Positions 1 through 40,354 of a DNA stretch of 40,354 bases are shown here, piece after piece (within the stretch, counting starts at the first letter, position 1; every line of letters starts with the position of its first letter). The stretch is from Thermoplasmata archaeon (GTDB taxonomy: Archaea > Thermoplasmatota > Thermoplasmata > Lutacidiplasmatales > UBA184). The stretch lies in NCBI GenBank assembly GCA_030037955.1, contig JASHPT010000021.1, forward strand, positions 1 to 40,354, given 5' to 3'. Below the pieces are notes generated by a model. It worked only from the letters and a program-made list of their open reading frames with translations, searched no databases and was not told where the DNA came from. A program made the translations under genes and the position numbers.

Positions 1-3000
1 GAGGTTCTCGAGGAACGGGCCGGTGCCGCCTTGGCCGGACAAGCCTACAACCACCCGCTCTCGGCCGAGTATCCTCCCCTGCTGAACCTCATGAGTCCCG
101 GCGGTCAGCTGCATCCTTCGTTAGAGGTCGGCGACAGCGGGACCGGCATCGTTCCGCTCACGCCGGCGCACGGAGCTTCTGACTCGCGGATCGCCGAAGC
201 CCTGGAGATTCCCGGGTGGCCGGTGGTCTCCGCCAACGGCCTGCTGGAGGCCCAGTCGTCCCACAAGTACGCCCGTCTCCCGATCGATACGGCGGAGGCG
301 TTCATTCTCCGGGACCTTACCGACAGCGCGCAGCTCTTCGCTCAACTCCGGGTCCGCCATGGCGTGCCCCACTGCGCCGATTGCGGGACCGGGCTGTTCT
401 GGCGTCCCGCCCGGGCCTGGCGCATCGAGCCAGACCGCATCGACGCCGAGACGCTGTACCTGTTCAAGCGGCTCCTTCCCGGAGAGCCGCTCCCGCTCGC
501 CACCGAGCTCGTGCCCTGGCCGGCGAGCGACGCGCAGACCACGCAGGACGCGGCCTACCCGGCGCTCCTGGAGTGTGGCAGTTGCTCTCGCCTGGCGCCG
601 GTCGGCAGCGGTCCCAAGTGCACATGTGGGGGCTTCCGGTCCGAGGTCCGGCGGCCGCTCCTCCCGGTCTTCGCCGAGGCCCTCTATCGCTGGGCCCGCC
701 TGACCCCCTTCCCGCAGGACCAGGGGGTCGGGCTCTTCCTGCCGGAGCAGCGCCGGGGACCGCTCCTCCTCACCCACCTCGTCGCTCAGTTCGCTGCATC
801 GGCGCGTCCGGCGGACACCCACCTCACCCTGCTCCCGACCGGCGCGGTGGAGGATCCAGCGACCCAGCTCGACCCGGCCGCTCCGGTCGACGCCCTCCGG
901 TCCGCGCTGGTGCGGATGGCCTCCCGACGGCGAGCGGCGTCGCCGTTTGTGGCCGTCGTCCACGAGGAGGGCCGTCGGCTCCGACGCTTCTGGAGGATCG
1001 CGGTCGCACTGTCCGACGCTCTCGTCAAGGAGGGGATGCCCCCCGGCGACCAGTCCATGGCCCGGATCCGCGACTCGCTCCCTGAGGAGGACCGAGCCTT
1101 CGTGTCGCGATTCGAACGGCTGCGCGCGGATGCCCTGGCCGGTCTCGCCGCCGGACGTCTCCCGGTCACCCTGGACCGGATTTCCCGATTTGCCGAACAG
1201 GAGCTGCGGGAGCGATACCTCCTGATCTCGCGCCGTCGCCTGGACGAGCCGGACCAGGGCACCGGACGGACCGCCGCATTCCGCGTCCTGCTCTACGTGG
1301 TCGAGGGCCTGGCGGAACTCTGGGCGCCGTTCGCGCCCTTCACGATGGAAGCGATCCACCGGGCGTTCCGGGACGACGCCCGGAGCCTCTACGAGTCTCC
1401 GATCGCGCCGGTTCGCCAGAGTCTCATCGACCCGGCGGCTGAGAAACTGCTGGACCGGATCACGCCGATCGCGCTCGCGGTGGAGAGGGCACGCCGTCGG
1501 CTCTCGCTGCCGCGAGCGACGCGGTGGGCCGGCCTCGTCGTCAACGCACGGGACGAAACCGTGGCCGGTGAGCTTCGAGAGCTGCTCCCGGTCCTGGCCC
1601 GGATCCTTCCGGCGGATGCCGTGGAGGTTGCTTCGCCGTCCCAACCGTGGGAAGGACGACAGATCCGCGTCGAGCCGAACATGGCGGAGCTGCAGAAGGT
1701 CTATCGCGCCTCCGCCGGCCGGATCGCGACCCTGCTCTCGCAGATGCCCGGCAAAAGGGTCCGGGAGGGGCTGCGGAACCAGACGCTCAACGTGGTCTTG
1801 GGCGGGAGCGCCGTCCAGCTGCTGCCCAGCATGGTCGCTCTCGTCGACGTCCTGCCGCCCGGGATCCTGATCGTTCCGTTCCCCCAGGGCGAGGTCTTCC
1901 TCCGGCTACCCGAGGGGACAAGCTCGGGCGTGCTCGACCTGATGCTCGGGCTCGGTCCCGACGCCTATCGGGTGCTACGGTCGGTGCGTCGTCGGCTGAC
2001 CCACGCGCCGGCCGAGGCAAATGTCACCGAGGTGTGGGTCGAGGCGCCGCCGGCCCTCGAAGAAGAGCTGCGCGGCCATGCGACCGCGATCGCGGCTTCG
2101 CTCCGAGTGGGACGGTTCGAGGCGGTCGCCGAGGGCAGCCGATTCATTCCGGGCGAGACCACCCGCGGACGCACGGCCGTCGGTACCCAGTGGAGGGTGT
2201 GGATTCCTGGTCTGCCGCGACCGACCTCCCGGCGGAAGCTTCGCGCCGCACGCCCGGCCGGCCGCCGAGCCCGACGCAGCCAGCGCTTCGAGCCGGAGTC
2301 GGAGACCGGCATCGACTACCTGAGCGACACGGTCCGCACCCGGGACGCGGCACTGCACGCCTCCCTGGAACAGCTCGACCAGGTGCCCGGATTGCAAGTG
2401 CTGGGGATCTCCAAGCTGTCGGCGGCCTGGGAGGCCGGCTACCACGATGTCGATACGCTCTCCCACGCGTCGTATGAGCAGCTCTCCGCGGTCCCGGGCT
2501 TCGGGCCCTATCTGGCCCGCGAGGTCGTCCGACACTTCGGAGGCGCGGTCCCTGCCCAGATTTGGGTGTGGCCACCGCCCCACGTGGAGACGTCCGAGCC
2601 GGAGGAGGCTCTTCCGCCCGAGCCCGGCCTTGCCGAGGCAGCCCTGGTGCCCGCTCTCCCCGAGGCTCCCGCGACCACCCTCGAGATGCCGGCAGCGCCG
2701 GCGGCCCCGGCTCCGGTACCGCGGGCGCCGCCGCCGGCCGCCGTTCCCCGTCCTCCGACCCTCCCGTCCATGCCGGCTCCCCGGCCTCCCGCGCCCCCGC
2801 CCGCCGTACGCCCCGAGACGGCTCCGTTGCCTCCGTGGCGACCGCCGGTGGCCCAGGAGGAGACCCCCGAAGCCCCCGCCGCACCGCGGGCGACGTACCA
2901 TCAGGGGATCGAGCTGCTCGTCGAGGATACGACCGACAGTGCCTGGGCGCGATTCCTCGAGGCGGTGAGCGATGGCCGTCGCGGCCTCTGCGTGACCCGG

Positions 3001-3345
3001 GAGTTCCCCGACCGTCTGCGCCGTCGCATCGGTTCACGGGATGTGACCGTGATCTGGCTGTCCAACGTCGGCCGTCAGAACTCGGTCAAGCCGAGCGATG
3101 TGACCGCGCTCGAAACGCTGTTCGTCAGCGCACTCACCGAGGGCCACGTCAGCGCGGTCCTCCTCGAGGGATTCGAGTACCTGGTCACGGTGAATACCCT
3201 GGCCCCGGTCCTCAAGCTCCTCCGAGAGCTGCACACGCGTGCCGAGGCCGCCGGGACGGCCGTCTGGGTTCCCGTCAATCCCCGGCTGCTGACGCCCGGT
3301 GAGGTTGACATGTTGAAGGGAGCCTTCCCGGTCGGGGCGTCCTGA
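1..3345 (+). CDS. Isoleucyl-tRNA synthetase-like protein fused to HhH and DUF835 domains (5' partial, degenerate catalytic core)
   Basis: The reading frame is open from the first base, so the N-terminus lies outside the window. An IleRS/ValRS-type editing domain shows the GTGIV...P.HG..D signature (nt 139-183). It keeps the Asp that is important for editing in IleRS, but Pro stands where many IleRS proteins have a His. Cys pairs follow (HCADCG near nt 370, CGSC near 570, CTCGG near 616). The anticodon-binding domain is recognisable (WAPFAPF near nt 1321, ARRRLSLP near 1490), as is an IleRS-like C-terminus (VEPNM near 1670). No ISRQRYWG, WFDSG or KMSKS motif is found between the editing and anticodon domains, where a working class I synthetase needs them. 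Further on are a helix-hairpin-helix region (about 2340-2560), a Pro/Ala-rich linker (about 2580-2890) and a DUF835 domain (about 2900-3330). Aminoacylation looks unlikely; RNA binding or editing in trans is an inference. Confidence 0.85.
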   Translation, partial: EVLEERAGAALAGQAYNHPLSAEYPPLLNLMSPGGQLHPSLEVGDSGTGIVPLTPAHGASDSRIAEALEIPGWPVVSANGLLEAQSSHKYARLPIDTAEAFILRDLTDSAQLFAQLRVRHGVPHCADCGTGLFWRPARAWRIEPDRIDAETLYLFKRLLPGEPLPLATELVPWPASDAQTTQDAAYPALLECGSCSRLAPVGSGPKCTCGGFRSEVRRPLLPVFAEALYRWARLTPFPQDQGVGLFLPEQRRGPLLLTHLVAQFAASARPADTHLTLLPTGAVEDPATQLDPAAPVDALRSALVRMASRRRAASPFVAVVHEEGRRLRRFWRIAVALSDALVKEGMPPGDQSMARIRDSLPEEDRAFVSRFERLRADALAGLAAGRLPVTLDRISRFAEQELRERYLLISRRRLDEPDQGTGRTAAFRVLLYVVEGLAELWAPFAPFTMEAIHRAFRDDARSLYESPIAPVRQSLIDPAAEKLLDRITPIALAVERARRRLSLPRATRWAGLVVNARDETVAGELRELLPVLARILPADAVEVASPSQPWEGRQIRVEPNMAELQKVYRASAGRIATLLSQMPGKRVREGLRNQTLNVVLGGSAVQLLPSMVALVDVLPPGILIVPFPQGEVFLRLPEGTSSGVLDLMLGLGPDAYRVLRSVRRRLTHAPAEANVTEVWVEAPPALEEELRGHATAIAASLRVGRFEAVAEGSRFIPGETTRGRTAVGTQWRVWIPGLPRPTSRRKLRAARPAGRRARRSQRFEPESETGIDYLSDTVRTRDAALHASLEQLDQVPGLQVLGISKLSAAWEAGYHDVDTLSHASYEQLSAVPGFGPYLAREVVRHFGGAVPAQIWVWPPPHVETSEPEEALPPEPGLAEAALVPALPEAPATTLEMPAAPAAPAPVPRAPPPAAVPRPPTLPSMPAPRPPAPPPAVRPETAPLPPWRPPVAQEETPEAPAAPRATYHQGIELLVEDTTDSAWARFLEAVSDGRRGLCVTREFPDRLRRRIGSRDVTVIWLSNVGRQNSVKPSDVTALETLFVSALTEGHVSAVLLEGFEYLVTVNTLAPVLKLLRELHTRAEAAGTAVWVPVNPRLLTPGEVDMLKGAFPVGAS

Positions 3346-3365
3346 GCGTCGGCGACGTGACCCCG

Positions 3366-3902
3366 TCACGCTCCGACGATCGGTACCTCTTCCTCGTGCT
3401 CTGAGGAGTCCAGGTGCTGCCGGCACTTCTCGGCCAGCCACTGGAAGTGGATCCAGGGGTTGATCTTCGTCTCGAAGCGCGTGTTGAGATAGTCTGCGAT
3501 CGGACGGAACGCGAGCCAATCGGTCACGATGACATAACTCAGCATGTGCGTGATCAGTCCGAGGTCGATGATCCCCTCCCGGACAAACTGTCCGATCAGC
3601 TCGTACTGATAGGCGAAATTTCGTACCTCGAAGTCCTCGAGGCTCCCGAAATAGCCGTCCCAGTTCCCAGTCTTCCGCTGCTCGGAGACGTCGCGTAGCT
3701 GCTTGCGTCGCCGCGCCGTCGATTCTTGGGTCAGGCGCTCGAGGATGCTGAACGCCGCGTCGTTGCGGTTCTGCGCGAGGGTGGCCTGGATCAGGCGGGC
3801 GTTCTGCCGAAGCTGGAGCACGATGAAGAACGCACCGGCGATGACGGCCGCCGAGCTGATCGCGCTCAGGATGAACGTGATCTCTGGGACGGTGAGGGCC
3901 AT
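3366..3902 (-). CDS. DUF4760-like single-span membrane protein
   Basis: 178 residues starting with ATG. A hydrophobic segment at about residues 8-30 forms one membrane span. It is followed by an amphipathic region (LRQNARLIQATLAQNRNDAA) and a mostly helical soluble domain rich in Trp, Tyr and Arg. This arrangement resembles DUF4760-type proteins, whose function is unknown. It is the last gene of a minus-strand group behind a metallopeptidase-like gene and another membrane protein, with gaps of about 25 and 63 nt. That suggests co-transcription but does not reveal a job. The family call rests on overall appearance rather than a diagnostic motif. Confidence 0.7.
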   Translation of the reverse strand: MALTVPEITFILSAISSAAVIAGAFFIVLQLRQNARLIQATLAQNRNDAAFSILERLTQESTARRRKQLRDVSEQRKTGNWDGYFGSLEDFEVRNFAYQYELIGQFVREGIIDLGLITHMLSYVIVTDWLAFRPIADYLNTRFETKINPWIHFQWLAEKCRQHLDSSEHEEEVPIVGA

Positions 3903-3965
3903 GTACGAGCGGAGGAGCAGGCCGCCCCGGCCTATAGAACCCCCGGCTCCCCGCGGTGGAGACGT

Positions 3966-4367
3966 TCAGGCCCGGGAGGCCGCGGTCGGGACCGATCGTT
4001 GGCGGACCGCGAGTCGGCAGCCGTCTGCAGACGCGACCAAGACGCCGCCGAGAGGAACGAGAGGAATCCCGGACCAGGTCGAGGGCAACAGGCCGATGGC
4101 CAAAACGCCCCCCAAGGCGGAGGCAAGGACGAGGCACGTAAGCGCCAGGAGCACTCGGAGTCGTAGCCCGCTTGCCCACCCCCCGGATCCCCGGGAGGCC
4201 CAGGCAGCCATGAGCAACAGGACGAGCAGCGCGGTGGCCGCTACCTCGTGCAGCGAGTATCCTTCTCCGAGTCCCAGAACGATTGCCAGGATGAAGGCGG
4301 TGCCGGTGCCGAGAGTAGCCCCGAAGATCCAGGGCATCCACCGCAGGCCGGGGGTCGCAGCCGACAC
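3966..4367 (-). CDS. Small multi-span membrane protein
   Basis: 133 residues from a GTG codon, or about 123 from the ATG at 4337. Three to four hydrophobic segments are visible (around residues 12-32, 41-58, 70-95 and 98-115), separated by short Arg-containing loops, and the tail is basic. I recognise no family or catalytic motif. It lies 25 nt downstream of the metallopeptidase-like gene and 63 nt upstream of the DUF4760-like gene on the same strand, so the three probably share a transcript. Transport, regulation or a partner role for the peptidase are all open. Confidence 0.6.
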   Translation of the reverse strand: MSAATPGLRWMPWIFGATLGTGTAFILAIVLGLGEGYSLHEVAATALLVLLLMAAWASRGSGGWASGLRLRVLLALTCLVLASALGGVLAIGLLPSTWSGIPLVPLGGVLVASADGCRLAVRQRSVPTAASRA

Positions 4368-4392
4368 AGCGGCAACCGGGCCCTGTGGAGTC

Positions 4393-4926
4393 TTATGTCT
4401 TCGGTCGCGTCCGTCGATGGTCGGCGCGGCGGCGCCGGCGCCCGAGCCCGACGTGGCGCACGAGGCGTCGATGCTCGGCCGGGCTGATCCACTCGACCCG
4501 GAGGTACTCCACGAGCTCGGCGTCCGTCATTCCGATACGCCGGCCCTCCCGAACGGTGAACCGGTAGGCCTCGATTTCTGACGGCGCATCGACATAGCTC
4601 AGCTTCGGATAGAAAAGGGGCTTGTGCCGGCGAAACTGCTTCACGTGGCAGAGTTCGTGCACGACATCCAGGTAGATGTCGCGAAAGCTTCCGTCCCGAA
4701 GGTACCGGTTGCTGATGATGAGGTGCCCGTCGACATCACTCGTCCCCATGTAGCCGAACCGGGCGGAGAAGAACTCGACCTTGAGCGACCGGAGGACCGG
4801 CAGCGTCGACCGGCCAAACAGCTCCCGGATCGCCGGAAGTCCCTCGAATCCTTGGAAGAACCGACGGAAGGGGTAGAGTTTGGCGGGACCGTTCCGTTCG
4901 ATGCTTACGCCGTACTTCGACTCCAT
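4393..4926 (-). CDS. HExxH zinc metallopeptidase-like protein
   Basis: 177 residues from ATG. The segment VVHELCHVKQF contains an HExxH zinc-binding motif, with the first His and Glu of the active site and the second His three residues later. A downstream SEIEAY segment offers a Glu as third ligand, as in gluzincin-like and SprT/IrrE-like folds. There is no signal peptide or membrane span, so it should be cytoplasmic. The N-terminal half (residues 1-75) has no recognised motif. The C-terminus is a run of Arg residues and may be disordered. It is the first gene of a minus-strand group with two membrane proteins. The substrate is unknown; a non-peptidase zinc hydrolase remains possible. Confidence 0.75.
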   Translation of the reverse strand: MESKYGVSIERNGPAKLYPFRRFFQGFEGLPAIRELFGRSTLPVLRSLKVEFFSARFGYMGTSDVDGHLIISNRYLRDGSFRDIYLDVVHELCHVKQFRRHKPLFYPKLSYVDAPSEIEAYRFTVREGRRIGMTDAELVEYLRVEWISPAEHRRLVRHVGLGRRRRRADHRRTRPKT

Positions 4927-5056
4927 TGGCCGCGGCGACAGGACTTCGCGTCCAAGAAGCTAGCGGCGCTCTCGGACGCCAGCAATCCGTGTCGCCTCCT
5001 CTACGGCGGCGTGCCGTTATGGTGACTCCGGTTCTGGCAATGCCGCAGAGCAGAAG

Positions 5057-5437
5057 ATGGCGGCTGCGCATCCCGGCTCCTCGGCGCCAATCGCCGCGCT
5101 GGTCCTGTCGGTGAGCGGAGGCTGCGCGGTCCTGTTCGGGAGTCTCGTAGAGCTCGGCCAATTCCTGATGCTCTCGCCCCTTCAGCGCGCGGTGTTCGTT
5201 ACGTCGTGGCTTCCGGGCCTCGTCGGCTTGGCGAGCGGACCCGCGATCGTGACCTTCGGCGCTCTCTTTTTTCTCCAACAGCGCGATGGTGGGATCTACG
5301 GTGGCATGATCATCGCGCTCGCCCTGGTCAGCGTCGTAGCAACGTTCACCCAGTTCTTTCTGGGAACCCTCGTCGCGACGATCGGTGGTGTGCTCGCTCT
5401 GACGTGGAATCCTCGACGACTGTTTCCAACCAGCTAG
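5057..5437 (+). CDS. Small four-span membrane protein
   Basis: 126 residues from ATG. Four hydrophobic segments are visible (about residues 10-32, 48-70, 80-96 and 98-118) with a Gly-rich last span. The layout is typical of small tetraspan proteins common in archaea and actinobacteria that have no known role. It is transcribed divergently from the metallopeptidase-like gene and has its own 130-nt upstream region. No catalytic residue or ligand motif is apparent. I am fairly sure it is a real gene because the hydrophobic pattern is clean, but I assign no function. Confidence 0.65.
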   Translation: MAAAHPGSSAPIAALVLSVSGGCAVLFGSLVELGQFLMLSPLQRAVFVTSWLPGLVGLASGPAIVTFGALFFLQQRDGGIYGGMIIALALVSVVATFTQFFLGTLVATIGGVLALTWNPRRLFPTS

Positions 5438-5681
5438 GCGACAGGGGCCCTGGACCACGGTGCCATCGGTCGCAGTCTTGACGGCCGCTCAACCCTCGAG
5501 CGGTCGCATCGGGAGTCGGAGGTCCCGCCAAGTCGTTTAGCCGCGAGGGGCAAGGTGGCTCCGAACCTTGCAATTGGCCCGGGCGATTCAAGTGGGTCGA
5601 CTACAATAGCCGCTCTGGCGGAACCGCTTAGCGAGCGTGTTCAGCAGCACTACTCTTGGGGAAGGGATTTCCGTGGCCGGC

Positions 5682-7493
5682 TCAGTGTGCCACGGGAGTG
5701 CGGACGAGCGCTGGGTCCGGGGCTCTGATCTCCCGTCGCGTGATGAGCCCGATGACCTGGCTCGGCCCTTCGACCGAAAGCACTGCCGCGACGTCCGTGT
5801 TCTGTTCGTCCATTCGTCGCAGCGCTTCGCTGGCGGTTAGGTCGGCCGAAAGAAGCAAATCCACCGGGTGAGCGAGATCGGAGGTGCGGAGGTCTCCGCG
5901 CCTCTCCGGCGGGACCTTCAGGAGCTCCGCAAGGCGGAGCGCCCCAAGCCAGCCGCCGGGACCTTCAACCGACAGGACCGCACGACCGCGTGCCACTGCC
6001 ACGTTGATGGCATCGCTGACCGACATGGACGCAGGAACCGGCTCGGATTCGTGGTTGGCGATCTCCCCGATGGTGGTGGTCGCGAGCAAGTAGCTCTGGT
6101 ATTCCTCCCGGTGAGCAGGGCTCTGCAATCGGCTGGGCAGTTGTTCCGAGTAGATGTGATAGCGGCCCGTTACGACGTAGGCGACGAAGATCGCTATCAT
6201 CGCCGCCGGTAGGACGGTGTAGCTGCCCACCATTTCAACGACCATGATGAGGACGGCAAGGGGCGCCTTCGAGATTCCCCCGAAGAAGGACATCATCCCG
6301 ACGATTGCGAATACCGCGACGACTGAGATCGGAATCAGCGATGGCAAGAGGACGTGGAACGTGCCCCCAATCACCGTGCCGAGGAAGGCCCCCACGACTA
6401 CGCTCGTGCCGAACAGCCCAGCGCTCCCGCCGCTGCCGACCACGAGCGAGGTCAGCACCATCCGAATCGCCATGGCGGCGAGCAGTAGGGAGACGACCGT
6501 CACGGTGAAGGAACCCGAAGCAAGTTGGCCAAGTATCACCGCTTGGACGAAACCGTACCCGAGCGAGAGCGAGGAAAGGGACGCGAAGTGTCCCAGCTGC
6601 GGAAGCAGGAAGTACGTCCCGAGGAAGAGTGCGCCGGCGATCCCGGCCCCGAGCGTCGGGCGGAGCACCGGATGCCACCGGCGGAGCTTGAACCAGGACT
6701 CCGACCAGTGGTACAACCGTGTGAACAGGATTCCCACGGCACCGCAGAGAATTCCGAGAACCGCGTAGAGCGGGAGGCGGGCCGGATCGAAGGCATAGGT
6801 TGCGAGCGACGCCGGAGTGGCGAAGAGGGTATGGAACCCGAAGATCGTCGAGTAGACCGAATAGGCCACGACGGAAGCGATGATGCCTGGAACGAAAACC
6901 TCCGGCTCGAAGTCGCCCGTATAGAGGATCTCGGCGGCGTAGACGGCGCCGCCTAGGGGAGCCCGGAAAATCGCGCCGATCCCGGCGCCCATGCCGGCGG
7001 CGAGTGCGATTCGTCGATCCCGGTCGCTCAGGTGCACGAGATCGGCCCAGAGTGAGCCGAACCCGCCTCCGATCTGTGAGGTCGGACCCTCCCGTCCCCC
7101 GCTGCCGCCAGTACTGAGGGTTATCACGCTCGCGAGGGTTTTCAGTAGCGGGACGCGGGCCCGCACCTTCCCTTCCTCCTCGTGGAAGGTCCGGATGGTG
7201 GCGTCGGTTCCGTGCCCGGCCACCTCCGGGGCCGCCCTCCAAATCAGGAGCCCCACCGCAAACCCCCCGAGCACGAGCAACACGGGGACCAACAGAACCC
7301 GCGGGAAGGAGCTTGACCAGGTGAGCCGGGCAAGATTCGTAGTCCCTTCGGTGGGCAGGGTAAGCCCCGCCACGAAGCCGAGGAACAGGTTGGTGGCGTC
7401 TACAAGAAGAAAGTAGAACAGCGCCGCTCCCAGCCCCGCGACTACGCCGATGGGGACGGCGATGACCGCCCACCGGGCGAGGTCCCGGTACAC
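5682..7493 (-). CDS. ClC family chloride channel or exchanger with C-terminal CBS pair
   Basis: 603 residues from a GTG codon; no better start lies before the upstream in-frame stop at 7599-7601. The hydrophobic core of roughly 440 residues has the ClC signatures. GSGGREGPTSQIGGG near residue 130 contains the gating Glu of the GREGP loop. A second GSGGSAGLFGTS loop near residue 355 matches the later conserved ion-pathway loop. The soluble C-terminus (about residues 480-600) reads as two CBS motifs, which often bind adenine nucleotides and regulate transport. The protein moves chloride or exchanges it for protons across the cytoplasmic membrane. Sequence alone does not distinguish channel from antiporter. 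It stands alone, divergent from the ribbon-helix-helix regulator. Confidence 0.95.
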   Translation of the reverse strand: MYRDLARWAVIAVPIGVVAGLGAALFYFLLVDATNLFLGFVAGLTLPTEGTTNLARLTWSSSFPRVLLVPVLLVLGGFAVGLLIWRAAPEVAGHGTDATIRTFHEEEGKVRARVPLLKTLASVITLSTGGSGGREGPTSQIGGGFGSLWADLVHLSDRDRRIALAAGMGAGIGAIFRAPLGGAVYAAEILYTGDFEPEVFVPGIIASVVAYSVYSTIFGFHTLFATPASLATYAFDPARLPLYAVLGILCGAVGILFTRLYHWSESWFKLRRWHPVLRPTLGAGIAGALFLGTYFLLPQLGHFASLSSLSLGYGFVQAVILGQLASGSFTVTVVSLLLAAMAIRMVLTSLVVGSGGSAGLFGTSVVVGAFLGTVIGGTFHVLLPSLIPISVVAVFAIVGMMSFFGGISKAPLAVLIMVVEMVGSYTVLPAAMIAIFVAYVVTGRYHIYSEQLPSRLQSPAHREEYQSYLLATTTIGEIANHESEPVPASMSVSDAINVAVARGRAVLSVEGPGGWLGALRLAELLKVPPERRGDLRTSDLAHPVDLLLSADLTASEALRRMDEQNTDVAAVLSVEGPSQVIGLITRREIRAPDPALVRTPVAH

Positions 7494-7690
7494 TGACGTC
7501 CACTCCGGACCGGGCGCCCGTCGGAAGCGGGTCCACCACCGTCGGACAGCTGGCGCGGGGGAGGGCGTCGACGTAGCTTCGGGGGCCGTCGCGGTGAATC
7601 ACCTGGAGGGGCGGAACGAGCCAGTCGGCGGCTCGCGAACCCACCGCTCGAGCTCGCAAGCCTCTAAGCGATTTGCGGGCGCCTCAGAAT

Positions 7691-7710
7691 TGCCCGGAGT
7701 CCGCCGGGCA
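7691..7710. repeat. Small inverted repeat (hairpin)
   Basis: TGCCCGG and CCGGGCA are perfect complements, separated by AGTCCG. The 7-bp GC stem lies in the non-coding interval between divergent genes and carries no downstream T-run, so it is not an obvious terminator. It could be an operator or chance pairing in GC-rich DNA. Confidence 0.35.
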
Positions 7711-7817
7711 GTCGCGGGGCGATTCGGGCCTCCCGCGGCTCGGCGCATAACCGATAGATCGGCAGCGTGCCCACCCGGAATGGTCCGCTCGGTGGTCGAC
7801 GCGCCTGGTCCCGGTCA

Positions 7818-7865
7818 TTTAACAAAGTCTCAGATATAACTAAATATTCGTTTAATTCTGTTAAA
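7818..7865. promoter_or_regulatory. AT-rich promoter/operator of the ribbon-helix-helix gene
   Basis: The block is flanked by a perfect inverted repeat, TTTAACA (7818-7824) and TGTTAAA (7859-7865). A second, imperfect palindrome is centred near 7845 (AACTAAATATTCGTT). It includes TATA-like sequence and ends 4 nt before the GTG start of the regulator. Ribbon-helix-helix proteins commonly bind such repeats and repress their own genes. The repeats are visible; autoregulation is an inference. Confidence 0.55.
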
Positions 7866-7869
7866 CGGC

Positions 7870-8268
7870 GTGCGTTCAGCGACCCCGACGAAGTCGAGTT
7901 CGTACTTCCTCGGCGTTCGGCTAACAGCCGAGGAAGTCGAGCGACTCGACCGGTTCCAGAAGTCGCACGAGGTCGACACTCGCTCCGACGCCGTACGGCT
8001 TCTCGTACGGCAGTCGGCCGAGCCGTCGGCCGCGAGCGTTGGGTTCCCCGTGAGCCTGCGGGGCCAACTGGAGGACCTGGTCGAGGACGGATGGGCCCAG
8101 ACGATCGACGAGGCGGTGACCCTCGTCGCCACGCTCGGGCTCCAGGAACTGAGCCGGATCCACTCGGAGCGGATCCCCGCCTTGCGGCGGGCCGCCCGAG
8201 AGACCGCCGGTCGTTCCGATCGACGACGCCGGGCCGACCGGGAGGGGCGCGAGCTCCTCGACCGCTAG
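7870..8268 (+). CDS. Ribbon-helix-helix transcriptional regulator (possible double RHH)
   Basis: 132 residues from GTG, the first plausible start after the in-frame TAA at 7837. The N-terminal part (YFLGVRLTAEEVERLDRF, then a Ser-Asp-Ala-Val-Arg helix) is a CopG/Arc-type ribbon-helix-helix: a beta strand that reads DNA followed by two helices. A second copy seems to follow at about residues 58-92 (FPVSLRGQLEDLVEDGWA). The C-terminal third is very rich in Arg and Glu. Such proteins are dimeric DNA-binding regulators. The AT-rich palindromic DNA just upstream is a natural candidate operator. Its targets are unknown; the downstream zinc-ribbon/PduO/YchF genes on the same strand are possible. Confidence 0.85.
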   Translation: MRSATPTKSSSYFLGVRLTAEEVERLDRFQKSHEVDTRSDAVRLLVRQSAEPSAASVGFPVSLRGQLEDLVEDGWAQTIDEAVTLVATLGLQELSRIHSERIPALRRAARETAGRSDRRRRADREGRELLDR

Positions 8269-8277
8269 CGCGCGGGT

Positions 8278-8520
8278 GTGGGAATGCAAGCAACCGAGGA
8301 GCTGGGGATCGCCTGGGCCAAACGCAGCGGCTTCATCTGCCGGTCGTGCCGGCAAGATGCCAAGCATAATGAGGTGCTCAACATCTCATACTGCCCGATC
8401 CATGGGCTGGGGTCGCCGCTCGACGCGTTGCCCTGGCGACCGGAGGCTCGAGGTCCACGCGGCTCTATTCCCGCTCCGGTGACCACGGGGAGACCCGCCT
8501 CAGTGGTGGTTCCCGCGTAA
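8278..8520 (+). CDS. Zinc-ribbon-like ORF, probably the N-terminal part of a frameshifted gene
   Basis: The frame starts at GTG 8278, or at the better ATG 8284, and runs 80 residues. It contains C-x2-C, a 14-residue spacer, then C-x2-H (FICRSC ... YCPIH), a plausible single zinc-binding finger. Third codon positions are strongly G/C up to about 8435 and then lose that bias, as if coding moved to another frame. Exactly there the cobalamin adenosyltransferase frame begins to look coding, but it has no start codon. I infer that this piece and the next gene were one reading frame broken by an indel, or are translationally linked in an unusual way. A short stand-alone zinc protein is the alternative. 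Confidence 0.5.
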   Translation: MGMQATEELGIAWAKRSGFICRSCRQDAKHNEVLNISYCPIHGLGSPLDALPWRPEARGPRGSIPAPVTTGRPASVVVPA

Positions 8521-9005
8521 CCAAGACATCCTCGCGGATACGCGCCCTCGGCAGCTACGACGAGCTGGCGGCTGAGCTCGGGGTTGCCGAGGCCTTCCTC
8601 GCGACCCATCCGGCGGAGCAGGCGCTCCTCCGGCGGCTGACCCACGAGATCTTTCTCGCCAACAGCGAGATCGCCTCGCCGGTGCCCCTCCCGGAGACGG
8701 CCCGTCGGATCGAGTCCCGGCACGTCGAGCGGCTGGAGGCGGACGCCGACCGGCTCTCGGCGACGCTGGACCCGCTCCGGTCCTTCGTCCTTCCGCGCGG
8801 GAGTCCGGGGGCGGCTCATCTGCAGCTGGCGAGGACCCTCGCCCGGCGCGCCGAGCGGGAGCTCTGGGGGCTGCACGCTGAGCAGCCGGTCCGGGACCCG
8901 CTGCTCCAGTGGGCGAATCGTCTGAGCTCGCTCCTGTTCGCGCTCGCCCTCGCGATCAACCGCTCCGAGGGCTTCGAGGAGATTCCGCCCGATTACACCG
9001 TCTGA
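8457..9005 (+). CDS. PduO-type ATP:cob(I)alamin adenosyltransferase (start unclear)
   Basis: Translation from 8457 gives the family opening TRLYSRSGDHGETRLSGG, then SSRIRALGSYDELAAELG, and later FVLPRGSP and ARTLARRAER, ending about 183 codons on. PduO enzymes transfer the adenosyl group of ATP to cob(I)alamin to make coenzyme B12. The ATP-binding N-terminal loop and the Arg-rich helix are present. The frame is open only back to the stop at 8370-8372, and no ATG, GTG or TTG occurs between that stop and the conserved N-terminus. The N-terminus is therefore missing, non-canonical or shifted from the upstream zinc-ribbon frame. The gene lies 24 nt before the YchF-type GTPase on the same strand. 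Confidence 0.75.
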   Translation, partial: TRLYSRSGDHGETRLSGGSRVTKTSSRIRALGSYDELAAELGVAEAFLATHPAEQALLRRLTHEIFLANSEIASPVPLPETARRIESRHVERLEADADRLSATLDPLRSFVLPRGSPGAAHLQLARTLARRAERELWGLHAEQPVRDPLLQWANRLSSLLFALALAINRSEGFEEIPPDYTV

Positions 9006-9029
9006 CCGATCCCGGCGCGGGGGAAGAGC

Positions 9030-10226
9030 ATGGAGATCGGGATCGTCGGCAAGCCCAACGTGGGAAAATCGACCCTGTTCAACGCGATGACGCTCCTCGA
9101 CGCCACGATGGCGCCGTATCCGTTCACAACGGTGAAACCCAACCGGGGGGTGGCGGCGGTTCGGGTACCCTGCCCCCATGTGGAGCGGGGGACCGCCTGC
9201 ACGCCGGGCAATGCGGCGTGCCGGAACGGCGTCCGGTGGGTCCCGGTCGCGCTCGTCGACGTGGCGGGGCTCGTGCCCGGAGCCCACGCCGGGAAAGGCC
9301 TGGGCAACCAGTTCCTCAACGACCTGAGCGTCGCCGACGGCTTCATCCAGGTCGTGGATGCGTCCGGCGCCACCGATGCCGAGGGGAATCCGGTTCCGGC
9401 CGGCTCGGTGGACCCGGCGACCGAGGTGGACTGGCTCGGGGACGAACTCGCGTACTGGGTGGCCGGCCTGATCGAGAAGGAGTTCGACCGTCAGGTCCGC
9501 AAGGCCGAGCTCGAAGGAGCCAAGATCGAGGAGTACCTCGAGCACCGGCTGACGGGGCTCAAGATCTCGGCCGGATCGATCCAGACCGCCCTCCGCGAGG
9601 CGCCGATCGACCGGACCCGGCCGTCCCGATGGTCGGCGGAGGACCTGCTCCAGCTGTCCCGAGTGCTCTTGACCGCAGCGAAGCCCCGTTCCGTCGCCCT
9701 GAACAAGTGCGACCGCATCGGGAACGACCGGGCCGACCAGCTGGCCGCGGCCATCGCGCCCGTGCCCGCGACGCCGACGAGCGCGGAGGCGGAACTCACC
9801 CTCCGGCGGGCCGCCCGGGCCGGGCTCGTGACCTACGCACCGGGGGACCCCGGGTTCTCGGTGCTCGAGGCCCGTCGTCTGTCTCCTCCGCAGGAGAAGG
9901 CCTTGCATGAGATTCAGGCGCTGCTCCAGCGATGGGGAAGCACGGGCGTCCAAGCGCTGCTCGAATCCGAAGTCTTCGGACGGCTTCGCCAGGTCGCGGT
10001 GTTCCCGGTAGAGGATGAGACCCACTGGACGGACTCCCGGGGACGGGTGCTTCCGGACGCATTCCTGGTGCCCGCGGGTACCCCAGTTCGGGCCGTCGCA
10101 TACCGGGTCCACAGCGAGCTCGGAGAGCACTTCGTACGAGCCATCGATGGGCGGACGCATCGCGCGCTCGCGGCGGACCATCCGGTCGAGGCCGGATCTG
10201 TGCTACGGATCGTCGCCCGGCGGTAG
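9030..10226 (+). CDS. YchF/OBG-type GTP/ATP-binding protein with TGS domain
   Basis: 398 residues from ATG, preceded by GGGGGAAG. The P-loop is GKPNVGKST (residues 7-15), the switch region YPFTT lies near residue 30, DVAG near 90 and NKCD near 227. The last 75 residues form a TGS-like domain. The 398-residue length, the Cys-containing insertion (CPHVERGTAC) and the helical insert between G3 and G4 match the archaeal branch of the OBG/YchF family. These proteins associate with ribosomes or RNA, and some family members prefer ATP. The neighbouring convergent operon ends 14 nt away. The family call is firm; nucleotide preference is not visible. Confidence 0.92.
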   Translation: MEIGIVGKPNVGKSTLFNAMTLLDATMAPYPFTTVKPNRGVAAVRVPCPHVERGTACTPGNAACRNGVRWVPVALVDVAGLVPGAHAGKGLGNQFLNDLSVADGFIQVVDASGATDAEGNPVPAGSVDPATEVDWLGDELAYWVAGLIEKEFDRQVRKAELEGAKIEEYLEHRLTGLKISAGSIQTALREAPIDRTRPSRWSAEDLLQLSRVLLTAAKPRSVALNKCDRIGNDRADQLAAAIAPVPATPTSAEAELTLRRAARAGLVTYAPGDPGFSVLEARRLSPPQEKALHEIQALLQRWGSTGVQALLESEVFGRLRQVAVFPVEDETHWTDSRGRVLPDAFLVPAGTPVRAVAYRVHSELGEHFVRAIDGRTHRALAADHPVEAGSVLRIVARR

Positions 10227-10240
10227 CTACTGCCCCCGCG

Positions 10241-11209
10241 TCAGACCAGTTGGACCCCGACAGGAGCGGGCTTCGTGGCAAACGGGACGGCCCCGGCTCG
10301 GGCGAGCCGTCGGACGAGGTCGGCCTCCTGGCCCGGCCGGGCGAGTGCGACGATCGACCCACCGCCGCCGGCTCCGGTCACCTTCGCTCCCAACGCCGCC
10401 GGCCGTGCGGCCTCGATGAGGGCCTCGAGTCTCGGGTGCGACACGCCCACCGCCCGAAGCAGCTCCTGGTTCTGATCGAGCAGGTGGCCGGTTTCTCCCG
10501 CGTCCTCCCTCTCCATCGCGTGCAGCCCCGCCCGAGCGACCTCCGCGAAGCGGCGGAGGAGCTCGGGGCCCTCCGGCGACGCGAACTTCTCGCCGACGGC
10601 GCGGACCTTCGGCCCCGTGTCTTTCGGAAGCCCGGAAAACGCCACGACCCAGACCCAGCCCGGGTCCCCGATCCGACGGACCGTCCAGCGGTCCGGGCCG
10701 GCGCCGACGGTCCAGAGCGGCTCCCCCACCGCCGCCACGTCGGTGTTCAGTGTCAGGTATCCCCCGGCGACCGCGGCGGAGGTATCGCCCGGGCTCCCGA
10801 CGCCCTGGGCCGTCCGCTCCACCGAGAACGCCTGCTGCGCCAACGTGGGTCGGTCCACGCCCCCGCGGGCCGCCCCGAAGCTCGCCGCCAGGCCGGCGAT
10901 GAACGCCGCCGAGGATCCCATGCCCGAGGCGCGCGGAATCCGGGAGACGACGGTCACGTCGAGCGGTTCTCCGCCGGCCCAAAGCTCCCGGATCGCCGCC
11001 TGCAGATAGGCGTTCGAGGCCGCGGACTCGGGATGCCCGTTGACACGCCACTCGGGGGCCGGTCGGATCGCCACCTGGGTGTAGACGTCGACGGCGAGCA
11101 GGACCTCGGGTTGAGCGCGGACCACCGCGTGTTCTCCAAAGAGGATGCATTTGCCCGGCGCCCGGGCGACGATGGGCAGGGCCCGGCCGGGGATCGCCGT
11201 GTCGTTCAT
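10241..11209 (-). CDS. Mevalonate kinase (GHMP kinase)
   Basis: 322 residues from ATG. The N-terminal APGKCILFGEHAVV motif, the ATP-binding loop IPRASGMGSSAA (near residue 92) and the C-terminal KVTGAGGGGSIVAL loop identify a GHMP kinase closest to mevalonate kinase. That enzyme phosphorylates mevalonate on the route to archaeal isoprenoid lipids. The start overlaps the trm56 stop by ATGA, so translation is coupled. Some Thermoplasmatota instead use mevalonate 3-kinase. The glycine-rich ATP loop here argues for an active kinase, but site specificity (3- versus 5-OH) cannot be read from sequence alone. It is the last gene of the L44e operon. Confidence 0.88.
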   Translation of the reverse strand: MNDTAIPGRALPIVARAPGKCILFGEHAVVRAQPEVLLAVDVYTQVAIRPAPEWRVNGHPESAASNAYLQAAIRELWAGGEPLDVTVVSRIPRASGMGSSAAFIAGLAASFGAARGGVDRPTLAQQAFSVERTAQGVGSPGDTSAAVAGGYLTLNTDVAAVGEPLWTVGAGPDRWTVRRIGDPGWVWVVAFSGLPKDTGPKVRAVGEKFASPEGPELLRRFAEVARAGLHAMEREDAGETGHLLDQNQELLRAVGVSHPRLEALIEAARPAALGAKVTGAGGGGSIVALARPGQEADLVRRLARAGAVPFATKPAPVGVQLV

Positions 11210-11757
11210 CGGCGGTGCCTACGCGAGGGCGACACCACGCGCTTCCCCCGCGTCTGAGGTACGATCCGTTGCTCCGCGCCGCGGAACCGGGTCGCTGGCG
11301 GCTGCCCTCCGAGCCCGTGGAGAAGCACCGCCAGTGCCGCGACCTCGCTGTGCGGCTGGGAGCCGACAGCCACGTTCAGGTCGGCCGCCTGGAAGAGGCC
11401 GGGCGGCACTTTGGCTCCTCCCACGACGACCAGCACCGCACGGGCCCGTCGGAGGCGGGGAAGAACTCGCGACAGCGGTTCGCCGTACATCGTGAGATGG
11501 ACGACGACGCCGGGGAAATCCTGGACGACCGCCGTCCAGGCCGGCGCCCCGACGACCTCGAAGCGGCCGCCCCACTTCCGCACCACCGAGGCGACGCGGT
11601 CCGCGAGCTCCGGGTCGGGCGGGTGCAGGTACAGGCGGCCGGCGCCGAACGCCCGGGCCGTCAGGGCGACGTGCGTGGTGAGCCGGGGGTCCCGGCCCGG
11701 TCGATGGCCGACCCGGAGAACCGCGACGTCGCGTCGATTACGGCCCGGCGCGGGCAT
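11206..11757 (-). CDS. trm56: tRNA (cytidine(56)-2'-O)-methyltransferase Trm56
   Basis: 183 residues from ATG. The diagnostic segments of this archaea-specific SPOUT methyltransferase are present: RVGHRPGRDPRLTTHVALTA near the N-terminus, VVHLTMYGE (near 87), VVVGGAKVP (near 110) and NVAVGSQPHSEVAALAV (near 130). The last two form the knotted S-adenosylmethionine site. The enzyme methylates the ribose of C56 in the tRNA T-loop. It overlaps the upstream winged-helix gene by 20 nt and the downstream mevalonate kinase by 4 nt, placing it inside the translation operon headed by L44e. Confidence 0.95.
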   Translation of the reverse strand: MPAPGRNRRDVAVLRVGHRPGRDPRLTTHVALTARAFGAGRLYLHPPDPELADRVASVVRKWGGRFEVVGAPAWTAVVQDFPGVVVHLTMYGEPLSRVLPRLRRARAVLVVVGGAKVPPGLFQAADLNVAVGSQPHSEVAALAVLLHGLGGQPPATRFRGAEQRIVPQTRGKRVVSPSRRHRR

Positions 11758-12265
11758 GGAATCGCTCGATCCGGTGGCCCCGGTACTCCAGCTTGTCCGA
11801 GCGCTTGACGAGTCCCTTCAGTCGGGTCGACGACATCCCGAGCTGCTCCGCCACATCCGAAAAGAACCGGCCACCGTCGCCGACGGCCTCGTAGATCCTC
11901 TGCTCGAGCTTGGAGTATTCGCGGTCCTCCATGCTCGCGATCGCCAGGATCTCCGACACCTCGGCGAGGGGCGCGGTCGTGTTGATGTTGATCGTCCCGT
12001 AGTAGGTGTGGTAGCTCTTGTCCGGGGTCTTCCGACCTTCCCGCGCGACCCACCGGGTGTCGACGAGCTTGAGCTTCTCGAAGAGGGCGAGCACCTTGAG
12101 ACCGTCCTTGCCGAACTCCTGCTGGACATCGTCCGGGGTCAACCAGGTCTCGGACAGGCGCTGGAGCAGTTTGAGCTTGAGCGGGGTGTCGACGGCCCGG
12201 AGGACGGGCACGAGGTCACTGATCTCGTTCACGACCTTGATCCGATGCACGCCGGTCGCCATCAT
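11738..12265 (-). CDS. Archaeal winged-helix (ArsR-like) regulator
   Basis: 175 residues starting at one of two tandem ATG codons. Residues 20-75 look like a winged helix (LKLKLLQRLSETWLTPDDVQ, then a recognition-type helix). A second helical DNA-binding-like unit is at about 125-170 (RIYEAVGDGGRFFSDVAEQLG). The middle segment (SYHTYYGTININ) is beta-rich. The overall form fits the conserved archaeal ArsR-like regulators found in trm56 neighbourhoods. It sits between Nop10 (30-nt gap with a GAGAG-type leader) and trm56 (20-nt overlap). A DNA target is not visible, and an RNA-binding role within this RNA operon cannot be excluded. Confidence 0.8.
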   Translation of the reverse strand: MMATGVHRIKVVNEISDLVPVLRAVDTPLKLKLLQRLSETWLTPDDVQQEFGKDGLKVLALFEKLKLVDTRWVAREGRKTPDKSYHTYYGTININTTAPLAEVSEILAIASMEDREYSKLEQRIYEAVGDGGRFFSDVAEQLGMSSTRLKGLVKRSDKLEYRGHRIERFHARAGP

Positions 12266-12295
12266 GCGCTCTCCTCTGCTCTCCCGCGGCGCAGC

Positions 12296-12466
12296 TTACG
12301 GTGGCCCCGAGACCGCCACCAAGGCGCGCCGATACTTCCCCCAACGGTCCTGCGGGGAAAAGCGCGCCGGGTGGGGGGTCCGGGTCGGCTGACCATCGAC
12401 GGGACAGGTGGCCGACAGCGTGTAGCGGCCACAGACCCTGCAGAGGTGGAGCAGCGAATCCGTCAT
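12296..12466 (-). CDS. nop10: H/ACA ribonucleoprotein subunit Nop10
   Basis: 56 residues. Nop10 is a small component of archaeal H/ACA particles, which guide pseudouridylation of rRNA. The zinc ribbon CRVCGRYTL...CPVDG is visible; its fourth ligand position is Asp (CPVD) rather than the usual Cys, so the metal site is altered. The family segment HPARFSPQDRWGKYRR follows. ATGA couples its start to the end of aIF2-alpha, a classic archaeal gene order (L44e, S27e, aIF2-alpha, Nop10). Length is normal for the family. Confidence 0.95.
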   Translation of the reverse strand: MTDSLLHLCRVCGRYTLSATCPVDGQPTRTPHPARFSPQDRWGKYRRALVAVSGPP

Positions 12467-13239
12467 GCGCGTGCGAAGGTCCCTTGGCCACCGGTCTTCG
12501 AGATCTTGGCGATGGCCGCCTCGGTCGCCTTCTTGAGCACCTCCTCCACCTGCTTGTACTGCGTCCCGGTCACCTGTACCCGGTACCGGGGGGCGCCAAC
12601 GTACTGCACGGTCACGGAGTCGGGGTCGACCTCCTCCGCGGCCTTGAGCGCACTCCGGACATCCGCGACCCCGTCCGATGAGGTCGACGAGACCTCGAGC
12701 GTACCGCTGATCGTGACCTTCGGCGGAGTGAGGTTCTCTTCCGCGACCTTCAGGAATGCCGAAACCCAGGCCGCCTTGCCATACTGGCTCGAGAATCTCT
12801 TCGGGTCGGCCGACGCGACCTCGAACGCATGGAAGAGGCTTCCGTGGTCCTCGACCAGCTTCTCGGCAAAGGCCCCGTAGGTCGCCTCGACCTCGAGCTT
12901 CAGCGACTTCGCGACGGTCGCAAGCAGGCGCTGGGCGCGCTGTTCGTTCTTCCAGCTCTGTACCTTCTCGCGTCGCTGGTGCTCGTTGATCCGCTTGAGC
13001 GAGAGGTCGACCTGGCCCTTCGCCGTGTCGATGTGCAGGACGCGCCCGACGATCTTCTGGCGCTCCCGAATGTGGTCCCGGATGTACTTGACCCACCCGG
13101 TGGCGACCTCGGACAGGTGGATGAACGCCTCCCGATTCGCGTACTCGTCGAGCGTCACGAAGGCGCCGAAGTCCCGGATCTGCGTGACCGTGGCGACGAC
13201 GAGTTCTCCCTCGTCCGGGAACTCTCCCCGGAGTGGCAC
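12463..13239 (-). CDS. eif2a: Translation initiation factor aIF2, alpha subunit
   Basis: 258 residues from a GTG codon, 16 nt after the S27e stop and preceded by a GGGGGG tract. The N-terminal S1/OB domain is clear (GELVVATVTQIRDFGAFVTL), with the IHLSEVA and GQVDLSLKRI segments. A helical middle domain and an alpha/beta C-terminal domain follow. The factor joins aIF2-beta and aIF2-gamma to bring initiator tRNA to the small ribosomal subunit. Length and domain order are normal. Confidence 0.96.
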   Translation of the reverse strand: MPLRGEFPDEGELVVATVTQIRDFGAFVTLDEYANREAFIHLSEVATGWVKYIRDHIRERQKIVGRVLHIDTAKGQVDLSLKRINEHQRREKVQSWKNEQRAQRLLATVAKSLKLEVEATYGAFAEKLVEDHGSLFHAFEVASADPKRFSSQYGKAAWVSAFLKVAEENLTPPKVTISGTLEVSSTSSDGVADVRSALKAAEEVDPDSVTVQYVGAPRYRVQVTGTQYKQVEEVLKKATEAAIAKISKTGGQGTFARA

Positions 13240-13255
13240 CCGATGCGCCCCCCGT

Positions 13256-13435
13256 TCAGGCAGCGGCCGTGGCCACGCGGACGAACGATCCTCGCAACTG
13301 CGCTTTTCCGCCGGTCGGCGTCGCGAGCGTTGCCCCGCAGACGACGCAATTGACCGTCGTCGCCGGTCGGCTGAAGATGGTCTGCTCCCCCGAGCAGTCG
13401 GGACACTTCACGACCCAGAACGGAGCGGCGGTCAT
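13256..13435 (-). CDS. rps27e: Ribosomal protein S27e
   Basis: 59 residues from ATG. The four zinc-binding Cys are in two CxxC pairs (VKCPDCSG and VNCVVCGATL), and the GGKAQLRG segment is typical of S27e. It is a small-subunit ribosomal protein. It begins 11 nt after L44e ends and is followed by aIF2-alpha, the standard archaeal order. Confidence 0.95.
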   Translation of the reverse strand: MTAAPFWVVKCPDCSGEQTIFSRPATTVNCVVCGATLATPTGGKAQLRGSFVRVATAAA

Positions 13436-13446
13436 GGATCCGGCGG

Positions 13447-13731
13447 TCACTCCACCTCGGTCAACTCGAAGCTGCTGGCCCGCCAGCCGACCGGCTGGAC
13501 GATGTACTTGCACTGTCGGCACCGGAAGCGAAGGAGCACCCGTCGGACGGCCTTCGCCCGGCCCTCGGGCTTCGGGCGCGGAAAGCCTCCGTACCCGCGG
13601 GTCGCGCGTCGAAACCGACGCTGTCCCCACTTGAGCTCGGAGGCGGGCTTCTTCTTGCCCTTCTCGACGTCATGCGGCGTATGCTTGTGGCATTTGGGGC
13701 AATAGGTCGAGATGACCTTCGGATAGTGCAT
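13447..13731 (-). CDS. rpl44e: Ribosomal protein L44e
   Basis: 94 residues from ATG. STYCPKCHKHTPHDVEKGKK opens the protein and RFRCRQCKYIVQP closes the zinc site, giving two CxxC pairs. GYGGFPRPKPEG lies between them. This large-subunit protein lies near the E site in archaeal ribosomes. It heads the minus-strand operon. A TATA box lies about 25 nt upstream of the ATG, so the transcript probably starts at or next to the start codon. Confidence 0.97.
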   Translation of the reverse strand: MHYPKVISTYCPKCHKHTPHDVEKGKKKPASELKWGQRRFRRATRGYGGFPRPKPEGRAKAVRRVLLRFRCRQCKYIVQPVGWRASSFELTEVE

Positions 13732-13754
13732 GGGCGGGCGCGGATGTCTGGTCC

Positions 13755-13761
13755 ATATATA
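13755..13761 (-). promoter_or_regulatory. TATA box of the L44e operon
   Basis: ATATATA lies 24-30 nt upstream of the L44e ATG on the minus strand, inside GC-rich DNA. Archaeal TATA boxes sit about 25 nt before the transcription start, so the operon transcript is predicted to be leaderless or nearly so. Confidence 0.7.
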
Positions 13762-13912
13762 GGGTTGGGGAGGCGCGGCCGAATTTCTCGCCGGTGGGGC
13801 GCCTCCGGAGGCTCCCAGGAACGCTCGGCCACGCACCCGGTGTCGCGTCGGACGCCGGGGGACGCTCCGACGCCTCGTTGCGGGCCGTTCTGACGAGCGC
13901 GCAGGGTCAGCC

Positions 13913-13920
13913 TTTATGTA
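13913..13920 (+). promoter_or_regulatory. Probable TATA box of the L1-L10-L12 operon
   Basis: TTTATGTA is the only AT-rich hexamer-sized block in the region and lies about 40-47 nt before the L1 ATG. It would place the transcription start near 13940, leaving a short leader with a GAGG Shine-Dalgarno sequence at 13952-13955. Confidence 0.5.
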
Positions 13921-13959
13921 GGGGGGCCTTTTCGGCGGCCTCACCTCCCTCGAGGAAAG

Positions 13960-14598
13960 ATGGCGGATCGCACGGCGGTCGACGTGGTAACGGAGGCACT
14001 GTCCAAATCGCCGGAACGCAAGTTCCCGGAGACGGTCGACGTCTCGATCAACCTCAAGGACCTCGACCTTTCGGTACCAAAGAACCGGATCGAAGAGGAG
14101 CTGGCGCTGCCGAAGGGACGCGGCAAGACCCCGACGGTGGCGGTCTTCGGGACGCCCGAGATGTGCGCGAAGGTACGCGGCGTTGCCGACCGCGCCATTC
14201 CCCCCGGGGAGATGGACGACCTGTTCTCGAACAAGAGGGCCGCAAAGAAACTGGTCGAGGAGATCGACTTCTTCCTGGCCGAAGCGCCCCTGATGCCCAC
14301 GATCGGAAAGCGACTGGGCGTCGTGCTCGGTCCTCGCGGCAAGATGCCGCGGCCCGTCCCCCCGGGCAGCGACCCCTCGAACCAGATCCAGGCGCTCAAG
14401 CGTTCGATCCGGGTGCGGTCGAAGGGCAACCGGACGTTCCATGCCGCGGTCGGCACGCGGACAATGCCGGCGGCCGACCTCGCCCAGAACATCGATGCGT
14501 TGCTGGCGCGCGTCGTCGGCAAACTCGAACGGGGTCGGAGCAACATCGAGTCGGTGTACGTCAAGACCACGATGGGCCCGGCGATCCGGCTCTGGTAG
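13960..14598 (+). CDS. rpl1: Ribosomal protein L1 (uL1)
   Basis: 212 residues from ATG, preceded by GAGG at 5-nt spacing. The family segments KFPETVDVSINLKDLDLS, GKRLGVVLGPRGKMPRP and the C-terminal IESVYVKTTMGPAIRL are present. L1 binds 23S rRNA to form the mobile L1 stalk, and in archaea it can repress its own mRNA. L10 follows 12 nt later. L11, often upstream of L1 in archaea, is absent here; the L44e operon diverges instead. Confidence 0.97.
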   Translation: MADRTAVDVVTEALSKSPERKFPETVDVSINLKDLDLSVPKNRIEEELALPKGRGKTPTVAVFGTPEMCAKVRGVADRAIPPGEMDDLFSNKRAAKKLVEEIDFFLAEAPLMPTIGKRLGVVLGPRGKMPRPVPPGSDPSNQIQALKRSIRVRSKGNRTFHAAVGTRTMPAADLAQNIDALLARVVGKLERGRSNIESVYVKTTMGPAIRLW

Positions 14599-14610
14599 AG
14601 GGGGATCACG

Positions 14611-15480
14611 ATGCCCGGCCGCTCGACCGTTCCTCCGGAGAAAGTCGCCCGGGTCGGTGCGCTCCGGCAGATGGTTCTGGACCACCCGGTGACCGCCCTG
14701 GTCGCGATCCGCGGGGTGCCGGCGGCCGCGCTCCAGAAGATGCGGAAGGACCTGCTGACGCGGGGCCATCCGCTCGTGGTCGCGCCGAACAGCGCGATCC
14801 GGCATGCCCTCGAAGCGGCCGCGAAGGACCGGCCGGCCCTGATGCCGCTCCTCGACTACGTGACGGACCAGACCGGCCTCATCGCCGCGGACGGGAACCC
14901 GTTCTCGCTCTATCAGGAGCTCCGGCAGACGCGGTCGCCCACGCCGGCCCGGGGGGGCTCGATCGCTCCGAATGACATCCTCGTGCCGGGGGGCGAGACG
15001 CCGTTCCGGCCCGGGCCGATCGTCGCCGAACTGCAGCACGCCGGCTTCCCGGCCGCGATCGAGAAGGGGAAGGTCGTACTGAAGAAGGACGCCGTTGTCG
15101 CCAAGGCGGGGGAGGTCATCTCCGCCGAGAAGGCCAACCTCCTGACCCGGCTCAATATTCTGCCGCTCGAGGTCGGCCTCGACCTCCGTGCGGCCGTGGA
15201 GCGCGAGACGTTCTACGCGCCGAGCGTGCTCGCGGTCGACCTCGACCAGCAGCGGGGCCAGTTGGCCCGGGCCTACCGGAGCGCGCTCGCGCTCGCGGTC
15301 GAGCTCGAGTACTTCACGCCGGAGACGATCCCGATCCTGATGTCGCGGGCCTACCGGGGGGCCATCGCCCTCGCGGTCGAGTCGGCCTACCCGACCTCGA
15401 AGAGCCTTCCCGAGATCTTCGCCCGCGCCTACCGCGAGGCGAAGGCGCTTCAAGCCCTGACAGGTGCCCCAGCATCCTAG
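14611..15480 (+). CDS. rpl10: Ribosomal protein L10/P0 (uL10), short C-terminus
   Basis: 289 residues from ATG. The rRNA-binding N-terminal domain (LVAIRGVPAAALQKMRKDL) and the central P0 domain (IAPNDILVPGGETPFRPGP) are clear, followed by helices that bind L12 dimers. The protein ends at ALTGAPAS and lacks the charged tail ending in a GLG.LFG-like motif that most archaeal L10 proteins share with L12. It is therefore shorter than the usual 310-350 residues. The stalk base should still form. Twenty-one nt separate it from L12. Confidence 0.95.
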   Translation: MPGRSTVPPEKVARVGALRQMVLDHPVTALVAIRGVPAAALQKMRKDLLTRGHPLVVAPNSAIRHALEAAAKDRPALMPLLDYVTDQTGLIAADGNPFSLYQELRQTRSPTPARGGSIAPNDILVPGGETPFRPGPIVAELQHAGFPAAIEKGKVVLKKDAVVAKAGEVISAEKANLLTRLNILPLEVGLDLRAAVERETFYAPSVLAVDLDQQRGQLARAYRSALALAVELEYFTPETIPILMSRAYRGAIALAVESAYPTSKSLPEIFARAYREAKALQALTGAPAS

Positions 15481-15501
15481 AGGAACCACGGAGGAAGAAC
15501 G

Positions 15502-15813
15502 ATGGAGTACGTGTACAGCGCCCTGCTGCTCAACGCCGCCGGAAAGCCGATCGACGAGAAGGGGATCTCGAGTGTACTGACGGCCGCCGGCATCTCGCCG
15601 GATGCGGCCCGGGTCAAGGCGCTCCTGGCCTCGCTCGAGGGCGTCAACATCGCCGACGTGCTCGCGAAGGCGGAGACGGTCGCGGTGGCGGCCCCCGCGC
15701 CGGCGGCCGCCGAGAAGAAGGACGCTAAGGGCGAGAAGAAGGAAGAGAAGAAGGAAGAGAAGGGCGTCTCGGAGGAAGAGGCGGCCGAGGGACTCTCGGC
15801 GCTCTTCGGCTGA
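15502..15813 (+). CDS. rpl12: Ribosomal protein L12/P1
   Basis: 103 residues from ATG with a GGAGG ribosome-binding site (15489-15493). The N-terminal dimerisation domain ([18 protein letters not shown]) is followed by an Ala/Pro hinge, a Lys/Glu-rich stretch and the conserved C-terminal tail EGLSALFG that contacts translation factors. It forms the stalk with L10. Here only L12, not L10, carries the factor-binding tail. Confidence 0.96.
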
Positions 15814-15856
15814 GGAGACCTTCAGGTTACCTCCAGCCGCCGTTCGCCTTAAGACC

Positions 15857-15880
15857 CTCCGCCGGGTTCTCCCGGCGGAG
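15857..15880 (+). terminator. Strong 10-bp hairpin between L12 and purF
   Basis: CTCCGCCGGG and CCCGGCGGAG pair perfectly around a TTCT loop, 43 nt after the L12 stop and 18 nt before the purF ATG. There is no clear U-tract behind it. It could end or trim the ribosomal transcript, or act as a 5' leader structure for purF. The pairing is certain; the role is an inference. Confidence 0.5.
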
Positions 15881-15898
15881 ACACCCGTTTCCTCGTCC

Positions 15899-17305
15899 AT
15901 GGTAGTGCACGAGCACTGCGGAGTGGTGGGAGTCTCACTCTCCGGCAAGGGGGCCGCACCCTACCTCTACCGGGGGCTACGCGCCCTCCAGCACCGGGGA
16001 CAGGAGTCCGCAGGGATCGCCACGTCCTCGCATGGAACGCTGCACCACCGGAAGGGTATGGGCCTCGTCCACGACGTCTTCAACCGGGAGATGCTGGAGA
16101 GCCTGCGGGGGCCGACGGGCATCGGCCACGTCCGGTATTCGACGACCGGAACCTCCGACATCGAGAACGCGCAGCCGCTGAGCCTTCGGCTCCGCGACGA
16201 GGACGCGGCCCTCGCCCATAACGGCGACATCGTCAACCACGAGAATCTCCGCCGCCGGCTGCTGGCCCAGGGCGTCGAGTTCCTGGGCAGCGCGGACAGC
16301 GAGGCGATGGCCCAGCTGATCGCGCTCGAGTACGGGCGCACCCGGGACATCGAGGCCGCGGTCCGGAAGTCGATGAGCGAGCTCGTCGGTGGCTACGCGG
16401 TCGTGATGCTGGTGGGGAGCCAACTCCTCGCGTTCCGGGACCCGATGGGGATCCGGCCGCTGGTGCTGGGCACCGTGGAGGGGGGCTACGCCGTAGCCAG
16501 CGAGTCCGTCGCGCTCGAGCTCATGGGCGGCACGCTCGTCCGGGACCTGGCCCCGGGGGAGGTCGTTCTCATCGAGAAGGGCACGTCGCTCAAGACCTCC
16601 CGCTACGCGGGCGCCAACGAGCGCGCCCACTGCATGTTCGAGTGGGTCTACTTTTCCCGGCCGGACTCGGTTGTCGAGGGCCGGCTGGTTTACGATGTGC
16701 GGCGACGGGTCGGAGAGATCCTGGCCCGAGAGGTACCCACCCAGGCCGACGTCGTCGTGCCGGTCCCGGACTCCTCCCGCCCCCAGGCTCTCGGCTTCTC
16801 GGCGGTCGCGGGGATCCCCTACGCCGAGGCCCTCATCAAGAACCGGTTCGTGGAGCGGACGTTCATCCTGCCCGACCAGAAGCGGCGGGAGGAAGAGGTC
16901 CGGGTGAAGCTGCACCCGGTGCCCGGGCTCATCCAGGGCAAGCGTGTCGTCCTCCTGGACGACTCGATCGTCCGCGGGACCACGCTCCGCGAGATCGTGG
17001 CCATGGTACGGCACGCCGGCGCCTCGAAGGTGGACGTCCGCATCGGCTGCCCTCCGATCACCGCGCCGTGCTACTTCGGTATCGACATGAAGGACCGGCG
17101 GGAGCTGGTGGCAGCCGGCCGGGACGAGGGCGGTGTCGCGCAGCAGATCGGTGCGGACAGCGTCCATTATCTGTCGATGCCCGGGCTGGTCGAGGCGATC
17201 GGGATGCCCGAGGAGAGCCTGTGTCTCGGATGCCTGACGGGTCGATACCCGGTCGAGGTCCCCGAAGAGCGCCGTCGGTTCCAGAAGGTACTCGAGGAGT
17301 TCTAG
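15899..17305 (+). CDS. purF: Amidophosphoribosyltransferase PurF
   Basis: 468 residues from the ATG at 15899; the open frame extends further upstream but that part belongs to L12. A six-residue propeptide (MVVHEH) precedes the nucleophile Cys of CGVVGV. RGLRALQHRGQESAG and GHVRYSTTG are class II glutaminase motifs. The PRPP loop is VVLLDDSIVRGTT (near residue 350). Cys in AHCMFE, in the GCPPITAPC region and in the C-terminal CLGC match the 4Fe-4S ligands of the Bacillus-type enzyme. It makes phosphoribosylamine, the first step of purine synthesis. nop5 starts 3 nt after its stop. Confidence 0.97.
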   Translation: MVVHEHCGVVGVSLSGKGAAPYLYRGLRALQHRGQESAGIATSSHGTLHHRKGMGLVHDVFNREMLESLRGPTGIGHVRYSTTGTSDIENAQPLSLRLRDEDAALAHNGDIVNHENLRRRLLAQGVEFLGSADSEAMAQLIALEYGRTRDIEAAVRKSMSELVGGYAVVMLVGSQLLAFRDPMGIRPLVLGTVEGGYAVASESVALELMGGTLVRDLAPGEVVLIEKGTSLKTSRYAGANERAHCMFEWVYFSRPDSVVEGRLVYDVRRRVGEILAREVPTQADVVVPVPDSSRPQALGFSAVAGIPYAEALIKNRFVERTFILPDQKRREEEVRVKLHPVPGLIQGKRVVLLDDSIVRGTTLREIVAMVRHAGASKVDVRIGCPPITAPCYFGIDMKDRRELVAAGRDEGGVAQQIGADSVHYLSMPGLVEAIGMPEESLCLGCLTGRYPVEVPEERRRFQKVLEEF

Positions 17306-17308
17306 GGC

Positions 17309-18217
17309 GTGCCCGAGGCCCTGGTCCACGCCGGCCGGTGGCTTCGCTGGGTTGACGCCTCGGGGCGGGCTGCCGACCAGCGGCTGATCGGCCCGAGCAC
17401 GGAGGAGATCGTTCGTGTTCTCCTCGGGGGCTGGGATGCCGCCGACCCCGGCCTGCTGGCCTGGGTTCGTGACCGGGCCCACGGACGGTCGGTGGAGATA
17501 ACTCCGGAGGGTTTGGCTGCCTGGCTGTCGCAGCATGGGGTCGACGCGCGGGCGCCTCCGCCCGACCGACGCCGGGCTCTGCGGCGCGTCGCTTTCTCCG
17601 CAGACGCGGAGACCCGGTCTCTGCTGCTCGCTTACGCGCGGGCTCAGCTCGCCGAAGGCTTCCGATCGCCGGAGGCATCGCTATCCGCACTGGCCCGGGA
17701 GGAGGAGCGCGTCCGTCGCGTGCTGCGTCGCGAGACCAATGCGGCCGAGAGCTGGGTGTCCGAGGGCGCCCCGGTTCTCGGCGAGTACGCCCGGCTGTCG
17801 GCGCGGACCCGGGCCCAGCTTGAGACCCACCTGGGCGAGCTCGGTACGGCCGTCGAGCGGGAGGTGCGCCGTCTCGCCCCAAACCTCTCGGCGGTGGTCG
17901 GGCCGCTCGTGGCGGCCCGGCTCGTGACGCAAGCCGGGGGCCTCCGCCGACTCGCGTCGCTGGACTCCTCGCGGATCCAGTTGCTCGGGGCGCGGCGCCG
18001 GTTCGGGCCCGGACGGTCCCCCCGGTTTGGCGTTCTCTACGAGGCCGAAGGGATGGACCAGGTTCCCCCGGCTCGAGCCGGGGCCTTTGCGCGGTCGGTC
18101 GCGGCGCTGGCTGCCATCGCGGCTCGCGTGGATGCGACGTCCCGGCGCTCGGTCGCGACTGAGCTCGTACGGAGGCGGAGCCGTCGCATCGCTCAGCTGC
18201 GGAGCCGCAAACCATGA
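17309..18217 (+). CDS. nop5: C/D box RNP core protein Nop5 (short form)
   Basis: 302 residues from GTG, starting 3 nt after the purF stop. The N-terminal part should bind fibrillarin and the middle is a coiled-coil of about 90 residues. The Nop domain is diagnostic: LAPNLSAVVGPLVAARLVTQ followed by GGLRRLASLDSSRIQLLGA. Nop5 joins L7Ae and fibrillarin on C/D guide RNAs to 2'-O-methylate rRNA. It is about 80-100 residues shorter than many archaeal Nop5 proteins, mainly at the basic tail. The ATGA overlap with fibrillarin indicates coupled synthesis of the two partners. Confidence 0.93.
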   Translation: MPEALVHAGRWLRWVDASGRAADQRLIGPSTEEIVRVLLGGWDAADPGLLAWVRDRAHGRSVEITPEGLAAWLSQHGVDARAPPPDRRRALRRVAFSADAETRSLLLAYARAQLAEGFRSPEASLSALAREEERVRRVLRRETNAAESWVSEGAPVLGEYARLSARTRAQLETHLGELGTAVEREVRRLAPNLSAVVGPLVAARLVTQAGGLRRLASLDSSRIQLLGARRRFGPGRSPRFGVLYEAEGMDQVPPARAGAFARSVAALAAIAARVDATSRRSVATELVRRRSRRIAQLRSRKP

Positions 18218-18972
18218 CGTCGGAGCCGGGAGCCGGGTGGGACCGCCGCTCGCCTCGGCTGCATGTGCTCCGCGAAGGAGACCGAACGGTCCCGGCCACC
18301 GAGGCCCTCGGCACGCCGCCGGCGGTCTACGGCGAGCGCGTGGTGGCCCGAGACGGCGGCTGGTGGAGACGGTGGGACCCGTACCGCAGCAAGCTCGCGG
18401 CGGCGCTGGTCCGTGGCTATCGCGGTCCCGTTCCCCGACCGAGCGAGCGGTGGCTCTACCTGGGCGCCGCGACCGGAACGACCGCATCCCACCTCGCGGA
18501 CCTGGTTGGACCCGAGGGGAGCGTCTACGCGGTCGAGTTCAGCCTCCGACCATTCGTCCGGCTGCTCCGGCTGGCGGAGCGCTACCCGAATCTGTTCCCG
18601 CTCCTCGCCGATGCCCGGCGGCCGGAGTCGTATGCCGGTCTCGTGCCGCAGGTCGACGGGGTCTACGCAGACGTTGCCCAGCCGGACCAGGCCGGCATCG
18701 CACGAGACAACGCGGCTCTCTTCCTCGAGACCGGAGGTACCCTGCTGCTGGTCCTGAAGCTGTCCAGCATCCGTCGCGATCTGTCCCCCGCGGAGCTCGA
18801 GAGTCGGGCGATGGACGAACTTCGGCCCCTACGGCCGCTGTCGACGCCGGTCGCTCTCGAACCTTTCCACCGTCAGCATCGGTTTCTGGCGGCCCGTCTT
18901 ACCGCGCCCGAGGAGCCTCGCCCGAGCGCGCCTACGCGGCGCTGGCGCGGCCGCGCTGCACGAGCACGGTGA
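18214..18972 (+). CDS. flpA: Fibrillarin-like rRNA/tRNA 2'-O-methyltransferase
   Basis: 252 residues from ATG. The S-adenosylmethionine-binding motif YLGAATGTTASHLADLVG (near residue 90) is followed by VYAVEFS, VDGVYADVAQPDQ and LLLVLKLSS, all typical of fibrillarin. It is the catalytic subunit of C/D box particles and its partner nop5 is immediately upstream. About 20 extra residues at the C-terminus (Pro/Arg-rich) overlap 41 nt of the convergent DRG-type GTPase gene, so this tail is likely unstructured and may be recent. Confidence 0.96.
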   Translation: MTSEPGAGWDRRSPRLHVLREGDRTVPATEALGTPPAVYGERVVARDGGWWRRWDPYRSKLAAALVRGYRGPVPRPSERWLYLGAATGTTASHLADLVGPEGSVYAVEFSLRPFVRLLRLAERYPNLFPLLADARRPESYAGLVPQVDGVYADVAQPDQAGIARDNAALFLETGGTLLLVLKLSSIRRDLSPAELESRAMDELRPLRPLSTPVALEPFHRQHRFLAARLTAPEEPRPSAPTRRWRGRAARAR

Positions 18973-20050
18973 CCACATCCTCGTCGGCGAGGACGTGCTC
19001 TCGACCCACCGTCTGGCCCGGGAACCGGGCGCTGCGGCCCCAGACGAGCGCGGACTTGAAATTGGCCCCGAGCTCGGCTGGCAGCCGGACGAGGAGGTCC
19101 TGGACCCGACTGCCGCCGCGGAGGATCAGCGGCTCCACGCGGTCGGCTTCGCCTCCTGGGGGTCGAAGGTAGATCCGGATGAATGCGAGGGCCCGGACGA
19201 TGGCCAGCACCAGTTCGTCCAGGTTCTGGCCGCTCTCCGCGGCGATGAAGATCGGCTCGAACGGCCGTACCTGCTCCCGGATCCGAGTGCGGTCGCTCGG
19301 GCCGATGAGGTCCGACTTGTTCACCGCGAGGATGGCCGGAAGGTAGACCCGGTTCCCGGCGAGCACGTCGATGAGCTGTTCCGGGGTGGCATCCTCCCGG
19401 AGGACGATGGTGCCGTTGTGGATCCCGAATTCTCGCGCGATGTCGACCGCGGCCTCGGGGTCCAGCCGCGTCAGGCGGACCGTGCTGGTCACCGTAAGCC
19501 CCCCGCGGAGCCCCGGAGTGACGACGATACGAGGCCGTCGCGCATTCACCCGGATGCCGCCGTCCTCGAGCTCATCGAGAAGCCCCCGGAAGTTCGGATG
19601 CTCCTTGTCGATGAGGAACAGAATGAGGTCGGCGGAACGGACGACCGACAGGACTTCTCGGCCGCGTCCGCGGCCCCGCGACGCGCCCGGTACCAGACCG
19701 GGCATATCGAGCACCTGGATGGAAGCCCCGGCGGCCTCGAGCATTCCGGGAATGATCGAGACCGTCGTGAAGTCGTAGGCCGCCGACTGGCTGTTCGCTC
19801 CGGTCAGATGGGTCAGCAGCGTCGATTTGCCGACCGACGGATAACCGACCAATGCCACGGTGGCGTGTCCCGACTTCCGAACGGCGTAGCCGATCCCCCC
19901 GCCCTTTCCGCGACTTCGCTTTTCGCGCTCCAGCCGTAGAAAGGCGATTCGAGCCCGGAGCCGACCGATGTGGCCGGAGGTGGCCTTGTTGTACGGCGTC
20001 CGTCGGATCTCGTCCTCGAGCGCAGTGATTTGCTCCTCGATAGACGCCAT
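18932..20050 (-). CDS. DRG-family GTPase with TGS domain
   Basis: 372 residues from ATG. The N-terminal helical segment (EEQITALEDEIRRTPYNKAT) and the Lys/Gly-rich KRSRGKGGG stretch are standard DRG features. The GTPase motifs are GYPSVGKSTL (near residue 70), DFTTV, DMPG (near 115) and NKSD (near 245). A C-terminal TGS domain ends in ADEDVVTVLV. DRG proteins bind ribosomes or RNA and act in translation. Its 3' end overlaps fibrillarin by 41 nt. It diverges from the HerA-like ATPase with a 162-nt gap. Confidence 0.95.
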   Translation of the reverse strand: MASIEEQITALEDEIRRTPYNKATSGHIGRLRARIAFLRLEREKRSRGKGGGIGYAVRKSGHATVALVGYPSVGKSTLLTHLTGANSQSAAYDFTTVSIIPGMLEAAGASIQVLDMPGLVPGASRGRGRGREVLSVVRSADLILFLIDKEHPNFRGLLDELEDGGIRVNARRPRIVVTPGLRGGLTVTSTVRLTRLDPEAAVDIAREFGIHNGTIVLREDATPEQLIDVLAGNRVYLPAILAVNKSDLIGPSDRTRIREQVRPFEPIFIAAESGQNLDELVLAIVRALAFIRIYLRPPGGEADRVEPLILRGGSRVQDLLVRLPAELGANFKSALVWGRSARFPGQTVGREHVLADEDVVTVLVQRGRASAA

Positions 20051-20212
20051 GGGGCGCGGACCGGCCGGGAGTCACCGGGGCCGCTACTTGACGGTGACCG
20101 CCCGAGAGCCGCGCCGCTGTCCGGGTCCGGCTTCGCCATCGTTCAGTGTTCATCGCCACCGACGTAGCCCACCCCCGGTCCCCTCTTCGACTACCTTGGG
20201 ACCCGGTGGGCG

Positions 20213-22567
20213 ATGGACAGTTGCTACCGGTTCCACCCGTTGGTCGGCGCCGTAGAGCGCGAGGAGTTACGGCTGTTCTATCACCGACTGCGTCGGGCCC
20301 TGCGGGCGGCGCACGGTCTCAGGATCCCCCTGGAACTCAGCTGGTCGTCCGGTAGGACCAACCCCATAATCCTCGGCCCAGGCCCGGCCCATGGGGACCG
20401 TTGGCTGCACTTCGGGCTTTCCGCGGCGTACGCACCCGGCCAGTGGCGCCGGGTAGAGGCGGCCGAGCTCCGCCTCGATGGGGCTCCGATCCATGCCCTG
20501 CGGTGTGGCGAGTCTGCGGAGCTCCCGTTCCCGTCCCCCACCGAGGAGAGCCCGTGGTCGGATACGGTCGTTGACCACCTGGCTTCCAGCCGGCCAGGGA
20601 TCGCGGTCCTGTGGTCGCTGACACCAGATTCCCTTCCGCGTTCGGCCGAGACCGACACTCCCCGCGCGACGCCGCACGACGAGAGGACGCCGCCCCGCTC
20701 GCTCGGCACCGCGGCCCGCACGCTGGAAGACCGCCGGGAGGCACGCCGGTGGGCCCCCCGGTGGCGAGTCAACGGAAGGATCCTCTCCCGAACGGACGCG
20801 GCCAGTCGGGCGAGCGCTGCGCAGGTCGCCGCTCTCATCGAGGCGACCTCTCGACTCGATGGAGGCAATCGGATCATCGGGGTCCGGCCCGGCCGGTTTC
20901 CCTCACTCCTGACCTACGATGTCATTCTCACCGAGCCGGAGCTGGCGGCGCTCTTCCCCGCACCGGTCGCCGCCCGCAAGCCCGCCGGCCTGGGCGAACC
21001 CCCGGCTCCACGGCCGCTCTGGCTCGGGCGGGATTTCCGCGGGAGCCTGGTCGGCCTTCCCATCGACCCGAGCGACGGCCGGCACCTCTTGATCCTCGGC
21101 GAAACCGGGATGGGCAAAAGCTCCCTCCTGACGAGGCTGGCCTGGCTCGCCGCTCGGCGCGGGGCGGTCGTGCTCTTCGATCCGGTGGGTGAGACCGCGG
21201 AAACGTTCGTCCGAGGAATTCCTTCCAGAGGCTATCCGGTGGCGAGACTCGGCCCGGACCGACCCCAGCTGGCGCTGAACATTCTCGGCGAGGTTTCGGC
21301 GGGGGGCACCCGGTCCGGGGTAGCGTCGGACCGGCTCCTGGGAGACGTCATCAGCGCGTTGCGCCGGGTCCGAGCGGGCCGCTACGCCGATTCGTCCTTC
21401 TGGGGCCCGCGCCTGGAAGAGATGCTGTTCCACGCGCTGCGCACGGCGAGTCTCTGGCCCGAACCCTCCCTCGAGCGTGCCGAAGAGCTGCTCGCCCGCG
21501 GAGCGCCCATGATTCGGGCGGTGCCGGAACGGGCTCGAGAAGCGGTGGGAGAACTCCGCCGCCGACTCGACCTGACACCTCAAGACGGCGAGGGGGCCCG
21601 CCGGCTGCTGTCGGAGATCACGCGGAGCGAGGCGCTTCGGTCACTCCTGGATGCGAACTCCCCCACATGGTCGGCGCGCCAGGCCGTCGCCCCGGGGCAG
21701 CTCACGATCGTATCGGGAGACGCTCCGGTCGCCGGAGAGTCGGTTGCGAGGTACTTCCTTGCTGTGGTGCTGGCGCTCGTCTGGAACGCCGTCCTCGGAC
21801 GGTCCGAGCCGACGAAGCTGTTCCTGGTCCTGGACGAGGTCCAGTGGTACGCGCACGAGAGTGTCGCGGAAATGCTCCGGCTAGGCCGTCGCTTCAACAT
21901 CCATGTCTGGGCCGCGACGCAGTCGTTCGAGTCGATTCCGCCGGGGCTGCAGGAGGCGTTCCGCACGAACGTTGCGGACCTCGTACTGTTTCGAGGCGAC
22001 CCCGCCGGATTGCGTGAGATCGCGCGCTGGGCGCCCGAGGTCCGGCCCGATCAGGTCATGCGGATGGCTCGGGGGAATGCCGCCGTGCTCATCGGCAAGG
22101 GCTCGGACGTCCGATGGCTCGACCTACCAAGGCCACGAGTTCCCACGCATTCGGCACCTGCGGACGGGCGGAATCAGCCGGCGAGGTCGGTGCCGGCCCC
22201 GCCGGAAACCCTCCGGGGAGCGGGCCCCGGCGCCACACAGGCCGGGCCGCCCACGCCGATCCACGAGACGTTCTGGACTGCCCTGGAAGAAAGCGCAAAG
22301 GACACGGGGCACACCTCTGAATTCCGGATCGGGCTGACCGCTCTTCGGGCTCGGTGCTCAACCGATCCCGCCGTCGCGGAGCAGCTGGTCCGCGCGGGTG
22401 GAAGGCTCCTCAAGGCCCAGGGAGCGATTCTCCAGTCTGGCCGGGATGAAGGCGGTGCGTACTGGATTGTGTCGACGGATAGGACTCTCCAGATGCTCGC
22501 AGAGCGACGGTCGACGCCGGACGGACCGGCCGTCAGCGACGAAGAGGGATCCGGGGCGGTCCGCTAG
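20213..22567 (+). CDS. Orphan HerA/VirB4-VirD4 superfamily P-loop ATPase
   Basis: 784 residues from ATG. The first 280 residues have no recognised family. The RecA-like motor core has Walker A GETGMGKSSLL (near residue 300) and Walker B LFLVLDEVQWY (near 540), then AATQSFESIP and FRTNVADLVLFRGDP, which match the DNA-translocating type IV secretion and HerA ATPases. A Pro-rich linker (about 650-685) leads to a C-terminal domain of about 90 residues with winged-helix-like helices (IGLTALRARC). No membrane span is evident. No relaxase, NurA nuclease or pilus gene lies nearby, so it stands alone between housekeeping genes. DNA translocation or pumping is the family activity; its cellular job is unknown. 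Confidence 0.85.
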   Translation: MDSCYRFHPLVGAVEREELRLFYHRLRRALRAAHGLRIPLELSWSSGRTNPIILGPGPAHGDRWLHFGLSAAYAPGQWRRVEAAELRLDGAPIHALRCGESAELPFPSPTEESPWSDTVVDHLASSRPGIAVLWSLTPDSLPRSAETDTPRATPHDERTPPRSLGTAARTLEDRREARRWAPRWRVNGRILSRTDAASRASAAQVAALIEATSRLDGGNRIIGVRPGRFPSLLTYDVILTEPELAALFPAPVAARKPAGLGEPPAPRPLWLGRDFRGSLVGLPIDPSDGRHLLILGETGMGKSSLLTRLAWLAARRGAVVLFDPVGETAETFVRGIPSRGYPVARLGPDRPQLALNILGEVSAGGTRSGVASDRLLGDVISALRRVRAGRYADSSFWGPRLEEMLFHALRTASLWPEPSLERAEELLARGAPMIRAVPERAREAVGELRRRLDLTPQDGEGARRLLSEITRSEALRSLLDANSPTWSARQAVAPGQLTIVSGDAPVAGESVARYFLAVVLALVWNAVLGRSEPTKLFLVLDEVQWYAHESVAEMLRLGRRFNIHVWAATQSFESIPPGLQEAFRTNVADLVLFRGDPAGLREIARWAPEVRPDQVMRMARGNAAVLIGKGSDVRWLDLPRPRVPTHSAPADGRNQPARSVPAPPETLRGAGPGATQAGPPTPIHETFWTALEESAKDTGHTSEFRIGLTALRARCSTDPAVAEQLVRAGGRLLKAQGAILQSGRDEGGAYWIVSTDRTLQMLAERRSTPDGPAVSDEEGSGAVR

Positions 22568-23106
22568 GCCGACAGCAGTGCCCGCAGCCGCAGGACCGAG
22601 TTCCAGTTACGGCTCGTGGTCCGGGTGCCCAGGCACCGCTCGATGAGGGCCGGGGTGAGCTGCGATCGGCCCTGGCCGTCGGGATAAACCAGGTAGCCCA
22701 TGTCGCCGGCTCCGGCCACTCTTTCAGGTCCGCGGATGGCGGCGTCCAACAGTCGCCACCGGTCGCCGGGCACCGAGGTCTTCAACGCCGTCACGACCAG
22801 CCGGGCCGGATCCGTCCTTGCCTCGTGGGGAAAGGGGTTGTCGGCCACCAGGGCGTCCCACCGCTCCCGAGTACGAACGAAGGCGTCGGTCTGAAACCGC
22901 AGACGTCGCTGGAGCGCCGCCTCGAGCTCCTGTTCCATTCGTGTCAAAGACGCCCGCGGCGAGGCAAAGGCCGCGTCCCCCGACTGCAGGACCGTCGCTA
23001 CCTCCTCGAGCCCCAGCGATCTCAGGGCCGAGCGAAGGTCCTCCATCCTTAGCCGGCCCGTGCCGCGTACGTTGACCGCCCGGAGGAGCGCTACGTGGCT
23101 CCTCAT
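22564..23106 (-). CDS. DUF1697 family protein
   Basis: 180 residues from ATG. ALLRAVNVRGTGRLRMEDLR, LGLEEVATVLQSGDAAFASP and the C-terminal CLGTRTTSRNWNSVLRL match DUF1697, a family of small alpha/beta proteins of unknown function common in bacteria. The usual INVGG is VNVRG here. Its stop codon shares the palindrome CTAG (22564-22567) with the stop of the convergent HerA-like ATPase, so no intergenic space exists. It diverges from the KaiC-like cassette. A bacterial origin is possible, but composition gives no clear support. Confidence 0.9.
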   Translation of the reverse strand: MRSHVALLRAVNVRGTGRLRMEDLRSALRSLGLEEVATVLQSGDAAFASPRASLTRMEQELEAALQRRLRFQTDAFVRTRERWDALVADNPFPHEARTDPARLVVTALKTSVPGDRWRLLDAAIRGPERVAGAGDMGYLVYPDGQGRSQLTPALIERCLGTRTTSRNWNSVLRLRALLSA

Positions 23107-23187
23107 CGAGGTCCTCCCAGCGGCCCGGCGGACGAGGCGAACCGCAAAGGGAACAAGCATTTTAGGAGGGGGCCGGCTCTCGGCGCC

Positions 23188-23970
23188 GTGAGCGGCAGCC
23201 GTTCCGTGCCTACGCCGTCGGCCGAAGAGAGCCCGGAGAATCGATGCGTCACCGGCATCGAGGGTCTCGACAACATCCTCGGGGGAGGAGTGCCCCGCGG
23301 GAATATGGTGCTCATCGCGGGCGGCGTGGGCACCGGAAAAACGACGCTCTGCCTCGAGTACCTGGTCCGCGGGGCGGAGAAGAACGAGAAGGGGCTCTTC
23401 ATCTCGGTGACCGAGGCCTCGACCAAGCTGCTGCAGAATTTCGCTACCTTCGAGTTCTTCCGACCGGAGCTCGTCCAGCACGAGATGATCACGATCGTCG
23501 ACCTGCCCATCATCTACGACCGCCTTGGGTTGAATCGGGAGGAGCTCAAACCGGGCGAGGTGGACATCCTCGTCCGGACGATCCAGGACCTCGTCCGGGA
23601 GAGCGGGGCCCGACGGGTCGTGATCGATTCTCTGACGTCGGTGGGGTTCCGAGTGCGCAGCGAGGAGAAGGCCCGGGACTTCATCCTCAAGCTGGGCCAG
23701 GCCTTCTCGGAACTCGGGACGACCTCCCTGATGGTGGCCGAAGTAGGCGCCGTTCCCGGCGTGCACTCCTTGTACGGTGTCGAGGAGGCTATCGTCGACG
23801 GCGTCGTGCTCCTCTCGAACGTCCGGCGGCGCGGCGACATGCTACGGGTCCTGCAGATCATCAAGATGCGGGGGACCGTCCACTCGCGAGCCCAGTACGT
23901 GATCGAGCTCACGCCGATCGGAATGCTGCTGGCCCCGTTTCTGAAGGGCGGACGCCTGGAGACCGGCTGA
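23188..23970 (+). CDS. KaiC-like RecA-fold ATPase (intact P-loop)
   Basis: 260 residues if started at GTG 23188, which follows GGAGGGGG at 23165; an upstream frame extends to 23095 but is not protein-like. CVTGIEGLDNILGGGVPRGN is the KaiC-type opening. Walker A is GGVGTGKTTL (near residue 48), EAS follows in a KaiC-like position and Walker B is RVVIDSLTS (near 145). KaiC-like proteins in archaea are ATP-binding regulators, some linked to signalling or to archaellum-type assemblies. It is followed after 4 nt by two degenerate relatives, suggesting one complex or pathway. Serine phosphorylation sites of true clock KaiC are not evident. Confidence 0.9.
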   Translation: MSGSRSVPTPSAEESPENRCVTGIEGLDNILGGGVPRGNMVLIAGGVGTGKTTLCLEYLVRGAEKNEKGLFISVTEASTKLLQNFATFEFFRPELVQHEMITIVDLPIIYDRLGLNREELKPGEVDILVRTIQDLVRESGARRVVIDSLTSVGFRVRSEEKARDFILKLGQAFSELGTTSLMVAEVGAVPGVHSLYGVEEAIVDGVVLLSNVRRRGDMLRVLQIIKMRGTVHSRAQYVIELTPIGMLLAPFLKGGRLETG

Positions 23971-23974
23971 CCCG

Positions 23975-24559
23975 ATGACCCGTGATTCCGAGATCGCCGA
24001 CCGGCTCCGCTCGTACACGAGCGGCGGCACCGTGGCCCTGCGCCTGAGCTCGCAGGAGTACGCAGACAACTACCTGTCCGCCCTCGGGCTCACCGTCCGC
24101 GACCTGGGGGGCGAGTCGAACGCCCACACCATCTACGTGTCCGTCACGAACCCCGCCTCCTTGGTCTGGAGCCTGTTGCAAGCCCTCGACATCCCGTCGG
24201 GACGGCTCTCCTTCGTCGACGCCATCTCGCATCTCATGATGAGCTTCCAGAACGTGCTCCCGAACGCTTCCTACGTCGAGAGCCCGACCATGCTGGAGGG
24301 GATCATGCTCCGGATCGAGTACCTTCTGCGGAAGCACCCCAACCAGCGGAACATGGTCATCGTGGACTCCGTGAACTCGCTCGCCGTGCACAACAGTCCG
24401 GAGGTCCTCTCGGAGTTCTTCCACATTCTCGTGAACAACCTGAAGACGCGAGCGGTGCTGACCGTCCTGTTCACCACGTCGGACGCCGAAGGGTCCGACC
24501 TGGACCGGATCCTCTCGCTCGTCGTCGACGAGGCCTTTTCGCTCGGCGGAGGCACATGA
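23975..24559 (+). CDS. KaiC-like RecA-fold protein without a P-loop
   Basis: 194 residues from ATG, beginning 4 nt after the KaiC-like ATPase. The fold resembles the second half of a RecA/KaiC domain: NAHTIYVSVTNPASLVW, LEGIMLRIEYLLRKHP and a Walker B-like strand MVIVDSVNSLAVH (near residue 128), then LFTTSD. No Walker A is present, so ATP binding by this protein alone is unlikely. The ATGA overlap with the next gene shows tight coupling. It may be a regulatory partner that completes a hetero-oligomer; that is an inference. Confidence 0.8.
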   Translation: MTRDSEIADRLRSYTSGGTVALRLSSQEYADNYLSALGLTVRDLGGESNAHTIYVSVTNPASLVWSLLQALDIPSGRLSFVDAISHLMMSFQNVLPNASYVESPTMLEGIMLRIEYLLRKHPNQRNMVIVDSVNSLAVHNSPEVLSEFFHILVNNLKTRAVLTVLFTTSDAEGSDLDRILSLVVDEAFSLGGGT

Positions 24560-25308
24560 CGACCGGGGACGAGCCGTTGCTCGGCATCCCGGACATCGAT
24601 TCCTCGCTGACGCCGTATCTCCCCCCGGGCAGCCTCGTGGTCGTCGTGGGAACGCCGGGCTCGGGGACCCATCTGCTCGCGAAGCAGTTCGCGCAGGCCG
24701 GCGTCGGGTCGACCCCGGTGCTCTACTACACCACGGCCGAGCGTACCATCGACGCCCAGGACGCCTTCCGCTCGTTCCACTGGGACCCGGAGGCCATCCG
24801 ATTTGGGAACCTCTCGGACGACTACTACCGGCGAGTGCTCGAGCCCGAGCTCGAGGTCTCGCGGCTCCGCGAACGGGGCCTGCGCTTGGACGACCTCCGG
24901 AAGGCCCGGCGCCCCGAGGTGCCGCTCGCCCCCTACAGCCTCGTCGGTCGTTTCCTGAACGAACTCGCGAACCTGGATTCTCCGTTTCGGCTCGTGCTCG
25001 ACTCACTCGACTTCCTGCTCGAGCTCCTCGAGGTCTCCGAGGTCGTCAACCTGGTCCGGCAGATCCGGTCGCGGACGCAGCTACTGGGAGGCAAGGCGAT
25101 GGTCACGGTCCAGCAGGGATCCCTCGACAGCCGCTCCAGCGCGATGCTTGAGGATGTCGCTGACCTCGGCATCACGCTGCGCGCCGACCCGAACGGCTCG
25201 ACCTTCGACCATACGCTCGAGGTCCGGAAGCTGAGGAACCATCCGGAGCGCACCCAGATCCAGCGGCTGTCGATCGACGAGCACGGCTTCCACGTGCTCG
25301 CCTCGTAG
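24556..25308 (+). CDS. KaiC-like RecA-fold protein with altered P-loop
   Basis: 250 residues from ATG, overlapping the previous gene by ATGA. The KaiC-like start (LLGIPDIDSSLTPYLPPGS) and strand VVVVGTPGSGTHLLAKQF are present. The P-loop reads GTPGSGTH where GxxGxGKT/S is expected, so the catalytic Lys is replaced by Thr. FRLVLDSLDFLLELL (near residue 140) is the Walker B strand. It has a normal domain length but probably binds nucleotide weakly or not at all. With the two genes before it, it forms a three-member cassette of one active and two degenerate RecA-fold proteins. Confidence 0.85.
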   Translation: MTTGDEPLLGIPDIDSSLTPYLPPGSLVVVVGTPGSGTHLLAKQFAQAGVGSTPVLYYTTAERTIDAQDAFRSFHWDPEAIRFGNLSDDYYRRVLEPELEVSRLRERGLRLDDLRKARRPEVPLAPYSLVGRFLNELANLDSPFRLVLDSLDFLLELLEVSEVVNLVRQIRSRTQLLGGKAMVTVQQGSLDSRSSAMLEDVADLGITLRADPNGSTFDHTLEVRKLRNHPERTQIQRLSIDEHGFHVLAS

Positions 25309-25345
25309 GCGGGCCCATCGTTCGCCGGCACGGCCGGGGAACCGA

Positions 25346-25359
25346 ACCGTTATCTATCG
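25346..25359 (+). promoter_or_regulatory. Probable promoter of the PAC2 gene
   Basis: CCGTTATCTATCG is an AT-rich box about 30-40 nt before the ATG at 25388, in the 79-nt gap after the KaiC-like cassette. It could start a separate transcript for the PAC2 and methyltransferase genes. Confidence 0.4.
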
Positions 25360-25387
25360 TGCGCCGCTCCATTGTCGGGACGGAGCG

Positions 25388-26167
25388 ATGGAGGACGTAC
25401 TCATCCGCATCACGGAGCCGGTGACCCTCCGGGACCCGGTGCTCGTCGAGGGCCTTCCCGGCGTCGGCAACGTCGGCAAGCTCGCGATCGACTACCTCAA
25501 GGAGAAGCTGCAGGCCGTCCCGTTCGGCTGGATCCACTCGAAGTTCTTTCCGCCCCAGGTCTACGTGAGCGAGGAGGGCCTCATCCGGCTCGTCTCGAAC
25601 GACCTCTCGTACGTTCGGGCCGAGGGGGCTGGCCAGCGGGACCTGATCCTCCTCGGCGGAGACTACCAAGGGATCACGCCCGAGGGACAGTACGAGCTCA
25701 CGGACCGCGTTCTCGCCCTCGCGAACCAGATGGGCGTGCGCGAGGTCTACACGCTCGCCGGCTTCGCACAGGGTCACCTGGTCGAGGGCCCGCGCGTGCT
25801 CGGCGCCGCGACCTCGGAAGGTCGCGTGGAGGCGATGAAGAAGTACGGGGTGGTGTTCTCGCGTACGGACCCGGGCGGCGGGCTCATCGGGGCCAGCGGC
25901 CTGTTCCTCGGGTTGGGCCGCGTCTACGGGATGGAGGGGGTCTGTCTCATGGGAGAGACCTCCGGCTACTTCGTGGACCCGCGGAGCGCGGAAGCTGTGC
26001 TCCGCGTCCTGAGCAAGGTCCTGAGCCTGTCGATCGACTTCACGGAGCTCGAGCACAAGGCCAAGGAGATCGACCGGATCGCACAGAAATTCCGCGAGGC
26101 CGAGCAGCCGGGCCGCTCGCCCGAGACGCCCGCCCAGGCCCGAGAGGACCTGGGCTACATCGGCTGA
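25388..26167 (+). CDS. PAC2 family proteasome assembly chaperone-like protein
   Basis: 259 residues from ATG. VLVEGLPGVGNVGKLAIDYL, DLILLGGDYQGITPEGQYEL, REVYTLAGFAQG and GASGLFLGLG are typical of the archaeal PAC2/PbaB family (COG2047). These proteins help assemble the 20S proteasome or related rings. The C-terminus ends in DLGYIG, a family-typical tail close to, but not exactly, the HbYX proteasome-docking motif. It has its own promoter-like box. No proteasome subunit is nearby. The next gene, a methyltransferase, starts 29 nt later. Confidence 0.92.
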   Translation: MEDVLIRITEPVTLRDPVLVEGLPGVGNVGKLAIDYLKEKLQAVPFGWIHSKFFPPQVYVSEEGLIRLVSNDLSYVRAEGAGQRDLILLGGDYQGITPEGQYELTDRVLALANQMGVREVYTLAGFAQGHLVEGPRVLGAATSEGRVEAMKKYGVVFSRTDPGGGLIGASGLFLGLGRVYGMEGVCLMGETSGYFVDPRSAEAVLRVLSKVLSLSIDFTELEHKAKEIDRIAQKFREAEQPGRSPETPAQAREDLGYIG

Positions 26168-26196
26168 CGGACGCGGCGGCCGCCGCGGGCTCCTCG

Positions 26197-27342
26197 ATGA
26201 ACCCGACGGCTCCGGATCCGGTGGGCGAAGCTCCGGGGCCACCGGCGGATGCCGTGCTGCTTCGCCGGTTGAGGACGGCCGCCGGCCCCGACGGGTATCT
26301 TCCGTTCGACCGGTACATGGAGATCGTCCTCTACGACCCGGGGCACGGCTTCTACGACCGAGGGAGCACTCGGCTCGGGCGAGCAGGAGACTTCTACACT
26401 GCCGCCCACGTCCACCGACTGTTCGGGGCGACCCTGGCCCGTCACCTGGCGGAGCTTCGTCGGCAGGCGCACCCCCGCGGGGTCTGGGCAGTCGTGGAGG
26501 TCGGGCCGGGCGATGGGACCCTGGCGGCCGACATCCTCGAGGCCCTCGACCACCTGGAAGGAGACGACCGATCCTGGGAGTACGTCCTCGTGGAGAGGTC
26601 CCCCGCGCTCCAGGCCCAGGCACGGGAACGGCTCGAGGCTACCCGGTCCCGGATCCCGTGGAGGTTCGTCCCGTCCCTGGCCTCGCTCGGTCCGGTCCGG
26701 GGGGTCGTCCTGGCCAATGAGCTCCTCGACGCCTTTCCGGTCCGTCGCCTTCGACGGACCCCAGAGGGCTGGGCTGAGATGGGAGTCCACGTCGCCGCGG
26801 AGGGCCCGCTCACGTGGGCAGTCCGAGGCCTTCCCCCAGAGTCTGCGCCGCCGTCCCTCCCTCTGGACGCCTCGGAGGGCACGGTGCTCGAGGTGTCGCC
26901 GACCGCCGAGGCTTGGATCCGCGAAGTGGCGGACCATCTCGCCGAGGGCCGGGCCCTCTTGATCGATTACGGGGACGACGAGGACGCGCTGGTCGCCCGG
27001 GTTCCGAGCGGCACGCTGGAGGCCCTGCGGTCGCATCGGTCCGTCGACCCGCTCTCCCATCCGGGCACCGCCGACCTGAGCAGCTGGGTCAACTTCACCC
27101 GCGTCCGGCGGGCCGCGGCCTCGGCGGGCCTCTCCGAAGTATCGTACACGGCCCTCCGGGATGCGTTGCTGGCGTGGGGTCTCGATCAGGTACGCGGAGA
27201 GGAATCCGCGTCGGCCGAGGCGGTCGATGCGGTAAAGCTTCAACTGGCGCAGAAGAGCTTCCTGCTCTCGTTCGAGACGTTCCGGGTGCTGGAGCTCTCG
27301 GCCGAACCGTCTCACGCCGGCGGCGGCGAGAACCGATCCTGA
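26197..27342 (+). CDS. MidA/NDUFAF7 family SAM-dependent methyltransferase
   Basis: 381 residues from ATG at 26197; the longer open frame upstream belongs to PAC2 in another frame. DRYMEIVLYDPGHGFYDRG and GAGDFYTAAHVH-like text (RAGDFYTAAHV) followed by VVEVGPGDGTLAADIL are hallmarks of this family; VVLANELLDAFPVRRL and LLIDYGDD follow. Mitochondrial NDUFAF7 methylates an Arg of complex I subunit NDUFS2. Bacterial MidA homologs are common, archaeal ones less so. A role in a Nuo/Fpo-type complex is only an inference. The last 31 nt overlap the convergent GINS gene. Confidence 0.92.
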   Translation: MNPTAPDPVGEAPGPPADAVLLRRLRTAAGPDGYLPFDRYMEIVLYDPGHGFYDRGSTRLGRAGDFYTAAHVHRLFGATLARHLAELRRQAHPRGVWAVVEVGPGDGTLAADILEALDHLEGDDRSWEYVLVERSPALQAQARERLEATRSRIPWRFVPSLASLGPVRGVVLANELLDAFPVRRLRRTPEGWAEMGVHVAAEGPLTWAVRGLPPESAPPSLPLDASEGTVLEVSPTAEAWIREVADHLAEGRALLIDYGDDEDALVARVPSGTLEALRSHRSVDPLSHPGTADLSSWVNFTRVRRAAASAGLSEVSYTALRDALLAWGLDQVRGEESASAEAVDAVKLQLAQKSFLLSFETFRVLELSAEPSHAGGGENRS

Positions 27343-27980
27343 AGCTTCACCGGCTCGACCACGTGGCTCTCGATGAGCAGCTTCGCGACGTCGGCCGGTA
27401 GACTGAGCACGTCGTCCCGGCGAAGCTCGATGGACTCGGCTCCCAGGGCTACTTTGGGCGTGTCCTTGAGCACGCGCACGACCGACCCGGGGGCGGTGGT
27501 CCCCTCCAGGCCGGCGGAGGCGCGGACGCTCGCCGGCTCGGCGGGGGGCCTCGGGCCGGCTCCTCCGGAGCGCTTGGCCGAGGCCGGCACCGGTGGAGAG
27601 GACTCCAGGTACGGGGCAACGTCGGCTCGGTGTTGCCGGAGGTAGCCCAAGAGCGACTCGTGCAGGGTGCGCTCCTCGGGAAGCGCGTTGGGCAGGTCGC
27701 GGCTCCCACCGAGACTCGCCTGGAGGGCGGCCGTGAGGATCTTCATCATTCGGGCTTCCACGATGTCGCGGGCCGTCTGGACCGCGCGCTGATGGGTCTG
27801 ACGGGCCAGTTCCCCCTTGCGCCCGGACGGGTTTTCCCTGAGTTCGGTCTCGAAGGTCGTCTTGAGGTCGGCGAGGTAGCCGCGTGTGGCGGGATAGAAG
27901 TCAACGGGGAGCTTGGAGAGACCGTGGGCCGAGCCCTCGGCCCGCCGGAGCTCGAGCAGCTTCGTGTAATAGTCCGGCAT
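27312..27980 (-). CDS. gins51: DNA replication factor GINS (GINS51-type)
   Basis: 222 residues from ATG (MPDYYTKLLELRR). The N-terminal helical A domain (VDFYPATRGYLADLK, QTARDIVEARMMKIL) is followed by a Pro/Ala-rich linker (about residues 125-170) and a small beta-rich B domain (KVALGAESIELRRDDVLSLP). The A-then-B order is that of Sld5/Psf1, hence GINS51. GINS joins MCM and a GAN/Cdc45-like protein in the replicative helicase. Many Thermoplasmatota appear to use a single GINS type. The start lies about 30 nt from a TATA-like box, suggesting a leaderless transcript. Confidence 0.88.
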   Translation of the reverse strand: MPDYYTKLLELRRAEGSAHGLSKLPVDFYPATRGYLADLKTTFETELRENPSGRKGELARQTHQRAVQTARDIVEARMMKILTAALQASLGGSRDLPNALPEERTLHESLLGYLRQHRADVAPYLESSPPVPASAKRSGGAGPRPPAEPASVRASAGLEGTTAPGSVVRVLKDTPKVALGAESIELRRDDVLSLPADVAKLLIESHVVEPVKLQDRFSPPPA

Positions 27981-28006
27981 GAGAAGGACCCGACGAGGGG
28001 GCGGAG

Positions 28007-28015
28007 GTTTTAGTT
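28007..28015 (-). promoter_or_regulatory. TATA-like box of the GINS gene
   Basis: On the minus strand AACTAAAAC lies 27-35 nt upstream of the GINS ATG in GC-rich surroundings. The spacing predicts transcription beginning at or just before the start codon. Confidence 0.5.
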
Positions 28016-28081
28016 CTTCCCGCCGTCGGTGGAGGCTGGCCACCCTCGCCCGTGCGCGGCCGGGGGAGGCCCTCGAGACGC

Positions 28082-28525
28082 ATGGAGCCGGACGACGACG
28101 GGTGGGCCGAGTTTGCCGAGCTCTGGGACCGCTTTCTCTCGGCGGCCAACGACCCGAGGTCGGTGACCGTGGTCGAGGGCGAGCGCGACCGTCGGTCGCT
28201 CCGACGGTTGAACGTCTCGGGCGAGATCGTGCTCTTCCACTCGGCCCGAGGATTGAGCCGTCTGACCCGGAGCCTCGCGAGCGGCGGCCGCCGGGTCATC
28301 CTCCTGACCGACTGGGATCGAGAGGGCGGGCATCTGGCTCATCGCCTAGCGGAGCTCCTCGCGGCCGAGGGCGTGCGGTACGATGTCGAGTTCCGACGGA
28401 AACTGTCGAAGGCGGTCCGCGGCGAGGTAGCCCATGTCGAGGGACTCGCGACCTGGGCGAGCCGCACGGCTCGTCGAGCTGGCCTCACGCTCGAGACGGC
28501 TGGTCGTCCCGTGAGTCTCGTCTGA
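28082..28525 (+). CDS. Small Toprim-domain protein (UPF0292-like)
   Basis: 147 residues from the ATG at 28082, with GGGGAGG at 28063; a GTG at 28052 in the same frame is less likely. The Toprim motifs are visible: VTVVEGERDRRSL with its Glu (near residue 30) and ILLTDWDREG with DxD-type acids (near 80). Toprim domains bind metal in primases, topoisomerases, RNase M5 and OLD nucleases. Proteins of this size in archaea are thought to act in RNA or DNA processing, but the role is unproven. It diverges from GINS. Confidence 0.85.
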   Translation: MEPDDDGWAEFAELWDRFLSAANDPRSVTVVEGERDRRSLRRLNVSGEIVLFHSARGLSRLTRSLASGGRRVILLTDWDREGGHLAHRLAELLAAEGVRYDVEFRRKLSKAVRGEVAHVEGLATWASRTARRAGLTLETAGRPVSLV

Positions 28526-28537
28526 GAATCCGGGGGC

Positions 28538-29152
28538 CTACGGGATGACCTTGACCTGGGTCCGTCGTTCGTCGCGGCGGTTCTGGGTCCGCGACGGCCG
28601 CATCCGTTCGGCCCCTTTGCCCTTGTGACGGAGGCCCCGGCCCTTGGCACCGGCGCTTGTCAGTCCCCGGTAGACGCGGCCGCGCTGTGTCGGGGATGCG
28701 ATCCACGAGATCTTGGGATCGGCCAGGATGGCAGGGTGGTGCGGATCCACGAGGATCACCTCGAAAAACTTCTGCTTCCCGTCCTCGCCCACCCAGTAGG
28801 AGTTCAGGACCTCGAGGTTCGGGTAGTGCTTCTGCGCCCGTTCCTCACCGATGCGCTGCAGACTTTTCGCGAGCGTCATCTGAAGGATCCCCTTGTGCTT
28901 CGGGCGGCGCCCTGCGATGATCGCGCGTTTCCGCTGTCCCCCGCGACGGACCCGGACGCGGACGAGGATGTAGCCCTCTTTGGCGCGCCACCCGAGCGCC
29001 CGCGCCCGGTCGAGCCGGGTCGGATGCTCGAGTCGATTGACCGTGGTCTCGCGACGCCAGGTCAAGAGTCGCTCGTGGCGCAACGCGGCTCCTTCCGGAC
29101 CCTGCGTCAGCCGGAACGATCGTGCGGCGTAGCGATAGGACGACGTGCCCAT
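28538..29152 (-). CDS. rpl15e: Ribosomal protein L15e
   Basis: 204 residues from ATG. RLDRARALGWRAKEGYILVR, RRGGQRKRAIIAGRRPKHKG, LEVLNSYWVGEDGKQKFFEV and LTSAGAKGRGLRHKGKG are L15e segments. The protein stabilises the large subunit rRNA core in archaea and eukaryotes. A strong TATA box is located 29-36 nt upstream. It is transcribed alone, beginning just downstream of the winged-helix gene that ends the L18Ae operon. Confidence 0.97.
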   Translation of the reverse strand: MGTSSYRYAARSFRLTQGPEGAALRHERLLTWRRETTVNRLEHPTRLDRARALGWRAKEGYILVRVRVRRGGQRKRAIIAGRRPKHKGILQMTLAKSLQRIGEERAQKHYPNLEVLNSYWVGEDGKQKFFEVILVDPHHPAILADPKISWIASPTQRGRVYRGLTSAGAKGRGLRHKGKGAERMRPSRTQNRRDERRTQVKVIP

Positions 29153-29180
29153 GGAAAGTCGGCGGGGGACCTTCGTCTCG

Positions 29181-29188
29181 TTTATAAG
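29181..29188 (-). promoter_or_regulatory. TATA box of L15e
   Basis: CTTATAAA on the minus strand is the clearest TATA box in the window, 29-36 nt upstream of the L15e ATG. It predicts a leader of only a few bases. Confidence 0.7.
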
Positions 29189-29209
29189 CCTGCTTCGCCG
29201 AGGCGCTGA

Positions 29210-29584
29210 TCAGTCCACAAAGCCCTCGACGGGCCCCAAGAAGCTTCGGAGCTTCCAGTAGGTCTGCAGGAATTCGTAGCCGCGCCGGGTCAGGCGCCAC
29301 GCAGGCGTGGGGTCCGGGGTCCGGGTGACGAGGCCCAGTTGGACCAGGAAGCGAACCGCCCGATGCGTCCGATCGACCGGCATCCCGACCGCGTAGGACA
29401 GGCGAGTGATCCGGCACGGAGTCGCGGTGCGGCGGAGCACCTCGAGCAATTCGGCGTAGAGGTCTAGCGGCGACCGACGTACTCCGAGCGGCCCCTGGCG
29501 GTCGGTGCCGTAGAGCGGTACGCCGCCGGCCGGCTCGCTGGTGAGGTCGGTCGACTCTGGCAGCTCCTCCGGGGGGCCGGGCAT
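29210..29584 (-). CDS. Small winged-helix protein
   Basis: 124 residues from ATG; its start overlaps the stop of the beta-helix gene as TGATG, so translation is coupled. Residues 45-110 form a winged-helix-like unit: LDLYAELLEVLRRTATPCRI, RLSYAVGMPVDRTHRAVRFL and GLVTRTPDPTPAWRLTRRG. The last gives the wing and the final part (FLQTYWKLRSFLG) is a dimer-type helix. It resembles archaeal DNA-binding proteins with DUF-type winged helices. Whether it regulates the beta-helix gene is unknown. Confidence 0.8.
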   Translation of the reverse strand: MPGPPEELPESTDLTSEPAGGVPLYGTDRQGPLGVRRSPLDLYAELLEVLRRTATPCRITRLSYAVGMPVDRTHRAVRFLVQLGLVTRTPDPTPAWRLTRRGYEFLQTYWKLRSFLGPVEGFVD

Positions 29585-30741
29585 CAGAGTGGCGGGGCGG
29601 GGAGCTGGGTCACCTGCTGCGGCGGTCGGAAGAAGCGGGCCCCTTCCCCTCGGATCGCTTGGATGTACTGGGCATCCCCCTGGACCTCGACTCGGCTGTC
29701 GACCTCGAGAACCTCTGCGTAGACGTTGCGAGCCCGTGCCCGAGACTCCAGTCGCAGCGTGCCGGCCCACACGTCTTCGACCTCGCCCCGCTCACCGACA
29801 CGGACTTCCCGCGCCACGATCGGGCCCCGGACGCTGCTGCGGTCCCCGACGCGGAGCAGGTCCGCCTTCACGCCGGACTTGGTGCGGATCTCGTCACCCA
29901 CCTCTACGCGGTCTGTCACGACGACGCGCTCGGCCGACAGTCGGCCTCCCACTTCGAGCCGGAGGCCCAGCACAGCTCCATCGACCTCGGCCACACCGCC
30001 GACCTCGATGTCTGTCCCCTCCACCGAGCCCGCGGCGAGGAGGCCCCCGACCTCGATCCGCCCGGACTTAAGCTTCCCTTTGACCCGGATTCTGCCCCCG
30101 ACTTCCATCGTTCGGGTCGCCGTGAGGTCCCCGTCGCAATCGATCAGCCCTCCGACCTCGACCGCCTCGCCTTGCACCGCGGCCCGGAGCCTGGCCATGC
30201 CACCGATCTCGAGCGAGCCGAAGCTGAGCGGCGCCGTAGTCTCGAACTTCCCACCGATCTCGATCGCCTGGCGGACCGTCCCTCCCCCGATGATTACCCG
30301 TCCGCCCACGCTGAGCCGTGTGAGGTCGACCGCACCGCGCAGTTCCGCGGAGCCCCCGACCTCGAGGTCCTGGCCCTTCGTGGAACCGCCGACCTCGAGG
30401 ATGCCATCGATGTCAACCTCCGGACAGTTGAGGCCCCCGCGGATCGAGATTCCGCGATCTCCGGACAGTGCCTGAGCGGTGAGATCTCCTTCGATCTCCA
30501 CCCGAGCGTGCCGCAGGGAAATCCGGTGGTCCACGGAGACGGATCCCGTCACCCGGAAGGCGCCGTCCCGTACCCGGAGCTCTTGGCAGTGCAGCGCGCC
30601 CTCGACGGAGCCCGCACCCCAGACTGAAAGCTGTCCCGCGATCTCGACCGCCGTGGCGCCGGGTCCGGGGCGCAGAACGCCCCCGGGCGGCAGGTCGAAG
30701 TTTCCGTCGATGCGTCCGGTCGGCGGCGTTGAAGTGACCAT
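29584..30741 (-). CDS. Bactofilin-like beta-helix protein with about 12 repeats of 17 residues
   Basis: 385 residues from ATG. Most of the protein (about residues 110-330) consists of repeats with the core [ED][VI]GG or [RS]VGG/D, recurring almost exactly every 17 residues (one 16, one 18), with hydrophobic residues between. This is the pattern of a right-handed beta-helix as in bactofilins and polymer-forming cytoskeletal proteins. No signal peptide or membrane span is apparent, so an intracellular filament or scaffold is the simplest reading. Short non-repeat ends flank the array. It lies in the tail of the L18Ae-pfdA-ftsY-trmJ operon, upstream of a coupled winged-helix gene. Function is inferred only from repeat form. 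Confidence 0.8.
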   Translation of the reverse strand: MVTSTPPTGRIDGNFDLPPGGVLRPGPGATAVEIAGQLSVWGAGSVEGALHCQELRVRDGAFRVTGSVSVDHRISLRHARVEIEGDLTAQALSGDRGISIRGGLNCPEVDIDGILEVGGSTKGQDLEVGGSAELRGAVDLTRLSVGGRVIIGGGTVRQAIEIGGKFETTAPLSFGSLEIGGMARLRAAVQGEAVEVGGLIDCDGDLTATRTMEVGGRIRVKGKLKSGRIEVGGLLAAGSVEGTDIEVGGVAEVDGAVLGLRLEVGGRLSAERVVVTDRVEVGDEIRTKSGVKADLLRVGDRSSVRGPIVAREVRVGERGEVEDVWAGTLRLESRARARNVYAEVLEVDSRVEVQGDAQYIQAIRGEGARFFRPPQQVTQLPAPPL

Positions 30742-30778
30742 CCGTTCCTTCCTTGGTTCGGCCGGAGCCAGCTCTCGA

Positions 30779-31255
30779 TCAGAGGCCGCCGGCCGCGTCC
30801 GTCAGGCGGGCGAGAGCGCCCGTCCCATAAGAGAGTGTGGCGGCCGTCTCCGAATCCGACTTCGCCGAAGGGCCCGGCGGGTGTGGCGACCCAGACACCG
30901 TCCCGGGTTCGGCTGGGGGTGGGTCCGTCGGGGCCGGGTCGGAGATACCCCTGGGCTGGACCGGCCGACCGTGCCGGTCGATGCTTCGGCCCCGGCGCCG
31001 AAAGAGGGCTCGGAGGCTCCACCCGATGGGCCCTGATGCGGGGCGGCTATCCCGAAGAGAGGCATCGAGCCACGACCCTTCGCTTCGCCGATATTCGAGT
31101 AGGGTGTAGTCCTGGAACTCGCTCGGACGCGTGTTGGTGGCGTTGAGGGCACCCAACAGGAGGGCCTCCGGCCCCCCGGTTCGGGAACCAAGGATACCAT
31201 TCAGGGACGATCGGTCGGTCGCTCGCGGGCGGCGGTCTGGGAATGCTTCGGACAT
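30779..31255 (-). CDS. Hypothetical protein
   Basis: 158 residues from ATG. The N-terminal 90 residues are protein-like (SLNGILGSRTGGPEALLLGA, FQDYTLLEYRRSEGSWLD), and the last 65 are Pro/Ser/Ala-rich and probably disordered. Third codon positions are about 70 percent G/C, close to neighbouring genes. It lies on the same strand and 37 nt upstream of the beta-helix gene, in the same likely operon. I recognise no family. It could be an anchor or regulator of the beta-helix protein. A non-coding leader is a possible alternative. Confidence 0.5.
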   Translation of the reverse strand: MSEAFPDRRPRATDRSSLNGILGSRTGGPEALLLGALNATNTRPSEFQDYTLLEYRRSEGSWLDASLRDSRPASGPIGWSLRALFRRRGRSIDRHGRPVQPRGISDPAPTDPPPAEPGTVSGSPHPPGPSAKSDSETAATLSYGTGALARLTDAAGGL

Positions 31256-31315
31256 GGCTTTTCACCATGTCCAGAGAGGGGAGGGGGGGTCAAGGGGCAG
31301 ACGCACCGAGGATGG

Positions 31316-31723
31316 TCACCGGGCGTGAGCTTCGGGCATCCACGGGAGGCGTGCCACCGGCGAGCGTACGACCTTCGCCGTCCCGTGGCTCTCGGTCGAT
31401 ACGGCCCGGCCGAGGTGGGTCTCAAGTTCCCGGCTGAACCGGTCCGCGCGCGCGAGCTCGGTATCGGGAAGGGCCGCCGGAGCCTCCCAATAGATGGCCG
31501 CCCCGCCGCTCGTGGGCGCCACCCGGAACCGGACGACCCGGAGGCCGGCCGGCACCGAGGGATTCATCCGGACCAGCGATCCGGTGATCTGAGTGGAAGC
31601 CGGCTCCGCCGTTTCGACCTTCTCCACGGTGAACCCGATCCCCGCGAGATAGTCCGCAACGTACCCGACGAAGCGCTCCCGCCCGATGCCTCGAACCCGG
31701 AGCCAGTCGGCTGCTTCAGCCAT
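31316..31723 (-). CDS. Hypothetical protein
   Basis: 135 residues from ATG, overlapping the end of trmJ by 8 nt. It contains a helix-rich start (FVGYVADYLAGIGFTVEKVE) and a beta-type middle (LRVVRFRVAPTSGGAAIYWE). The tail is rich in Arg and Pro. No known family or catalytic motif is apparent. The overlap with trmJ and the conserved operon direction make it a true gene with good probability. A link to RNA modification is only suggested by position. Confidence 0.7.
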   Translation of the reverse strand: MAEAADWLRVRGIGRERFVGYVADYLAGIGFTVEKVETAEPASTQITGSLVRMNPSVPAGLRVVRFRVAPTSGGAAIYWEAPAALPDTELARADRFSRELETHLGRAVSTESHGTAKVVRSPVARLPWMPEAHAR

Positions 31724-32489
31724 GCCCTTTCTTCCTCATTCGGTCGAGGCTTCGCACAAAGCCGAGCATCATCCGATACTCGTGCTCAGTGGGTACGGCC
31801 CGGCCGAACAGACGCCGGAACAACAGCGTGAGGCCCCGGCGCTTGTGTCGGGGGTAGTCGGTGGCGGCCATAAGCTCAGCGAGTCGCCGCAAGAGCAGTT
31901 CCTTCTCCTTTCCGGCCAGCGGAAGCCGCTCCGGTGCGGGGGTGGTCTCCTCCCACTCCGGGCCTTCGGCCCGATGGACGGCATACAGGAGGATGCCGAC
32001 GGCATGCGAGAGGTTCAGTGTCGGAAATTCCCGACGCGCCGGGATGTGTACGATCAGGTCGCAGTCCTCCAGCTCGTGTCGGGCCAGTCCGTTGTCCTCG
32101 GGACCAAACACGAGTGCGACTCGGCCGTCGGCGGAATGGACGATGGCCCCGAGACGCTCGGGGTCGATGGACCGACGCAGGAAGGCCGTCGAGCGCCCGA
32201 GCACGAGGTCGGTGGAGCCGACGACCAGGTCGCAGTCACTCACCGCCTCGTCGAGGGACTCCACGGTCCGGGCGGAGGTGAGGAGCGAGAGTCCCCCCAT
32301 CGCCCGTCGTCGGGCCTCGGGACCCAGGCCGGCCCGAGGCCGGACCAGGACCAACCGCTCCACACCGAAGTTGCGTCCGACCCGGGCGACGGCCCCGACG
32401 TTTCCGTCCTCTTTCGGCCGGACCAGGACGACCGTGACGTGAGCGGTCAGCTCGCGGTCCCCTCCGAGAGGAGCCGCGCGACCATCCAA
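31716..32489 (-). CDS. trmJ: TrmJ-type RNA methyltransferase (SPOUT)
   Basis: 257 residues from a TTG codon that overlaps the ftsY 3' end by 43 nt; no ATG or GTG lies in this frame before the conserved start VTVVLVRPKEDGNVGAVARV. LVFGPEDNGLARHELEDCD and the knot segment HIPARREFPTLNLSHAVGI confirm a TrmH/TrmJ SPOUT methyltransferase. TrmJ methylates the ribose of residue 32 in tRNA. About 100 C-terminal residues, rich in Arg and Leu, form a helical extension typical of archaeal TrmJ. It lies in the ftsY operon. Confidence 0.92.
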   Translation of the reverse strand: MDGRAAPLGGDRELTAHVTVVLVRPKEDGNVGAVARVGRNFGVERLVLVRPRAGLGPEARRRAMGGLSLLTSARTVESLDEAVSDCDLVVGSTDLVLGRSTAFLRRSIDPERLGAIVHSADGRVALVFGPEDNGLARHELEDCDLIVHIPARREFPTLNLSHAVGILLYAVHRAEGPEWEETTPAPERLPLAGKEKELLLRRLAELMAATDYPRHKRRGLTLLFRRLFGRAVPTEHEYRMMLGFVRSLDRMRKKGHG

Positions 32490-33433
32490 TCGACGTCGAA
32501 CGGCCGAAGGTCCTCGTAGCCCTGTCCCACCCCGACGAAGAGCAACGGCTTCTTCGTGACGAAGGTCGCCGACAGCGCGGCTCCTCCCTTCGCGTCCGCG
32601 TCGAGCTTGGTCAGGATGAGTCCGTCGATTCCGAGTGCCGACTGGAACTCCTTGACCTGTTCCAGCGTGTCGTTGCCCGAGAGGGCGTCGCCGACGAACA
32701 GCGTGAGATGGGGCTGCACGACGCGGCGGATCTTCTTCGCCTCCTCGACGAGGTTCTCGTTCGTGTGCTGGCGGCCCGCGGTATCGACGAGCACGACATC
32801 GAGATGCTTCGCCCGCGCATGCGCCACCGCGTCGAACGCAACCGCCGCGGGGTCGCTGCCTTCCTGCTGTCGCACGACCTTGATCCCGAGTCGCTCACCA
32901 TGGACGAGAAGTTGCTCGATGGCACCGGCCCGGAAGGTGTCGCCCGCGGCGATGACCACGCTGAGGTGCTGGCGGCGGAGCCAGTCCGCGAGCTTGGCGA
33001 CCGTCGTGGTCTTGCCCGTTCCGTTCACACCGACCACGAGCACGATGAAAGGTTTCGGTTCCTGGGCTCGGACGCGCGCGACAAGGTCGATCGGGGGCTG
33101 GGCCAGGATGCTCCGTACCGAGGCCTCGAACGTGGACCGGATTGCGGACTCCGCGTCCGAGCCCCATCGAACCTTCTTCCCGGTAAGCTCCTTCCGGATA
33201 TCCCGACGGATCCGGTCCACGACGGGGAGCGCCACGTCCGACTGGAGCAACGCGATCTCGAGGTCCTCGAGGACGGTATCCACCGTTTCCTCGGGCAACC
33301 GGCGGCCAAAGCCGTCGGTCAGCCCGCCCTCTTGGCCGGGCGGCCCCGCAGGGGCTTCCGGTGCGGCTGACCCGGAAGACGGCTCGTCCGGCTTGGACGA
33401 GCCGAACAGCCGGGACTTAATCGCCGCCCACAT
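32447..33433 (-). CDS. ftsY: Signal recognition particle receptor FtsY
   Basis: 328 residues from ATG. A short basic N-terminus and a Pro/Ala-rich segment precede the helical N domain (TVDTVLEDLEIALLQSDVAL). The G domain has GVNGTGKTTTVAKLA (G1), DTFRAGAIEQL, DTAGRQHTNENL (G3), TKLDADAKGG (G4) and LFVGVGQGYEDLRPFD at the end. It is the membrane-side receptor that hands SRP-bound ribosomes to the translocon. It overlaps pfdA by 17 nt. The L18Ae-pfdA-ftsY order is a well-known archaeal cluster. Confidence 0.97.
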   Translation of the reverse strand: MWAAIKSRLFGSSKPDEPSSGSAAPEAPAGPPGQEGGLTDGFGRRLPEETVDTVLEDLEIALLQSDVALPVVDRIRRDIRKELTGKKVRWGSDAESAIRSTFEASVRSILAQPPIDLVARVRAQEPKPFIVLVVGVNGTGKTTTVAKLADWLRRQHLSVVIAAGDTFRAGAIEQLLVHGERLGIKVVRQQEGSDPAAVAFDAVAHARAKHLDVVLVDTAGRQHTNENLVEEAKKIRRVVQPHLTLFVGDALSGNDTLEQVKEFQSALGIDGLILTKLDADAKGGAALSATFVTKKPLLFVGVGQGYEDLRPFDVDWMVARLLSEGTAS

Positions 33434-33902
33434 CGTCCGGGCCGGAGTCCGACCCTTGGCGAGAAGCGCTCTGGCTCAACGCCTCCAGGCGACTGGACAG
33501 CGCGTTGATCCGCTCCTCGAGGGTCCGCATCTGGCCCTCGAGCTCCTGCGTCGCTTGGTCCAGCCGGGTCAGCCGGTCGGCCAGCAGCTGGCTCGCCTTC
33601 GGGCGCTCCATCTCCACGACCACGCCGCTTCCGATCCCGACGAGGACCCGCTCGCTTCCCCGAGGAGCTCCGCGCAGGAAGGTGTCCCCGCCGACGGGAA
33701 TCAGCAACTCGGGGTCGGCGGCCAGCCGGTCGAGGCCCTCGAGGGTCTCGCGGGCCCTCAGATGATCGGTCCGGGAGGCGGAGAGGAGCTGGTGCTGCTG
33801 CAGCATTTGCGACAGCTGGTTGCGGTAGACGTCGAGACGCATGAGGTCGTCCCGGACCTGCTCCTCCGAGACGGGGGCCGTGGCCTCCGGGGGCGTGCTC
33901 AT
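33417..33902 (-). CDS. pfdA: Prefoldin alpha subunit
   Basis: 161 residues from ATG. Two long coiled-coil helices (about residues 15-55 and 100-145) flank a beta-hairpin region (LLIPVGGDTFLRG, LVGIGSGVVVEM). This is the prefoldin alpha pattern. Prefoldin is a hexameric chaperone that passes unfolded proteins to the thermosome. The start shares ATGA with the stop of L18Ae, and the end overlaps ftsY by 17 nt. Confidence 0.94.
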   Translation of the reverse strand: MSTPPEATAPVSEEQVRDDLMRLDVYRNQLSQMLQQHQLLSASRTDHLRARETLEGLDRLAADPELLIPVGGDTFLRGAPRGSERVLVGIGSGVVVEMERPKASQLLADRLTRLDQATQELEGQMRTLEERINALSSRLEALSQSASRQGSDSGPDDVGGD

Positions 33903-34084
33903 GTCGACGTCGGCTCCACGGACCGGATCCGGATCAGCCGGCGCGGTACGTGGTGACAGCCTCCGATGACGGACAAGGCCCACTCGCGGGCAGCCTCCGC
34001 GGTAGGGGCCTCGCGGACCTTGGCGAACGCCTGCCAGTCGTTCCTGCGGGCGTAGAACTCCCCAGCGACGGTCCAACTCGGCAT
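33899..34084 (-). CDS. rpl18a: Ribosomal protein L18Ae (LX)
   Basis: 61 residues from ATG. VAGEFYARRNDWQAFAKV, REAPTAEAAREWALSVIGG and HHVPRRLIRIRSVEP match L18Ae/LX, a small large-subunit protein. It heads the operon with pfdA and ftsY. L31e and eIF6, often upstream of it in archaea, are absent in this window. A possible TATA-like box (GGGCTAAAGTAG, 34119-34130) is about 40 nt upstream. Confidence 0.9.
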   Translation of the reverse strand: MPSWTVAGEFYARRNDWQAFAKVREAPTAEAAREWALSVIGGCHHVPRRLIRIRSVEPTST

Positions 34085-34123
34085 GGCTTTCGGTAGGCGG
34101 TCGCGGCACCCGGGCTCGCTACT

Positions 34124-34381
34124 TTAGCCCTTTGGGTCGGCCTCTGCTTCTGACGTTTCCGTTGGGGGAGCCGGGTCCTGTCTTATCGCCCGCTCGCGTT
34201 CGCGGAGCCATCGAACCTGCCGCTCCTCGAGCCCGGCGGCAGCGGGAGGAGTTTCGGGCGGAGGCACGCCAACGGTGCCGCTGTCAGCGGAGTCCGGCGG
34301 TCTCTGCGACGGTGCGTCGAGCGTGCGCTGCCCGGCCCCGCCCTCGGGGGCTAGCCGGCGAGTTCGGCGATCCGCCGCCAT
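34124..34381 (-). CDS. Low-confidence small Pro/Arg/Glu-rich ORF
   Basis: 85 residues from ATG at 34381, overlapping the end of the ThiI-like gene by 31 nt. It is charged and Pro-rich, with a helical segment GLEERQVRWLRERERAIRQD near the C-terminus. No family is recognised. It is probably disordered or a coiled-coil, if real. The 266-nt gap between ThiI-like and L18Ae genes would otherwise hold only the L18Ae promoter. Confidence 0.35.
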   Translation of the reverse strand: MAADRRTRRLAPEGGAGQRTLDAPSQRPPDSADSGTVGVPPPETPPAAAGLEERQVRWLRERERAIRQDPAPPTETSEAEADPKG

Positions 34382-35238
34382 CGGAGATCGACCTCCTCCT
34401 GGGTGAACGCGATGGTCGGGGAAAAGAGGACCGTCTCGCCCCATGACTGACGGGCCCCAGGGAAGTCCTCGACCCGGAGAGGGAGCACCACTCCCTCCGC
34501 CCGGGTTTCGACGGCCATGTCGCGGACTACGGACTCGGCCTCGCTCGCTGAGCAGACTCGAATAGCTGCCTTTGGGTCGAATCGAGCCAGCGTCTCGCCG
34601 ACGAGCCGCTCCCCGTCCCCTGTCGCAACGAGGACGGTGCGGCAACCCCGCTTCATCATGAGATACGCCCCGACGGCTCCACGGGTCCCATCGACCAGGG
34701 CCACGACACGCCCTGCCACGCCGAGCGGGAATCCTCCGGGCCCCTCGACCCGGCTCGAGTAGAGATAGGTCCGGGGCCCTCGAACCTCAACGCTCAGCTC
34801 GACCCCGGGGGAGTCCAGATCTACCGTCAGCCCTCGGTCGGGCCATGCCGCCAGAATGTGCCCTCCGAGATCGCGGGCGAGCTCTTGGCTCGTGAACGAG
34901 TGGCTGCCCGTCCGCCGAGCCCGCACCGCGAACGAGCTGCCGTGCGGCAGCAGCGGATCCGCCCACCCGAGAACCCGGGACCGGATCCCGTCGAGGTCCG
35001 TGGCCATTTCCTCGACCGGGCTGACGGAGGTGACGCCGAACACCCGGCGGACCAACTGGAGCGACTCTGGGCTGTCGGTGTCCACGTAGAGATGCCCGTG
35101 GTCGGCTCGCAGCCGACACGTACGGCCGGCCGCCAAGAACTGGCCGAGGATATTGCGTTGCAGCGTTCGTTCAAACTCTCGGCGCACGGGCGGGGACTTG
35201 AGGGCGAGCTCCCCGTACCGGACCAAGAACGTAGCCAT
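34351..35238 (-). CDS. ThiI-like THUMP protein with degenerate PP-loop domain
   Basis: 295 residues from ATG (MATFLVRYGELALKS), the typical ThiI opening; a longer frame to 35262 has weaker starts. A ferredoxin-like and THUMP region (about residues 60-165) is clear, with RRVFGVTSVSPV and FAVRARRTGSHSF. The C-terminal domain begins like the ThiI PP-loop (VALVDGTRGAVGAYLMMKRG), but where active ThiI has SGGIDSPVA this protein has DGTRGAVGA. The usual later VTGE.LGQVASQT block is absent and the protein is about 90 residues short. 4-Thiouridine synthesis is therefore unlikely. RNA binding through THUMP probably persists. It is divergent from argS. Confidence 0.85.
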   Translation of the reverse strand: MATFLVRYGELALKSPPVRREFERTLQRNILGQFLAAGRTCRLRADHGHLYVDTDSPESLQLVRRVFGVTSVSPVEEMATDLDGIRSRVLGWADPLLPHGSSFAVRARRTGSHSFTSQELARDLGGHILAAWPDRGLTVDLDSPGVELSVEVRGPRTYLYSSRVEGPGGFPLGVAGRVVALVDGTRGAVGAYLMMKRGCRTVLVATGDGERLVGETLARFDPKAAIRVCSASEAESVVRDMAVETRAEGVVLPLRVEDFPGARQSWGETVLFSPTIAFTQEEVDLRWRRIAELAG

Positions 35239-35288
35239 CGGAAGAATGGTTAAGACCGACACCCATCTTCAGCGTTCGGGGCGGCTCT

Positions 35289-37100
35289 GTGGGCAGCGAC
35301 GAGAGCAGTTCGTCGGCTGCACTCTGGGACCCGTGGCGCCCGGTTCGGGACCACATCATACTCGAGTTGTCGCGACGATTGGGCACCCATGGGTTCGCCG
35401 AGTCTGTCGAGACGCTCGACCGTCAGCTCGAGGACGCACCGGCCGGCGTGGCGGACTTCGGATACGCCGTCCACCGGGCTGCTAAGTCAACCGGGATTCC
35501 GGCCGATCGCTTGGCGGTCGAGATCGCGACGGGGTTTCCGCTGAGCGGTGGCCTCGCAGGCGTCACGTCCGAGGGCGCCTATGTGAACTTCCACGCCGAC
35601 ACTCCTCGCCTGGTTCAGGCGACCCTCGAGCTAGTGTTCGCCCGTGGCGCGGAGTACGGCCGGGGGCCCCCCCGTGCCGAGAAGGCGTGCGTCGAGCACA
35701 CGAGTGCGAATCCCACGGGCCCCTTCCACGTCGGACGAGTACGCAACGGGATCATCGGCGACACCCTGGCACGAACGCTGAGAGCTGCCGGTCTACCGGT
35801 GACTACTGAGTACTACGTCGACGACATGGGCCGGCAGTCGGCCATGATCACCTGGATCTGGTCGAAGCCCGTCGATCAGTGGCCGGAGTCGGTCCGCGAG
35901 GGAGCACGACCTCCCGCCGGGGCCTCCCCGACGACCGAGAAGGCGGACCGGTGGTACGGCCGGCCCTATCCGTTCGTCAGCGAACTGCTCAAGAGGGACC
36001 CGACCGCGGCGCAGTCGGTCGCAGACCTGGTACGTCAGATCGAGTCCGGAAATGCCCCGGCACGGCACCGGGAGCTCGCCCAAGCGGTCCTCGACGCGAT
36101 GCTCGCGTCGCTCCGGCGCATCGGCATCCAGTTCGATTCGTTCGTCTGGGAGTCCAGCTTGGTCTCCGACGGCTCGGTCGCCCGGGTCATCGAACGGTTC
36201 CGGAAGGCGCCGGACGCTGTCGTTGAAGAGAACGGGGCTCTCGTGCTGGACGCCGCGAAGTACGGCCTTCCGAAAGAGACGGCCAAGATTGTCGTCACCC
36301 GGGGGGATGGCACGTCGCTCTACCCGACCCGCGACGTGGCATACCATCTCGGAAAGTTCGCACGGTTTGCGCGAGCGGTGGATGTCTTGGGCCAGGATCA
36401 CCAGCTCCACGCGCGCACGCTCACGGCCATGCTCTCGGAGCTCGGAGAGGCACGGGCCCCGGAGTTCGTGATCTACCAGGACATTACCGTCCCCGAGGGC
36501 GGCCGAATGTCGACGCGGAAGGGCCGAGCCGTCTATCTAGACGACCTGCTGGACGAGGCCGTCGAGCGCGCACAAGCGGAGGTCCTGCAACGACGGGAGG
36601 ATCTTCCCTCCGAGCAGGTGGCGGAGATCGCGGAGCGAGTGGGGGCCGGCGCCGTCCGGTATCACATCCTGCGGGTAGCGCCGGACAAACCGGTCAGGTT
36701 CCGGTGGGAAGAGGCGCTGTCGTTCGAGGGACGCAGCGGACCCTTCGTTCAGTATGCCTACGCCCGGGCCTCCAGCGTCCTGCGCAAGGCCGGCGCCGAG
36801 GGGGCCCCGGCGGGTTTCGACGCGAAGTCGCTCTCCGCCCCGGAAGAGACCGCTCTGGTCCGGGTGCTGGCGCGACTACCCGGAACGGTGCAGTACGTCG
36901 CCCGGACCGCTCACGTGCATACGCTTGCGACGTACGCTCACGAGGCGGCCGAGTCCTTCAACCGGTTCTATCAGAATATCCCGGTCCTACGGGCCGACGA
37001 ACCGATGCGGACGGGGCGACTCGCGCTGGTGGCGGCGGCTCGCCAGACGATCGGCAACACGTTGGACTATCTGGGACTCGCGCGGCTCGAGCGGATGTAG
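35289..37100 (+). CDS. argS: Arginyl-tRNA synthetase
   Basis: 603 residues from GTG, 50 nt from the divergent ThiI-like gene. An N-terminal Arg-tRNA recognition domain is followed by the HIGH-type signature GPFHVGRVRNG (near residue 143), then YYVDDMGRQ, DVLGQDHQLHARTL and the KMSK-equivalent GRMSTRKGR (near 405). The anticodon-binding domain is at the C-terminus (ALVAAARQTIGNTLDYLGL). It charges tRNA-Arg and looks fully intact, in contrast to the degenerate IleRS-like protein at the start of the window. The 3' end overlaps queC by 34 nt. Confidence 0.97.
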   Translation: MGSDESSSSAALWDPWRPVRDHIILELSRRLGTHGFAESVETLDRQLEDAPAGVADFGYAVHRAAKSTGIPADRLAVEIATGFPLSGGLAGVTSEGAYVNFHADTPRLVQATLELVFARGAEYGRGPPRAEKACVEHTSANPTGPFHVGRVRNGIIGDTLARTLRAAGLPVTTEYYVDDMGRQSAMITWIWSKPVDQWPESVREGARPPAGASPTTEKADRWYGRPYPFVSELLKRDPTAAQSVADLVRQIESGNAPARHRELAQAVLDAMLASLRRIGIQFDSFVWESSLVSDGSVARVIERFRKAPDAVVEENGALVLDAAKYGLPKETAKIVVTRGDGTSLYPTRDVAYHLGKFARFARAVDVLGQDHQLHARTLTAMLSELGEARAPEFVIYQDITVPEGGRMSTRKGRAVYLDDLLDEAVERAQAEVLQRREDLPSEQVAEIAERVGAGAVRYHILRVAPDKPVRFRWEEALSFEGRSGPFVQYAYARASSVLRKAGAEGAPAGFDAKSLSAPEETALVRVLARLPGTVQYVARTAHVHTLATYAHEAAESFNRFYQNIPVLRADEPMRTGRLALVAAARQTIGNTLDYLGLARLERM

Positions 37101-37798
37101 CGGCGGCGGACCTGCAGGGGGTCCGGCCGACCGGCCTCCGCGAACCCCTTCGCTCTCAGGACGCACGAGTCACAGCGTCCGCACGGGCGCACACCCCCGG
37201 CATAGCAGCTCCAGGTCATCGCCCACGGAACTCCTAGCCGTTCGCCGAGACGGACGATGTCCGCCTTGGAAAGACGCAGCAACGGCGCTTCGACCCGGAG
37301 GGTCCATCGCTGCTCCACCCCGGCGCGAGTCGCGAGTCGGGCCAAGTGCTCGAAGGCCCGGAAATACTCCGGTCGACAGTCCGGGTAGCCCGAGTAGTCG
37401 ATGGCGTTCGCTCCGATGTAGACCGAGTCGGCGCCGACACTCTCCGCATACCCCAGAGCTACCGAGAGCAGGATCGTGTTCCGCGCCGGAACGTACGTAG
37501 CGGGAATGGCGCCCCGGCGAGCGGCCCGTCCGGCGTGGGGCAACGGGCGGGACCGATTCGTTAGTGCCGACCTCAACAGGGGTCCCAGCGGCAGCCGGAC
37601 GACGTGGTGTCGATCCACGTGGAAGAACCGCGCCAAGTTTCGGGCGCTGCGGACTTCGCGAGCGTGGCGCTGGCCGTACAGGACCGTGAGGCAGTGGACG
37701 CTGCGGTGACTCGCTGCCGCCACTGCCAGTGCCGTCGCGGAGTCCATCCCTCCGGAGAGCAGGACGACCGCTGGGCGGAGGCGGCGCCCCGCCGTCAC
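37067..37798 (-). CDS. queC: 7-cyano-7-deazaguanine synthase QueC
   Basis: 243 residues from GTG. The PP-loop is LLSGGMDSATALA (near residue 13), with TVLYGQRHAREV, PATYVPARNTILLSVALGYAE and GANAIDYSGYPDCRPEYF following. Three Cys in RPCGRCDSCVLR form the zinc site. QueC makes preQ0, the precursor of archaeosine at tRNA position 15 in archaea. GTGA couples it to the DUF92 gene upstream. It overlaps argS at its 3' end. Confidence 0.96.
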   Translation of the reverse strand: MTAGRRLRPAVVLLSGGMDSATALAVAAASHRSVHCLTVLYGQRHAREVRSARNLARFFHVDRHHVVRLPLGPLLRSALTNRSRPLPHAGRAARRGAIPATYVPARNTILLSVALGYAESVGADSVYIGANAIDYSGYPDCRPEYFRAFEHLARLATRAGVEQRWTLRVEAPLLRLSKADIVRLGERLGVPWAMTWSCYAGGVRPCGRCDSCVLRAKGFAEAGRPDPLQVRRRYIRSSRASPR

Positions 37799-38616
37799 GC
37801 GAGGCTCCCACCCAGGCTCAAGAGCAAGCCCGCGCCGAGGCCGACGGTCAGTAGCATTGCGACGAGATTGGTCCCGCCCTTGGTGAGAAGGGATCGGTTC
37901 TCGAGCGTCTCGCCCAGGATGCTATCGAGCTGGCACCCCAGGAAACCGGCCAGTAGTACGCCGAACACATACGTACCCAGCAGGGGGATGGGCGCTGAGA
38001 ACAGGCGGAAGAGTCCGGCGCCGACAAGCGCCGTCGTGAAGGCTCCGACAAACGCCCAGACCTCCCCCAGGACGGACACGCCCCCGTTCGTCCCCGCGGG
38101 AACCACGCGCCCGGTGAGTAGGCTCCGGGCGCGCCCGGAGAGGACCCCGAACTCGCTCGCGAAAGTGTCGGCGGCCCCGAAGGCGAGCGCGGCCGTGTAG
38201 AGGAACGCGGTCGCCGCGGCCGAGAGGACGGATGGTACGAGCCACATGATCGCGACGAGGCCCGTGGGAACGATGACATGCGCGAGGACGTTCGTGACTC
38301 CACGTTCGCCGTGCGTCCCTTCCTGCACGTTCTTCCGGCGCTTGTCCTCGAACCGGTAGCGCGTGGCCATGACGCTCGCAACCACGAAGAGAACGAGCAG
38401 CGCGAGATACGGGAATCCCCCGACGATGACGATGAAGCTCCCAAAGGCCGTGGCCACGACGCCGGCGAGAAGGGTGAGGGCTTCGGCCCGAACCGCACCG
38501 GCCGACAGCAATGCCGTAGCCGCTACGCCGATGACTGCAGGAAAAAGCTGGAGCACCACGAGGGTCTCCGCGCGGGGAGCCAGGGCGCCTTTAGAAGCTT
38601 TTGTCTCGAAGGTCAT
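37795..38616 (-). CDS. DUF92 family membrane protein
   Basis: 273 residues from ATG. Six to seven hydrophobic segments are visible. RRKNVQEGTHGERGVTNVLA, GAADTFASEFGVLSG and VPAGTNGGVSVLGE are diagnostic of DUF92/TMEM19 proteins. Plant relatives such as VTE6 phosphorylate phytyl phosphate, so a prenyl-phosphate kinase role in lipid metabolism is possible but unproven. It is bounded by ATGA overlap with the GmhB-like gene and GTGA overlap with queC, so the three genes are co-translated. Confidence 0.92.
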   Translation of the reverse strand: MTFETKASKGALAPRAETLVVLQLFPAVIGVAATALLSAGAVRAEALTLLAGVVATAFGSFIVIVGGFPYLALLVLFVVASVMATRYRFEDKRRKNVQEGTHGERGVTNVLAHVIVPTGLVAIMWLVPSVLSAAATAFLYTAALAFGAADTFASEFGVLSGRARSLLTGRVVPAGTNGGVSVLGEVWAFVGAFTTALVGAGLFRLFSAPIPLLGTYVFGVLLAGFLGCQLDSILGETLENRSLLTKGGTNLVAMLLTVGLGAGLLLSLGGSLA

Positions 38617-39191
38617 CCTCGATGGAGGACAGCAGCCGCCGCGGCTCCAAAGTCCGAGACAAGGACGTCCGGGTGGACCTCCTTCTCGAGCAGCTCGGAC
38701 TCGGTCGCCGTCTCGTGGCCCACCTCGGGCACGAGGACGGTGAAGAGGCCGAGCCGGCTCCCGGCTTCGATGTCCGCGGCCCGATCACCGATGACCGCGC
38801 TGCTCCGGAAATCGATCGCCCAGTCCTCGGCCGCTCTCAGGAAGAGAGCCGTTCCGGGCTTTCGGCATTCGCAGTTCTGCTCCGGGGTGTGCGGGCAGAA
38901 GTAGAAGGCGTCGACATGCGCACGGTAGGTCGATAGCCGGTCGTTCAGCCGACGATGGATGGCGTGGACCGTGTCTTCGGTGAAGAGGCCCCGGCCGACG
39001 CCCGATTGGTTGGTCACGCAGACGATCAAGTAGTCGTGCTGGCGCAGCAGCCGCAGGCCGTCTCCGACCCCGCGCGCGACCTCGGCGGCGCCGGGATCGG
39101 CGAGGTAATGCAGGTCGGGCATGAGCGTTCCATCGCGGTCGACGAAGACCGCGCGTCGCTTTGGCCGTGACCTCGGAGCCGGAGTACTCAC
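38613..39191 (-). CDS. GmhB-like HAD phosphatase
   Basis: 192 residues from GTG. AVFVDRDGTLMPDLHYL is the HAD nucleophile motif, VCVTNQSGVGRGLFT follows, and FYFCPHTPEQNCECRKPG contains the Cys/His zinc loop of the heptose-bisphosphate phosphatase (GmhB) type. VIGDRAADIEAGSRLGL carries the last acid motif. GmhB removes the 7-phosphate from D-glycero-D-manno-heptose 1,7-bisphosphate in heptose synthesis. No other heptose gene is in the window, so the substrate may differ. A TATA-like box is about 22-31 nt upstream of the start, inside the divergent gene. Confidence 0.9.
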   Translation of the reverse strand: MSTPAPRSRPKRRAVFVDRDGTLMPDLHYLADPGAAEVARGVGDGLRLLRQHDYLIVCVTNQSGVGRGLFTEDTVHAIHRRLNDRLSTYRAHVDAFYFCPHTPEQNCECRKPGTALFLRAAEDWAIDFRSSAVIGDRAADIEAGSRLGLFTVLVPEVGHETATESELLEKEVHPDVLVSDFGAAAAAVLHRG

Positions 39192-39200
39192 GGGTCGCCG

Positions 39201-39989
39201 GTGGGATTGGAACTCTTAACCCTGCCCGGACCCTTCGCTTCGCCGGAGGGGCGGACCCTGGCGGCATCGCGCGAGGATCTGAGGCGCGCTTGGGGGGCTG
39301 CGGTCGGCCGTACGGCGGCGGGGGCGGCTGAGTGGGCGGTGCTCTACTCCGGGGGCTTGGACTCGTCGTTGGTCGCCGCAACTCTGGCCCGGAGCAGGAC
39401 GGTGAGTCTCGTATCAGTCGGGTGTCCGGGCAGTGACGACCTCAAGGCGGCCGAGCGCGGAGCCCAGCTCCTCGGTTTGCCTTGGCGGGGCTGGGCAGTC
39501 TCGAGAACCGAGGTCGAGCGAATGCTCTCGGACGAGTCCCCGTTCCTCGAGAACTGTAGTCGGACGAGTCGGTCGGTCCTGGTCGGATTCGGTCTCGCGC
39601 TGGAGGCCACTTCGACCGCCGCGGTGGCCTGCGGTCAGGGGGCGGACGAGCTCTTCCTCGGGTACGCCCACTTTCGAGGCCTCTCCGACGCGGACGCCGA
39701 GTGGCAGCGCGCGAAGGACCTGGACCGCCTCCTCACAGAGGACTGGCCCCGGACGACAGCCCTCGCCTCAAGAAAGTCGCGAACGATCGCCTCGCCCTTT
39801 CTCGACCCGGCATTCCTGCGGGAGCTTCGAGACCTTCCTGTCGCCCGTCTTCGTTATGGAGCCGGCACCAAGCCAATCCTCCGTCAGCTGGGGCGGGACA
39901 TCGGACTGCCGGCTGAGATCACCGATCGACCGAAGCGGGCCTTCCAGTATGGAAGCGGCATCGAGAAACTGCTTCGAGGGGTTCGGTAA
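39201..39989 (+). CDS. Stand-alone asparagine synthase-like PP-loop protein
   Basis: 262 residues from GTG, only 9 nt from the divergent GmhB-like start. The PP-loop is VLYSGGLDSSLVAATL (near residue 48), CGQGADELFLGYAHF (near 143) contains the acceptor-site motif of asparagine synthase, and IASPFLDPAFLRELRDLP follows. The glutaminase domain is absent, so ammonia or another amine donor would be used if the protein is active. Archaea have several such asparagine-synthase-related proteins, whose acceptors are often unknown. The 3' end is 11 nt from the convergent carbamate kinase. Confidence 0.9.
   Translation: MGLELLTLPGPFASPEGRTLAASREDLRRAWGAAVGRTAAGAAEWAVLYSGGLDSSLVAATLARSRTVSLVSVGCPGSDDLKAAERGAQLLGLPWRGWAVSRTEVERMLSDESPFLENCSRTSRSVLVGFGLALEATSTAAVACGQGADELFLGYAHFRGLSDADAEWQRAKDLDRLLTEDWPRTTALASRKSRTIASPFLDPAFLRELRDLPVARLRYGAGTKPILRQLGRDIGLPAEITDRPKRAFQYGSGIEKLLRGVR
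39213..39222 (-). promoter_or_regulatory. TATA-like box of the GmhB-like gene
   Basis: GGGTTAAGAG on the minus strand lies 22-31 nt before the GTG of the GmhB-like gene and within the first codons of the divergent PP-loop gene if that starts at 39201. The position implies a leaderless phosphatase transcript. Confidence 0.45.
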
Positions 39990-40000
39990 GCAGCGGCGGT

Positions 40001-40354
40001 TCAATCCGGAACGATCCGGGTCCCCGTCTCGTTCCGTATCGCTCGTCCTAAGGACGGCGGGTCGGTGATGATCGCGCGTCGGCCGCCCGCCTGGAGGAAG
40101 CTGAGCGCCGCTTCCACTTTGGGTCCCATGCTCCCGCCCCCAAACTCTCCCCGACGCAGGTACGACCGGATCTCCGAGGTCGACACCTGCCCGAGCCACC
40201 GCTCCCACGACTTTCGATACCCGACCGCAGCTCCCGGTACATCCGTCAGGATGACGAGCGTGTCGGCGTCCAGGGCCGACGCCACGAGCGCCGCGGTCCG
40301 GTCCTTGTCGATGACCGCCTCGACACCTTCGAACATCCCGTGGCCCCGCTCGAC
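40001..40354 (-). CDS. Carbamate kinase, 5' partial
   Basis: The C-terminal 117 residues are inside the window and the frame stays open through the window end. GVEAVIDKDRTAALVAS, TLVILTDVPGA, the SMGPKVEAALSFL motif and GRRAIITDP are characteristic of carbamate kinase. The enzyme moves phosphate between carbamoyl phosphate and ADP/ATP in arginine or agmatine catabolism or carbamoyl phosphate formation. An in-frame ATG at 40336 is internal because family residues (ERGHG) precede it. The gene converges with the PP-loop gene. Confidence 0.92.
   Translation of the reverse strand, partial: VERGHGMFEGVEAVIDKDRTAALVASALDADTLVILTDVPGAAVGYRKSWERWLGQVSTSEIRSYLRRGEFGGGSMGPKVEAALSFLQAGGRRAIITDPPSLGRAIRNETGTRIVPD

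Follow-up and report, generated by a model that had tools for sequence, protein, structure and literature searches.

A catalytically dead isoleucyl-tRNA synthetase with an HhH-DUF835 tail is retained under purifying selection in archaea of the class Thermoplasmata

In this study, a stretch of 40,354 nucleotides from a Thermoplasmata archaeon (hereafter the window) was analysed, and we observed that its first gene encodes a protein derived from isoleucyl-tRNA synthetase (IleRS) that has lost the aminoacylation motifs and evolves under strong purifying selection. This dead protein descends from the class's own archaeal-type IleRS, which carries helix-hairpin-helix (HhH) and DUF835 domains behind its C-terminus, while a complete IleRS of another type is encoded elsewhere in the same genome. 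With a probability of roughly one half, we consider the dead protein to be a non-catalytic adaptor or sensor for tRNA or an amino-acid-like ligand, linked to a KaiC-like module.

The gene occupies positions 1-3345 of the window (+ strand) as a single open frame that is truncated at its 5' end by the contig edge, and encodes the C-terminal 1114 aa of a protein of about 1356 aa. The missing N-terminal 242 aa were found on contig C35 (L004:7853-8578) of the same genome, G000, an assembly of 1.88 Mb in 168 contigs that is about 90% complete. The last 751 nt of C35 overlap positions 1-751 of the window with eight mismatches, mostly synonymous, which look like strain-level variation, and the joined frame runs for 1356 aa from a GTG start at C35:7853. 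In sister species, the corresponding frame of 1375-1414 aa is whole and uninterrupted on single contigs; together with the overlap, these unbroken orthologs rule out an assembly fault or chimera. The preliminary description of the window, made from its letters alone, had likewise judged a general assembly fault unlikely, as argS in the same window keeps its motifs; in argS (35289-37100), the tRNA-synt_1d and DALR_1 domains are present.

With reference to its layout, the dead protein displays a short N-terminal Rossmann half, the CP1 editing-type domain, a decayed C-terminal Rossmann half, the anticodon-binding domain, a DUF5915-like region, HhH, a linker and DUF835, in this order; all coordinates given here are on the + strand. 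CP1, recognized by alignment to intact IleRS and by a PDB profile match, spans 233 aa (residues 153-385), and its C-terminal part at 1-429 includes the codon of the Asp equivalent to Asp328 of Thermus thermophilus IleRS (181-183) as well as the Cys pair CADC (373-384), the second half of a CP1-type zinc site. The decayed Rossmann half that follows in the alignment (430-1080) measures about 217 aa against about 265 aa, and neither WFDSG, KMSKS nor ISR..WG was found in it. It harbors a second zinc-type site, the Cys knuckle CGSC..CxC at 574-627 (pairs at 574-585 and 619-627); the Cys residues of both sites are invariant, and a further motif, CPRC, lies on the C35 part. The anticodon-binding domain (Anticodon_1, PF08264; 1081-1545) scored 43.5 bits against a cut-off of 25.1, and the next region (1546-2364) aligns with the IleRS C-terminal domain DUF5915 of intact fused enzymes, which exceeds its cut-off in these relatives. 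The HhH domain (2365-2574) stays below threshold in the dead protein, where the models scored 17-22 bits (PF00633 21.6 against 24, PF14520 21.7 against 27), and is clearly above it in relatives (HHH_5, 65-130 bits). A Pro/Ala-rich linker (2575-2889) separates it from DUF835 (PF05763; 2950-3321), which recorded 68.2 bits against a gathering cut-off of 33.1.

None of the motifs HIGH, GWDxHG, WFDSG and KMSKS was found in the dead protein or across its aligned family (31 rows, some of them fragments). The upstream part on C35, to which the preliminary description had pointed for a possible HIGH, lacks it, and the alignment to IleRS, proposed there as a way to recover KMSKS, revealed none. Both Rossmann halves are shortened throughout the family, to 152-159 aa from 192 aa on the N-terminal side and to 212-219 aa from 265 aa on the C-terminal side. 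The TIGR00392 (ileS) model gave the dead protein 75 bits, below its equivalog cut-off of 621, and the best IleRS match of the family profile in the PDB lies over the CP1 editing domain (E 3e-31). AlphaFold models of the IleRS body from five sequences reached pLDDT 50 and pTM 0.33, the N-terminal half being unusable. Profiles and alignment thus confirm the original picture of an IleRS relative without catalytic motifs, in which the editing domain, Cys pairs, anticodon domain and IleRS C-terminus are still recognizable.

The second, complete ileS that the preliminary description had suggested looking for was located on contig C28 of the same genome; it encodes 990 aa with GRPHIGHA, WYDSG and KMSKSKGN. 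Its best PDB matches are 1ile (T. thermophilus IleRS, 777 bits) and 8c8u (753 bits), compared with about 300 bits for 1ffy and 8c9e, and from the assignment of these entries to the IleRS1 and IleRS2 types we read it as an IleRS2-type enzyme. Of the two described types, it shares that of the eukaryote-like IleRS2 (PMC4861432). A Lokiarchaeon likewise has ileS2 beside an archaeal IleRS (PMC4861432), but the archaeal-type partner in our genome no longer has an active site.

To place both proteins, 100 relatives were searched and 22 families of the class (f1-f22) were sampled, the queries being the dead protein, the stand-alone IleRS and, from genome G098, a fused IleRS with intact motifs. Two IleRS lineages were recognized among them: lineage A, which stands alone, and lineage B, in which DUF5915, HhH (in many cases accompanied by zinc ribbons) and DUF835 are appended, in this order, to an archaeal-type IleRS. 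Intact B copies display HIGH-type (HxGT), ISRQRYWG, W(F/V)DS and MSKS-type motifs, the last being MHKS in f11. Intact B is the sole IleRS in f4, f7, f8, f10, f11, f12, f14, f16, f17, f21 and f22, some of them seen as fragments only, and is also present in f5 and f20; the tail is absent in three f8 members. Outside the class, IleRS frames of the phylum measure about 1050 aa, too short for such a tail. Because intact sole IleRS carry the tail and the outside frames do not have room for it, HhH and DUF835 were inherited by the dead enzyme, not added to it, and the tail is an old, class-wide IleRS feature. The fusion therefore recurs in other genomes, for which the preliminary description had proposed a search, and its statement that neither HhH nor DUF835 is a known part of IleRS has to be withdrawn for this class, as does the idea of foreign additions. 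Placing the decayed copies inside the B clade by a tree brings long branches together and is not trusted here; their descent is better supported by the tail that they share with intact B. In comparison with archaeal IleRS (TIGR00392, DUF5915 C-terminus), the dead protein keeps the order of CP1, anticodon domain and DUF5915 and the zinc Cys, making descent clear, and differs by its lost catalytic motifs and by the C-terminal HhH and DUF835.

Decay of B is closely paired with the presence of A. B has decayed in f1 (genera g1, g5 and g6, which have the form found in the window), f2, f3, f6, f9, f13, f15 and f18; f2 retains HIGH and has lost KMSKS, and f15 holds a 1017-aa remnant (L177). Intact A is present in all eight of these families and in none of the 13 with intact B. 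If the 21 families were independent, such a split would arise by chance once in 203,490, but they are related. On an EF-2 and RpoB tree, the decayed state needs four changes, three of which are forced by well-supported branches, and decay of B arose several times; an independent-pairs test on the same tree was not significant, with too few supported pairs. The reverse case is seen in f5, where A has lost KMSKS and B is intact, and f20 has intact B plus a divergent other copy. Genomes G019 and G054 contain the dead form, but their assemblies yielded no A, probably owing to gaps. The history of descent, decay and replacement is strongly supported by these data.

The dead form was found whole or partial in 39 of the 48 genomes of g1, g5 and g6, and its absence from the other nine, as well as from four sister genera entirely, indicates that it is not essential. 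Within g1, dN/dS is 0.06-0.22 for every folded domain, with DUF835 at 0.06-0.09 and the weakly constrained linker at about 0.35, although the synonymous distances exceed 1 and the ratios are rough. These ratios argue that the dead form is not a pseudogene, and such strong selection on a dead enzyme implies that it must do another job. Motif loss, purifying selection and a second complete enzyme, the features expected of a retained synthetase-like protein, are all found in it. The best-kept parts vary by lineage, namely CP1 in f1, DUF5915 and DUF835 in f9, DUF5915 in f6, and DUF835 in f13 and f18; DUF835 was not detected in three of the four f6 members, one of which is a contig-end fragment. 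In f1, CP1 is the best-conserved IleRS-derived part: it measures exactly 233 aa in the members checked, with no length change, and its mean pairwise identity is 0.517 against 0.521 in intact B, whereas that of the other IleRS-derived domains falls from 0.46-0.59 in intact copies to 0.33-0.38.

Several other explanations were weighed against the adaptor or sensor reading. The lost motifs and the N-terminus on another contig would fit a decaying pseudogene or a chimera, which is hardly credible given the low dN/dS, the 751-nt overlap and the uninterrupted open frame shared by about 30 genomes, in many of them on a single contig. A cryptic synthetase with replaced motifs, as the retained anticodon domain and zinc sites might hint, is very improbable as well, because all four motifs are missing family-wide, both Rossmann halves are short and a complete ileS is in the genome. 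The proposal that CP1 acts as a trans-editing deacylase, hydrolysing misacylated tRNA for the stand-alone IleRS, draws on the high conservation of CP1, on the PDB editing domains being the best matches of the family profile, and on two residues that are kept, D328 in 31 of 31 and W232 in 30 of 30 family members (T. thermophilus IleRS numbering). In the Thr-rich site, however, T228 is present in 18 of 30 members, T229 is Asp in 29 of 30 and T230 is mostly Ala or Ser, and N237 and H319 are lost, so that among the residues of an active IleRS editing site (T228-T230, N237, H319 and D328) the set is incomplete and D328 is retained. T229, T230, N237 and H319 are central to known IleRS editing in T. 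thermophilus and Escherichia coli, and the stand-alone IleRS has complete editing motifs itself. CP1 is thus retained for some purpose, but without the hydrolytic site known from IleRS, and the trans-editing role raised in the preliminary description is unlikely by the canonical mechanism. Its other suggestion, an RNA- or DNA-linked sensor, survives in the RNA-linked form, which comes near to our preferred reading.

Considering the tail instead, HhH and DUF835, together with DUF5915, could do all the retained work in signalling, in DNA- or RNA-linked processes or in the cytoskeleton, with the IleRS body as a mere scaffold. In most comparisons, dN/dS is lowest for DUF835, which is also retained in most decayed lineages, the best-conserved parts in f9 are of this kind, the IleRS C-terminal domain recurs on coiled-coil proteins adjoining B (see below), and DUF835 is a signalling-type domain (PMC5847659). 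Against this, CP1 in the window's family matches active enzymes in its conservation and retains D328 and W232, the anticodon domain also has low dN/dS, and conservation persists in f6 members in which DUF835 was not detected; we regard a role of the tail alone as possible but rather doubtful. A role as regulatory partner to the stand-alone IleRS, comparable to that of HisZ for HisG or SLIMP for SerRS, appears quite improbable, as IleRS is a monomer and both f19 and the f1 genera g2, g3, g4 and g7 retain A but not the dead form. In its favor are the decay of B in company with intact A and the precedents among synthetase-like proteins (PMC9437257).

The neighbourhood of the gene offers candidate partners for the adaptor or sensor. 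In f1, the gene for the dead form is oriented away from two neighbours, one encoding aIF5A and the other a coiled-coil protein of about 1490 aa. All eight g5 genomes without the dead form also lack the coiled-coil protein and retain the intervening aIF5A gene, which suggests two deletions; these genomes belong to one or two clades, so that the co-loss represents one or two events, and in the ninth genome without the dead form, G053, the locus appears broken. The link is one-way, since the coiled-coil gene also persists in g2, g3, g4 and g7, which have no dead form. Directly upstream of B, f16 and f20 encode a coiled-coil protein that bears the IleRS C-terminal domain in a further copy (E 6e-38). 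This copy and the co-loss hint that IleRS C-terminal parts work with coiled-coil proteins. A comparison of the f1 neighbour with the f16/f20 proteins gave no convincing match for homology.

The data show the descent from the class's archaeal-type IleRS, already fused to HhH and DUF835, as well as the motif loss, the replacement enzyme, the purifying selection, the KaiC-like fold, and the linkage and co-loss with the coiled-coil gene. Under the adaptor or sensor reading, an imported IleRS2-type enzyme would have taken over the charging of tRNA-Ile, and the old fused IleRS, freed from aminoacylation, would have lost its catalytic site while retaining a second role through its RNA-binding part (anticodon domain, DUF5915 and HhH), the CP1 pocket and the DUF835 module. 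It may bind tRNA or a small amino-acid-like ligand and could pass its output via DUF835 to KaiC-type or coiled-coil partners. More tentatively, the housekeeping Thermoplasmata IleRS may itself be bifunctional, with HhH and the inactivated KaiC coupling isoleucine or tRNA status to KaiC-type signalling or coiled-coil cell structure, a second function that selection would have kept repeatedly after an imported IleRS2 took over charging.

Synthetase copies that are dead or nearly so and have taken on new roles are already known, as in HisZ, SLIMP and LeuRS-I (PMC9437257). HisZ and SLIMP have lost aminoacylation and retain a regulatory role, as the dead IleRS may do, but their ancestors were class II enzymes and their partners are known, whereas the dead IleRS comes from a class I lineage and has candidate partners only. 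Closer in origin are LeuRS-I of Sulfolobaceae and LeuRS2 of Halobacteria, archaeal class I copies that have lost aminoacylation, or nearly so, and are yet kept (PMC9437257). LeuRS-I can still form leucyl-adenylate and its editing domain is disrupted, whereas the dead IleRS has lost its synthetic site, conserves the CP1 fold best and bears a KaiC-like tail. Our literature search, in which most subscription papers were not covered, returned one paper that mentions DUF835 and none that links IleRS to KaiC or describes a dead IleRS, and in the literature covered we found no earlier account of a class-wide IleRS-HhH-iKaiC fusion whose charging motifs were repeatedly lost while the protein was retained. 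Our data document the fusion of a synthetase with a KaiC-type module throughout an archaeal class and the repeated separation of the two roles. Every lineage that passed charging on to another enzyme offers a natural experiment in which the second role becomes visible, and the role of DUF835 and of the IleRS C-terminal domain thereby becomes testable.

The AlphaFold model of the window's DUF835 reached pLDDT 86, and its Foldseek matches include FlaH, KaiC and RadA, which identify the domain as an inactivated KaiC/RecA fold. This agrees with its description as an inactivated KaiC-like domain (iKaiC), found there on archaeal response regulators (PMC5847659) and here on an aminoacyl-tRNA synthetase. 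One other DUF835 match, a partial one, was found in G000. Three KaiC-family genes also lie at 23095-25308 of the same window.

With reference to the family f5, it can be observed that the KMSKS motif is gone from the stand-alone IleRS2-type copies (loci L143, L148 and L154 of genomes G065, G078 and G088), with KISRASEN, KIKRGTEN and KMRNVHKN, respectively, at its position, while the fused IleRS is intact. This family represents the reverse case, in which the stand-alone copy decayed. An extreme remnant of the fused protein was noticed at L177:1387-4440 (+), where domain searches recognized Anticodon_1, DUF5915, HhH, zinc ribbon and DUF835 domains and no tRNA-synt_1 domain; it lies in a complete, single-contig genome of 1,486,778 bases (G075). 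A divergent IleRS-like protein of 982 aa (L153, contig C27 of G086), which has NNPMGVHHAWG at the HIGH position and AMHRSKGN at that of KMSKS, is of a type distinct from the remaining stand-alone enzymes.

Copies of the IleRS C-terminal (DUF5915) domain, about 250 aa long (E down to 6e-38), terminate coiled-coil proteins of 1586-1983 aa encoded directly upstream of intact fused IleRS genes, at L063:9926-15874 (-), L070:2-5053 (+) and L167:9241-14001 (-); the one from G086 also harbors CARDB domains. In the window's own family (f1), a coiled-coil-like protein of 1489 aa without Pfam matches (L004:2723-7189, -) adjoins aIF5A and is conserved.

Within the window, three adjoining KaiC-family genes were detected at 23095-25308 (+). 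The first and third match the KaiC profile above the cut-off, and the middle one (194 aa) scores below it, covering profile positions 51-171 only. Possibly, they form a KaiC-type system sharing the window with the DUF835 (inactivated KaiC-like) tail of the dead IleRS. A bactofilin-like protein (PF04519, 55 bits) is encoded at 29587-30741 (-).
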